A stretch of DNA of 64,000 bases from Lepraria neglecta (taxonomy: Eukaryota > Ascomycota > Lecanoromycetes > Lecanorales > Stereocaulaceae), in assembly GCA_033220425.1 (NCBI GenBank), contig CM065650.1, positions 2,728,001 through 2,792,000 of the forward strand. Direction: 5' to 3'. The translations under genes and the position numbers were made by a program. Below are positions 1 through 64,000 of the stretch, in pieces. Within the stretch, counting starts at the first letter, position 1, and each line of letters starts with the position of its first letter. The notes under the pieces were generated by a model. That model made no database searches, was not told the origin of the DNA, and saw only the letters and a list, made by a program, of their open reading frames with translations.

Positions 1-1495
1 AAGATCTTCAGACTCCATCCTCATTTGTCAAAGACCAACACCACTGGAAGGGCATAGCGCTGTTCTAGCTCCTATGAGACACTGGGACGGGAGCGTAGAG
101 GTTCCATGAGTATTCTAGCTTGCTAGCCTTGCCGCTCTCACTGCTGTCATCCTGGCTTGGTGCTTGATAAATCTCCCACGATCCCGCTTTGGACCAGGCG
201 ACGACTGAAGGGTGGGTGGTACTCCTTGTTCTTGTTGCTTCTCCTTATCTCTGGTTCACAGCGCAGTCGAGAAGAGTAACAGCCGAGCGAAGATAGACGA
301 AAAAGTAGGGGCCAGATTTGGCTTGGGTGTTTTGAAGTCAAAGCAGTAACCGAAGCTTCGTTGTGGTGGAGACGAATCTGCTCCGTCTTTTGTGGAGACC
401 GTCACAACGACGTCCTTCACGTCGAGTGTAAGATGATCACGATGACTTTTGCAATAGAGCAGAGTAATGTGTAATTCGGCGTACATACAAAAGCATGAAT
501 TCGAATCATGGACTCTTTCTATCTGATGTCACGGTGAATACCGTATCGTGTTAGTGCCTAAGTACTCGAATAGGTACCTTGTCAGTGCGGCAGAGCTGGA
601 TATGGGGCGTGTGCTGCTAGAGGCTTTCGTTTCTGCTGCTATTCTGGGCTCTAATGTTCTGCCGTTCCTGCCTTTTGTCTCTTTAGGCCTTGCCGTGATT
701 CTCCTACTGAATTGAGGTACAATCCTAGGTGCAGATCTTTCGCTATTTTGGCAGTCAAAAGGCTATCTCTCAAATCGCTTGTTAGTTTCAGCTATGCTGA
801 GCGTCATCTTCGTGGTAACATATGACATGGCGGCCAAAGGAGCTACATCAATTTTCAAAACGAGGAACCCTGGACATATAACTGAACGATATGCAGAGTC
901 TTGTCTGCGTGACGGACCAGCTGGTGGGAACATTCGGCGTCCTGATTGGTTCAGACCACGTTAAAACCGATGTGTTACCTTGGTTCCCGAGTAAGATCAA
1001 TCATGAGGATGCTCTTAAACTGCTACGTCACGGCTGGAAAGAAAAGATTGAGCCATGCGTAATCCAGTCAAGCTGAGAGGAGCCCTTCAGCTCGAGCTCG
1101 GCCTTGGTTGAGCAAGCATCCGTTCATGATTAAAGCCAGAAACAGATCTTGAAGATGAAGACTAAAGTTTTGAGTAACCTCATATATGATCTCGCCTCTC
1201 AACATAGTAGTTGCACAGAAGATGTAAGCCTGGACGAGCAGTAAGGAGAGTGCAACGCTCGTAATGCTTTAGAGATTTATTTGATAGGGGCCAATGCCAA
1301 GCCTTTCCAGGCCGTAGTTCATCCGAAGAGCATAATTGCGCTCCTCAAGCACACTCCCATTACATCTGAATTTTTTGGCTTGCTACCTCGAATCTAGGCC
1401 GTAACCTCAAGTGGTTTCTCCATTCTGGGAGGCAGAATGCGTAGTGTCAGGAAGCAAAGCTGAATCTCGGGGCTTGTACGCTCTAGGTGCAAGAC
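1..1495. other. Gene-free left edge / upstream region of VPS23
   Basis: I find no convincing coding region on either strand here. The open frames are all under 90 codons, have no recognisable motif and do not join through plausible introns. The last 100-200 bases presumably hold the VPS23 promoter and 5' leader. No tRNA boxes or clear repeats were seen. Confidence 0.5.
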
Positions 1496-3490
1496 ATGGG
1501 GGCTGTTCCACAAAGAGTCTTGAGTTGGCTCCATGGCGCGCTGACGAGTGTGGGCTTCTCGAGCGAATGGCGAAGACGAACAACTGACAATATGCCAGGA
1601 ATATCGTAACGTGGATCGCACTTACTCCGACGTCGCCCAAACCCTATCCTATAATCCGAATTTCTCCCTCCGAACAGACGTCTACAGTATGGCATTGCAG
1701 CTGAGACCCCAGTACATTTTCCTCGATCGAAGGCTGACATGAAGAAGCTTACGAGAATGGCGGCTCTTCCCTCCTACTCAATATGCAAGGCATATTGCCC
1801 GTCTCTTTCAGAGGTAAAACGTACGCCTTTCCAATCTCGATATGGATGCCTCAGGAATACCCAAACGCTGGTCCCATCGGCTTTGTCACACCTACAGCAG
1901 ATATGGTAGTCCGGCCGGGGCAGTATGTGAGCGGAGAAGGGAAAATATACCATCCATATCTGGCGAATTGGAGAGATGATGTGAGTACTTTGGCGGAAAG
2001 ATCAACATTTATACCGAAGCATTAGCGCGGACGACCATTGCAGAAACATTTTGAAGAAAGTCTAAGGCCGACGCTGATATTGAAGTCTCCAGAGATCTAG
2101 TCTATCCGAGTTTCTCTCCATCCTGCAGGACATCTTCGCCAGAGAGCCACCCGCCGTCGCTAGACAAGAGCAGATGCCAAGGCAAGCGCAATTTGCACAG
2201 CAGAACGGCACACCACCACCAGTACCGCCACTTCCTCCAGAGCTTGGACGGCAAGAGCATCATGCAAAGCCGCCTCAGTCTTCGGGGAGCCAACAGCCTC
2301 CACCTCCACCCCCCAAACCCTTCAATGCTCGTGGCCAGCCAACACCCAAGAATGATGGTCCGCCACCGCTGCCACAACTTCCTACTAGACCTGAATCGCA
2401 GTATGACTCTGCACGGCCAGTCAACGAGAACGGATATGTCAGAGGCCCACACCCGGTGCCCAGGCAGGCGCCGCAGAGGACAAGCAGCGTGCAGGGTGGT
2501 TATGCTCCATATCCGCAGGCCAACCAGAATGTGCAGTACGCGAGTCATCCAGTCCGACACGAGCCACTCAGTCCCCTGAGTCCATCCACCCGACAAGACA
2601 ACCTTACAGTCCCCATGATGGTCCCCAATCAATCTCAGTACTCCCAGCAAGGGCCGCCCCCTTCAAGACCGGGCTATTTCACAAACCTGAATCCGCCAGT
2701 ATATCAAGATCCTCCGCAAAAACATCAGCGCCAGCCGTACCCTCCACAGCAGCCACACCAACAGCCTCCTCCGCAAAAACATCAGCGCCAGCCGTACCCT
2801 CCACAGCAGCCACCGCCGCAAGCCGCCAGAACTAAATCTCCCGAAGACCTCCTTACCTCCCCTTTCGAAACTCCTCTTCCCTCCCAACCTACAAACATCG
2901 CTCCACCTCCCATCCCACCGAACCCTCAAAAAGACGCGCTCCTCTCAGCCCTTTCTCAAACTCTCACCCAGCAAATCCACTCGACCCACGCCTCCAATCT
3001 CTCCGCACTCCCACCACTTCATGCCCAACAAGCAGCACTCACATCCACCCTCAACGCCATCAACGCCGAAATGTCTCAACTCAACGATCTCGAAGCTCTA
3101 CTCTCTTCCAATGAAGCTGTCCTTCACAAAGCAATGCGAGATGCTGATAAAGTCCTCGACGATGCAAAGCGCAGGAAGGTACCAATTGTGGATGAAGTGC
3201 TTGTTGCACCTACGGTGGTTGCTGGCCAGCTGTATGCGAGCGTAGCGGAGGAGAGGGCTATTGAGGAGAGTAGAGCTATTTTAGGGAAGGCTTTGGATAA
3301 AGGAAGGATTGGAGGTGGAGTGTGGGCTAAGGTATGTTCATGACAGAAGACATGCTCCTCGAGACGTGGTATACTGAATTGGTCATTCTAGCAAACACGG
3401 AGTCTAGCAAGAGAGGAGTTCTTGAAGAAGGCGCTGATCAAGAAGATTTCGCGGGGCATGGGATTGGTGGAGGACGAGAGGTGGGGATGA
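1496..3490 (+). CDS. VPS23: ESCRT-I subunit Vps23/TSG101 homologue
   Basis: Ubiquitin-binding ESCRT-I subunit that sorts ubiquitinated cargo into multivesicular endosomes and, in filamentous fungi, also supports PalB/Rim pH signalling. Proposed exons are 1496-1549, 1599-1686, 1748-1980, 2093-3331 and 3392-3490 (570 aa); all junctions keep phase and introns 1-3 have CTGAC/CTGAT-like branch sites. Residues 1-145 form the UEV domain (RTYSDVAQTL, then GILPVSFRGKTYAFPI, then VRPGQY and IYHPYLANW); as in TSG101 there is no catalytic cysteine. A long Pro/Gln-rich linker follows (about 150-400), then a helical stalk and the C-terminal steadiness box ending LAREEFLKKALIKKI...ERWG. The start at 1496 (MGAVPQRVLSWLHG) was chosen because it matches the usual Vps23 N-terminus and gives a 49-nt first intron. 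Exon structure is inferred, family assignment is firm. Confidence 0.93.
2711..2813 (+). repeat. 46-bp tandem duplication in the VPS23 linker
   Basis: An identical 46-base block occurs at 2711-2756 and again at 2768-2813 (period 57, a multiple of three). It encodes two copies of PPQKHQRQPYPPQQP in the proline-rich linker between the UEV domain and the stalk. The reading frame is kept. Exact identity suggests a recent duplication. Confidence 0.9.
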
Positions 3491-4015
3491 TTGGGAAAAA
3501 TCCCATAACATTCTGTATATATTCTGGGTCTAATCTCCCGAAATTGCCGCTATCTATTGTAAGGTTCTGTCTATACACTTGATACACTTGACTCTGGGTT
3601 GAATTGCGCCGATTGGAATTCACTGTGCAGACTCTAAAGCCAATGCAAGCTACACAAAGGTTCAAATATCCCTGCTTGAACACGTAACTGGGATGGAAAT
3701 TCATGGCTTGCCCAAGGTCCACGATCGAAAGACTGCATAGTCACATTTAGGCTGTTCCAATGCATTCAAACATTTTGGAGATTTCCATAACTCAGACGTC
3801 ATCGCTAAGTACAGTGCATTTCAGCGACGCAGTAACTCCCCATTCACATATATAAACAGGCGCAAATATGCAGCATAGAGTATATGCATGCCGCTAATCC
3901 GCAATATTAGGATTTGTGACATGAAAACATAAAGAGAGGAACCCTGAAAGGTAGGTCGCGGTAAAGAGTTGCGAGGGTGGACGCATAAAATACAGGTCAA
4001 CTCCCCCATGTCAAC
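3491..4015. other. Intergenic region, no gene seen
   Basis: This stretch lies between the VPS23 stop and the 3' end of the modin-like pseudogene (convergent). Only short frames without motifs occur; it probably holds both 3' UTRs. Confidence 0.5.
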
Positions 4016-5841
4016 TCACCCAATGTAAACAGACAGATTACTTCCCCAATACGAGCTCGGTACCCTGGGCCCTTCGACCATGAAGTGACATCTATGCCAC
4101 AGAAAAGCTCTGAACATCATAGTCAACCATGCCTCTTCCACAATGTCAGGGTTGTTAAACCCTTTATCGCGCATATCATCAATAGTTTTTGGAATGTTAT
4201 CGAAATAAATGTGCGCTCCTTCGGTTCTCCACCCTACAACATGCATGCCATAGTGGTCTCGAGCCTGCGAGACGTTGATGCGTTTGCGGGCTTGGGGGAA
4301 GTAGTTGACTACACGGCGAATGTGTGAGTATATAAAGTCTGTGTAGAGGAAGAGCTGGCGTTTTTCGTCGCCGAGACCATGCTTATATCTGAGGTCATGA
4401 AAGTATTGTGAAGTTCGATTGTGTTTGCCATGCAAATCGTCAATAGAAGTAATCGAACGGTGATTTGAGTCCTTATTGCACATATCCTGGCCTTCCCACA
4501 TATCCCCGTATGAGTCTAGTAATTGCTGGTACTGCACCAGTATAGAACGGGTCTGCCTTGTGATATTTTGGCCTTTAGCGTCTCGCTTAGCAATAAGGTC
4601 CTTTAGACGATTGTGAAAGACGACGAAACCTTCTTGTCGCTGGGTGGGGCCGATTACGTACCCGGCAGGCTGGGGGACGCGAATAAGGTCAGAGCCATAG
4701 TGACGAATCATTGGGGAGGCGAAGCCAATGATGTCGGCTATTCCAGGCGTGAAGCCTGGGTTCGCTTCGAGAGTTCCTCACTCGCTCCGCAGCTCCGCCG
4801 CCAGGATCCACCACCTTCCGTAATGTGGAGAGTACCTCCTCTTCTATGCCCATCTTATAGTCTGGGACGCCTAGGCTATGGTCACCAGGAACAATGCCAA
4901 AGCCCATCATGTCCGCGAGGTTTGAGGGAATTTTTAATTCGGTACTCTTATCAAATCCCTGTGGTAGAGGGTCCTTGATACTAATTTGCAAGACTGTGCC
5001 TATCGACCTGATCGTAGTAGAGGTAATGGTATGCCTATTTCCCTCAGCTCTTAGATTTCCATCGATCGATTCAAACTGTTTCCAGACCATGCCTAATCGT
5101 CGAGCGAGTATTGCAATGTCTGACATAGTGACGATTGCTAAAGGTCGAACAACTTCTAGGGGAACAAAATCCCATGATCGTCTTTGTACTTCTAAGTCGG
5201 GTATGACGCTCCACTTGGGGTCGGATCATCTGAGACCCTCGCGTGTAGTGACGTGCAGTGCTTCTATAAGCCTAACCCAAGATACTAGCGATGTTGTAAC
5301 AGAGATTTTCGCTGTGCCTGCAGTATGTCTTTTCCATTGCTTCCAAAGTCCCATCTAACAAGTAATGATGCGGTTTTCTGCTGCTGTTGTAACCGTTCTG
5401 ATACGAGAGGCCCAAGAGCGGGGTCGTATACAGCGTCTCGAAACGCATCTCACTCCACCGAAAGCGCCGTTGCGTCATCTTCGCCCACCCCATGACAGAC
5501 GCCTGGCATCTTCGGTAGCCATCTGCAGTAGCCAGGAACTGGCCAAGGACCTGGCTGATGGTCGTAATGAGGGCTACAAGAGCCACAGCGAGTGCAATTG
5601 TCGAGATAGCAGTGTCGCTGGCCATGGTTGTAGCGGTACCATCGTTGTGGTGGGGAGCCGAGCCACCAGCAGGCAGAAAACACCTCTCGGCTAGACTTCG
5701 GGTAAACAAGAGCGAAATATCTCTCAGTGAAAGAGCGATTGATGAACAGGGAACTCCACTAGACCCTGTGTACAAAGCTTTCAATCTATGCTTTTTGAGG
5801 CGAACATGATATGTATTTGAGGTTGAGGCAGCTTTCCCCAT
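4016..5841 (-). pseudogene. Broken modin-like membrane-anchored fungal gene
   Basis: The conceptual product belongs to a family widespread in filamentous ascomycetes, annotated in some genomes as 'modin'; its biochemical role is not established. Visible parts are an N-terminal hydrophobic helix (IALAVALVALITTISQVLGQ) followed directly by TADGYRRC and RFRWSEMRFETLYTTP, then RSWDFVP and SDIAILARRLGMVWKQFE, and a C-terminal half with ADIIGFASPMIRHYG. The pieces lie in different frames. A TGA interrupts the region before SDPKW near 5240, the frame slips near 5345 where no phase-consistent intron exists, and it slips again near 4770 between VDPGGGAAERV and EANPGFTPGIAD. One slip could be an assembly error; three lesions make a pseudogene likely. 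The name is from memory and the assignment moderate. Confidence 0.65.
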
Positions 5842-7362
5842 CCGTGGTCGACTACAGCTCCATGGATTTTGGCTCTAGTAGTGGGAGTCCTGAGAAGGCC
5901 AAGGCGAATTCAGACTCGTCATAGAAGCAGGGTAGTATACTTCAATTACATCTGGGAAAAGCATGCAGACGTCAATGCGTTCACACATGCACTGGAAGTT
6001 CCGTGGCAATGTAGTCGTGGGCCTAAGCGACTTGAACAGTCAAGTTGGCAGCTGGAATACTCTGCTGGCCTCATTTAAAGGTAGAACCTGGCCGTGCAGG
6101 CTGTACTAACGTCGGCGAGAAGCTGTAAAAGTGAACCACTTCTGAGAATGCCATGGGCATCAACATTTCTGCCAGGGAAGAGTCCGTCTTAGATCTCTCT
6201 AGCAATAGATAAATTAGGGCTCTGAGTCGCCTTTAGAATGAGCTTTCCGTCATTAGTATCCAGATACAGAGTGCCATAGCTGCCATGTAAGGATACTTAG
6301 GTCCGGCGATGTATCACGAACGAATGGTCTTCTCCCTCCAAATGGCCTTGACAGGTAAAAGGTTTTCTGCTGAAGTTTGCTCAGCTAACGGGCCTCGGTT
6401 AGCGGACCCTGTCGCAAGAATAGCCCTGACTTGCAGTGGGACATATCTCCTGAACAAAGATTGCTATGGAGAGACTTTCAGGGAGGAAAAGATAGATCGG
6501 ATATTGGCTTTTTTATGATTTTAAATGAGGAGTTCCGGGGGCAACTCCTACCGGGTACGGTAGAAGGCCAGGAGAACATTGGGGCCTTTATCCCCAGTCC
6601 GACTACAGGCGCCCTTCGACTAGTTATATACAGCTGCCTCTTTAAAGAGGAACCACCCCTGAGATATATACCGATTAAATACCCTCGCGTCCCTCCTGCT
6701 TCTAATACTTTTCGGAGTCGGGTATTATTTGCAAATCCAAGGTATAACGGCGGGAGGAAAGAGGGAATAAATCCATTTCGCCGTGCCCTTGTTCTCATTC
6801 TAGCCATCCCCCGGGGGGCTCCGCCGGAGCCCTTAGGGGTACTAGGCCCCTGTGCTCGTCAACATCTATAAATATCCTCGATCTGTTTTCCTAGATAAGC
6901 CTGAAAAAGGGTACCGGTAGCGTTCAAGTGCTGTTGCGTAGAAACCGAAAGTACGAGGATCGGTAGCAATTCGTTCGAAACTAACAGCCCGGTTCGGAGG
7001 CCGGGGCGTCGTCTGAGGGCGTCGTCTGAGGGCGTCGTTACTGTAGTCATGGGGCGTCTTCCGAGGACGTCGTCATCGCTCGATACGAAAAGCTGTCCGA
7101 AGCTGTCCCAACACCGGAACTGGTACACTAGGGTTGTCGGTGCGGGTAAGGTGGGGATCACTTGGCTCTCCTGAGCGCCCGGAGGCCCCGAGGAGGTTCG
7201 TAGCCAGCATCACGTACAGGTGGATCCCATTGCTGGCCGGAGGAAAAGCTAGATGAGGCTTTTGAGAACAACTTTTGCTCGAGAATCTAGCTGAAATATC
7301 ACGGACTGGGAATCTTGTATATTTTAAATTATATTATTAAATAGGATTCCATTTTACGGAAA
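5842..7362. other. Repeat-rich, gene-free stretch before the tRNA
   Basis: No supported gene. From about 6530 to 7160 the sequence becomes locally GC-rich with runs such as CCCCCGGGGGGC and short direct repeats, then turns AT-rich just before the tRNA (7310-7350). Opposing open frames of 109-146 codons at 6431-6871 overlap each other and match no family I know. It may be the remnant of a mobile element, but I see no terminal repeats. Confidence 0.4.
7006..7038. repeat. 13-bp tandem repeat
   Basis: The unit GCGTCGTCTGAGG occurs twice in full (7006-7018, 7019-7031) and once partially (7032-7038). A related GGGCGTCTTCCGAGGACG follows near 7052. It lies outside any gene. Confidence 0.8.
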
Positions 7363-7369
7363 CCCTTCT

Positions 7370-7381
7370 TAGCTCAGCTGG
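7370..7381 (+). promoter_or_regulatory. Pol III A box of tRNA-Tyr
   Basis: TAGCTCAGCTGG matches the eukaryotic A-box pattern exactly. It sits 97 bp upstream of the B box instead of the usual 30-60 because of the two inserted segments. Confidence 0.8.
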
Positions 7382-7393
7382 AAGAGCGTCCGG

Positions 7394-7444
7394 GTATGCT
7401 CACCCAACGAAGTTTGATTGAAACGTAAATTAATAAGACTGCAG
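7394..7444 (+). other. GT...AG spliceosomal-intron-like insertion inside tRNA-Tyr
   Basis: The 51-nt segment begins GTATGC (fungal donor consensus GTATGT), contains TTAAT as a weak branch-site candidate about 13 nt before the end, and ends CTGCAG. Removing it exactly restores the tRNA-Tyr anticodon stem-loop. Its length matches the local spliceosomal introns (48-60 nt). Whether it is removed, and by which machinery, cannot be told from sequence. Confidence 0.6.
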
Positions 7445-7477
7445 CTGTAATGGTTGAATTGAAACCGGAAGGTCCCT

Positions 7478-7488
7478 GGTTCGATCCC
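7478..7488 (+). promoter_or_regulatory. Pol III B box of tRNA-Tyr
   Basis: GGTTCGATCCC matches the B-box consensus and forms the T arm of the tRNA. Confidence 0.8.
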
Positions 7489-7512
7489 GGGAGAAGGGAG
7501 TTACATCCTCAA

Positions 7513-7518
7513 TTTTTT
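7513..7518 (+). terminator. Pol III terminator
   Basis: A run of six T starts 14 nt after the tRNA discriminator base; a second run of five T follows at about 7525. Both are typical RNA polymerase III stop signals. Confidence 0.75.
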
Positions 7519-9145
7519 GTATCCTTTTTGCTCATAAGTTAGTGGAATGGAGGCCTCCGACCAGACCAGAATTTTTTGAAATGTGAGTGTACGAAACTGC
7601 GGTGAGACTTTCTAGATGATGTCTTTTTTGATGAGTTCTAATCGGAAGATATCCCTATGGTACCAACGTCGAATTTAATCAAAAGTATTTATTATAAATA
7701 AGAAAAATTCTCAGCCATCAACTTTGACAGACAGACGTTCCGTGCGAAATTCCTGAGTAAATCTGCTACAATATCTGTTCTAAGTGGATGAAGTTTACCA
7801 GTGGTGACGTCTTGTCGAGGTTGACTGTGCAAAGAAGATCTTCGAAAAGTCCATACGAGGATAATGAGAATCATTTCTTCCTGATAGCAAAGCTATGACG
7901 CATCAAGAATATGCTATGGGACAAGGTTGCGGTATGTACATTGATATCGAGGCCATTCCTATACTCCAAATACCACAAACGAAAAATGTGAGTCCAAATT
8001 ACGAGTGACGTTCAACAATAGTGAAAGCAAGAGGAGTCCACCAGAAGCCCATGAGAAAACAAAAGCGGACGAGCTGCGAAGATGACAGAATGGCAGTAGC
8101 AAGAGCAGCAAAATTCAATCTTGGAGGGGAGATGAGTGCTCAACCCGTTCGTGCAAATGACTATGGAGTATAATGTTTTGAAACAAACAGGCGAAGGAAG
8201 ATTGGAAGTAGGAAACTGAAATTGTAGAATTGTTGAGGCTGTTGTACTTGATTCTTTTGTTTAGTTGAGGGTCGAAGCAAAACTAAACGTGGTTTGACTT
8301 CACGATATGACGGTAGCGAGACGGTGCCCCAAGCAAGAGCAAGAAGCAGAAGCAGAGCGAGGAGGAGATGCTAGCAGCAAGGCAGCAGAACAGGGCAGGA
8401 TAGACGAACTCGGAGGGGGGCGCAAAAGAGTGCAAGACGCGTGGATAGATGCCTGGCATGCTGTCCATAGGTGGAGAGATGTCTGAACCGTCATTTAGGC
8501 GGCATACCTAAACATCAATATGGTTGCGAGCCGATGATGGTGTGCAGGACAAAGGTTGTGAAAGCAGCAAGCATTCAGCAGGGTAGGGTGGCAGAGCACG
8601 CAACGATCTGAATTGTTGAACTTTGCCCAACTAAGTGTGAAAACTCCAGGGTGGTGAAGCGTGAAAAGAGCTGAAGTCTGGGAATTTGCCCATCAAGTTC
8701 TGAAAACCAGGAGGATGACGAGGGCGAATCTGCCAAGGGTAGAATGAGTTAGAGCATCTAATTGGTTTGGGGAAGGCATAATGGCCAGCAGGTTTTTGAA
8801 ATCAGGAATGGAATGAGCGCAGAAATAGGGCAAATGATGGGGTATGAGACCGAATGTGTGTCGTTGTCGCCAGCAAGTGGTGATGAGGGATTGAAGATTG
8901 TTGGTATGTCGACCTGCCATTCTAAACCTCACGCCCCCTTCCATTTTCTCAGCGTTGCTCACGAAAAATGTAGTCAACATCATATATGCTTCGGATATAT
9001 TCATCTAAGACCTAAGAAAAGATGATAACCCAGGGGTATATCACGCAATCATAAACAGCTCTATCATCGTAATATCGCATTGCAGTTCCCAGATATCCGA
9101 CCCATCCATCCCAAACATTCGCCACCACATAACCAACACTCACCC
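7519..9145. other. Intergenic region, no gene seen
   Basis: No supported coding region. Frames of up to about 100 codons (for example 8693-9004 minus) have no motifs and no matching neighbours through introns. The right end presumably carries the 3' UTR of the minus-strand permease. Confidence 0.45.
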
Positions 9146-11366
9146 TCAGAAATCAGTTCCGACCTTCCTCTCTCTGATACCAGCCACATTCTCCTCATCG
9201 CCCTTAATGCGCATCTCATCTCCACTCCCACTCTGACTGTCATCCTGATATCCCTCTGCACCATACGCAACACTGACATTCCTGATCTCATCACCAACCT
9301 CCATCCAGCGCTCACTGCATGCCGGTATTGGTGAGATCTTAGTCAATATATAGTAAGTCCCCGACGAAACAATGAACCCGCAGAAGAAGTTCAAGTTGTA
9401 TATATACGTCGCCCCCTTAGGAACCGGTTTCCCAATAGCGCCAACGAAGCCAACAATGTTGATGAGTATACCGCAGATATAGGCGGTGTAGCCGCGCCAG
9501 TGGAAGCCGAAGGTGAAGTAGTAGGGGGAGGCCTTGCGGGCGGAATAGAGGTCGCGGATTTGGTAGTAGCCGCGGCGGACGATGTAGTAATCGCAGATGA
9601 TGACGCCGGCGATGGAGGAGAGGAAGACGGAGTAGGCGGATAGGTAGGTTGTGAAGTTGTTGGATGTGGAGAGGAGGTTCCTGTATAAGATGAGTTAGGA
9701 AGTGATCTGAGGATTTGGATCGGGAGACGTACCATGGGCACATGGCAAGACCGACAGCGGCGCAGATGTAACCGCCGCGACGAATATTTAAGTAACGAGG
9801 AAATAAGGCTGTCATATCGGTGCCAGCCGACACTGAGTTTGCAGCAATGTTCGTACCCAACTGGGCCAGAGCGAAGGCAAATGAAATGATGAACACTCCA
9901 AATCTAGCGGGTCCATTGGCAGTCTTCCCTGTGTTCGGGTTGATCAAAAAATACGAAAGCAAATTCAGCGGGTTCCAGATCGGCTCTCCGTAGATGACAG
10001 CTGAAGAGGATGACACGATGATACCAATGAACGAGGTCACGGCAAAGCCCACAGGAATAGTGATAAGCTGCGACCACAGCGCATCTCTTGGTTTCCTCGC
10101 AAAACGGGCAAAGTCGGGATCATTGACGATCAAGGTAGCGAAGTTGGCAATGGAGGACATAATGCCCTGAACGATGGCCCACCCCAGCTTAGATCCAGAC
10201 GCTGTACCTGACTGATGCACAATTGGTCCAATGCCATGGGCCCTGACAATAGCCCAGATGAAGAAAGCGACACCGGCGGGAGGGACGAAAAAGGCTTTGG
10301 CCGTGAAGAGATGGCGGATCTTGTGCACTGGGAACCAGATTGCCGGCAAGCTGCATACCCAAAAAAGGAAGAAGCTAACGAAGTCCCTTGTATTTGTTCC
10401 TGAGCTCACTGGGAGGCTGTTTGGTACGTCGTTGTAGGAGGTCCAAATAGAGCGGATCATGAGTGTAACGCATTCACCTGGGTTTGTGTAAGTGGATGAA
10501 TTGTGAAGCAGCCAAAGAGAACGTACCTCCAATCCATGATTGAACGCCGTACCATATACAAGCCATAGCAGCACGATTGAACACCGGCCAAAGCGAGCCC
10601 CAGATACCGAATGAAGCTCTGCTGACGACAGGGAAAGAGATGTGGTATGTTGCACCGATGCGTCCGGTCATGCAGATGAAGCAAGCAGCGATCGTGTAGC
10701 CTAGCCATACGCAGATCCATGACTGCCACCATGAGAGGCCATTGGCGACCATAGAGGAGGATATCATCCAGGTATTCTGTAGTATGTCAGGCCATGCTCT
10801 TCTTGTCCAATATTCTCTGCTCTTACGATGTTGAAGGAGTCCGAGATCCAGAAACCCACGAAATTCCATGCTCCCCACTGACGGCGTTCTGGCTCGACTG
10901 TGATCTTGGTCAGCTTCAGCTTGTAGAGCAAGATGTTAATTGGGAACGAACCAGGCTTCAAGTCAAAGTTCGTCAACATCAATTGGGCATTGGTCAAGCC
11001 GGGCTCTGACGACACAGCCAACTTGTCCACGATCCTCGCGACCTTCGAGTCCCTGACCTTCTCCATGATGACGGTGATGCGACCTGCGGGTTTATGCTGT
11101 GAATATTTCCGTCGAGTACTCGTATGCCGAGAAAGATTCGAGGGCTCAAGCCGTTGACCTATTGAGTTCAAGTTTCGTATGGGCGTTTGAGTTGGACTCG
11201 AAGGGTCTTGGGATATAAGTGGCTCCTCCTCTTCCACGGTAGCAAATTCGTCGTCTATGGCGGTCGCGTCGCTACTCTCGCCTGACTCCGCAAACTGGAA
11301 GTCGTCAAGCTCGAGGCTGTTAAGGGAGGAAATAGAGTGAGGGCGCACATGTCTGGCAGCCAACAT
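9146..11366 (-). CDS. NCS1-family nucleobase/nucleoside permease (Fur type)
   Basis: Plasma-membrane proton symporter of the NCS1/FUR group, which import uracil, uridine, allantoin or related compounds. Exons are 11366-10827, 10776-10527, 10477-9733 and 9680-9146 (689 aa); the introns are 50, 49 and 52 nt. Family hallmarks are [16 protein letters not shown], the [13 protein letters not shown] membrane segment, [31 protein letters not shown] and [18 protein letters not shown], with about 12 hydrophobic segments. An unusually long, acidic and Ser-rich N-terminus of roughly 125 residues precedes the core and may hold trafficking signals; the start is the first ATG in frame. Substrate cannot be deduced, though Fur-type motifs favour uracil/uridine/allantoin over cytosine/purine Fcy types. 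Confidence 0.9.
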
Positions 11367-12179
11367 GAAGTATTATATGAGCTAATTGACGACGGTTGGG
11401 TCCGCCCGATAAAGGACCCTCGCGGGGTCATCTAGCTTGGCCAATTCTCGACTTCAACCACGACGTTGGTAGGGAAAGAAAGAGCGAAGGACGTTGGCGT
11501 TGCAGTAGCGGGTTGGAGATGGGCGGCGGGGTTACATAGAAATTGAAAACTTCCCTGTCAAAGGCTGCATCATAGCGCGGGGGTAGGATTTCCGGGGTCA
11601 TGGATCCCCCGTTAGCTTTATCTTTTATCTACGCGATGAAAATCTCTCACATCGTTACTTCACTCTATCGAGCAACCACATGCGCAGTCCACGAGTCTAG
11701 ATGCATGTGAGGCGATATCGTGATACTTCTTCATGCATGGTTATCGACGTGCAGGTAGCCACAGAGTCGTCAAGATTCTTCCAAGATCTAGACGCACAGG
11801 TGGCGGCGACTACTGGTTTGGTGGCATGGGGTGTCGTGTGACTAGGAGTTTCTCCAGGCCGTCCAACGGCCACATCCACCTAGTAACCTGCTGGATCAAA
11901 CTCCAAATGCTTCACGCTTGTACAAACTTTTACTAGCAGAAAGTGGAAGTAACAAAACCTACAGACCCGCGCAGAGAGGAATATTCATTCCTATCTTTGT
12001 CAGCAAGAGAGTAGGCGATGGCTAGCACAGACTTACCATTAACTTCTTTAGTGTCTGCTCTTCCCTGGTCTCTTCTCGCAGAGTCAGCTCTGCTAATTGG
12101 AGCTTCTTCGCTTGCAAATTACGTATCTAGTGGTGATTAATATGATTAGCACACTGTATTGCCTTCACCGCGAAGGACG
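11367..12179. other. Intergenic region with a possible orphan exon
   Basis: Mostly promoter and leader of the permease. Around 12137-12051 on the minus strand a stretch reads IRNLQAKKLQLAELTLREE and on to LKKLM before a GTAAGT donor, a charged coiled-coil-like exon that I could not join to any gene. It may be a remnant exon or the 3' tail of the SNF2 pseudogene. Confidence 0.35.
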
Positions 12180-14680
12180 TAGAAGTCTACCTCCTCGATG
12201 GTGCAGAGCCTTTGTAAAGGCAGTTACGGCAGATGAGTTGTGAATAGCCGGTCATTATTGAGCCGGCTGTCAAACCTTCTGCTTCTCCAAGAGCATTAAT
12301 TTGGCAAGTACATCTAGCGCACCTATTTTCGTCAAGGAATTGCAAGAGGCCGAAAGAATCTCCTATATTGGCATTTTTAGTCTATTCCATTCGTCGAAGG
12401 CCGCTCACTCCGTGATTGGAGAGCGACCGGAGGCGTAAGATTCCTTGTTGAAGACTAGACACGGTACGCGCTTGCCCTGATGAAGAGATCGCAGCATCGA
12501 TTTCTTCTTTCACATCTGACTTGATACAATTGTAGGCTACTGACTCTTCCTCAGATAGGGCCAAATAGCTTGTTTGTACCGACAGACTCGGAAGACTCAA
12601 GACTTCTCTTGTTCGCCTCAAACAAAGGCAATCAAAAAGCCGACACAATGTTTCAAGACCAGATGTGTCTCCTTTTCGTAAAGGATTGACAACGAGTCTC
12701 TTCCACGCCGCTCTTTCGTTCAACGGTGGTACTTCGAGAAATCGAAGGAGCGCATGGGGGTCTTCGAAACCTTTTTGTATAGGCGGGCCAGTCAAGCACC
12801 AACGACGAGTAGAGGAGAGCGACATAATTGCTCTTTGTAGCTTAGTAGATTGATGGCGAATGGCATGTGCTGGTATCTACTTCGTCAGAATAAGATAAAG
12901 GCTGGGAGGTGGGAAGATAGACCCTCATCCAGAACTATTCTACACCACTTGATCCGATGAAGTAAACTCCTCTGACGTAAACTGCTCGTGTCAAGAGCAA
13001 AATCACTAGTGACAGTTGCATAAGTGGTAAAGATTACGTCGTATTCCCTCAGCTTGTTTCTGTCCTTTTCTCTAGCCGGCCCGTGATATCTGTGGACTTT
13101 TAGGGAGTCACGTTCCAGATGTCTTCAAGCGCGGGTTAGTCGAGTGCAGTGAAGGGGCGACAATACAGACTTTTCTATTTCGGCAAGCCAGCAATTCAAC
13201 ACTAGCCGATCCCATCAGTAATGAACCAGCCTTCATGTCGTACGAAAGACTTACAAGAGACTGGACAGATAGTAAGAGATGATTTGACACGGGTCTTATA
13301 GAGTTCATCGTGGCTGCGGTTATCCTATCCTGCAGTGAAGCTTTTCGCAGCTTTTGCTGAACCAACGATCAGTGCAAGGCATGTCAAAGTCTTTCCTAAT
13401 CCCATATCGTCTGCTAGAATCCCGCCTTCATGACACAGTGGTAGTTCACCAATGGTTTCGTTTGTGATGGCGTTTCGAAACCTTCTCATTATGTTTCAGA
13501 GCTGCAACATTGGATAATCAAGTTCCCAAATTTTACAACGGGTTCCGCCGTCCCCAATCTTTTTCCACAATGAGAATGCATGATCATGAGAAGTTGACTC
13601 CCGGTACCGCAAGAAATCCAGTCCCTGTCGCTGATGACTGAAGCCAAATCAGACCCAGCATTTAGTATTCTCACGTGCACGAATATTAACTGAGGTGGCT
13701 CACCTTAAGAGGCTGATCGTTATATGGCCGTCAACATTTGCCTCCTCGAGACAATGACGAGAGTCCAGGTTGTCCATCATACAGAGAGTTGTTGCTCCAC
13801 TGGGGCATTATTCAAATTGAGATCTTTGTCGTTGCTTCTAGCTTGTTCTGACATGCGGAGGAATTGTGGCTCCATTGGGACATCTAGGATGAGACCCTTT
13901 TCGTTGCTTCTGGCTTGTTCTGAGGCCGGGAACAGTTGGACTGGTACGTCGTAGTAGTGCGAATTTTCGTAGACGCTGGTCGGGGAAAGCATGTCTGGTT
14001 CCTGCAGGAATGCTTTTGCTCTCGAAAGCTTCTCGCCAATAGCTGAAGCATCAGCCCTGATGCCGAAACATAAACGTTGGTTGGTACACCTGTAGTCTGG
14101 GTCACCTTCTGTGTAGATTCGATTTCTTTTCTTGCGCCATAGTATGTTATGCTGACTCTGAATCGTGAAGCTGGGAAAGGATCCAATTGCTAAAGTACTG
14201 AACTCGTCTGCGTGTCGAGCATCAATATAGGTTCCCGCAGTTGAGAAATGAAAACGAAGTCATGTTGCCATCTGATGGTGTCATATGAGGTAAGCGAATC
14301 ACCTCCTGGTGGCTCTACAAAGGGAGAATTGGTCAAGTTTAATAATGGGTGGAAAGCGACTCTCGCATCGCATATCTGATGGTCTTTAGTCTTCGGCTTC
14401 CGAGTAAAATGTCCTGGTAACCGACCATTCTAAAGCAAATCTCTGCTTCCGCCCGGGGTTGCAGCGCAATAGAGTCTTATAGGGTTGCACCTAGCTGTTG
14501 TGACTCCAATCTTTCTGATTGGCTATGATATGGTGATGCCTCTGGAGAGCCAACATTTTGTCCGTCATACTCATCGAGAGGGTGCACATGCTCTTCGACT
14601 CGAGGTGTGAAAGAGCCTTTCAGTCGACGTCGTTTGAAGAGGCTCGATTTCCCGGTGAACGAGTCTTCCTTGGCCGTCAT
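12180..14680 (-). pseudogene. Decayed SNF2-family helicase (HLTF/Rad5-like ATPase)
   Basis: Fragments in order on the minus strand: a basic N-terminal piece from 14680, RWQHDFVFISQLREP and ARKEIESTQKVTQT around 14270-14080, QRQGLDFLRYRES near 13610, Walker A region EGGILADDMGLGKT (13389-13430), the DEAH-equivalent region WCRIVLDEG (about 12924-12950), STRRWCLTGPPIQ near 12810, and a RING-like stretch with CARCTCQI and CRNCLYK (about 12330-12215). Family members are nuclear DNA-dependent ATPases in repair or chromatin remodelling. Here motif III reads GPPIQK instead of GTPIQN, a TAG (14190-14192) interrupts the N-terminal part, frames shift near 14020 and in other places, the exon joint after DEG is out of phase, and no helicase C-terminal domain follows. 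A functional protein is unlikely. Confidence 0.75.
13795..13935 (-). repeat. Imperfect tandem repeat inside the SNF2 pseudogene
   Basis: Two adjacent diverged copies of about 65 bp share CGTTGCTTCT(A/G)GCTTGTTCTGA; on the minus strand each encodes a variant of SEQARSN(E/D)K followed by an acidic/Leu-rich stretch. Confidence 0.6.
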
Positions 14681-15084
14681 CGTACCAGAAAGCCCAAAGA
14701 TCGCAGCCGGACATTAATGAGTTTCAAAGGGAATTCTCGTGGGTAAGATTGGGAAGTTGTTCACTAGTTTTGGTCATTGTTCCGATTCCCTTAAAGCATT
14801 TTGCTAGATAATAGGAAAGCTGCAAGGCTTTCTAGTACTTGCTTAACGTCTGGGCACAGCGCCCGGTTTCTAGGGATCGATCAGCGATGGACCTTGCCCC
14901 ACACGAGGCACAATGAAGTGCTCTCACATCTCAAACAGCCTCCTCAGAAAACAGATTCCACGTTTCGTCAAATGCTGATGAAGTCTTATGGGCAGCGACC
15001 GGTTATACACTGTCGCTCGGCTTTTATCACTGGTTTTTGATACAGTTGTCGAATTGTTGCAAGCTGGTTATAGAGTGCCAGCAC
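14681..15084. other. Divergent promoter region between two pseudogenes
   Basis: Lies between the 5' ends of the SNF2 pseudogene (minus) and the NLR-like gene (plus). No gene, tRNA or repeat was recognised. Confidence 0.4.
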
Positions 15085-17366
15085 ATGGCGTCTCCCGAGC
15101 ACAGCCAAGCTGACAGTGTTTTCGCGCGAGTATTGTCCGACTTCAGAGCTGGATTGTCTGGGAAAGTGATAGGCCAAATTCAGTCTTGCACTCTTCAGGA
15201 TGTCTACGACACAATTGCAATCATTCAGCATGAAAAAATGCAGACGAAAGGTTTTCGGAATTTGGCGAGGGTCAGGCCATTCGTAGAAGCCATGAACCAA
15301 TTGGGAAAAGTCCTTCAAGGATTTCATGACGCTCCAGATGCCATGGCTTTTATTTGGGTAGATATCACAGTTTCCGCTTCTCTCTTAAGTGCACGGACTA
15401 ATTGATGTCAGGGTCCAATAAAGTTGATGTTGCTGGTCAGTCGAAGTCGTAGAAGCAGCTTCCCAGCCAAGGTCTAAGGTTCCTTGCACTGACTGTTGCA
15501 ATGTGGCCATAGGCTGGGAAGGATGTCTAGCTAATGGGGGCCCCAGGGCCCCATATATGGCCAAAACAGACAAAGAACGGCTAGCAACAGGCTTCTGGAA
15601 TCGTATAGAAAGCAATCAAGCAACGGATTGCAACAGTCCTTGTCCGAAGCATTCGACACCTTGTTGGATGCATACCAACAATTTCAGATAGAGTACCATT
15701 CCTTGAGGCTTACAAGATACTCTTTATTCATGACAGCTACATGGGATTGGTACTTCGGATGATATATCAAGACATCTTGGAGTTTCATCGACGCGCAATC
15801 AAGACCTTCACACGAAATAGTACGTTTGATCCTTCTATATTCCCCTCACTGGCTATCCATGTAAATAACGATTCATAGCATGGCAAAGATTTTTCCAAGC
15901 ATCTCGGCGAGCATTAGACCCTCGCTTCAACGTCATACTCGACAATCTGCAGAGTCGCAAAGTCTTGGTCCAGAATCGTGCAACTTTTATCGAATACGAA
16001 ACCTCCATGACAGCCCGAAATTTAGTAGTGAATACTTTGGACATACAAGAGCAAGTTGAGAACAAAAGACGACTAAAAATGGTTCAAGACTGGCTGAAAT
16101 CGCCTGAATATGAAGATGATCAAGACCGTTACTCGAAAATCCGAATCAACTCTAGAAATTCGGGACAATGGCTCAAGGGCGACGCCAAGTTGAAGTCATG
16201 GACAGACCCTAATTCGACTTGCCCTATTCTATGGATTCGAGGCACCCCTGGCGCAGGTACGTCTTCTCATTTCATAAAGACGATCAAGCGACTAACATTC
16301 TATGCCCTCAAGGGAAGACCGTACTTTCATCCGCAATAGTGGAAGCGGCCTCGACCTTCCACTGTTGCCTACTTCTACTGCAGACACGGAGATGATCAAA
16401 GGGACGATTTCCGAGCCATTTCCCGAGCACTGTTGAAGCAGATCGTGGAACAGAAACAGGATTTGCTTCCATATCTTTACGAAGAGTGCAGTAACGGTGG
16501 TCAGCCAGTCTTGCAATCCGAGAAGGAATTACGAAGCCTGCTAAAAATCGTGTGCAGCAGCTTATACGAGGCCGTACTCATCCTTGACGGTATAGATTAA
16601 TGTAGTATCTCAGAAAGGAGAAAAATTCTCGCTTTCTTCCCTCAACTTGTGACAGACGCCAACCAGATTCAGGGGAACACGACCAGAGCCTTGTTCGCCA
16701 GCAGAGACGAGGGCGACATCCGCAAGATGCTTTCCCAAGCCATTGCCAGGACTATCAGCATGGAAGATAACATAGGTGACATAGGGGACTTTGTAGCAAA
16801 AGAGGTGTCTGGAATTGTGGAGAAATTTGAACTCTCAAAATCCGATGGCGATAATTTGAGAATCATGATTTCTGAACGAGCTCAGGGTAAGATAGTCTAC
16901 ACATCAACATTTATCCCCATGTTAAACAAGGTAACAGGAATGTTTCTCTACGCTTATCTAGTTATTACCAATTTATTGCGCAGTCAGCACAGGCTGGCCT
17001 AAACAAAGAAATCGTCCTATCAATGTGTCCTAGTGGCCTCGAACAAGCGTACGCGAGATGCCCACATACTTTGTTTTCCTTGATCGGAGACTGATTCTGC
17101 CAGATATAAGTGAATTTTCGATCGCGTGCTTCGGAATCCTAACACCGTCGAGACGGAATCTGCGAGATCAGTCCTCGGCTTGGTGCTTAGTGCGAATTGT
17201 CCTCTCAAACGGCATGAGATTCAGAGAGCCATTTCGATTGGCCAAGATTCTTGTCGCGTAGCTTGAATTCAAAGAGACTAGAGACCAGCGCAGAGGACCT
17301 TTGCGGATCGCTAGTCCAAGTCGAAATCAATGGTAGCGTGGACATCGTGCATAGCACAGCTAGACA
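15085..17366 (+). pseudogene. Disrupted 5' half of a NACHT-ankyrin (NLR/STAND) gene
   Basis: Conceptual product starts MASPEHSQADSVFARV (ATG 15085) and continues CTLQDVYDTIAIIQHE and VRPFVEAMNQLGKVLQGFHD, the N-terminal region common to fungal STAND proteins. It then reaches the NACHT NTPase: IRGTPGAG-GKTVLSSAIVE (Walker A split by a 58-nt intron at about 16259-16316), VAYFYCRHGDD, VLILDGID (Walker B) and LFASRDEGDI. Lesions: an insertion or unresolved intron after GPIKLMLL (15420), a one-base slip near 15685 (DTLLDAYQQ to DRVPFLEAYK), another near 16355, TAA replacing the expected Glu of the DGIDEC motif (16598-16600), a slip near 16985 and a TAG near 17260. Such proteins are candidate non-self sensors or incompatibility factors. 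The half carrying the nucleotide switch is clearly dead as read. Confidence 0.8.
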
Positions 17367-20300
17367 GTGGGTAAATCTGCCTTCCATCCTGTCCTATCTC
17401 TGACAGGTAGTTCTATCAGGTTCCTAACGCACTTTAGTCATTTCGTCATCCAAGAAGATAATTACAAATTGGCTAAAACATGTTTGGCCTATCTCACTTT
17501 TGACCGTTTCGATTCCCGAAATGTGAAAGACGAGATCCGCCAATATGTCAGACAGGGCTGGTTTGGCTTCCAGGACTACGCTCTTCAGAATTGGATGAAG
17601 CACGTTGAAAAGGTCGACTCAACGATTTTAGAGCATGATGAAGCTGCATTGAGTGAGCTGTCACGTCTTTTGAAAAAGTTGTTCGAAATGCATTGGAATG
17701 CTTCCCCGAGGCCATTCACTAAGTCAAAAACGAAAAATGAGCCATTCGAATTTTTCCGAGCCTCTGAGGTCCACGATCGCCTAGTCCAAGTCGCTACATA
17801 TGAGAGTGCCTCGCATAGCAGCTCAGGGGCCATTGAAACCGATCCAATTGATTTTACCCTCCATACGGAACGTTCAAGGGCACTTATTGAAGAGTACGAA
17901 CAGAGCTGCCAAGACCAACGATCCAAGACTGAATTCGCGACCCGCTATGGTTTTAGGCCTTATAAGTGTGCAAAAAGGCAATGCTTCTATTTTCATGAAT
18001 GTTTCAAGGACGCTGCAACTCGAGATAGGCATCAGATAAAGCACGATCGACCATTCAGATGCCCCTATGGATCATGCGACCTTACTCAAATCGGCGTAGC
18101 AACTGCTAAGGATCTTAAACAACACTTGTGGACCTTCCATGGAGACTCGAATGAGGGTGTGGTGGACGACACTCAACATGAACTAGCTCAGAAATTGGAG
18201 AGCTTTCAAACGACATCACAAGGCGACGTTGCAGAATCGAAGAAGCCGTTACAGAAATCTGCCAAAAAGATCGCGACAATAGGAAAAAAATCTACTGTGC
18301 TGCACGTCGCAGCTTCAAAAGGCCGAAACCAAGCATTGACATTCCTCCTCAAGCAAGGTGCTCACGTGGACGTCGAAGACAAGGGAGGCTACACTCCACT
18401 CGCTGTGGCTACAGTGAATCGACAAGTCAATGCTTGCAGTGTGCTTCTACAGTATGGTGCCAATCCCAACCATATCCAACGAAATGGCAAAATGGTACAT
18501 CATCTCGCTACCGAGAAAGAATTCGAGGATGTTCTCGAAGCCTTGCTAGCTAGCGGAGCGAACTTACATGCTACCGACTCTGAAGGCAACATGGCTCTTC
18601 ATATTGCCGCTGGAAGAGGATTCAAGGATATCATTAACACCCTACTTGCTAGTGGAGCAGATAGACAGGCCATGAACTTGGAAGGAAAGACGGCACTTCA
18701 AGTTGCTGCCGAGAAAGGATTACACAACATCTGTCAAACCTTGCAAGCTAGCACAGCAGTGCCACACCTTAGTGAATCTAAGACCAATTTACTACAAACT
18801 AAAGCCGGCGAAGGAAAGCTTGGCAATATTCCGGAAGCGATGCTAGCTAGAGGAGTCGATCTACCTTTCACTGAGGATGGACGAGAGACTCCTCCACGTG
18901 CTTTTTCAGAGGGGCCGTCCAAGGAAGTCTTGGAGACGCCACCAGCTCGTGGAACAGAGTCGCAGCCTAACGATTTGCTGTATATAAATACGACCAACGT
19001 TGACTGCTCATCAGTCCAGGACTCATCGCTTACACCTGCGTCGATATTTTCGCTGGCTTCTCGTGCGTCTTCTTCACTACAGACACAGTATTTCGAGGAA
19101 AAGTTGATCTCAGCAGCTGAGCAGCTGATAGAGCTGCTTATCAAGGACGAGGTACTTAATCTTCTCTATCTGGTTGCATTCGAAAGCAAGACTATCGGTG
19201 CAGAACGCTTTGTAAGGAACTACCGTCGTCTGTTGAAATTGTTCTCTGAAGAATTAAAAGCCGAAGCACATAAGAGTCTCGAGAAATCAGCTGTCTGGTT
19301 CATTCGCTCTCGCGCAGGACACATATCGAATAAGATTCGAAGCAAATATGATCCTGCATATAACGAAATGGCAAAGAACATGAGAAACCTTGAATTCCAG
19401 GCGTCTGGACCAACTAAGCAAAATCAATTGGACCGATTCCTACATAAGGAACAAAAGGACATCAGCCATCAGCAACGACAGTCAATTGAGCCTGAGGATC
19501 TGAACAACAATCCGCCTCCGCACAGACGGTTCCAACCTGCAGGTCAAGGGATGGAACCCGACGAGAATGACTATGACTTAGGGGACAGGGATTCTGAGCC
19601 GGAGGAAGATTATCCTCGCCAAGACGATAGTCACAAATTGGTAGACGCCCACAACTTTACTCACATAATCTCATTCCTTGTATCGAGCAATGCTTTTCAG
19701 AATCTGCGTAAGAATTTCAAGCAATTCGTGCAGCCGCCATTGAAGACTGATACCGTGTTGGTACCGGCTGACCAAACGCAAGACAGGCCCCCAACTATCT
19801 TAGCCTCTTTGAGGACGAAGTTGAAGTTAATGAGTGCCTGGGGCAGAAGTTGTGAGCCCAAATTCGGAAGCGGCAAAATCCTAGTGAGATGGAAATGCCA
19901 ATGCGGGAGTTCACTCTGGGATGACTATGAGGAATTGCGTCCGGGTGCAGCAGAGGATCTTCGCAAAAGTCTTGATGCCTATGGGAGGAGGAATGTAGGT
20001 GGGGTACAGACCTGCGCCGGCACTACTCAGGTGACGAACACCGCTCAGAATTCACCTCAAGTTGATTCGCAAGGAGGAGGTTCAGGCTCTTCAGCGGGTG
20101 TGTCCGGCACATCCTGGTCGCACTCCCTTCGAGCTATCCAGAATGGACTGACTGCAGTGGGAAACAACGTGGCTCCCGGGCTGTTGCCCACTGATGAAGG
20201 TCTTTTGAAACCGGATCAGAAATTCTTGCTTCTATGTGTCAGCAAAAGGAATGACACTCTCCGCCTGAGCCAGCCGAACGTGGAACATATTACAGATGAT

Positions 20301-20974
20301 ATTAGACTCTTCAGGATGCTTCAAGCCGTCTATACCAACCACAGAGGAGCCTTGGGGCACTGGCTCTTACCACGAAAAATCGTATCGCTCAATTTCAGAA
20401 AGGTAATGTGAACCTCGTGATAAGATAGCAATGGTTGCTGATAGCCTGATAGTTCGAACGCCACCCCCGAAAGCGCGTTGTCATTCTCCCCACAGAGGGA
20501 TCCGATATTCTCCCCTGCCGTACTAACCCTGATGCATGTCACAAAGACCACTCGACCCCTAGATGCGATAAAGCCTATGACACCCATCCAACACCTCCGG
20601 ACCTAAAGCCTTATATTGGGCCTAACGGGCTCACGCACCTGCTGAACCATCCACACGAAGCAGCTGAGGAAGGTAATAATTTGCCAGTCCAGAACGTATG
20701 GCTCAAGCGATTTCCCAAAAAAGAGAAGACGAAGCTTGCGGTGTGCCCGCCATATCAATATGGGTTGGGCTGGGGCATTGAATTTGAAGAGGGCTGGTAT
20801 ATGAATTGGCTTGTAAAGTTTGCAATAATCGCCTTCGTGATTACAGCGATAACTTTCCTTGTCTGCTGGTGGAATTTCCGCGGCGACGTACAAGGTGCCA
20901 CTGGTATGGCAGCGTTATTAGTCTCGTGTGCCGTGCTGCTGATTAGTATTTTCTCTGTCGTTGTGATGGCATGA
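17367..20974 (+). CDS. Open 3' half of the NLR-like gene: C2H2, ankyrin and membrane C-terminus
   Basis: An uninterrupted frame 17367-20402, joined across a 50-nt intron to 20453-20974 (up to 1185 aa). It begins inside what was probably an intron of the parent gene (CTAAC...TTTAG just before 17450), so the true start is uncertain. Contents in order: post-NACHT helical region (KLAKTCLAYLTFDRFD), two C2H2-like zinc units near residues 190-255, four or five ankyrin repeats (LHVAASKGRNQALTFLLKQGA onward, about 310-460), a low-complexity linker, the WKCQCGSSLWDDYEELRPGAA motif common in fungal NLR-like proteins, and two hydrophobic helices at the C-terminus after PPYQYGLGWGIEFEEGW. It may be expressed alone or only be the surviving part of the pseudogene; I favour the latter slightly. 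Confidence 0.6.
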
Positions 20975-21444
20975 CGAAAAAGAAAGACAAAGTAGTGAGC
21001 ACAAGTAATGGCAAAAGCGATATTGGGAGCAGCCCTAGCCGAAGGATCATTGGAGCGACGCCATAGAGCGCGAGGATTAAATTTGAGGCGCAGGAACGTT
21101 GGTGTACAGGTGAGTATAAGATAACACGACCGCCTTGGGATGAAAATTTGGAGAAAGCTGACCGTGACTGCAAGCCGCCTATTTGCGTCAAATTCGCAAT
21201 CGCAAAATCTCCAGTAGCTGAGTTTCTAGCTGAGTCCGGACTCGTTGCCAGCCGGCCTCTTCGAGGAATGAACTAAGCCAAGTTAATGCATGAGCGTCTC
21301 GGGCACTAGCCAGAGCTGAAACGAGGAGCTCGACCAAGAACTTGAACCCTCTTAGCAGCAAGAGGACAGGGCGGCAGAAAATATCTCGCAACCACGTCTG
21401 CATTCGGTCTACTGCGCTTCCTCCCCACAGCTCTGATGCCAGAC
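20975..21444. other. Convergent intergenic region
   Basis: Between the NLR-like stop and the URB2 stop. An 86-codon minus-strand frame (21188-21448) overlaps the URB2 stop by ATGA but shows no family features and is not called. Confidence 0.45.
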
Positions 21445-24400
21445 TCATACCATACCACTCCTCCCCAACCGCATATAATCCTCATACAGCGCCTTCCAAA
21501 CCGCCCTCCCACTCTCATCCATCGCCGCATTCATCGTCCGCATAACCTCCTGCGACATCACAGCCATCACAGCATGCAGTCCCGGATCCAGCGCCGCCTT
21601 CATCTCAGGTAGCAATCGCCCTTTCAATTGACAAGTACAATACTCCATGATCAGATACGGAAGATGCTGTCCCGCAATACTCTTCGCTTTTTTCGTTTCG
21701 TCATTTAGTTCGAACCGTGATCGTTTCTTGGAGCGCGTGACGGATGAGACGGTGGGGTCGCAGAGGGTGGTTAGGAGGCGGGTGTAGGCTGCTGCATGGG
21801 GTTCTGTGAAGACTGAGGGTGTGTCTAAGGAGGAATCGGTGGGTTTGTAGGGTATAAAGAGGCAGTGGAGTAAGGATTTTAGTGCGAGGATGACAAGGTG
21901 GTAGCGGCCGCCGATCTTGGTGCGGTGTATGGCGAGTATGTTGCCAAATAGCCGGCATAGGCCAATGTATAGCATAGCTGAGTATCGCTCGTTTATCTGG
22001 TCTTCGAGGTGGGATGATTTGGCACTAATGGCAGAAAGTAAATTGTCGATATGCCATTGCGTGATGATCCGAGGCTTAACGTGATTAACCAGAGAATCTT
22101 GCCAGGCATTGAGAAGTCTTACATGTTTCTGTGAAAGCATGCTTATGCATTGTATCGTAAGCATACAATCACGGAAGGCGATTGGTTGGAAAAGGGTTCT
22201 GCATAAGAGGGTGAATGTGCGAGATATGCTATCGCGAAGCTCCTCAATATCTTGATCTGGTGCACAATGTTCAGTCTGAGCAGGCTTATATTTCGAGACT
22301 GACTTACCTTTCATAGAGGCTATTGCTATTCCGACCGTATAGAGTTCCGAGTAAGTCAAGCATTTGTCTACATCAAGGTCATATTCGAAGCAAAGCTGTG
22401 CTTTGCTTTGTAGTCTTAGAGATGGCATTATCTCTCGGAGGGAGTCTAAGAGATTGTTTTTCTCCTTAGCGGATTTCACTGCCGCCATTAGCATCTTACA
22501 CTCGTGATCAGTGTCCAGGTTTCAACCGACTTTCTTGTATTTTCCTGCTTGTGCGCAGGACATTTGGATGGAGGTTCGAATCGCGAGCGTCGAGCAACAA
22601 CTCAACTCTTGCAAGACGTGCTATTAAGTAGTCAACCCCGCAACTGTCTTTGCATGACCTCTCAATTACGTCGCCATTGACGTTTGCTGAAATGGCTTTG
22701 AGAAGCCCAGAGGGACCACTATCACCGAAAAGCCGGAGTGAAACTAAGAAGTCAGTCAGCCAGCCCTGTCTCGTTAAGTACAAAAATGTTACCTACTTTG
22801 TGTGAGGTTTGGATGAATGCCCAGAAGGTCTGAATAACCAGCAAGGCATTCTAGATTCACACCGGAGAAGTGCCTTTGATCAGGTGTTTGAACAAGGGGG
22901 AAAATTTGGCGATTATCGAGATCAAGGATAATTTCCAGATGGTACAACCGCGCGGTATCAAGTGTTTGCCGTATTTCGTCTAGAGTTTTGGGAAGTTCGT
23001 TACGGTGTCGAGAGTATGCATCAAGAGATTCCTCAATCATTGCTGAAAGCGCGGCTGTGCAATTGATTTTGTCCTCATATTTGTGTTCTAGTAGCTCGGA
23101 TATTTGATCGTAGAAAGTTTGGAGGTAGTCTAGGCTGCTCTGCTGCTCGAACGTCGAGAATAGATAGCTGCATATAGTCAGTGACGACACGGCTGTGTTT
23201 AGTCGCTTGGGAAGGTACCTCATCACAGAACGTGTAACCGTTCTCAATGCATCCACGCTATTCACAGTATTGGTCGTCCAATGTATGACTCCGTCAATGC
23301 CGTATGCCAGCCTGATCAATGCTGCCTCCTCGATTATCTGAGCATTACCCTTCTTTGAGACTTCTTTTGCGTTCGCAAGAATGTCCATGGATTTGTTAGG
23401 CATTGTCAGCAGCTTAGCCAGCATAGTGAGATGATCAGCTGTAATTGCAAGGCTCGGTATCTTCGCATACAAGAGGATACGAAGGATTCGGTTGGCAATC
23501 ACACTCCTGTGTCCACGTTCGAGAGCCTGGACAGGGATTGTTTGGATGCTACTGAAAGCCAACACATAGTCTGCCGTTCCAATATCCCAGTACTTTGGGT
23601 CGCCGAAGTTGGATATGCTTAGGTAGTGATCAACCTGAAAGCTCCTCAGATGCTCTGTAAAATTTGGTCAATACATCAAGTTCAATGGCAGTTGAGTGAA
23701 CTTACTTAAGGTAGAGGCGTGTTCGCCTAGAACATCAGGATGATGCAACATTTTCCATGGCCAAGAGTAGTCAATAGACCCAGAAGACATTGACTGAGAT
23801 AATCTTTGCTGGTATACTGCACACCAGTAAAGCTGTTCAATGAGACGTGTTTGTATGCTGGCATCTAAACAACTGTATATGGTGAGACACCACCCAGAAC
23901 TACTTTCAGAAAAGTCAACTTACTTTAGAACACTTGACGACGTGAGTACGTCTGCAACACATCCAAGGTAAAGCGTATCAACGGAAGTAATTTTGATGCT
24001 GAATTCGTCCCATCGAGGAACAGTGTCAGGGAATTTGATAGTTTGGAAGTGATCGTGGCTTATACGATGACAAAAAGGCTCCATCTCGTCCATAATTTTT
24101 TCGACTGCTGATTCGACTTGGCTACGTGATGAAAATTGCAGATTCTCCCAGAAAGAATCGCCCTTGGCCGCGAATCGGAGAATAAATCTGAAAGCGTGAA
24201 GCTCTTCACTCAAGTCTCTCTTCTCGTCAGGCAAATTCTCGGAAGAAATCCGGTTGATACGCCCAGAGGCCGTGCATATTGCTGAATGTGCTTTGCGTTT
24301 GAACACGGAAGAGTCGTGCAACGTGAGCCAGTGGTCTGCAATCGTTGCTTTGATTCTCCATATTCTCCACCTGTACGTCTGAGATGAAGCTCCCGAGAGG

Positions 24401-26688
24401 AGTACGCCGAGTAAACCAAATACAGACTGAGCTGATTCAGTGAGCTTGGCCATTGTTTCATCTTGATTGATCCCCGCGAAAAGGCTGTCGATAATGACCA
24501 GGCCTGCGAGGGAGCCTCCTTTGTCATTGGGCACATTTGAAATTAATGGTGTTACATCGCTGACTGCCGCCGAGAGAATCTGGTCAATTTGGCTTGCAGT
24601 GAAAGCTGGCTCCACCAACTGTGAAACAGCTTGCAAGAGCTGATCGTCCTCCCAGATGCTTGGACCGTCGTCTGTATCATCTCGCTGTGCTTCAAGTCTC
24701 TTTCGCAAGACACGAAGCTGCTCCTTCCAATTTTGAATGAAGCCAGTCAGATTTCGAGCATCAGCAAAAGCGTTGCACAGAGGAATGATGACGTGAGACC
24801 GTACATGATCGTAGTCTGAACTTGATTCCATCTGTCCTTCGGTAATTTTGAAAAGTAAGGAAGATAGGTACTTGTTAGGCGTCCGATGTAAGTGGATGTG
24901 GTCAGAGTTGGCGGAAGAAGCTGGAACGATGAAGACATTTGCATCGTTCTGAATACAGAGACTAATTACGCTCCATTGAACACCGGCATCTGTTCCCCTG
25001 GTGAAGAGACCTGAGACTTGATCTAAAATTGTTTCTGTGGTTGGCAGACTCAAGTGAAGTTTGCCTTTCACGGCTTTTTCCATCATGCACTTTACCAACG
25101 TAACATGGTATCTCTGCGCTTCGAAGGCATTGATACTAGGCAAGAACGTCGCAGCGCACTCGGCAAGCTGGCTGAACAATTCCTCTAGCCATGGGTCTTC
25201 GATTCTACGCAGCTTTGGCGTATTCCTCGGGGAGCTACCGAGCGCAATATCAAACAGCAGCGAGAGAAGTGTGAGAATGTGTTGGGCTTCGGTCTTCCAA
25301 AAACTTCTTTCTAAACCGAATTTTCTCCTGTCAATTACAGTTACCTCTCCTGGCAAGGGAAAGCGGAAAAGTGTCAATATGGAGACCAAATCTTGGCTGA
25401 GAGAAGTTGAGGTTTCTCCAGCACGGATCTGGCTGGGTGTCTCAGCATCAAAAATCGAGGCACGATACGGCAGGATGACGTGTTTGATGAGCATTTCTTC
25501 TAACGAACTCGTGACCATTTCCATGTCCTTCTCCGGAGATGAGCATTCGCGACATCGGTTTAGGAGCTGGAGGGCTGGCAACATGCAATGAGCTCTGAAT
25601 GCTCGCTAATCGTGATATTAGCCTCGAGTACTTTTGTAAATCCTGCGGAACATACGTTGCTTTCGTTGTCATGCGGGTCTTGGCGGGAAAGTGAGCGAGT
25701 GCTCCACAGCTCGACCACTGAGGACACACAGAATCTATAGGCGGTGTTCTCTAAATGTTTTCGTGCTTCAAAAGTGTTTGAACTTCTTCGTTCCGAAATT
25801 CTGTTCGGTTCCTGTAACAGATGATTTGTGAGATACAGAGAACTTCCCAAAACAAGTGCGGCGTCTTGCGAGGAGCTTCTCAGTGCACTCTTGATATGCT
25901 CCACAGCAAATCCTTGAGTATGGTCTGAGTCCTCCGTTAAAGCCCCCACCTGCGCGATAGCAGCGCATATAGCCATGTAGAGCGTATCAACTGCTCCAGT
26001 AGTAGTACTGGATGTCGAGGAAGATATTGGGACCTCAGTGCTATCTCTTTTCCGCTTTCTCGAGGTTCTTGACTCGCTCGAGGAGCTATACATCATGCCC
26101 GAACTGGCGTCTGAAGTGTCTTGGCTACCTCCGCCTTCTCGACTTGGCACTGATAGCCCTCTGTTCACATTCTCGTGGTACCATTGGAGCGTTTTGCGAA
26201 CGATGGTGGTGAAGCTGTAGGTCTTGAGAATACCAGCAGTCTTCGAAAGGGGAATGCGAACAATCAGTTCGCGAAGGAGGAACCAAGCTTTGAAGTAGAG
26301 ACATGGACTGTGTTGGATCAGCAAAACGCATTGGAATTGACACACACCTTAACAAACCTGGGTGGCTCCTCTTTACTGGTCTGAAATTTCTTGAGTAGCC
26401 ATCTCAGTGCCCACTCTGATCTTGGGTCAAAGGTAGTATGTAGCCGCGAAATTTGCTCGCCTCCAGCTTTGAGGAAGGCCTTCCATTTATCGTGGACGTC
26501 GATGTCGAGAATGTTGCAGGCATGGGCAATCTGTATTGCGAACGGTTCATCGCTTTTGTCGAGCGTTAGGATGCTTCGCTGCTGCCGCAGCGGGCCCTCT
26601 GACTGTATGCTGTTAGTGACGTAGCTGCAGATTACCTTGGATTTTCTGAATCGATGCTTACCAGAGCCAATGGGGCTATTCGGGCCAT
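21445..26688 (-). CDS. URB2: Nucleolar pre-ribosome factor Urb2/Npa2
   Basis: Large helical-repeat nucleolar protein needed for 27S pre-rRNA processing and early 60S subunit assembly with Npa1/Urb1. Proposed exons: 26688-26662, 26602-26358, 26307-25656, 25605-23924, 23872-23706, 23654-22797, 22743-22308, 22256-21445, giving about 1625 aa. The C-terminus carries the Urb2 family signature (AGQHLPYLIMEYCTCQLKGRLLPE, then MNAAMDESGRAVWKALYEDY). The 51-nt intron 22257-22307 is a multiple of three and has no stop, so it is easily missed. Summed exons are one base too long: near 22520-22522 the frame must move by one base between KIQESRL and DTDHECKMLMAAVKSA, with no acceptable intron. Because the rest is conserved and the gene is usually essential, a sequence error is the simplest cause. 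The short first exon (MARIAPLAL) is inferred. Confidence 0.85.
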
Positions 26689-26966
26689 CAGCCCGCCTAA
26701 ATGAACGTACTGAGCACAGCTCACTCTAGATGTCAAACTCGTCCAGAAATGTTCGTGCACTTTTTCGATACGAGGAAGGTTAGCCGAAGCCTCTGGATCA
26801 AAGTTAATCCGCTCCGCTTCGGATCTGGCACGCCAGCAAGCTCCAACTTTTCGAAGCACACGACGGCCGCAGCAACACTCATCTAGAAGCCTTCCCCCAA
26901 CGTAAGTCCTCATCCGCACGATACAGTCACATTCTAACGAGCATCCCGTAGCTCAGTGCCTCTGCA
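26689..26966. promoter_or_regulatory. Divergent promoter of URB2 and MIC10
   Basis: A 278-bp region between the two divergent start codons. It presumably drives both genes. I saw no distinctive binding site. Confidence 0.5.
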
Positions 26967-27396
26967 ATGGCCGACACGCCACCATCCACCCCCCTTCCGC
27001 CAGCGGCGCAACCCTCCAAACCCGTGAGCGAGGCCTTGCTTAATGACAAAGTACGGGAACAACCCATTGGATACCCCAAAGACCGTTACTGACATGAGGC
27101 ATTATAGTGGGACCACGTAATATCCTCCCTCTTAATCCGCTCAACCCTCGGCCTCTCCTTCGGCGTCGTCTTCTCCGTCCTCCTGTTCAAGCGAAGACAG
27201 TGGCCTGCGTGGGTGGGATTGGGTTTTGGAGCTGGGAGGGCTTGGGAGGAAGCTGATGGTACGCTCTGTCTAACATCCTTGCGAAGTTTACGCGTGTTGG
27301 TGGAGGCATCGGCTAATGTGATGTTCGTGTATAGCTACGTTTAAGCGGGGAGCAGCACCGAACGGACGGGATGGATTAAGGATGGTGAGATCGTGA
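26967..27396 (+). CDS. MIC10: MICOS complex subunit Mic10
   Basis: Small mitochondrial inner-membrane protein that oligomerises and bends membrane at cristae junctions. Exons 26967-27050, 27108-27258 and 27335-27396 give 98 aa; introns are 57 and 76 nt. After a Pro-rich N-terminus come the conserved SEALLNDKWDHVISSLLIRS and two membrane helices with the family glycine motifs: GLSFGVVFSVLLFKRR and WPAWVGLGFGAGRAW. The hairpin with KRR in the loop is the diagnostic feature. Length equals the family norm. Divergent from URB2 and convergent with NUP188. Confidence 0.93.
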
Positions 27397-27929
27397 GAGT
27401 CCTCGGGAATAGAAAGACGAGGTGATGGTTTCATACTGCGAATAGATGGCTGGGGTTACTGGTGCCTGTAAGATGATGCATTGTAGGTATGATACTCCTG
27501 AATCAAAATTCTGGCGGCTTTGGGATACAATGCGCTTATGGAAGGTCCATTTCGATTTTACAAAGAGCCATGCATGATACGGTAGGCAGCACGAGCCTTC
27601 GTCAGCATGGAAGAGGTGCTGTCGTATTGTTACACTACGGGATTTCAATGACTTATACTTCTTGATGCTGGGCGTGTTGGGTGCATGGCAAAGTCTGAAA
27701 TGTATGCCAATAGAATTCCTTTACTGTTGTCTTTTCGAAGCACAGCGCATATACACACTCGTAAATCCGAGGTAAGCTGTGATCTTGGGAAGAATTGACT
27801 AGGTGTGTACTGCAGTCTGCACTGAACCCTTTCCAGAAAACTTTTGCATAATCATCATGGCTATGCTACAGTCCTATCTTTCACAGGACCTCAAACGCCA
27901 AATGCTTATGCAGAAACAAACCCACATCA
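27397..27929. other. Convergent intergenic region
   Basis: Between the MIC10 and NUP188 stop codons; likely both 3' UTRs. No gene seen. Confidence 0.5.
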
Positions 27930-30900
27930 CTACGCACCACTCTGACTCTCCAAAATGCCCACCACACTCCTCATTTCCTCCACAACCTTCTCCTCTAGTC
28001 TATTTTCACAACTCACGTCCGCCTTCAGCGGCTTCGCCCTCCTCCACGCTTCCTCCCTCTCACTAGTGGGCACAATCCTATCCCTCAGACCTCCTCTCCT
28101 GGACAACCACCCCTCGGCATCCTCTTTGACCTGCGCCCTATCCCACTTGACCTCCTCCATCTGGCTCGCAATAACACCAGCACTACCGCCCGCTTCACGG
28201 AAGCTGTGGAGAATGGTCGTTACTAGGGCGAGATTGACGGCTTCTGACGCCATTGTGATGGTGATGTATTCTGCATTCGGGTCGTTGGTGGAAGCACGGG
28301 GGTTTGATGCAAAGACGTTGCTGGCGCGGGAAAGTTGGTGCGGGAAGTTGTTTAGCGCGGCCGCTATCTCTGCGGCTAGAGGTGCGCCGACTGCGTGGAG
28401 GAGGTTGAGAAGGAGGGGAAGGAGGCCGCGGGCCCAGATAGTGTACAAGCGTGCTGGCTGGTCGAATGGGCCGAATGCGTGTGATTGTAGTAGACGGATT
28501 AGGTTCGTGGATAAGATGTGAGTGAGGACGCCTTCGACGGCTAGTGATTCGGCGAGAGAGGGAACAGAAGACATTTCGAGGAGGAAGAAGATGCTGAGTT
28601 CGCCGTAGACGGGGTCGCCGGATGTGGCGAGCTGGTCGGACCAGGAGAGGAGAGTAGATGCACAGCGTGCTGTTTGGGAGTCCGCGAAGGAGGTGAAGAG
28701 GTGCGTGGTGTTGCGGGAGATGTCGGGGATGTGGAGGACAGAGCGGAGGATGGCTGTTATGAGGGAGAAGTCGGAGGGGTGGAAGAGCGTGGGGCTATCA
28801 TGGAGGATGATGGTTAAGGATCGGAAGCCTTGGGCGACGATGGTGGTCAGGATCTCGAGGGCGATTTGAATGATCTGCGTAGGAGTAGAAGACCATTTCG
28901 GTGCCAATGCGCCATCAGCTCGCGAGGACTCGATATCTCCTGTTGGTGTAGGATCTGTTGATGTATGAACTTGAAGGGCGAGATAAAGGATCTTTAGAAG
29001 CATTCGATGGTAGTCGGCGTTGTCTCCATCCAGAGCAGATCCAAGATTGGAGTTGTGCATTCGCAGTGTGTTCCATGCGACCGGAAGTATGTTCTTGACT
29101 TCAGTCTCAGTAGACTTGATCTCGAGCAGCCGCTGTAACAAGGTAAAAGCTAAGTCTGCCCGTGATTGGGCTAGTCTCTCGAAGATAGTCTCCGGCAATT
29201 TATTCTCAGCATTTGCCCTGAGGCAGTCGGTAACGGCTACCGCCATAATTCTCTGGAATTTGGGCTCTGAGGCCAACGGGCCACTCAGCTCCACCAGCAG
29301 AGACTTCCAGCTATGGAAGAGGTTCTATAAAACGACAAGTTAGACAATGAAGGGCAAAAAGAACAACCAAGACTCACCACTTGAGACTCTACTATCGACA
29401 GATTGAAATTAGCTCTCTTGAGTTCTTCAGCAAACCCCTGACCCTTTTTCCCAACCCACGCAGGATCATAAGCTAACATCTTATTTGCAAGATCGAGGTC
29501 ATAGTAGAAAGCGTCTCCAAGCAAAGGCTTCCTTATCGTAGTCCGTTTGAAGTCTGAAAGACTACAGCCCGGGAACTTGACTTCGAAGTTTTGACGCAGA
29601 TTCCCATGAAGAGAAGTATTGTAGCTTGGCGTTGAGATTGCGTTCTTGATGAGATATGTCAGATGAGGAACCAGGTTTTTCGAGAACTGCCTATTGCCCA
29701 TTTGCTGAGTATATTGGGTGTACATTGAGAGTATGTCTGCGACAAGTGATGCCATTTGTACGCTGTTGTAGTCCGCAGATGTTTTGTATGACTGATCACG
29801 AGACGTAGCAGTAATCGACCCGATATGAGCACCATACTCCGAGATTGTTTTGAGGAAGTGAGAATGCTGCTCCATGGTGGTCAATACCCAAGGCCAGAAG
29901 TCCGCAGCAAGCGCTACAAACTCTAGCATACTCAGGGCCTTTCGAGGCTCAAGCTTGTCGATGTTGGCAAGTGCATCCAGCGCGATGTTCAAGATGGGCT
30001 CAGAGCGCCGAGAGCTCAGTGCAGCCGCATCGGTCCTATCTTTGAAAGTGTCGCGAGGCGTACTGCCTGTCAGAACAAATATGGCGAGCCACTGCTGGCG
30101 CTTACTGACGACTGCCGAGAGCAATCTCCAAATTGCGGATGATAAAGCATCATTGTTCAGAGGTTGATCCAGCATTGAAAGCACGTCGAGAAAATGATTT
30201 GCAGTCTCCTGTCCAAGATGACCCAACAATGAAGGAGGCTGTTGACCAGTAGCTGCTGCGGAGCGTACAAGAGCATCGAACAAATCCACCACGGGTAGCT
30301 TGTAACTCTCATGAGCCGCATACACCTTAGCAAGGATAGAAGCAGCCTTGAACATTTGGTCTTCCAGATAAGAAAGGGGAAGCTGAAGTAGCTGATTGAC
30401 CCGGATCAGTGTGCTAGCGAGGCTGAGCACTTCTTTGACCTGCGCAGTCCAATACTGCACGTGACGTGTAGGTAGCGTAGTGGTTGGGGTCGTGATGCCT
30501 TCGCCCAGGATGTGAAGGAATGGCAATACGGTCACGTCGTTGCTTGAACTTGACAAGAATACATCGATGATGTACTCGGCTGACGGAGCAAGCGTACGTG
30601 TGAGTTTCTGTGAAAGATCTGGAGTATCGTTGACATCGAAGCAGTATCCTACAACCCTGTTAAAAATCGAGCACAACCAAGAGTTGATTTCCATTCGGTC
30701 AAGCCGCTCAAGGAATTTCCAGTTCATTGTACTTTCGAACACTTCGATCATCATCCGTGTGAAGCTCAACAAAACCCTTTCCATTGCCGTCTGAGATGTT
30801 CCTGCACCTAGTGAGTTGACGTTGTCAAAGCGTGCAACAGCTTTTGTAGGGGTCTTTCGGGAGACCACATGGGCCACGGCATCCTCGATGAGCGCGTCAT

Positions 30901-33747
30901 ATAAACGAATGCAACCGAGAAGGAAATCATAGCGACCCAAGACCAGCTCCTGAGTGGCAACGACGGCCGTGAGCTGGCTCTCATCCCTTCCAATGCCCAA
31001 AAGACCACTTCTGCCGAGGAAAGGCCACACCCTGTCTGGCATTAATGGCAGAAGCGCATACGTGAAATGGATGCATTGCACAAGTATTTCGACACACTCG
31101 ATGTCCTCTGAAGTCTTCCAATTTCGAAAAAGCTCTCTCTCAAATATGTCGAATATGACAGAGACGATGTCCTGGTTTCGGTCAAGCCCATCGCTGGCAG
31201 ACCCAAGTATCGTTTGCGCCAATTCGATGGTGTCGTTCGATATCTGACCCAGTGAAGATCCTCTTACAACGGAGGATAACATGGAAGTGATCAAGCTGAT
31301 AATATCCCCAACAATGTCTAGAGAGAACGTAGAGTCCGAGAAATTCTTGTGTAGATCATCAACATTGGACGCACACTGCAAGACTTTGCCGATGTAATTT
31401 AGTCCAGAGTGTTCTTGATTCCATGCAACAATGAAAGGTTTCGAATCGTTCTGGATCTCCCCCTGGGTTCCTGAGGGGATTTCGTGAGACCTAACGGATT
31501 GGTTGTTTTTTGCCCAAGTCTGCGGCCTTTTGTTTGGTCTAAGTGATAGAGCCATGGATTTCTCTGTTGGAGGCCCGATCGTGAACGTCAAAACGTCTGT
31601 GAGCTCGATATGGTCACTTTCCTCTTGTGTGCGTACATTTCTGTATGCGAGGAACTCGGCAGGCATAGAACATGTGAAAGTATCCAGACCATCAAGAATA
31701 GACAATATCGCATGCTCCATTCCGTCCCTGCCATTGTTGTCGAACGCCAGAGCGCGACAGAAATTCAAGAACGGTTGCGATTCGTATGGGAAGCGAGCTG
31801 CAGCCTGCAGAAAAAGCTGTGGACGAAGTACGCTGTCTCTTAAAAATTTTGCGGTGGGGGCAGTCCTCTTAAGGTCTATAGGGCGGTCTAGTGTGTCCCA
31901 GTAGCGCTCGGACCCGGTAATCACCGCGATGGTGGTCTTGATCAAGGCTGGCGTATATTCGATGAAACCGAGACTAGCCCGGATTAATTCGAGAAGTAGA
32001 GCGCGCATCTTTTGTCCTGGTTTGCCTCCATGCTCGAACCCGTACGGGGTGCAATACTGTACTGAGACTGCTTCCATGAAGTCGAAAACTTTGTTGCCTC
32101 CAACGGCATTGTTGGCCAAGTAAAAAATTGGATCGCCATCTATACCTGCGATGGCAACCGTGTCGTAGATTTCTTCGAGTAAGGTTGACTGTTGAGAGGT
32201 ATCACTGCCTGTTGACGATCGGCGCCGCAGCGATGCCAGGCTCGTCCTAGAAGGCCGATCACCGCCATCAGTGTCGGAAGAGTCCGCAGCGCCATATCTG
32301 TCAGCTGCGCGCAAAGACTGTCGGACTTCTCTTGACTCTCTCGTATTCAGCGCGGTTTCCCTGAGAGTTTGCATTATAATCCCCCAAGCTAGAACAGCAG
32401 GGCTCGGAATTCTCAAAGGAGCGACATCTATGAGAATGTCGTTGATTTCGTTGACCGCGGCCGAATCAAGTATATAGGGACCAACCTCGGCCGGATTCGT
32501 CATTGAAGCGGCAGCGGTTGAGGATTGCACAAGCAAATCAAGAGCCTTCCAGGGTTGAAGTATAGCAAGTGAGACGAGCGCTGCAAGCGATTGAAGTGGT
32601 ATATCAAATTGTCCCTGGAGCGTAGGAAGCGGCTGCTCGACCAGTTAGCTGATGATGGTCATCGTTTGTTCCAGACTCACCAATTGGACACTCTCGAAAA
32701 AGCCGCACTCATTCATCAGTCTAAACCAGGAAAGGATTGCAGGAGCTTTCATAATCTTTGAAGACGACTCAAGAAGATTCAAGACAATCCGCATGATGTG
32801 GATTGCCTCCACAAGCTGGTTGCGCGCCCAAGCAAACTCAATCTCCTCTTGAACACCTTCACCTTGAAGCCATCCACTTCCCTTTTCCAAGGCTTCGACT
32901 CTGGCGCGCAGCGCTTCAACGGCATCCACGACTACACTTTTCCGGGTTCCTTTCGGCGACTCCTCAAGGCTCCAAGCTGAGAGAATGGAACCTCCAACTA
33001 CTTCTAACCAGACTGATCGGTCCTGGCCCTGGTCCGCTGCCTTACCAAACCCCTCATCAGTACGGCAAAGTACGGCGAAAGTTATGTATTCGCTGGTTTT
33101 CAGAATATACCGCCGTTCGGACAAATAAGTCTCCAGTAACCTCTGACGCCTCGCGCCATCTTCTTCAAAAGAAGGGCCTCCGTCCCCCAGCAACGACGAT
33201 TTCGCAAGCAGTGAGGAGCCGGGATCAAAGAATGACGTTTGGAATTGAATGGCACCCCTCCCTCCCTTCGAAGATGTGACTCGGTCGCCAGGACTCCCTC
33301 GGAGCAGCAGCGCAGCTGATCTTGTCTGCCACTCCAACACTGCAATTCGAAGTGCAGAGACCTCGTCGATTTTGGTTTCCTTGCTCAGCCATAAAGTGTC
33401 TTCCTGTATCTGCTTAATGTCGTAGCGCGCATGAGCAGAGGGTGTAACATTAATGGTGGAGGTCTTTGTCTCAAAGCTGGATTTCGTTTGCGACGTGGGC
33501 GCGGAGTAGGGTGAGAAGGAGCGAGCGAGTAAGTCTATCGTTTGCGGGTCTGTAAGGTGTTGTTTGAGAGATCCGTTGTCGCTTTCTTCGCCTAGCTGCG
33601 CGAGAGCGACATAGGTACTCTTCCATGAGCTACGGCGCTGTCAGTACTTTCTTCGCTAAAAACATGTTCGTATACATACAGTAGTTGATGCTCTCCACTG
33701 AAGCATCTGTCGAGAGGAGGAAAATAAGCCTCTCCGATTGGTGCCAT
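27930..33747 (-). CDS. NUP188: Nucleoporin Nup188
   Basis: Inner-ring scaffold of the nuclear pore complex; a large alpha-solenoid paralogous to Nup192 that binds Nic96. Exons 33747-33680, 33629-32681, 32632-29378 and 29324-27930 give 1888 aa, close to known filamentous fungal Nup188; introns are 48-53 nt and all phases agree. The start MAPIGEAYFPPLDRC and the following KQIQEDTLWLSKETKIDEVSALRIAVLEWQ stretch (about 130-160) match the Nup188 N-terminal subdomain. The middle holds IAGIDGDPIFYLANNAVGG and YTPALIKTTIAVITGSERYW. The C-terminal quarter is helical without catalytic motifs. A DNA transposon sits 131 bp upstream of the start codon, so the promoter must be short or partly within the element. 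Confidence 0.9.
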
Positions 33748-33878
33748 CGAGGCATCCAAAGAGCTGGATGGGAAATTACAAGCTCCCTACCCGTAGCTGT
33801 TGACTCTCTAGCTTTGTTGAAAGTTCGTGAAGCGCGACTATGCGCGACTGTAATTTACTGGAACTAGTACTACTAGTA

Positions 33879-33934
33879 TAGACCCCACAACCGGCAGGAC
33901 CCTACAACCGGCAGGCGCTAAGCCTAATTAGGCA
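33879..33934 (+). repeat. Left terminal inverted repeat of the pogo-like element
   Basis: Pairs with 35115-35170 with only a few mismatches. It has an internal direct duplication of the ACAACCGGCAG motif. Confidence 0.88.
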
Positions 33935-34242
33935 AACTTCTAAAAAATTAGCAATGTTGTCCACATAAACACCTCCATTCAAGGACATTGCATAGCGAAC
34001 TGACCGAATTGGGGCTCTACAACATACTCGGAGGCAGCGGACTAGTAGTGAAAGAGGCCCTGATATCCAGAATAGCCATATCTTAGATACATAGTGTGGC
34101 ACATCCACCCGAATTCTCAAATACATGAATGTGCTTGCTATATCACATCGCAAATCGAATTCGAAATCAGGCCTGAAAACGCGATTGCAATACCTCCTTC
34201 CTATTTGAGTATAGCTTCTATTCCAGCAGTCGCCGTGGCTTC

Positions 34243-35045
34243 CTAATGATCCGACCTCCTTGCGTAGCCACAGGGTGCTTCCCAGTGGACTACTTGCTGT
34301 TGCTTTCCTTTAAAGATGATCCAGGGCCGAAAGAGTCTTCTGTCGAGCGAGATAAGCTCAAGGAGAGATACCCATTCCCGATTGCCGCAATGAGTGATAT
34401 ATGGTTGGATAGCATGTTTTAAGATGACGCATTTGACCTTCTTTAGGACTCCAAGTATAAAGCCTTTCTCGTCCATATTGTACGTATCCTGGTCTTCCAC
34501 GTTGTACTTCTGCTTCATTGTAATGTAGAGCTCGAACCAATGAGCTATCGTTGCAGGGTCACTGGCGGTGTTATTCCTGTTCTTATCCATGGGCGAGAGG
34601 AATTTCGTTTTCAGATCGGGATGGCGATATAAGAACTTATCGACCTAATGATATCCTAGATCTCTTGTCTTTTCCGAAGCATTTGCTGGGCCATAGAGCG
34701 CAATTGAATAAGCCTTGGTGGCCACCCCCATTTGCCGAGTTATATTATCTATCTCACGATAGAAGCTTCTTCTGCTGGCGAGAGCAATTGCCGTTCCTCG
34801 TCGTATTCCTTCTTTGATTTTGCCCCTTTAATCCGATCTTGTAGAGTACTCCGACTGATCCGAAAGCGACTAGCGATCTGGCAAATAGGTTCGGCTTGTG
34901 AGGTGCTAACAACTTTGTGATAAAAGTGCAGAGCCAACAGGATTCTTTGCTCCTTTAGGAGCTCTGGAGGACCTGTCTGGAGGTCTTCGTCATCGGCTAG
35001 ATCTGGGAGAGGGTCCGGGGGCTTGTGGAGCGTTGACGTGGCCAT
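34243..35045 (-). pseudogene. Pogo/Fot1-like transposase remnant
   Basis: From 35045 the product starts MATSTLHKPPDPLPDLAD and contains a psq/CENP-B-type helix-turn-helix (ICQIASRFRISRSTLQDRIKG). After a one-base slip near 34748 it continues TRQMGVATKAYS, a TAG in place of Trp within GYHWVDKF (about 34636), and the DDE region YNMDEKGFILGVLKK with the first catalytic Asp. It ends after WIIFKGKQQQ; the second and third acidic residues are not found. W-to-stop changes fit G-to-A transitions as left by RIP. Not functional. Confidence 0.8.
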
Positions 35046-35114
35046 AATGGTGGAGTTGAGTGGGTGATATGGAGCAATTCGAATAGAATTGTTTATGGTA
35101 TTTGTTTACTACTA

Positions 35115-35170
35115 TGCCTAACTAGGCTTAGCGTCTGCCGGTTGTAGGGTCCTGCCGGTTGTGGGGTCAA
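35115..35170 (-). repeat. Right terminal inverted repeat of the pogo-like element
   Basis: Inverted copy of 33879-33934, followed directly by the TA target duplication. Confidence 0.88.
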
Positions 35171-35172
35171 TA

Positions 35173-35516
35173 CGAGTAGTGAGTTTTCATTGAAAATCTG
35201 CGCTACCCCATATGCCGCATGCAACTGGACCTCAACTAATTCCAAACCAAATAAAGAGGCGAATTATATCGACATATTAATGTTTGTTAGTTTTTCTATA
35301 TAAAATGTGGTAGGGGGAGCAATAAGTGCTAATGCCAAGCATTGGCAAGATTCTTGCACATCATAACTGCGCAAAATCTCGAAGCCTCGGGAACTCCACC
35401 CCCATTTCTGAACCCTCACTCTTCAGCTACGTTGCGTTACAGCCTGTTCCGTTGCGTTGCGGAGACGTAAGATCACAGTCTGATGTGTTGATTGGTATAA
35501 ACTTGCTAACCCGAAA
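35173..35516. other. Short intergenic region
   Basis: Between the pogo-like element and the retropepsin-like gene stop. AT-rich, no gene seen; includes the likely 3' UTR of that gene. Confidence 0.4.
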
Positions 35517-36541
35517 CTAAACTACTGGGAGCTGAGAGACAACGCCATTCTTTTTTTGAGCAACGAACAATTGATGATTGCCCGGGGCTGTAGCAAAATA
35601 GAGATGCCTTCGAACGTACGCGCCAGAGAGACGCAGGTTTCCCATCCCAATCTGCCCAGGTATGACTACGTCTTCTTCCATTATCCAGTCCGTAAGTGGT
35701 GTCACTCCATCTTTCAGAACCATAATCTCAACCCATATCGTATCTCTCCTGACGATACCATTCGCAGTACCAACGAATGTCGGCCCTATCTTCCCTTGAT
35801 ACGTTTGTGGATCAAAGCGCAGCATGTGTAGCTCAGGCGGATATAAGCTCTGCAGATTCGAACCAGTATCGTTTCCAATGCTGACTCGGACGACGAGGTG
35901 AGGGTCTCCGCCGAACCGTGCGGCAAGCCGCAATAAAATAGGAATCTAGGCTTGTTAGATGTATATATCTGGAAATTATGTAGAGCGTACTTGGTGCATA
36001 GTCGTTCCTTGCGCGAGACCGTACGCGGCGGAATTTGCAAATTGGGAAGCCTGACGCTACTAATCAGGCTTTGCCGGATCGTAGTCTATGCGTAGACTAA
36101 CGGGCGGCGAGGATGACGTTTGCATCATCTGATAATGGGGTTTCTAATGGTGAAATTAGTATGTGATAGCGATCAATAGGATATAAAACGGACCTCAACG
36201 AAAAGAGAGCAGCCGTATGGCAGTTGCTCTAGCTCTGGTTCTTGTTCGAAGAGTTTTCCGTTCACAAACCACCACGGAGCATTTGTAGTGGGCGTCGCAC
36301 CAGTCTTATACATGGCTATTACTGCTTCAATGTTGTCATATTGATGGGAGAGCGTAGGGTCTGAAAGCATGCTAGAGAGCATCTCCATGCGTTGGTCAAC
36401 ATCAAACAAGGGAGGCATGCATGTATGGGTAAGATCTATAATCTTAACGTTGCTGTCGAAAGGCCAAGGTGAACCGGTCTGTTCGATGTTACTGTTGGGT
36501 GAGAGCAAGTCATGGCAGCCGTTTGAGAAAGATTTCTGCAT
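35517..36541 (-). CDS. Uncharacterised retropepsin-like (aspartyl protease fold) protein
   Basis: Proposed exons 36541-36194, 36143-36102, 36050-35991 and 35945-35517 (292 aa); all three introns (50, 51, 45 nt) are phase 0. The C-terminal half reads GGDPHLVVRVSIGNDTGSNL, with a DTG motif near residue 175 like the active site of retropepsins, then YQGKIGPTFVGTANG, DTIWVEIMVL and LSGAYVRRHLYFATAPGN. I recall related unnamed proteins in other filamentous fungi, but no function. The N-terminal half lacks known motifs. A Tc1-like element ends 22 bp upstream of the start codon, so the original promoter, and possibly an original first exon, has been displaced. Skipping the second intron would expose two TAG codons in frame. 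Confidence 0.6.
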
Positions 36542-36563
36542 TGTAAAGAATAAAGGTAGCAAC

Positions 36564-36615
36564 AGGGGGTGACAAAAGTCGTTAGACACCGAGGTTTAAC
36601 CGGCACCCACCAAAA
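36564..36615 (+). repeat. Left terminal inverted repeat of the Tc1-like element
   Basis: 52 bp pairing with 37967-38018, one mismatch. Confidence 0.85.
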
Positions 36616-36654
36616 ATTTTATACCGCCTAACAGCGCCCTATATTCTATCAATT

Positions 36655-37931
36655 ATGGCTATCCAGCACTCCCCAAGGACCCCAAAACGCGCCCAAAAGC
36701 ACCCAAAAGAGGCTAATAGTCGCTGGAAAGCTAGGTTCTATCACGCTATTGATACACGGGACGATACACAGGGTCTCACTACACTCCCAGACGTTTTTAG
36801 GGCCGAAAAGGTCTCACGGGCTACAGGGTATTTTTGGCTGAAATTACGCAAAGAACTAGGGTCCCCAGGTACTAGACGTACTGGAAAATGGCGTTCTGGG
36901 TGCCCCAGAGCTATTCCGGACGAGACTTTAGGGGAGATGCTTGCCAAAACGAACCCTGTACGCACAGAGCGTATAGAGCACCAAGTCAGCTTTTGGTACC
37001 TACATTGCTGCGTCCGCACCCTAAGACGTACCCTAAAAAATCGCCGAAGAAGAGCTGGGATGTATGTAATGGCGCAGGGACGCCCTATTAGTCCCAAAAA
37101 TCGGAAGGAACGCGTACAATATGGGGAAGAAAATGGGCCTAAGGACTTCTGGAGCTTCTGGCAATATATTTCTTATAGCGATAAGGCTCATTATGACCCG
37201 GATGAGACCCCTAAAGGGCGTGTTCTCCGTGAGATTGGCACCCGTTTTAACGCCGATAATATGCAAATACGCCCTGAAATTTTAGGGGTCAGTGTGCACT
37301 TTTCAGCTAGCGTCTCCTGGCACCATAAAAGCGACCTAACGTTCTATAACGACGAAAACGACCCCCACCGATTACGCCTATATTGCCCCCGAAACCTCGC
37401 CGACGCCCTACAACTGAGACCCCTGAACAGTACGAACAGCGCCTAGAAGAATGGAAAGAACGCCTACCACATAACCCGGGGGTTCAGCCTAAGGGGAACT
37501 CTATAACGCAAGCTTATTATACCGAAAAGATTCTCCCAGGGCTAATCGCTGAGGTTCAGCGTCTTCGGGTAATATTAGGGGAGTACGGGGGGAATATGAT
37601 GCTCCAAGAAGACAACGATCCTAGCCATGGTCTTCGGTCAGGGCCCCTTGGGGCCGCTAATAAGCTGCGCGAAGCCAATTGGATAGCTACCCTAAAACAT
37701 CCTGCCTAATCGCCAGATCTGAACCCTATTGAAGGCCTTTGGGCTATTCTAAAACAGCGTATGCGCCGCCGGAAGCGCCCCCAGACAATAGAGGAGCTCA
37801 AGGCAGCTCTTAGGGAGGAATAGGGGGCTATTATAATGGAAGAGGTGTGCCGGAGGATAGCTGAGATGCCTGCTAAGTGCCGAGAGGTCGCTAAAAATGG
37901 GGGCAGGGCCGTTAGAAGCTCCCTATGGTAG
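36655..37931 (+). pseudogene. Tc1-like transposase remnant
   Basis: The product starts MAIQHSPRTPKRAQKHP with an N-terminal helix-turn-helix region (FRAEKVSRATGYFWLK). DDE parts are ISYSDKAHYDP (first Asp), LQEDNDPSHG (second Asp) and SPDLNPIEGLWAILKQRM (Glu), as in Tc1/Ant1-like fungal elements. The frame slips near 37375; TAA replaces CAA just before SPDLNP (37708) and TAG replaces TGG after AALREE (37821). Both stops fit C:G to T:A change. Inactive. Confidence 0.85.
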
Positions 37932-37966
37932 TGAAATAAGACGTTCTAGGCTAGATTTCAAATATA

Positions 37967-38018
37967 TTTTGGTGGGGGCCGGTTAAACCTCGGTGTCTAA
38001 CGACTTTTGTCACCCCCT
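37967..38018 (-). repeat. Right terminal inverted repeat of the Tc1-like element
   Basis: Inverted copy of 36564-36615; ends 109 bp before the TRPC start codon. Confidence 0.85.
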
Positions 38019-38127
38019 TGTTGGTGTTAAGAACTCCGCCTGATGTTACACCAACATTTGGATACTGCTTAGCCCTGGCAAGTTTGCCACTCACCTGCAT
38101 TTCGCTGCACCGTCATACTTTGCAACC

Positions 38128-40609
38128 ATGAATGGGGCTGATCTAATCGATCATTCACCAAGCCACCCAGAGGCCGTACCGCAACTTCCAAGCGCATCAA
38201 ATATGATTTTGATTGATAATTACGATTCTTTCAGCTACAATGTGGAGCAGTACTTGGTCCTCGAAGGAGCTTCAGTGACTACATATCGCAATGACGAAAT
38301 AACATTACAAGATCTCATTGCCCTGAGACCCACTCAGCTAGTAGTCAGCCCCGGACCCGGTCACCCAGACAAAGATGCGGGTATCAGTAAAGAAGCAATC
38401 CAGCATTTCAGCGGTAAGATCCCGGTACTTGGAGTGTGCATGGGAGAGTGAGTCTGTTACTCCGTTTAACTATAAGTCTGAAAGCTGATTAGTCTTGAAG
38501 ACAGTGTGTGTATGCTGTATTTGGGGGCCGGGTCGAGGTCACCGGAGAGATCCTTCATGGGAAAACATCTCCGTTACGCCACGACTCAAGAGGTTTATAC
38601 GCCGGTCTTGCTCAAGATCTGCCCGTGACGAGATACCATTCTCTGGCCGGAACACACCCTAGCCTGCCTGCATGTCTTGAGGTAAGCTCTTGGATTGCAA
38701 CTGGTCCAGACGGTGGCAAAGGCATCATTATGGGCGTACGCCATAAGGAGTTCGTGGTCGAGGGTGTTCAATTTCACCCAGAAAGCATTCTTACCGCTGA
38801 GGGAAGAGCAATGTTGAAGAACTTCCTGAAAATGAAGGGAGGCACATGGAAGGAAAACGAGGTGTCACAGGAGCAGACGAGTAATGCTGTCCAGACCAAC
38901 GGAGACCCTACTGGCCGAGGAAAAGCTCCAATTAACGGAGTATCCAAATCACAATCCGACAACCAAAAGAAAGGATCCATTCTGGATGAGATATTTGCGC
39001 GCAGACGTGTCGCGGTTGAGGCACAGAAGCAAATACCGTCACAAAGACCATCTGATCTTCAAGCATCATACAATCTCAATCTATCTCCCCCACAAATCTC
39101 GTTTCCTGATAGGCTACGAAAGTCTCCGTTTTCCTTGTCCTTGATGGCTGAGGTCAAGCGGGCTTCGCCATCGAAGGGCAACATAGCCCCGCACATCTGC
39201 GCTCCTGAGCAAGCAAGGAAGTACGCTTTTGCTGGAGCAAGTGTCATCTCAGTGCTTACAGAGCCGGACTATTTCAAGGGCTCTATTGAAGACTTGCGAG
39301 CCGTCCGACAAAGCTTAGAGGCGATGCCCAACAGACCTGCCGTCTTGCGAAAAGAGTTCATCTTCGATGAGTACCAGATCTTGGAAGCGCGCTTGGCTGG
39401 AACAGATACAGTCCTGTTGATAGTGAAGATGCTAGATGAGGATACATTACAGCGACTGTACTCTTACTCCCAGAGCCTAGGGATGGAGCCTCTTGTCGAG
39501 GTCAATACGGAGAAAGAGATGGAGATCGCACTAAGACTAGGGGCTCAAGTAATTGGGGTCAATAACAGTCAGTGCGGCCTGAACGAACTCAAAGACCACG
39601 TTTGGACGAGACTAATTCGTGACCAGGAAACCTTACCAACTTTGATGTGGACCTGGAGACGACGAGCCGATTAATGGAGAACGTGCCGAAAGAAACGATT
39701 GTCTGTGCGCTGAGTGGCATATCTGGCCCGGACGACGTAAAAGCCTACCAAAACAACGGTGTGGGAGCCGTGCTTGTAGGAGAGGCGTTCATGCGAGCTG
39801 GTGATCCCAGTGAGTTCGCCAATAGATTGCTTGGCCATTCGGAAGGACGCAAGCATGGCCACGACAGACACAACTTTCTAGTCAAAATATGTGGGACGAG
39901 GACTCCAGAGGCTGCTAAAGTGGCTATCGAAGCAGGTGCAGACATGATCGGCATCATCCTAGTAGAGGGCCGGAAGCGGTGCGTTTCGAAGGAAATTGCT
40001 CTCGACATATCCGAAGCTGTACGGCAAACTCCAAGACTAACCAACATTGACTCTCAGCTTGATTTCGAGGATCCGACTGGAACTAAAGATTATTTCGAGC
40101 ATACCGCAGCCTTCTTCCGAAGGAATGACCGAGCCATGCTTGTTGGTGTCTTTCAAAATCAGCCATTATCTTATATACTCGCCCAGCAAAGGCTACTCAA
40201 CCTGGATGTGGTTCAGCTACATGGCTCAGAACCCGTCGAATGGGCGTCATTGATACCGGTACCGATCATTCGCCGCTTCGGGCCAACTGATCCTGGGCTT
40301 TGTCGAAGAGGTTACCATGCCCTGCCTTTACTGGACTCTGCTTCGGGTGGTACGGGCCAAAAGCAGGACATAAATGCGGTCAAATCGGCCCTGGGTGCTG
40401 AAAGCGGGCTTCGGGTGGTACTAGCTGGTGGTCTGGACCCTGAAAATGTTGAAGATATCCTCACCGATCTCAGTGAGCATTCTTCTCAAGTTGTTGCTGT
40501 GGATGTCAGTAGTGGAGTCGAGGAGAACGGCGTACAGGACCTTGACAAGATCGAGAGATTTGTGAGCGCTGCGAAGCGCGCTGGGAGGGAATGGAGCTAT
40601 CATCAATGA
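38128..40609 (+). CDS. trpC: Trifunctional tryptophan biosynthesis protein (GATase, IGPS, PRAI)
   Basis: One polypeptide with three activities of tryptophan synthesis: glutamine amidotransferase of anthranilate synthase, indole-3-glycerol-phosphate synthase and phosphoribosylanthranilate isomerase, as in Aspergillus trpC and Neurospora trp-1. Exons 38128-38447, 38501-39567 and 39627-40609 give 789 aa, the usual size. The amidotransferase has the nucleophile motif GVCMGEQC, spanning the first exon joint, and QFHPES. A linker leads to the synthase domain ([42 protein letters not shown], restored by the second intron) and the isomerase starts [13 protein letters not shown] with [12 protein letters not shown] near the end. 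The start codon is first in frame; the preceding 109 bp up to the transposon must hold much of the remaining promoter. Confidence 0.95.
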
Positions 40610-41210
40610 ATCTGGTGTAACTCATCGTGATAGGAATGAAACTCTGGTTGCGACAACCATTGAAAGACACGAGAAGTGAAGCTTCTGCCCGGGCCACTTG
40701 TATGCCCGGGCTTCCCAACACTAAAACCTTATCCCTCCCACCCACATCTGCTTCATACCAGGTCAAGGTGCGGGCTGGTACGTATTTATGACTACTACAG
40801 TCTTGCTAACCCTGAATACGTTGTTCGGAAACCTCTCAGCCGACTGCTCATCATGAGCTGATTCCCTGCACATTTTGTTCGCAGCAAACCTTCACTCTCA
40901 ACCCGGCTCTGGCCTCACTAGTTCCGAAACGCCAGAGCCATTCCGAGGGCCTATTACTTCAATTATCTTATGTACTTCCCTATGATTTCAACTTTACAGC
41001 CAGCATACTTAATATTCGGATCTATCACTCTGCCAAAGCATTTCTCGCAGCCAGCTATCTTGCCTCTGGAGATTTGACAACTAGCGCACATATCTCTCTG
41101 TCATCTCAAACATTTCGTCTTTCATTTTAGCGATCGCACAACTCCATTACGCCATTTCCACATTTCACACACCGCCGTTCCTGCGGGCTAGCCATCATTA
41201 TCTTTCCCTT
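40610..41210. other. Intergenic region, no gene seen
   Basis: Contains the TRPC 3' UTR and the promoter of the BRCT gene. A pyrimidine-rich stretch precedes 41210. No coding frame is supported. Confidence 0.45.
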
Positions 41211-42819
41211 GTGCCCATGTTCCCATTCAACATGAAGCAACTGCTCAAGAAATTTACCATTGCGGTCACGGGCGACTTCGGCGCGAGCCGTGGACATGAC
41301 CAGATGAAAAATTGGATCACACGCAATGGGGGGCGATTTACTGCGGAGATCAGCTTCGGAGTGACGCATCTCATTTGTAGCAAGGAGCAATACAAAAAGG
41401 ACGTTTTAATGGGTAAGAAGTATTACTACGATTGCGCTTTCTACCCCCAAGCATATAATACAGTTGATCCAATACACAGGAGCGCCAAGAGGCTGATAGC
41501 TCCCAGTCCAACAAGCTAGCGCGCTGAAGACTATCAAAATCGTCTCATTTGATTGGCTCGAGGATAGTCTTATGTCGAAGACCCAGAAGCATAAGAGCGA
41601 GGGAGCTTATCTCATAGGCCCGCGAGTCAAGAAGGAAGCCGCGACCAAGGCGAGGAAGAAGATAGTCAGCAAGGAAAACATCCAGAAAGGCAGTGAGTCA
41701 ACCATCACATATTGTTTTCAATGATATTATAGGGGGAACCATAGCAGAGACTATACGGCGGACTCGACTTTAATTCCTGAATGAGATCTTAAGTGTCGCT
41801 AATCAAGCTCCAGTGGAAAAATTCGAGCAAAGCTGCAAGGAACACGAGAAGGAGATGAGTTCTAGTAAGGCACCTAATCCTCACTATCTTACTCACTCCC
41901 TCAAAGCGCCGTCTAATGACCCTTCAAAACAGGCGGCTACGGCCTCTACGACGACCCTAGCGACGGCTTCGCCTACGACATCACTCTCGCCCGGGCCAAC
42001 CTACTCCTCAACAAAAATGAGCGCTACCAGCTGAAGGTCTGCCACCTTATTCCCTCCCAAGTACCAACTCCACCAATATCCAGCCCGGCATCCCTCCCTC
42101 CTCAAAAAAGAATACCCCTATCTGTCTCATCTCTATCCTCTACCCCCAACACCACCTCGCCTCCCCATCTCACCCCTATCATCTCCACCCCTGTTTTCCC
42201 TATGCTACCCCCCTCCACCCGCACCCGCGCCCGTCTTGTCTCCCCACGTGCTCAGAGATTACAGCTCTACGTGACACACGACGTACCGAAATTATTTTCC
42301 TGCAGCGTCAAATACTCCGCCCCCAGCGCCAACAGCGAGTCGCACGTCCTGGCACCGCCGGGCAGCGGGTGGGAAACAGCCTGGGGTGCCTTTTCGAGCT
42401 TTTTCAAGCTGAAGACAGGGAAGAAGTGGGCGGAGAGGTTCGTGAGGATAGAGAACGTGGAAATACTAGAGAGAGAGGAGAAAGTGAAAGCTTTCGTTTA
42501 CACGCCGCCAAAAAAGGAGGAGGCTTGGGGGGTGACTTCGGGGAGGGTGGGCATCATTTATGATGGGACGTTCGGAAGGACATACGACTCGCCGTACGCA
42601 CCATTGCCACCGCCACCACCAGAGGTGTACTTGTCGCCGTATACGCCAATGCCACCGCGTGTGAATAATGGAGGGAACTTTGTTTGCTCTGGATACCAAA
42701 AACACCCGACACGTGTGGCTACGAATGGGTACGCGGATATGGGTCCTGGAGAACGGGAGACGCTATTTGGGCTCTCAGAACCGGCTAAGGAGGAAGGCGA
42801 GGCTAAGAAGGAAGGGTAG
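41211..42819 (+). CDS. BRCT domain protein with WGR-like C-terminal domain
   Basis: Exons 41211-41412, 41507-41692, 41814-41864, 41933-42036 and 42265-42819 give 365 aa. Residues 10-105 form a BRCT fold: KKFTIAVTGDFGASR, KNWITRNGGRFTAEIS, VTHLICS, then IKIVSFDWLEDSLM. The second domain resembles the WGR fold of PARP-type proteins: SGYGLYDDPSDGFAYDITL, NERYQLKLYVTHD, GSGWETAWGAFSSFFKLKTG. The combination suggests a nuclear, DNA-damage-related protein, but no catalytic domain is present. The fourth intron (42037-42264, 228 nt) is a multiple of three and free of stops, so retention would add 76 Pro/Ser-rich residues; splicing restores the WGR-like core, so I prefer it. A Pro-rich acidic tail follows. 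The exact ATG (41211, 41217 or 41232) is open. Confidence 0.8.
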
Positions 42820-43484
42820 CGGTGCGCTAAAAGTTTCAGCGAGAGGACCTCAGACAGGGAGCGCACGGTTTTGATTTGATCTCCTCTCCTTCACGGGTTA
42901 TTGATCGAGGCCGTTCATTTGCCTAATACCTAAGGAGTTCCTGGTGCGGATCATCTTGTCCTTTTCTGGAATAGGGACCTTCTTTTTGGAACCCGAGCGG
43001 AAGCTCATTCCTTTGCTGGTTGTTACACAATGTAGCAAAACAGAAACAATAGTCCCAGAGTGCAACAGCCCGATTGACGATTCTGACATTTTCAACCATT
43101 TCCCATCATCCCCGTTGCCTAGCTCAATTACCTTATATGTAGATAACATACGAGCTACAGAGATTCTTCTCAGAGGTCCAATAAAAGCTCATGGAAGCTA
43201 GCGCTAGGGCTTTTGCCCTTGGCGTTCGAACATCATAGGATACATCCACCTCGACTGCATCTTTGCCATGACGTCGATATTGGGCGGAAAGTCTGGAATG
43301 GAGACTTACAGATTGTGTGATGGGCGTAAAGCCCTGGGCCCAGTTGACAAATCCATTTCCAGAACCATCTCCAGCATTGTCTATAAAGTAACCTTCCTTA
43401 CTCGCCCCTCGGTCGATCTTCATCCTCCTTGACCTATTGAATACCAATTGACTGCATACTACTCCTACTTCTAAGTTATACATC
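42820..43484. other. Intergenic region, no gene seen
   Basis: Between the BRCT gene and the Old Yellow Enzyme gene. Frames on both strands are short and without motifs. The last 100 bp is a typical promoter/leader. Confidence 0.45.
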
Positions 43485-44896
43485 ATGGCACCAGCAGCAC
43501 GTTACGATTCGGACAATGTGTCCGCCGCTCCCCTTGGTAAGCCACTTGAGTTTGCGTTCAGCGGCAAGACTGCTCCAAACAGATTGTATGTCTCCTCCAA
43601 GTCCAATGGACACAAGGTCTATGATCTAGGAGTCCAGGCTAACGACTGAAAAGTCTCAAGGCTGCTATGACGGAACGTATCTCATCATGGGATCCCAAGA
43701 ACTACGATGCTCGCGGCATTCCCTCCAAGGACCTGATCAACGTCTACAAGCGATGGGGCGAAGGCCAACTCGGCACCATCCTGACCGGCAACATCATGAT
43801 CGAATTCGACCAATTGGAGGCGGCCGGCAATCCCATCATCCCACGAACTGAAGCCCCCAAGGGTGAGCGCTTCGAAGCCTTCAAGCAACTCGCAGCAGAG
43901 AGCAAGGCACATGGCAGCTTGGTCATTGGTCAAGTCTCCCACCCAGGCCGTCAAGTCGGCTCCTCAATCCAAAAAGACCCCGTCTCAGCAAGCGACGTCC
44001 AATTAGAAGGCAATGTCATGGGCATGACCTTCGAGAAGCCCCACCCTGCATCCTCCGAAGAAATCGAGCGCATAATCGAAGGCTTCACCCACGCAGCAGA
44101 ATACCTCCATGCAGCCGGCTACGACGGCATCGAACTCCACGGTGCCCACGGCTACCTTCTCGCCCAATTCCTCGCCAAAAGCACTAACAAACGCACCGAC
44201 AAGTACGGTGGCTCCCTTACCAACCGCTCCCGCCTCATCATGGAAATCGCCCAGCGCATCCGCACTCGCGTTCCCAAAGACTTCATCGTCAGCATCAAGA
44301 TCAACAGCGTCGAGTTCCAAAAGGGTGGTTTCGACCCCGAAGAAGCCAAACAGCTTTGCGCCAGCCTCGAAGAAAATCAGTTTGATTTCGTAGAGTTGAG
44401 CGGCGGAACATATGAGGAACTGGCGTTCGTCCATAAGAAGGACAGCACAAAGAATCGCGAAGCCTTCTTCCTCGACTTCGCCGAAACAATCGTTCCCGCC
44501 CTCAGCAAGACCAAAACCTATATCACTGGCGGATTCAAATCTGTCGGCGCAATGGTCAATGCCCTCAATACAGTCGACGGCGTCGGTCTCGCCCGCACCA
44601 TCTGCCAAGAACCTCGTCTCTGCGCAGACATCCTCTCCGGGAAGGTCAAGGGCGCTATCAAGCAGCGTCTGGACGAGAGCAACTTCGGATTGACCAACGT
44701 GGCTGCGGGCAGCCAAATCCGTATGATTGGCAAAGACCAGGAGCCGCTTGATCTTAGCCAGGAGCAGAACGAGCAGGCGTTCATGAAGGATATGGGACAT
44801 TGGTCTGATGTTATGGCGAAGGATACGGGGATGTATTCGTTTGGGTATGTGGATATTGAGAGTGCGAAGGCGAATCCTTATGGGGTTGCGTATTAG
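43485..44896 (+). CDS. Old Yellow Enzyme-like NADH:flavin oxidoreductase
   Basis: FMN-dependent ene-reductase of the OYE superfamily reducing activated C=C bonds; physiological substrate unknown. Exons 43485-43585 and 43654-44896 give 447 aa. Features along the TIM barrel: NRFLKAAMTERISSW (FMN binding), VIGQVSHPGRQ, YDGIELHGAHGYLLAQFL (catalytic/substrate HGAH), NKRTDKYGGSL, SIKINSVEF, and TYITGGFKSVGAM with VDGVGLARTICQEP (FMN phosphate). A Met rather than Cys near the flavin (AAMTERI) and the overall order fit the bacterial-like fungal OYE group. Codon use is strongly GC3-biased, leaving a 314-codon antisense frame (44003-44947) that is an artefact. Confidence 0.92.
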
Positions 44897-45296
44897 ACTT
44901 TGCATGCTATCGAGACAAGACGAGACTAGTATGATATATGAAAGCACAGCGACGCTTGTGTATAGATATGAATGGAAAAGGTATAATTACCATATTGTCT
45001 GACTCCCAGCTGGTTGCCAAGTGTATTTTGCATATCAAGTTGGACAATTATTCGAAATTCTCTACCTACCCGCGGGTGATGCAATTTCCACTGCAACACA
45101 GAAAAGGTTCTGTTATGCAATAATCGAGCGCAGCTCGGAAGAGTAGAGCTTTCCATGCCACATTATCTGATATCGCAGGCGCGGGCGCTTGTGTATCGAA
45201 AATACGCGCGGCTTGGCGTTACATTACACATTCCGCACTCAGCTGCCTGAGCTGGAGAAAATCATGCAGTGATTCTACAATTGACCTGTTCCAAAG
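44897..45296. other. Intergenic region
   Basis: Holds the 3' end of the Old Yellow Enzyme transcript and the ARP2 promoter. Nothing else recognised. Confidence 0.45.
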
Positions 45297-46806
45297 ATGG
45301 CAGAGCCACCCATAGGTATGTTTTAGAGGTCCATGGACGTCCTTGACCATACTGACATCCATCAGTCCTCGATGGAGGGACAGGGTTCCTCAAAGTGGGA
45401 TATGCCGCCCAGGTAAGCTAACACCTTCGTGGGCATGGGGATGCTGGACGGGTTGGAAATGGGCTGACTGTGATGCTGCAATGTACAGAACTTTCCAGAG
45501 TATTCATACCCTTCCATCGTTGGTCGACCTATTCTGCGATCAGAAGAACGAAATGGGGACATTGTGGTCAAGGATATTATGTGTGGGGATGAGGCTGCTG
45601 CCGCGAGATCGATGCTACAGATAACCTACCCGGTATGGCTACGGGAGAAAACAGTTCTGGAAGCTATGAAGGAGTAATACTGACTACAGGTATGGGTAGA
45701 TGGAGAACGGCATTGTAAAGAGGTGGGATGACATGGAACATCTATGGAATTACACGTTTCAAGAGAAGATGAAGATAGACACTACTGGCCGGAAGATTCT
45801 CTTGACTGAACCACCATTGAATCCTTTGAAAAACCGAGAACAGATGTGCGATGTCATGTTCGAGAAGTACGGCTTTGGTGGAGTCTATGTGGCTATACAA
45901 GCAGTGCTGGCACTTTACGCTCAAGGTACTTAGGCTTCAGGGGCGTTATGAACCAACACTAAATGAGATTTAGGTCTCAGTAGCGGCGTGGTAGTCGACT
46001 CCGGCGACGGCGTAACGCACATTGTCCCAGTCTATGAATCCACAGTCCTCAACCACCTCACCCGACGACTAGACGTAGCTGGTCGAGACGTCACACGAAA
46101 CCTCATTGCCCTCCTCCTTCGCCGAGGATACGCCCTCAACCGAACAGCGGACTTCGAGACTGTCCGGCAAATCAAAGAGAAGCTCTGCTACGTATCTTAC
46201 GACTTAGAGCTCGACCAGAAGCTAAGCGAGGACACAACTGTCTTGGTGGAATCATACACGCTACCAGACGGACGGGTAATAAGAGTAGGGAGCGAGCGAT
46301 TCGAAGCACCCGAGTGTCTATTTCAGCCACATTTGGTGGATGTCGAGCAGCCCGGCATTGCGGAGTTCCTTTTCAATACGATACAGTCGGCGGATGTCGA
46401 TATACGGACTAGCTTATACAAGGCTATCGTGCTTAGTGGTGGGAGTAGTATGTACCCAGGGTTACCATCTAGGATGGAGAAGGAGATTAAGCAGCTATGG
46501 TTGACGAAGGTGCTGGCCGGAAATCCAGAAAGACTAAATGTGAGCTCTTAGAAAGCAACTCCGCCGTTGTGATACTGACATCCCTTCCAGAAATTCAAAG
46601 TCAGGATCGAAGATCCGCCGCGGCGAAGGCATATGGTCTTCTTGGGTGGAGCTGTGCTTGCTAACATTGTAAGTCTGACCTTAACATTGATTAGATATCT
46701 TGCGCTAACAGTCGCACAGATGTCCGACAAAGAGAACATGTGGATCTCGAAACAAGAGTGGGAAGAGCAAGGACCAAGGGTATTAGAAAAGCTTGGGCCC
46801 AGGTAG
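45297..46806 (+). CDS. ARP2: Actin-related protein 2 (Arp2/3 complex)
   Basis: Nucleating subunit of the Arp2/3 complex, which makes branched actin at endocytic patches. Seven exons: 45297-45315, 45366-45412, 45489-45632, 45700-45925, 45974-46539, 46591-46668 and 46720-46806 (388 aa, the family length). The first exon codes only six residues (MAEPPI). Visible actin-fold elements: [14 protein letters not shown] (phosphate 1), [37 protein letters not shown] (phosphate 2), [20 protein letters not shown] (adenosine loop) and a terminal [21 protein letters not shown]. Intron 45633-45699 contains an alternative CAG upstream of its AG. Confidence 0.95.
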
Positions 46807-46950
46807 TTCAACCGGCTCAAATGCTATGGCTCGCCAATAAGCAGGCCTTTTGTACGAAACTTTACCCAAAAATTCAAACGAGCTACGAAATCCATTTTTA
46901 AGGCTACAGCTCTCAGTTCCAGTATGCTAATCATACATAATCCATCCAAC

Positions 46951-47825
46951 ATGCCCATAAAAATCTTAATCATAAACCCCAATACCAGCCAATCAATGAC
47001 CGACGGCCTCCGCTCTCCTGTAATAAATCTAGGCTACGACAACGTAACTTCCCTCCCGCAAAATCTCCCACCTGCAATAATGTACATCCCTCTAACCAGC
47101 GAATCAAGACCGAGTACGGCTACCTCACAGCGCCCTCCGGCGTCTCCTCCATAAACAATGAAGATGATGCCGCTATATCCGCTGACGCATGCCTCCCCTC
47201 TATCCTAGAACGACGCTATCTCGAATTCTATGACGCCTTTCTCGTCGCTTGTTATAGCCCACATCCCTTGTAAGACCCTCACCCCCCGAAATCCTCAATT
47301 GGACTCCAACTCGTGAGAAGTTGCTAATTAGAGAACTCCCACAGAGTTCCCCTCCTAAAGGCACACACCTCGAAGCCCGTCCTCGGTATCTTCGAAGCCT
47401 CCATTCACAGCGCGCTCCAGCTCCTCGGTCAAGATGGGAAAAAAGAGAGATTTGGCATAGTCAGCACAGGCCCCCAATGGAAGAAGATATTGGGGGACGC
47501 TATTACGGGTGATGTACTCGGCCAGCAGAAATCAGACATCTGCTACGCAGGGACGGAAACATGCGATCTCAACGCAGGGGATTTGCACGGGCCGGGGCAT
47601 GAGGAGAGGGAGGTGGAAGGCGCCGTCAAAACAGCAACTCAACGCCTTATCAACGCGGCCAAAGAGGATGGGAAAGGGGAAGTTGGGGTTGTGATATTAG
47701 GCTGTGCAGGGATGGTGGGGATGGATGATTGGGTGAAAGAGGTCGTGCCGCACCATGTGAGGGTTGTGGATGGGGTTGTGGCGGGGGTCGGGGTGTTGCA
47801 GGGGCTTGTGAGATGTGGTTTCTAG
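46951..47825 (+). CDS. Asp/Glu/hydantoin racemase family protein (Dcg1-like)
   Basis: Member of the racemase family that uses two cysteines as acid and base; yeast Dcg1 and bacterial hydantoin racemases are relatives. Exons 46951-47043, 47100-47269 and 47345-47825 give 247 aa. The start is MPIKILIINPNTSQSMTDGL, the family hallmark; catalytic Cys sites are FLVACYSPHPL and VVILGCAGMV; the end is VVDGVVAGVGVLQGLV. The first intron (GTAACT...CCAG) is less certain than the second. The gene starts 144 bp downstream of the ARP2 stop in the same direction. The true substrate is unknown. Confidence 0.85.
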
Positions 47826-48574
47826 GGTAGGGGAGGGGAGAGTGGGTGTATATGGTGGAAATTGGGGAGGGAGTGTACTGTGTACCAAGCGTTGGGATGA
47901 GTTGGGTTGGGACAGTTTCACTGGAAGTACTCTTTTTGTGGGTCAATCAACAGCAATTTGGTCAATTATGAGACGATTTGAGTCCGCCCGAGGGTCCACT
48001 ACGGTATTTTGAAGGTCACAGCGCCACGTTGGCGGTCAGGTTTACGCGCTTTTGTTGTCATTATACTGATGTTCCAAAGGGGGTTGAACCGACATTGTGA
48101 GCAATTTGTGCTCCACACAGGCATAAAAAGGTAATATCGAGACTTCATCAAACCTCTGTTTACAGCCAAAATCCATTTCCTTAACCGCAAGTTCTGTCGA
48201 AACCTTTCGTCATGAGTTTCGAACAGCGAGTTTGTGGCCCCCCCGCCCCGGGGGTTGTGATGTGAGTGGATAGTGGGGAAGTGAGCAAGAGATGATTGCA
48301 AATGCTGAGCCACGCGTTCTACACTAGGGTAGAAGGAGCTTTGCAGCTAGCGAGGTGGAGTGAGAGGGGAGTTGGTGGGGAAGGAGTTGAGTGGTGAAGA
48401 AAGCAGACGAGCTCCTGCAAACAAGCCAATGAGATGACTGTCGTGCTCTAAACATAAACACACTGATAGCCGCCAGGTAAGGCTGCAGAACAATGGCCTG
48501 TTCGAGGTGCTCGCGGGACAGTGATGATGACCTCCCCTACAAATTTTGAAGGTGGGGACACGCGGAAAGTGAAC
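47826..48574. other. Convergent intergenic region, no gene seen
   Basis: Follows the racemase and precedes the stop of the minus-strand small gene. Frames such as 47999-48313 minus show no motifs. Confidence 0.4.
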
Positions 48575-48943
48575 TTACTTCTTAGCTGCAGCCCATTCCT
48601 CAGCCGGCTTTTTCACCAACACTACGTTTTCGTACTCCTTTCGGGTCAAGGCGGCCTCGCTGATCATCTTAAGACGTACGTGATGCTTGGTAGGAGGGAT
48701 ATCATGGAACCATGCGACGGCAATGAACCTATATTCAGCGTCGTAGTCGGTAGATTTTGCGTCTTCATTGTTAGCAGACTTGGATTCGCCGCTGTGAACA
48801 TCCTTGAATTTGTGCTCGCCCTTGATGTAGCCGACCACCTCACCTTCGGTGACGTTACGCATGTGCGTGGCTTGCATAGCTGTCATGTTCCCGATCAGAA
48901 CGCGTCTGGCGATGGGCAACGAAGACATGCGAGTGGTTTGCAA
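48575..48943 (-). CDS. Small protein of unknown function
   Basis: An uninterrupted 122-codon frame starting MQTTRMSSLPIARR; a second ATG six codons in (MSSLPIARRVLIGNM) may be the real start. The product is compact, with THMRNVTEGEVVGYIKG, DAEYRFIAVAWFHDIPP, VRLKMISEAALTRKEYEN and a basic C-terminal PAEEWAAAKK. It lacks a membrane helix. Its protein-like composition and even codon use argue that it is a real gene. I do not recognise the family. Intronless as read. Confidence 0.6.
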   Translation of the reverse strand: MQTTRMSSLPIARRVLIGNMTAMQATHMRNVTEGEVVGYIKGEHKFKDVHSGESKSANNEDAKSTDYDAEYRFIAVAWFHDIPPTKHHVRLKMISEAALTRKEYENVVLVKKPAEEWAAAKK

Positions 48944-49367
48944 AGATATGTAGAGAGTGTTTTGGGGTTGGGTGCAAAGAAGTGCAGACCTCCGCGGTTG
49001 TAGATATGGTCGGCGGGTGAGGAGGTCAGAAACAAAAACAAAAACAAATGGACGTGAGTGTGGGTGAAAAGTCTGCTAACAGCATGTCGGCGGTCATCAT
49101 CGCAGCATGATGCTGACCTTGGATGGTGGGGATTCTAGATAGGTGGTGATAACGAAGTAGGATCAACTTTCATCTCATGATCGGACGGCAAGGGCATTAG
49201 GTCATTGACCCAAAATTAAAGATGAGTCTCCGCCATATCTCGGATGTGGTAGATAGATTCAAAAAGCCGTTAATGTGTAGTTTATAGGTCACTAATGTCG
49301 TCACAGAAGGTCAATAGCATGTTCGAAGAGTCTTGAAGTATTTACGAAATTCTGGTAAACTTTACCA
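48944..49367. other. Intergenic region
   Basis: Promoter side of the small unknown gene and 3' side of the aldo/keto reductase. No gene seen. Confidence 0.45.
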
Positions 49368-50511
49368 TTATGACTTGGGCTTGAACAACGCTTTTTGAGT
49401 GTCGTACGTGTACTTCAGGTCCAGATGCCAGTAGTTTGCCGTTGTCGGCTTGGTGATCAGCCATGCCTCATCCAATGCCTTGATCACGTCGTCAGGCAGC
49501 GGCCCCTTCTCTAAGTCTTTTAGATTACTCTCAAGCTGCCCAAGACTGCTGACGCCGATGATTACCCCGTCCCGACCTCCATTCTGCATCTTCAATGCCG
49601 AATGGTGTGTGCACCAGCGAAGAGCTATCTCTAGCATGGTTAGATTGTGCTTTTGAGCGACAGGCTCGATGACGCGGAGAGCGTCAAAAGTAGCATCTTT
49701 GAAATACCGTTTTCGGTACATTACCCCTAAGTTGGCCTGGTCGCTGTAACGGCCCTCTTGTGGGACTTCGTTGCTCTTGGTTTTGCCAGAGAACAAGCCA
49801 CCGGCTAAGGGATTGTAAACCACCACGTCAATGCCGTAACGGTGACAGGCTGGGATAAGCTCCTGCTCCAAAGATCGAGCTGCATCACCTTGTCAGCAGA
49901 GCTTCTGGCCTAAGCGGTGCCAGGCTACCATTGAGTGTTCCAGAAATCAATAGAGACTTTGTGGGATTGGACTCACTGATAGCATTATACATCCCCTGAT
50001 AAATAGTCGGCCTAACCCACCCCCTCTCCTTACACGTCACCACAACCTCCGCAACCTCAAAAGCCGTAAAATTGCTCAGCCCCAACTGCACAAACTTCCC
50101 CTCCTTATGCAACTTATTGCATTCCTCCAGCGTCTCCTCAAACGGCACGCTCCGATCCGCAGCATGCAAATAGAAGATATCCACACAATCCGTTTTCAAC
50201 TCCTTCAAACTCTTCTCCAAATCCTCCCGCAGAACCTCAGGCTTGTGCATCCCGGGATCTCTTGGATAGCATTTCGTAGCGAGCGTTAGCCCTCGCTCCT
50301 TCCAGTGAGCTTCTGCAGTGAAGGCTTCTTGTTTCCCTCCGATGTAAGTCCGCGCGGTGTCGACTTCGTTGTAGCCTTGTGATTGGAGGTAGTCGAGGCA
50401 TTTGTTGTAGTCGTCCAGAGAGGTAATGCGAGCGCCGGCAGATTCGTCGGGGCCGAATGTCATGAGGCCTAGGATCGCTCGAGGCTTGCCGGTGTCCATT
50501 GGGAGGAGCAT
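49368..50511 (-). CDS. Aldo/keto reductase, aflatoxin-aldehyde-reductase (AKR7-like) type
   Basis: Cytosolic NADPH-dependent carbonyl reductase. Exons 50511-49977 and 49879-49368, separated by a 97-nt intron, give 348 aa. Catalytic tetrad positions are visible: EVDTARTYIGG (Asp, Tyr), TLATKCYP (Lys) and DIFYLHAADR (His). Then come KFVQLGLSNFTAFEV, GMYNAITRSLEQELIPACHRYGI, VVYNPLAGGLFSGK and IIGVSSLGQLESNL (NADPH site). The GG after the tetrad Tyr and the Ala-Gly-Gly-Leu loop fit the AKR7 group, which reduce dialdehydes and small aldehydes. No secondary-metabolite genes flank it. Confidence 0.92.
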
Positions 50512-51092
50512 GGCTGGGGTTGTATGGTGAGTTGGTTAGGGGAGTGTCACTGTAGAAGAAGTGAAGTCGGAGATGGCCGAGACGCCACTGCCCTCCTAAA
50601 TCCGTCACCTTAACGCCGATCTTCACACTCTCTCCATAGTTGGTTGGCTGGACTCTTATATCATCCTGCAGGTACATACATCATCTCGCAGCCCTGGCAG
50701 GCCGCCCGATTCTGCCAATAATGCCAGACAGAATGGGAACAAGTTGTGGAAAGGTGCATGCTTGGCGTTCGTATCGAGACAACGCCGAGAGCGCATCCCT
50801 GTACGATACCCAGAATACCAAGCTTCACCGGGTTGATAAACTTGTTTCTTTGAAGTCAAGTATTGGCTGAATAAAACAACGACCTTGCACATTCATCAAT
50901 TAATTATCTTCATCGTCGTCAATCAGGTGAGAACTTTTGCTCTGAGTTGGTACGCGTCGTTAATCTCTTTCCAGCACTTCATCATACAACAACGAACCTC
51001 GACTACGGAGTACACGCAAGACAATCCACCTACCATCCCTCACCTGTCCACCACCTAAACCGGTATCCCATCTCAACTCGCACATAGCAACA
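50512..51092. other. Divergent promoter region
   Basis: Between the aldo/keto reductase (minus) and the small ORF at 51093 (plus). The 120 bp before 51093 is C/A-rich with CAACAACAACG- and CACC-type sequence, typical of a fungal 5' leader. Confidence 0.4.
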
Positions 51093-51218
51093 ATGCCATT
51101 CTTCTACTCCAAAAACTGGGGCGGCAAGCACGCCGGCGGGGGTGTCATAGTCGACAAGAACGGCGTCCGACGCGCTCCCTTCCGATTCAGGCTTGGGAAG
51201 TTCAATTGTTTCCGTTAA
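51093..51218 (+). CDS. Putative 41-aa basic glycine-rich small protein
   Basis: The frame reads MPFFYSKNWGGKHAGGGVIV then DKNGVRRAPFRFRLGKFNCFR and stops at TAA. Support: a C/A-rich leader and a favourable start context (AACAATGCC), GC3-biased codons typical of expressed genes here, and a low-complexity but ordered composition (aromatic start, GGxxxGGG centre, Arg-rich end). No signal peptide or membrane segment. I cannot name it; similar short basic proteins exist in fungal genomes but are rarely annotated. Confidence 0.45.
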   Translation: MPFFYSKNWGGKHAGGGVIVDKNGVRRAPFRFRLGKFNCFR

Positions 51219-51569
51219 GAGGTGGATGGCAAGGGGAAGGGGCGGAGGGAGAGATGCAGAGAATATGTTTGGGATTGAGCAGAGGTCGGGGAATCGAATG
51301 ATGGATCACACGGCTGGACTGAGAATGGATGTGACGGACGATTGGGTTTGGCTATGGCCTTGATGCCTTTGCTACAGCGGCGTGACTAAACTACGAATGG
51401 AAGACCTATTACAGGCCCAACTTGCAGGATGAATGCAATATCTCTATCATCGGGAATAGCTATAGTCGTTGGAGTCCAATTAATCCTAATGCGGAAAGTT
51501 CCCTCCTTTCCAACGCCGTCGCCATGCCTAGATCTATCCATTCCCAGAATCCTGATGCGGTATTCAGGT
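51219..51569. other. Intergenic region
   Basis: Between the small ORF and the stop of the EamA-type transporter. Likely 3' UTRs. Nothing else seen. Confidence 0.45.
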
Positions 51570-53300
51570 CTATTCATCGTCGCTAGTTTCTATGGGGTCC
51601 TCCTCTAATCTGTTGCCAAGTCAGTGAATGATCTTCGAGCAAAGCGCTGGGGAAGCATACCGTTTCCGTCTGTCCTCATTCATCTCTCTATACGTACTCC
51701 AACTCAACAGTAGAAACGCCCCAATAATAAGTAAACCTCCAACAATAGCGGCAGGAGCCAAAGGTTCGCCAGTACGCAGCCAGTCGACAATAGCTACGAG
51801 GAATATAGTGAGTAGTGCGGCGACCGAAGAAAGGACGGGCGAGGTGAGAGAGATAAGCACGAGGAAGGATCCAGAGAACGTTGCGTTCGCCAGCACCGAA
51901 ATCGCCAACATCCACGCAGCCTCACCCTGCGGCAGCTCAAATTCCTCGATGCCCCAAATATGCAATAGTGGCAGCGGGATCCACAGCACGAACAGCGTAA
52001 AACACCCAATCAAGCTCCCGAACGTCATAGCGAATATCATGCCTCGTTCCGGACTTGTCCCTTCCGGCGGACAGGCAAGTTTCTTGTAGAGCACCTCGTA
52101 CAACCCGTACAGCACGCTTCCAACACCAATCACAATATTCCCAAGCGACCTGTTTGATGCCTCATCGGGCTCTGAGCCCCCACCCACTGAACCGCCCGAT
52201 TTGCCTCCATGTTTCGTAGGCCCTGAATCTCCATAAGCGACGATGAGGACGCCTGCTATAGCCACTGCGACAGAAAAAATCTTGTCAAAGCGTAGCTTGT
52301 CGTGCAGAAGTGGTATGCTAAACGCGTAGGCGAAGAAAGCGGAGCAGTTGTAGATAGCCGTGAGGTCGCTTGCGGATGTCATGTCAACAGCTACGTACCA
52401 TGAACCGCCAGCCACAGTTAACGCCGTGGTTACGAAAGCGGTCATTTTGAGGATGTAGGGTACGGGCGAGGTGCTAGAGTCTCGGGGGGTGAGATGGACA
52501 TTTTGGGAGCGGACCATCTGCGCTGTGGTGCGGACGACGTAGACGTGGCGCCGCCAGAAGGCTTTCCATGGTGTTCGCCATTTCGAGAGTCTGAGTATGA
52601 GGAGTTGGGTGGGCCACAGTAGTGACCATGAGCCGTGGGTGAAGTATCTAAGCACAAGCAATATATTAGCAGGCAGCCTCACGAGAAGACAAACGGTCGA
52701 TTGTGAAACTCACAGCATAGCATAAGCCTTATTCCACTTGAGCTCATGCTGTATATAAACCGCCGTCTCGGTCTGGATAACAAAGCTAACCAGACTCAAT
52801 AGCAGAAAGAATGCCGCATAAGTATACTTCTTCCTCACCGCCGATGAACCCTCCATATCTGGACTGCGGCTCCGGAACGTAGATTTCCTCGCAGCGAAAG
52901 CAGGCCGCGCGTTGCCGTTCGGGGAATCATATGAAGGTCTGCCTCTTTCATCTTTCAATAAAGGAACGTGAGATTTGCCATCAGTAGGCGCCCGATGCAA
53001 GGGCGGACGACCATCCATTCCGCCCTCCTCCTCGTCGTAGTCCAAGTCAGCTGCGAGTTCGCCCCGATAAGCGTGATCGCCTGGTGATTTTAAGCCGACG
53101 CTATGTCTTGCAGAAGGCGGAGGCGAGACTCTGGCTTTGGCTAGGCCAGGTCTGGAGGGCGAGGTTCTCCGTGATGGCGGTCGGGAGTGTGGGCTTGAGT
53201 TTGTCGAAGGGGGGGTGTTGACATTGGGCGATGGCGTGCTGGAAGGATAATTGACCTCAAGAGCACCGAAGGAAGCCAATGACTTGTTGTCTTTTGACAT
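51570..53300 (-). CDS. EamA/DMT-superfamily membrane transporter
   Basis: Ten-helix drug/metabolite transporter, probably on vacuolar or endomembranes, similar in layout to SLC35F-like and yeast YML018C-type proteins. Exons 53300-52714, 52647-51661 and 51609-51570 give 537 aa. The first 155 residues are a Ser/Pro-rich disordered tail; then comes the first helix (YTYAAFFLLLSLVSFVIQ). EamA repeat signatures are ALTVAGGSWYVAVDMTSASD, AIYNCSAFFAYAFSIPLL, IFSVAVAIAGVLIVAYGD, and in the second half LYGLYEVLYKKL, SPVLSSVAALLTIFLVAIVD and IVGGLLIIGAFLLL. The tiny last exon (RLEEDPIETSDDE) ends in an acidic tail and replaces a shorter unspliced end. Substrate unknown. Confidence 0.88.
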
Positions 53301-53945
53301 ACATGCGGGTCACACACAGAGGAGCGCAATGGCTAAAAGTCGGTCTAGGGAATGACGGTGGACCTGTCTGGTGTAACGTGTTGTCCGCTCCGCACGAGAC
53401 TACGTCGGCTGCCTCGAATTTGATTCCTACACAGCGTAGGCTAAGGCAGTGCTGTTGAAACGCTTCAATAAACTGTCTAAAGACGAAAAGGTAGATATAC
53501 AAGGAAAACTTCTAGCAGACACATGTATTGGGACTCCTTGAATCTGTGGAGGAAACCCCCTGACCCCTGTTTGCTCTTGCTTTCTTCCGCTACTCTACAA
53601 TAATTACTACGCGCTTAGTCTCCTCAAGAATCGTTTCGAATATTTATATTGATATTGCCGTTGCGACTTTATTCTAGAGTATAGTCCATGTTCAAAGTCC
53701 TCTTCACCAAAGCCATCGACTTATTCCCACCACTGCTTGTTGCATCCATCTCTCCATCCTCAGCCGGCCAAATTCCTGTCAGCTTACTGATAAACGGAGT
53801 GTTCGTGCTCTCATTCGCCATTTGCAATGGCGGCGTAATAGTTTGTAGTGCTGACATAGGACTACGCTTTGAGACTCGTTCCCAAAGATCTCAGATTCTA
53901 AATCATTCGCCATATAATCCTTCGTACACATTAGTGGCCTTTCGA
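53301..53945. other. Intergenic region, no gene seen
   Basis: Promoter and leader of the transporter gene and the 3' UTR of SSN3. The plus-strand frame at 53688-54020 runs into SSN3 antisense and is not supported. Confidence 0.45.
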
Positions 53946-55377
53946 TCATTCCTTCATCCTCTTTGTAGGCCTTCCAGTAAGGCTATCATCCGGAAGTCCA
54001 CCCCTCTTAGTCCCAGGTAGACTGCTAGTCCGGATATCATTGTCTTCAGCACTGACTCTGCGATGCGGATATTGAGTAGTCATCCCCTCGAAACAATTTG
54101 CAGTCACCCTATCTCCATTTGCCGTAAAATACGGGTGTTGAAGTGCTTGCTCTGCTGTCAGCCTTTTCGCTGGGTCGTACTCGAGTAGCTTCGCCAGCAG
54201 ATCAAGGCCTTGCGCGCCAGGATTCGCAGATGGTGGAGAATCTGGATAGCCCGTACTTTTCAAGGTGTTCCAGTACCAAGATTCTAGCCCTGTGTTGCCC
54301 TGGCTTGCTTCTCGCACGGCCGAAGAGATCGATTGTAGTTGTGTGAACTCTGGTTGATGAACCAGACCGGGCCACTTCGCCTTCGTTGGCATACCCAAGA
54401 TCTCCACAATCTTCTGCATCTGGTTCTTCTGGAATGGTACCGTCTTCTTGCTATCCATCTTGGCCTCCTCGCCTTTGAAGATTGGTCGTAATGAGAGAAG
54501 CTCGGCGAATATACATCCCACAGCCCACAAGTCTATGGCAGGAGTGTAGTGCCTACTTCCAAGAAGAAGCTCTGGTGCACGGTACCATATTGTCACCACT
54601 ACCTTGTCGCCGCTAAACAAGTTGTGAAGAGGCTTGTAGAACAGTCGAGCTAGACCAAGATCGCCAATCCTGACCTCTCCTTTCGATGTCACCATGATGT
54701 TGGCTGGCTTCAGGTCTCTGTGGAGGACCCAATTAGTGTGCAAGTAAAGCAACCCGCTTAGTAGCTGGAAAAGGATAGACTTGATGGCAGACGCGGGGAT
54801 TGGATGACGAGTAGGCTGGATGTGATGCTGAATGATCTGTAACAAGTCGTGCTCCGCGTACTCGAACACCATGAAGATGCACTTGTCTTCTAGAATGATC
54901 TCGACAAGGTGGATCATGTTCGGATGCGATAGTTCGGAGCAGAGCGCCATCTCGCGGCATGCTGACTGGGATATGCCGGTGTATTGAATCATCTCGCCTT
55001 CCTTGTCTGGTTTGAACCTGTAGATAACACATTAATGAACGTGTTCCGTGATGGTAAATAGGATAATCGCACTTCTTAATAGCAAATTCCCCACTCTGCT
55101 CATTAACACCCACAGCCTTGTAAACCCGTCCATAAGTACCACTACTGATGAACCCAATGACTTTGTATCTGTCAAGAACCCGGACTTTACTCGTATAGCC
55201 ATTGTTTGGCGGGAGCTTTCTCGCATCCTGCGAGTCTGCAGGTAGAAGACCGTAAGCAAATGCATCAGACTGAGCAACATGTCCCTCCCTCACAGCTTGG
55301 ACCTCAGGAGGCAGATCATCTAGAGAAGTGACACCATGTTTTTCCAACAAGGCCAGATCTCTCTGCACCATTGCCAT
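53946..55377 (-). CDS. SSN3: Mediator cyclin-dependent kinase Ssn3/CDK8
   Basis: Catalytic subunit of the Mediator kinase module, partnered with cyclin C (Ssn8), phosphorylating RNA polymerase II CTD and transcription factors. Exons 55377-55073 and 55017-53946 give 458 aa. Kinase elements: [18 protein letters not shown] (glycine loop), EFAIKKFKPD (VAIK Lys, across the intron), [14 protein letters not shown] (alpha-C helix, which in Cdk8 contacts cyclin C), [23 protein letters not shown] (the DFG motif is DLG), and [19 protein letters not shown]. The C-terminus holds [13 protein letters not shown] and a basic tail PTKRMKE. The donor of the single intron is GTGCGA, weaker than usual, but the phase is right. 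Confidence 0.95.
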
Positions 55378-56449
55378 AATCGTGCTAACAACTGTGGGAA
55401 AGAAGGCAGTGTTGGGGGCTGATTTGGCTCAGACATGATAAAAGGATGCAAGATGTAGCTACAATTCTAGATACTGCTGTTCTTCTTCACGCAAGCTGGA
55501 GATCAAATAGGACGGGGACTTTCGATCGAAGAGTGAGGTGGAAGAGAGGTTTGCATACCGTCAAAAGCAGCTTGCACGCTCCTCTTCAGGCTCTGTGTTG
55601 CCTCCAATGCTCTTGCCGTTGCAGCAGATGAAGGGGGGTTCGGTCCGCTCATGGTCGTCACTGGCTGATGTCTATTTCAGGCAGTGTCACCAATTCTTTC
55701 TCGCGGAGGATATTAAACGCAAACTTTTAATCAGATAATTTCTGTTTTGATATTTCAAGTATTTCGGAGTAGATATCAATGTCTTCATTTCATTATCGGC
55801 GGCTGGTCGAAGAAGGTTCAGGAGGAGATAGACCCTGCAACGTACTAGAAACGTACTATTGGCCGCTCAACTATGGTATTGTGAATTAGATTGGAGAAGA
55901 TTTTGTATCAGAATTTACTGAGTTGTTCTGAGGAAGAAGAGATGGATTAACGAATGGGGACAAGGCGGACTCCTTTAGCGCCTGTAATTTTTGCCTCAGC
56001 CGTTTCATTCAACCCTCCACATCGAAGGTGACATTTTTGAAGCCAACCTGCAACATGAATGGTACCACTCGATCTGCCTCTGACAGTATCCTCGGTAACG
56101 ATAGAACGCAAGGTAAGAGCGTTTTATCGGACTAATGAAATCGGTAATTTAACCAGTCATGAATCAAAAACTACTTTTCTTTCCTTAGGTTCCTTGGAGT
56201 CTTTCGAACCCTATACATTTAGTATACACTAATTCATACAAGTTAAAAACACCCCCAGCCAACGAAGGCATAATTCTTGTAACTCAGCCTCAGCTAATGC
56301 ATGGGTTATAAACCGCCAACGCCATTCGCTTCATCAAATCCTTCCCACCCGGTTATCCAAAACGAAGACCTTTAACCCATATATCCAAAAAAAAGTCCAG
56401 GTGTGAAATCATCCTAAAGCTATTTTACAATGTCTTTCCTCCTCTTTAT
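55378..56449. other. 1.1-kb intergenic region, no gene seen
   Basis: SSN3 promoter and the IDO 3' side. Mostly AT-rich from 55740 on. Short plus-strand frames (55446-55738) have no motif. No tRNA or repeat recognised. Confidence 0.4.
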
Positions 56450-58030
56450 TCACCAGTGACACAATCCTCCCTCACTGTCATCCATCCTCCACACTCCTGC
56501 CAATCCCACAATCTCCAGCTCCCCATCTGCATGCTCACCCATCTTCCCCAGCGCAAAACCCTTGGGCTCCCCCGCAAGTTCCGGAGGGCCGTTACTAAGT
56601 ATCCGTCTTGCCCACGCATCAATAGCCGGTTCGCCTGTCTCATCTCTTGCTTGTTTCAGGAAAGGAATGAGTGCTGTACCTCCGGTACCGCGCAGCTTTT
56701 TGGCTTCAGCACGAGGATTGTCAGTCCTTTGAGTTTTGTGAGTGGAGGCGGAGGCAATGTTGAGAGGCTCGGGCTGGTTGTTGGGTGCGGAGCGAGGCGA
56801 GAAGGAGCGGGCATGGGAACGGGATTCGCGGGATTTGACGATGATGTAGCGGGAGACCAATCGAATGTGTTTATCGCGTAACGAGCGGAGCATGAACAAG
56901 CATGCGTCGAAAGCAACGCTGAGTGTATGGTTGAATCGGTGTGACTCAACGTAGTCGCGGATGTTGGCGACAGAGGAAACGTCCTGGAGGAAGCGCCGAT
57001 GCGGCCCCGGCATATAGGAACGCATTTCGTGGATGAAGCCATGGTTAGATGGTCGAGGGGTTGGGCTTTCAGCTTCGCTATCCGTAGAGCTGTCCGAGGG
57101 TTTCTGAGAGCCTGTAGGGCGGTGCTCGATACCCAGGACTATGTCGAAGAACTGGATTAGGGAGGATTGAGCGTTGCTACCACCACCGTATTGAACGTGG
57201 GGGTCATCATTGCCAGCGCCTGTATCGAATTGGACGCCATTAGGCAATCCAGCATCTGCCATATTCTTGCTGCCAGCCAAGAAGGGCCTGATACGGTGGT
57301 AGAAGACGTGAGGATCGCAGTTCTCATACATTCTCTCGAGCAATGTGCCTAATTCGTCTAGTGTTTCGGCGAGTTCTTGAAGACATACAGTCACTGCCAG
57401 GCTGTCATTGCTTCGAGCGGCGGTGATGGCATCGAGCATGAGGGGAACTGTTGAGCCACCACGAGCTTCGATGACCACTGATACCAGATAGAACCATGAC
57501 TCGTCGAGTGAGCCTGTGAATGTGGCAAGCGTGGAGAGGTTCTCGAGGCTGTCTATATCCTCCTCAGGGAAGATGGGCTTCCAGTTCCAAAGGCATACGC
57601 CGGCGTATGTTGCGACGGTGGGTAGTTCGAGGTAATTGCATACTTGTATGAATGGTATAGAGATCGATTGTGGAACTTTCTGTCATGCAAGTCAGCCAAA
57701 GCACTTATCTCCATTCCTCCAGGACCTTGACAGACGTACTTCTTCTGGTCTATCTCCACCCCATATGTAGGCATGTGTCATGAAAGAGAGTAGCACATAT
57801 GCTCTCCGCCATTCTGCCGGGAACCGTAACCTCGAAGCTGTGACGATTGGAAGGTTCTCAATGGTTTGCCTCAACCGTCTGCTCAGAAGCAGAGCCTGTA
57901 AATTCGATACAACTTGTTCCCACCTCTTATAGTAAGGATCGCGTAGAGACTCGAGTGGCGGGTCAACCGGCAGGAAGCCGTTTTTCCTTGAGACGCCGTA
58001 GTCGTCTGGGCGAGGGATGGGTGGTAGCAT
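56450..58030 (-). CDS. BNA2: Indoleamine 2,3-dioxygenase (tryptophan/kynurenine pathway)
   Basis: Heme dioxygenase that opens the indole ring of tryptophan to N-formylkynurenine, the first step towards de novo NAD. Exons 58030-57740 and 57679-56450 give 506 aa; intron 60 nt. Signature stretches: MLPPIPRPDDYGVSRKNGF, RAYVLLSFMTHAYIWGG, LELPTVATYAGVCLWNWKPI, FYHRIRPFLAGSKNM, HEMRSYMPGPHRRFL, and RGTGGTALIPFLKQARDET near the end. The proximal heme His is expected in LRDKHIRLVSRYI. Fungi often have several IDO paralogues and some are slow enzymes, so BNA2 is the closest role by family but paralogue status is open. The C-terminal 60 residues after GGTALIPFLK are longer than in many IDOs. Confidence 0.93.
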
Positions 58031-59118
58031 TGTCTGATAGCCTGCTCAGGGCCTCGGACCAATTGTTGCTTGCCTCAGGCCAAGTGACAAGGTTCCGCTT
58101 CAGAATCAACGGTTGCTCGAAGGCGGTAACCTGTGGTTATGGAAGTTTCGACCGTGGTGGTATAGTTTTATGTGATATTGTTGTTGGTCTCGTATTCTGT
58201 TCTGTGGTGGCGGCTGCTGTCAAAGGTAATTTGACATCTGCAAGCTGGACTTAGTGGTATAGTACATAAGGTAACATGAGATCATAAGAGATGGATGCGC
58301 CGGATGTGATGAATAAAAATGAAAGTCTATGACATATGTTATTCAGCATGAACGGTTATATGATGAAGCTCTGGAAAAACTGAAGGCACACGACCCCTCA
58401 GACCCTCAAAAAGAGGCTCAAGAGCCCAGACGCCCAGAGAATGGCTCGAAGTTAGAGACCCTTTGTTGCTTGGCTATCCATCTGTCAGGAGGCTGACGGT
58501 ATCCCATGATCTGGTTTGAGAGGATTATGGTAATATCCGCAAAGCCCCGACTTCGGCCAAGGTTGCCTAAAGACATCTCCGGCGGAGAAAGGGACTCGTG
58601 GGAGGGGAAGGTCATCAAAGAACCGCGTTTAACTCCATGTCTCTATTGTCTTTAGCCCGGCTAATGGCCCCTGGGGGTCATTGTGTCAAAGGCATGATCG
58701 ATCTGGAGAGCATGTCGTTGAAATAACGCTGATGCATGCAAAAGGGTTGGTTATCAGACGCCTTCTCGGTGCTGGTGGGGCCGCTTGGTTGCCAGCCTTG
58801 CTAGGCGAAAATTTCCTTCTTGCCCCCACCATCAGGTTTCGATGACGCGTTTGATTACTATGCACAGTTCAGATGAAATAAAACATGGATTTTTGAAAAT
58901 CCTATTCAATCGTTATTGGCTAGCTGTATAGTTTACTAATCGCATGTTACTGCCTCAAAAGATCCGCATGCTCCCCGAAAAAAGCTGTAAATAATGTACA
59001 TAGAAATCGGCCAAATGCTCAATCTGAAGGCAAACAGCATGCCTCAAGGACTCCACCACTCCATGCAATGCGGGGTAGTCATCACGTCGTAATCAGGCCT
59101 CAAACTACCATTCTCCTC
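58031..59118. other. 1.1-kb intergenic region, no gene seen
   Basis: IDO promoter and NFS1 3' side. The 135-codon plus-strand frame at 57847-58254 begins antisense to the IDO exon and has no motif. No other element was recognised. Confidence 0.4.
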
Positions 59119-60725
59119 CTAGTGCTGGCTCCACTCAATACTGTCCAATGCAATGCCCTCTTGCACAAGCTCCCACAATGGGCTGAGCTCCCTCAAGAAT
59201 GTGACCCTCTCCGTCACCGCCTTGAGAACGTAGTCGATCTCGCTCTCCGTAGTGAATCTGCCAATCCCAAATCGGATACTGCTGTGAGCGCTCTCGTCGC
59301 TGTTTCCGAGGGCTCGAAGGACGTAGCTGGGCTCTAGTGATGCTGATGTACAAGCACTTCCCGATGACAGTGCAATATCTTTCAGTGCCATCAATAGAGA
59401 TTCGCCTTCGACGTAGGCGAACGAGACGTTGACGCAGCCGGGATAGAAGCGCTCAGGATCGCCGTTCTGGGAAGTGTGCTCGAGTGACAGCAGCCCTTTG
59501 AGAAGACGGTCAGAGAGCTTCTGAATTCGTTTGGAGTCATACTAGTAGAGAGCGTTAGTGGCGTTCACAGATTGAAACCAGACAACGTAAAGCTTACAGG
59601 CATCTCCTCCTTTGCTATCCGACAGGCTTCTCCAAATCCAACGACCAGAGGCGGTGCAAGGGTTCCACTTCTCAGACCACGCTCCTGGCCTCCTCCGCTA
59701 ATAATAGGATCAATTCTGACTCTAGGACGTCGTCGTACGTAGCAGGCACCGATACCCTTTGGTCCGTAGATCTTGTGCGCTGAAATTGACATGAGATCCA
59801 CGTTCCAGGCATCGACATTGATCGGGATCTTCCCAACGGCCTGTGCTCCATCGGTGTGAAAGAATGTTTTCTTTGCTCTACAGAGCTTTCCTATCTCCTC
59901 CATGGGTTGTATGACGCCAATCTCATTGTTCACCGTCATTATACTGACAAGCGCAGTGTCTTTTCGGATAGCAGCCTCCAACTCCTTCAGGTCAATCAAC
60001 CCATTCTGCTGTACGGGTAGATATGTGACTTCAAACCCCTCCTCTTGCATATGCCGACAACTATCGAGCACACACTTGTGTTCTGTCTGGGTAGTGATAA
60101 TGTGCTTCTTCTTTCCGCTCCGCCCGAAAAACCTGGCCACACCTTTGATGCTCATGTTATTACTCTCCGTTGCGCCGCTTGTGAAGATGATCTCCTTGGG
60201 GTCGGCGCCGATAAGATTAGCAACATGCTCGCGGGCTTGCTCTGTAGCCTTCTCAGTCTCCCATCCATAAGCATGTGTTCGCGAGTGAGGGTTTCCGTAG
60301 AGGCCGGTGAAGAAAGGGAGCATAGCGTCAAGTACACGAGGGTCGGTAGGAGTAGTAGCTTGCATGTCAAGATAGATGGGGCGCGTTCCTTCGTCCATGA
60401 CAGTAGCCTGCTTGAGGATACCAGCTGCTGGGCTCATCATGACATCCGCTGACATCTCTGTTCCAGGCATCTTCACCTTCTCTGGCAACTTTCCAGTCTG
60501 AGCTGTGAACGCATGCTGATCGGCTTTAATGGCTGTCTCGACATTCACTTGCGCCTTATCTGGCTTTGACTCTGAGACGTAGGTCCGGTGAGCTGCTCTG
60601 TTTGCAGTAGAGGTCGCAGGTGTTCTGAAGTGAGAGGAACCTCTGACCAAGGCATTTGAGGAATAGAAGCGCCTCGATGAGAGTCGTGAGACTTGTCTCA
60701 TCGCTGCAGTTGTTGAACTCGCCAT
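59119..60725 (-). CDS. NFS1: Mitochondrial cysteine desulfurase Nfs1
   Basis: PLP enzyme that takes sulfur from cysteine for Fe-S cluster assembly on Isu scaffolds and for tRNA thiolation. Exons 60725-59598 and 59541-59119 give 516 aa. The first ~50 residues are an Arg/Ser-rich mitochondrial presequence ([18 protein letters not shown]). Core motifs: [81 protein letters not shown] with the PLP lysine, [12 protein letters not shown], and the persulfide loop [17 protein letters not shown] with the catalytic Cys. The start was chosen at the ATG giving the presequence; a longer in-frame extension upstream lacks conservation features. Divergent from the BAR-SH3 gene. Confidence 0.95.
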
Positions 60726-61545
60726 ATTGAAGTTCGTAATAGGCTCAGAATGCTTGTCGAGAGTGGAAAATAGAAATGGAGATTGGAGAAAACAAACCGC
60801 CTTCAGCCCTACGCTCAAGCTAGCCAATAAGAGACAAGTGCGATCGCCCTCCGAGGCACAGAATCCTTCGAGAACTTTTCCGTCTTGAGTAATATGACTA
60901 ATGAGATAGGTTCTTGCAATATGAGACTGTGGATCACAAAGGTGTGCACAGGGAGTAACGAGACACGTCAATCAACCGTGTGCACTCACCCGCCACCAAG
61001 AGACACCTTTCACCCATTCATATGGGCAGTGAACTTGCGGAACAGACATTCGGAACAAATTACTTACCCAACTCTCAGGTCACGGCGATTTTTCCCAAAG
61101 AGAAGCACATAGCTGTACGGAATGTCTGCAGCCTTGCTTATCACACATCTGTTTAATGCAAACATATGCGGCTAACGCTTTAGCGAGCGGCTAACTAGAT
61201 GCCGGAATTCCGTCAGCCAAGCATGCCCGGGTTCTTCAACATCCCAGAACTGTATCACAAGAGCTCTTCCTCCCTCGAGCATGACTGCCTGGACCGGCTT
61301 CTGCAAGCAGTAAAGCCTCGCCACTCCTCAAGCCGGTACCGGCCAATCCGCCCACGCATACGCAGTGCTGCGGCACAAAGCCAAGATATCGTCTATACAT
61401 CATCGTGCATACTGGCGTCGACACTGCACTCTCGTACCTCCTTGAGACCACTCAACCTACCTACGAGAGACACCATACCGGACACAGTTTATCAGGAGGT
61501 CCTAAAGGCACCTGTGTGTCCCTAGCTCTATTTTCGATCGGTATC
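60726..61545. promoter_or_regulatory. Divergent promoter region of NFS1 and the BAR-SH3 gene
   Basis: An 820-bp region between two divergent start codons. No gene is supported inside it; the 71-108 codon frames at 61199-61525 on the two strands overlap each other and lack motifs. Confidence 0.45.
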
Positions 61546-63223
61546 ATGAGTCTCAAGGGTTTCCAGAAGGCAGCCGTTCGCGTAAGCATTGGGCATCGGA
61601 ATCCCTGCAACGAGGGCATTGGGCTCGCAAATCTGACTCGATCCTACCACATAGGCTCCACAAACTCTCAAGCAAAGATTCAACATTGTACGTGGATTGT
61701 CTAGGCTCTGTCTAATCTTTACGCTTCGTTTGGGCTTACTCTTGGTTACCTAGGGCGAGCATACTAAAGATGCTGTGTACATCGATGCAGAGAGGCGCTT
61801 CAACGAGCTCGAGAAGGCATGTCACCTCTTCTCAATGACCGCGGTGCTGCGATTAACACCTGTCTGTGGATATAGGAAACGAAGAAGTTACACGATGAAT
61901 CGAAGAAGTGAGTGCACAAACCTCGACGCAGAGACCGGGCACAAGCTGATAGACACAGGTATTTCGATGCCATTAATGGTCAGCAATCCGGCCGATTTGA
62001 TGGCAAATAACAAACGTGAACTAATTCACCAAAAGGAATGCTGAGTTCTCAGATCGAGTTCTCAAAAGCCATCGAGGAGATCTACAAACCAATATCAGGT
62101 CGTGTCTCCGATCCGGATTCTATAATACCGGAAGGGAATCCTGAGGGCATCCAGGCGTGCGAGGAGTATCAGAACATCGTCCGGGAATTGCAAGCGACTC
62201 TGGCACCAGAATTGGAAATGATACAAGTAAGAGTCATCGGGCCGGCGGACGAACTTCTCAATATCATCAAAGTCGCACAGAAAACCACCCAGAAACGGCA
62301 ACACAAGCAGCTGGACTATGACAGGCACCGAGCGAGTCTCAAGAAAATACAAGACAAAAAGGAGAAGTCGCTAAAGGATGAGAAAGCATTATACAAGGCC
62401 GAGAACGATGTCGAACAAGCCACTCAGGAATTCAACTACTTCAACGACCTTCTGAAGGATGAGCTACCGAAGCTGTTCACCCTCGAGCGAGAATTTATAC
62501 GCCCGCTTTTCCAATCCTTCTACTACATGCAACTCAACGTATTCTATACGCTCCATGAAAGGATGCAAAGTATCGACATCGGCTACTTCAATCTGACCCT
62601 CGACATTGAACAGGCCTTCGAGGAAAAGCGTGGCGACATCCGAGAACAAGCCGAAGCTCTATCAATTTGCAGATTCAAGACTACCAGGCAAAAGAAAGTT
62701 GGACCGCCAAAATACGGCCCTGGAAGTAGAATGGCTTTGGATGGTCCGGGAAGCAGATTAGCTATTGAGGGACGGAAGTCGTCGGACACTCCAACGCGGA
62801 GATCAACCCAAGACTTCGCTGAAAATCCACCGCCATACTCGTCATCAAGCATGAACGGAAATTCGTCTGTGGCACGCGCAAACAGCACAGGCAGCGCTTG
62901 GGGAGCTGCGGCTAAAGCGAAGGGAGCAGCTCCTCCACCACCGAAGCCGAAACCTTCACGATTAAGCGGAGCGCCGACTGCTGCTGAAAGAGCTGAAGCT
63001 CTGTATGACTACGAGGCACAAGCCGCAGGTGACCTGAGCTTTACGACTGGGGATGTAATAGAGATTGTGGAGAAAGGAGCTACCGAGAATGAGTGGTGGA
63101 CTGGGCGTGTTAACGGCAGACAGGGACAATTTCCAGGTAAGACTTATCTGGTCTATAGCCTGCCTTCTGGGCGATTGAGAGAGATGCTAATATGAAATAG
63201 GCAATTATGTTCGCATGTTATAA
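61546..63223 (+). CDS. RVS167: BAR-SH3 amphiphysin (Rvs167/Hob1-like)
   Basis: Membrane-curving protein at endocytic sites that binds actin regulators through its SH3 domain. Seven exons: 61546-61581, 61655-61687, 61754-61816, 61876-61907, 61959-61978, 62036-63136 and 63201-63223 (435 aa). The BAR domain (1-~235) shows MSLKGFQKAAVRAPQTLKQR, DAVYIDAERRFNELEKETKK, IEFSKAIEEIYKPISGRVSD and a long charged coiled coil (LYKAENDVEQATQEFNYFND). A Pro/Ser/Gly linker follows, then the SH3 domain (AEALYDYEAQAAGDLSFTTG, EWWTGRVNGRQGQFPGNYV) ending at ML. The SH3 end needs the last intron; reading through gives a wrong tail. Intron 3 (61817-61875) starts with GC instead of GT (GCATGT). Confidence 0.93.
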
Positions 63224-63822
63224 TACTCCGGGCTAGTGAGAAAGGCCTCAGTGCTGGGTATTCATTGGCTAGTTCGTTGCGCTTTACTCACTGTCTTATC
63301 CAGCATTAGTATACATGGCAGTAACAAATAGTTGAATTAGCCTGCCATAGCAAGTTATCAACGTCCAAAGCTGCCTTACCAAAAGCCACAGTGGCGGAGG
63401 GGCACCACAAGGCTCGCCAGGCTTAAGTTCGGTAGTGTGGGATTTTAGATAGGCCGAGGTACGAGGGGTACAAATCGCGGTCTCCTGCACCCCGGACGAT
63501 CTGCCATCACTGCCGAACTTCATCACTGCTTTGTTCCTCTACCTCACACATCTCAGTAATCCACTTCTTTCAGTGTTCCGTTTCGAGCATAGACTAAACA
63601 GAATCTGTCTTGTCACAAACTATTTCATAAAGTCTAGAACACTGTAAAGACATCCCACTGAATGCTTAAAGAGCACGCTCTTCTCCGCCACCCGCACACG
63701 TGCATGAGCTCCTACCCTTTCTCGACAGCTCATCCGAGTCTAGCAAACTTGTCACAGTAGACAACTCGTTTCTTCGTCTCAGATCTACCCAGCAAACCGA
63801 GCCAGGCACTACACCAATCGCC
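63224..63822. other. Intergenic region
   Basis: BAR-SH3 3' UTR and promoter of the next gene. No gene, tRNA or rRNA recognised. Confidence 0.4.
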
Positions 63823-64000
63823 ATGGCTCCATCCAATTTCTCCTCCGCCTCGTCGTCTGAGTTCTCTAACTACTCCTCCTCCTCCGCCCCCCTCCCGTCC
63901 CCCTCCTCGAGCCAACCTGGACAATACTTTCCTTCGCAGCCAAATCTACACAACCGACACCGTACCTCAACCTCGATACCACAAAGTCAAGCCCCAACCT
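63823..64000 (+). CDS. Start of a Ser/Pro-rich protein (cut by window end)
   Basis: ATG at 63823 in a good context (CGCCATGGC) after a C-rich leader opens a frame to the window edge: MAPSNFSSASSSEFSNYSSS, then Pro/Ser/Gln-rich sequence including GQYFPSQPNLHNRH. At least 59 residues. The composition is a disordered N-terminus such as seen in many fungal transcription factors or kinases; no family can be named. A minus-strand frame over the same bases is a mirror of the Ser codons. Confidence 0.55.
   Translation, partial: MAPSNFSSASSSEFSNYSSSSAPLPSPSSSQPGQYFPSQPNLHNRHRTSTSIPQSQAPT

Follow-up and report, generated by a model that had tools for sequence, protein, structure and literature searches.

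Putative spliceosomal introns in nuclear tRNA genes of the lichen-forming fungus Lepraria neglecta

A 51-nt segment that interrupts a nuclear tRNA-Tyr(GUA) gene of Lepraria neglecta is very probably a U2-type spliceosomal intron that belongs to a set of 16 or more in no fewer than ten tRNA genes, judging from the sequence of a 64,000-nt stretch of DNA (the window) and of the 42.0-Mb assembly of 11 contigs that was searched with it. The introns of tRNAs, which are removed by a protein endonuclease, and those of mRNAs, which are removed by the spliceosome, are taught as separate worlds. Here, both intron types appear to share tRNA genes, the spliceosomal ones being found in the D, anticodon, variable, and T arms. 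The first-pass annotation of the window had preferred a spliceosomal-looking intron inside a Pol III-type tRNA gene, an idea that the splice signals and folds described below support and extend to 16 putative introns in ten genes.

The tRNA-Tyr gene occupies positions 7363–7499 of the window, and all of its features lie on the forward (+) strand. The coordinates first proposed for the gene, for a 13-nt intron (7451–7463), and for the 51-nt segment (7394–7444) proved exact, and removal of both segments yields the complete cloverleaf that had been predicted, with 21 of 21 stem pairs. The joined exons comprise 73 nt, and the stem pairs (20 Watson–Crick and one G–U) form the acceptor stem CCCTTCT/AGAAGGG, the D stem GCTC/GAGC, the anticodon stem TCCGG/CCGGA with the loop CTGTAAA, and the T stem CCTGG/CCGGG. 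The anticodon is GUA, the discriminator base is A73, and the terminal pair is C1–G72, the identity pair of tRNA-Tyr. By folding, exon 1 (7363–7393) contributes the 5′ strand of the acceptor stem, the D arm, and the 5′ strand of the anticodon stem (nucleotides 1–31). The 51-nt intron between nucleotides 31 and 32, placed by deletion tests and splice signals, begins with the putative 5′ splice site GTATGC (7394–7399), contains a pattern-matched candidate branch site TTAAT (7430–7434) whose A at 7433 lies 11 nt before the intron end, and closes with the putative 3′ splice site CAG (7442–7444). Exon 2, CTGTAA (7445–7450), is only 6 nt long and carries nucleotides 32–37 with the anticodon GTA; it is followed by the canonical 13-nt intron at 37/38, which is of the tRNA-splicing-endonuclease type and has no GT–AG ends, and by exon 3 (7464–7499), which runs by folding from nucleotide 38 to A73. 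The A box TAGCTCAGCTGG (7370–7381) and the B box core GTTCGATCC (7479–7487), found by pattern against the consensus sequences, are intact in the interrupted gene, and a T6 run 3′ of it (7513–7518) is a candidate Pol III terminator; all three elements had been claimed for the gene and are present.

This gene is not called by ARAGORN at default settings or by Rfam at the gathering score, the permissive Rfam threshold gives no tRNA match, and ARAGORN with long introns allowed misreads it as Ser(TGA). A 25-base piece of its 5′ part and a 27-base piece of its 3′ part each occur once genome-wide with up to three mismatches. Among the other interrupted genes, ARAGORN with introns allowed names Arg-UCU as Pyl and does not call Ala-AGC and Trp-CCA. 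As standard finders can thus miss or misname such genes, the tRNA counts of lichen fungi may be too low.

The further inserts were found by reading tRNA loci of the genome. An Rfam search for tRNAs gave scores for 63 of 1294 candidates; a B-box pattern, for which 100 of 112 matches were listed, gave 30 loci, 11 of which were read, most of the others repeating the same places; the loci already collected were all scanned with a box pattern; and five more places were picked by eye. The 40 tRNA-like loci that were read comprise ten with spliceosomal-type inserts, 21 without (L002–L016, L018–L021, and L023, with two genes in L011, assigned by ARAGORN and by eye, deletion-type scoring being applied only to L015), and nine that are decayed, doubtful, or unresolved (L017, L022, L025, L027, two in L029, L030, L096/L099, and L101). 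Within this last group, L025 and L027 (C5:1909226 and C5:1909560) are two tRNA-Cys-like copies separated by about 330 bases, with T arms that look damaged by eye, and are apparently decayed, and L096/L099 (C6:2832460–2832790) and L101 resemble a T arm and acceptor with no recognizable 5′ half and may be interrupted or decayed tRNAs. A separate observation concerns a repeated element whose end, GGTTCGATTCCTAATGGCGCTGGTACAATGGTGTTGCTGTTTT, recurs with close variants at about 20 of the listed B-box places (for example, L076, L085, L087, L089, and L090) and twice in a few of them, about 150–220 bases apart; it holds the B-box-like GGTTCGATTCC and could represent one end of a mobile element.

The 16 inserts are 47–61 nt long, start with GT, and end with AG. 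The ten interrupted genes sit on eight contigs (C1 to C8), the nine besides tRNA-Tyr being distributed over seven other contigs, and every arm except the acceptor stem is affected. In tRNA numbering, the inserts lie at 31/32 in Tyr, 14/15 in Leu-UAG (L098), 49/50 in Glu-CUC (L086), 51/52 in Arg-CCU (L097), the variable loop in Arg-UCU (L024), 59/60 in Ala-AGC (L026), and 61/62 in Trp-CCA (L028). Ser-GCU (L091) has two, at 28/29 and just before 49; Ser-AGA (L102 and L100) has three, at 24/25, at 32/33, and in the variable arm; and Leu-AAG (L071; C1, minus strand) has four, at 11/12, in the D loop, at 27/28, and at 49/50. With a canonical intron in addition, Leu-AAG contains five introns in total, and in its D arm a 5-nt exon, CGAGT, is left between two of the spliceosomal type. 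Canonical 37/38 introns of 13–27 nt are present in six of the ten interrupted genes, and none of the six is GT–AG.

The inserts were spotted by eye through missing arms and GT...AG ends, with CTAAC as a further guide in Leu-AAG and Ser-AGA, and their positions derive from a deletion test that was run after this placement with the other introns of each gene already removed. In this test, all deletions leaving a plausible tRNA length (435 per insert for class I and 1336 for class II) were scored on stem pairs and conserved bases only. The GT–AG deletion reaches the top score in 15 of the 16 inserts; in the sixteenth case, the Ser-AGA insert at 24/25, one deletion exceeds it by 0.1. It is the unique best deletion in four inserts (the first and third of Leu-AAG, the second of Ser-AGA, and that of Trp), two deletions tie as best in Tyr, the first of Ser-GCU, and Glu, and the remaining inserts have 4 to 249 ties. 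For tRNA-Tyr, one of the two tied deletions is GTATGC...CTGCAG, and the other, which is not GT–AG, is by inspection the same cut moved by one base. For the canonical introns of the interrupted genes, GT–AG is among the best deletions in none of six.

When the inserts were shuffled, GT–AG was among the best deletions in none of 300 trials for Tyr, Glu, and Ala, in one of 300 for Arg-CCU, in six of 300 for Trp, and in 30 of 300 for Arg-UCU, which, with two of its 21 stem pairs also mismatched, is a weaker case. Among the class II inserts, shuffles gave this result in zero to two of 60 for seven of ten. In or beside the variable arms, where the fourth Leu-AAG, second Ser-GCU, and third Ser-AGA inserts are found, 240–249 deletions score equally and the fold fixes the boundary poorly; shuffles reach GT–AG in 7, 25, and 38 of 60, respectively. 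Paralogue alignments, made with canonical introns removed, no splice-site preference, and two gap penalties, bear on some of these inserts. With the paralogue Ser(CGA), the third Ser-AGA insert falls precisely on GTAGGT...CATAG whichever penalty is used, and the second Ser-GCU insert is recovered to within one base under one penalty, the stricter one failing; the first two Ser-AGA inserts are merged into a single gap at both. The paralogue Leu(CAG) gives the Leu-UAG insert within two bases and did not reproduce the Leu-AAG inserts, the fourth included. Wherever folding or paralogues set or narrow the boundaries, these coincide with predicted splice signals of the form GT...YTRAY...AG, like those of the protein-gene introns in the window.

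A YTRAY branch site lies 9–12 nt before the end in 14 of the 16 inserts, whereas shuffled inserts have a mean of 0.90 and none of 5000 rounds reaches 14; without Leu-AAG and Ser-AGA, whose placement was guided by CTAAC, the count is eight of nine. The 5′ splice context is GTNNGY, with G at +5 and a pyrimidine at +6 in 15 of 16 inserts each, and a pyrimidine is found at −3 in 15 of 16; the AAG that closes the Ser-AGA insert at 32/33 holds the first AG to follow the CTAAC of that insert. All 16 inserts are free of T5 runs, which is not significant, as 364 of 5000 shuffle rounds are also without T5. By eye, the 5′ splice site GTAAG of the intron that splits the A box in L098 and L071 partly restores that box (TGGCCGAGTAAG and TGGCGTAAGCGA).

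The likeness of GTATGC and CTGCAG, the ends of the 51-nt segment, to those of protein-gene introns in the window had been pointed out at first reading and is borne out by five such introns of 50–66 nt with the same signals, all GT...AG and all with YTRAY 11–18 nt from the end. These were placed by homologous protein alignment (two in Nup192) or by reading-frame continuity (TRP1-type, CDK8-type, and transporter genes), the gene names being recognized by eye and the aldo-keto-reductase-type and SH3-protein regions being left out of the count. Among the best 120 of 206 relatives of the window Nup192, the best named ones are from Lecanoromycetidae sp. Uapishka_2 (67% identity), Alectoria sarmentosa (61%), Lecanora helva (56%), and Psora testacea (55%), a result that points to a lichen-forming Lecanoromycete as the most likely source. 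Elsewhere in the window, a 286-residue open frame (36586–37446, +) looks by eye like a DDE-type transposase.

Spliceosomes normally work on Pol II transcripts, and the genes could carry spliceosomal introns and yet be transcribed by Pol II, which would bring the spliceosome along. The A box is interrupted by inserts in Leu-UAG and Leu-AAG, as is the B box in Ala-AGC, which should harm Pol III transcription and favors Pol II for these three of the ten genes. However, A boxes match in the uncut DNA of seven of the ten genes (that of Arg-UCU deviates even in the joined sequence) and B boxes in nine, T runs are found 3′ of several of them, and the spliceosomal introns of lichen rDNA indicate that Pol I transcripts can also be substrates (PMC8527467). 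Transcription by Pol II is unlikely.

It is far less likely still that the interrupted genes are dead copies whose tRNAs are supplied by intact genes elsewhere. The ten joined tRNAs have 188 Watson–Crick pairs, 17 G–U pairs, and only five mismatches among 210 stem pairs, so that 205 are standard, and branch sites would not arise from random decay. The tRNA census is incomplete, and a second, uninterrupted tRNA-Tyr does exist (L021, C5:4293889–4293975), with a single canonical 14-nt intron. Two of its 21 pairs are mismatched (C10·C25 and A52·C62), and because all four stems of the window gene are intact, the interrupted gene folds better than L021, which strengthens the case first made against a decayed tRNA-Tyr copy. 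The first-pass annotation had regarded several ordinary tRNA-Tyr genes elsewhere as the mark of a dead copy; another gene was indeed found, but only this one, and its fold is damaged. A pattern with TGTAA at the anticodon gave 57 matches, of which only L021 and a doubtful Thr-like locus (L022) are tRNA-like by eye. L033 and L035, which match CTGTAA...GGTTCRA, were rejected as tRNAs, being without acceptor and D arms.

The tRNA-Trp gene bears on the same question. An anticodon-arm search with one mismatch allowed gave 32 matches, five of them with at least four of five stem pairs. A five-pair anticodon stem together with CCA is found in the interrupted gene L028 alone, which argues against dead copies. 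The remaining stem-like matches are one with five pairs and the anticodon CCC and three with four pairs; two of these three carry CCA, but the 24 and 23 bases upstream of them contain no A box. L015 was rejected: although ARAGORN names it Trp, it scores as an Ile(UAU) gene containing a canonical intron, and no CCA cloverleaf can be formed. The sole confirmable tRNA-Trp is the interrupted one; a Trp gene that has diverged or is interrupted in its anticodon arm could be missed. A search with the joined Leu-AAG gave no uninterrupted copy, and as not even its own exons were matched, this empty answer counts only weakly against dead copies.

In another alternative, the inserts would be ectopic tRNA-type introns, as the first-pass annotation had considered for the 51-nt segment, and would be cut by the endonuclease at bulge–helix–bulge motifs, as in Cyanidioschyzon merolae. 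Multiple introns in the D, anticodon, and T arms are known in C. merolae and, with an unknown mechanism, in nucleomorphs (PMC9602550, PMC4090602). Here, a strict 4-bp central helix, as modelled, occurs in none of the 16 inserts (mean of 0.30 in shuffles), and a helix in any of nine registers occurs in two (mean of 2.10), so that no such helix stands above chance; the Tyr insert forms one of four pairs in the strict register and three in the best of nine. Moreover, given the two-intron reading, the 51-nt segment lies at 31/32 and not at 37/38, and GT, the G at +5, the branch site, and AG play no role in the endonuclease pathway. Ectopic tRNA-type introns are therefore highly implausible.

For the window gene, the 51 nt and 13 nt could also be read as one 64-nt intron of the anticodon loop. 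The two-intron reading scores 33.6, against 33.1 for single 64-nt deletions within the anticodon loop and 32.6 for the deletion that falls exactly on 37/38; furthermore, the top score of 33.6 is shared by 36 of 110,793 two-deletion combinations, with the Tyr(GUA) ones among them. The cloverleaf by itself does not settle the reading, and with such near-equal and tied solutions, the decision falls to the anticodon loop, the C1–G72 pair, and the splice signals. The deletion at 37/38 leaves the loop GTATGCA, with the anticodon AUG, G32, and C37, alongside the C1–G72 pair of a tRNA-Tyr; a tRNA-His(GUG) already exists (L013); and a single intron would leave the GT...YTRAY...AG signals and nine other genes unexplained, all of which makes it scarcely credible. 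The reading as tRNA-Tyr with two introns rests on the anticodon loop, C1–G72, the splice signals, and the nine other genes. The introner-like insertion that had also been considered is dismissed, as the 137-base tRNA-Tyr gene matches only itself in the genome (E 0.001) and the 16 inserts resemble one another barely more than their shuffled versions do (pairwise scores with a mean of 7.47 and a maximum of 13, against 6.93 and 14).

If the inserts are spliceosomal introns, the interrupted genes would be transcribed by Pol III from their internal boxes, and the spliceosome would remove the GT–AG inserts prior to tRNA folding and endonuclease splicing. Once the cloverleaf is restored, RNase P and tRNase Z would process it, and the tRNA-splicing endonuclease would excise the canonical 37/38 intron, so that two different splicing machines would be needed. 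It is likely that spliceosomal introns have become widespread among the nuclear tRNA genes (at least 16 in at least ten genes, with up to four in one) and that the spliceosome, acting ahead of RNase P, tRNase Z, and the endonuclease, is obligatory for tRNA maturation, probably even for that of tRNA-Trp. The spliceosome would then act on tRNA precursors with exons of 5–6 nt, the link between Pol II and splicing would be looser than thought, and translation capacity may be tied to splicing capacity in a slow-growing, desiccation-tolerant symbiont. This raises the question of whether lichen fungi throttle their growth through RNA processing, as proposed for rDNA introns. The genes would also offer a natural system for studying how the spliceosome finds Pol III transcripts and how a structured RNA gains introns.

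Relationships to several known systems can be drawn. U6 snRNA genes of some yeasts contain spliceosomal introns, and the inserts resemble these in being mRNA-type introns in a Pol III gene; they differ in the class of gene affected, and U6 is uninterrupted here, in all three full-length matches in the genome. The canonical 37/38 introns (13–27 nt) occur together with the inserts in six of the ten genes but differ from them in position, length, and ends. Spliceosomal introns were reportedly described in the nuclear rDNA of lichen-forming ascomycetes by Bhattacharya et al. in 2000, and since they are known from rDNA there, lichen fungi are a natural place for tRNA ones. The spliceosomal introns of lichen rDNA are reported to be removed from Pol I transcripts, and yeast, too, removes one from such transcripts (PMC8527467); like these, the tRNA inserts are short GT–AG introns in non-Pol II genes of lichen-forming fungi, but their hosts are tRNA genes of the Pol III type, with up to four introns and exons down to 5–6 nt.

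As in C. merolae and nucleomorphs, single tRNA genes contain several introns in the D, anticodon, and T arms (PMC9602550, PMC4090602). Unlike in C. merolae, where bulge–helix–bulge motifs and the tRNA endonuclease are held responsible, the inserts here have putative spliceosomal signals and no such motif stands out; the arm introns of C. merolae are thought to leave before the anticodon intron by another route (PMC9602550). A 2014 review describes eukaryotic non-canonical tRNA introns as supposedly uncommon, with nucleomorphs and C. merolae as the known cases (PMC4090602), and a 2026 review of non-canonical splicing treats tRNA splicing as spliceosome-independent (PMC13149111). No report of spliceosomal introns in tRNA genes was found among the open-access full texts searched. 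The components were already known, and what would be new is their combination, a single genome with spliceosomal introns in many of its nuclear tRNA genes.
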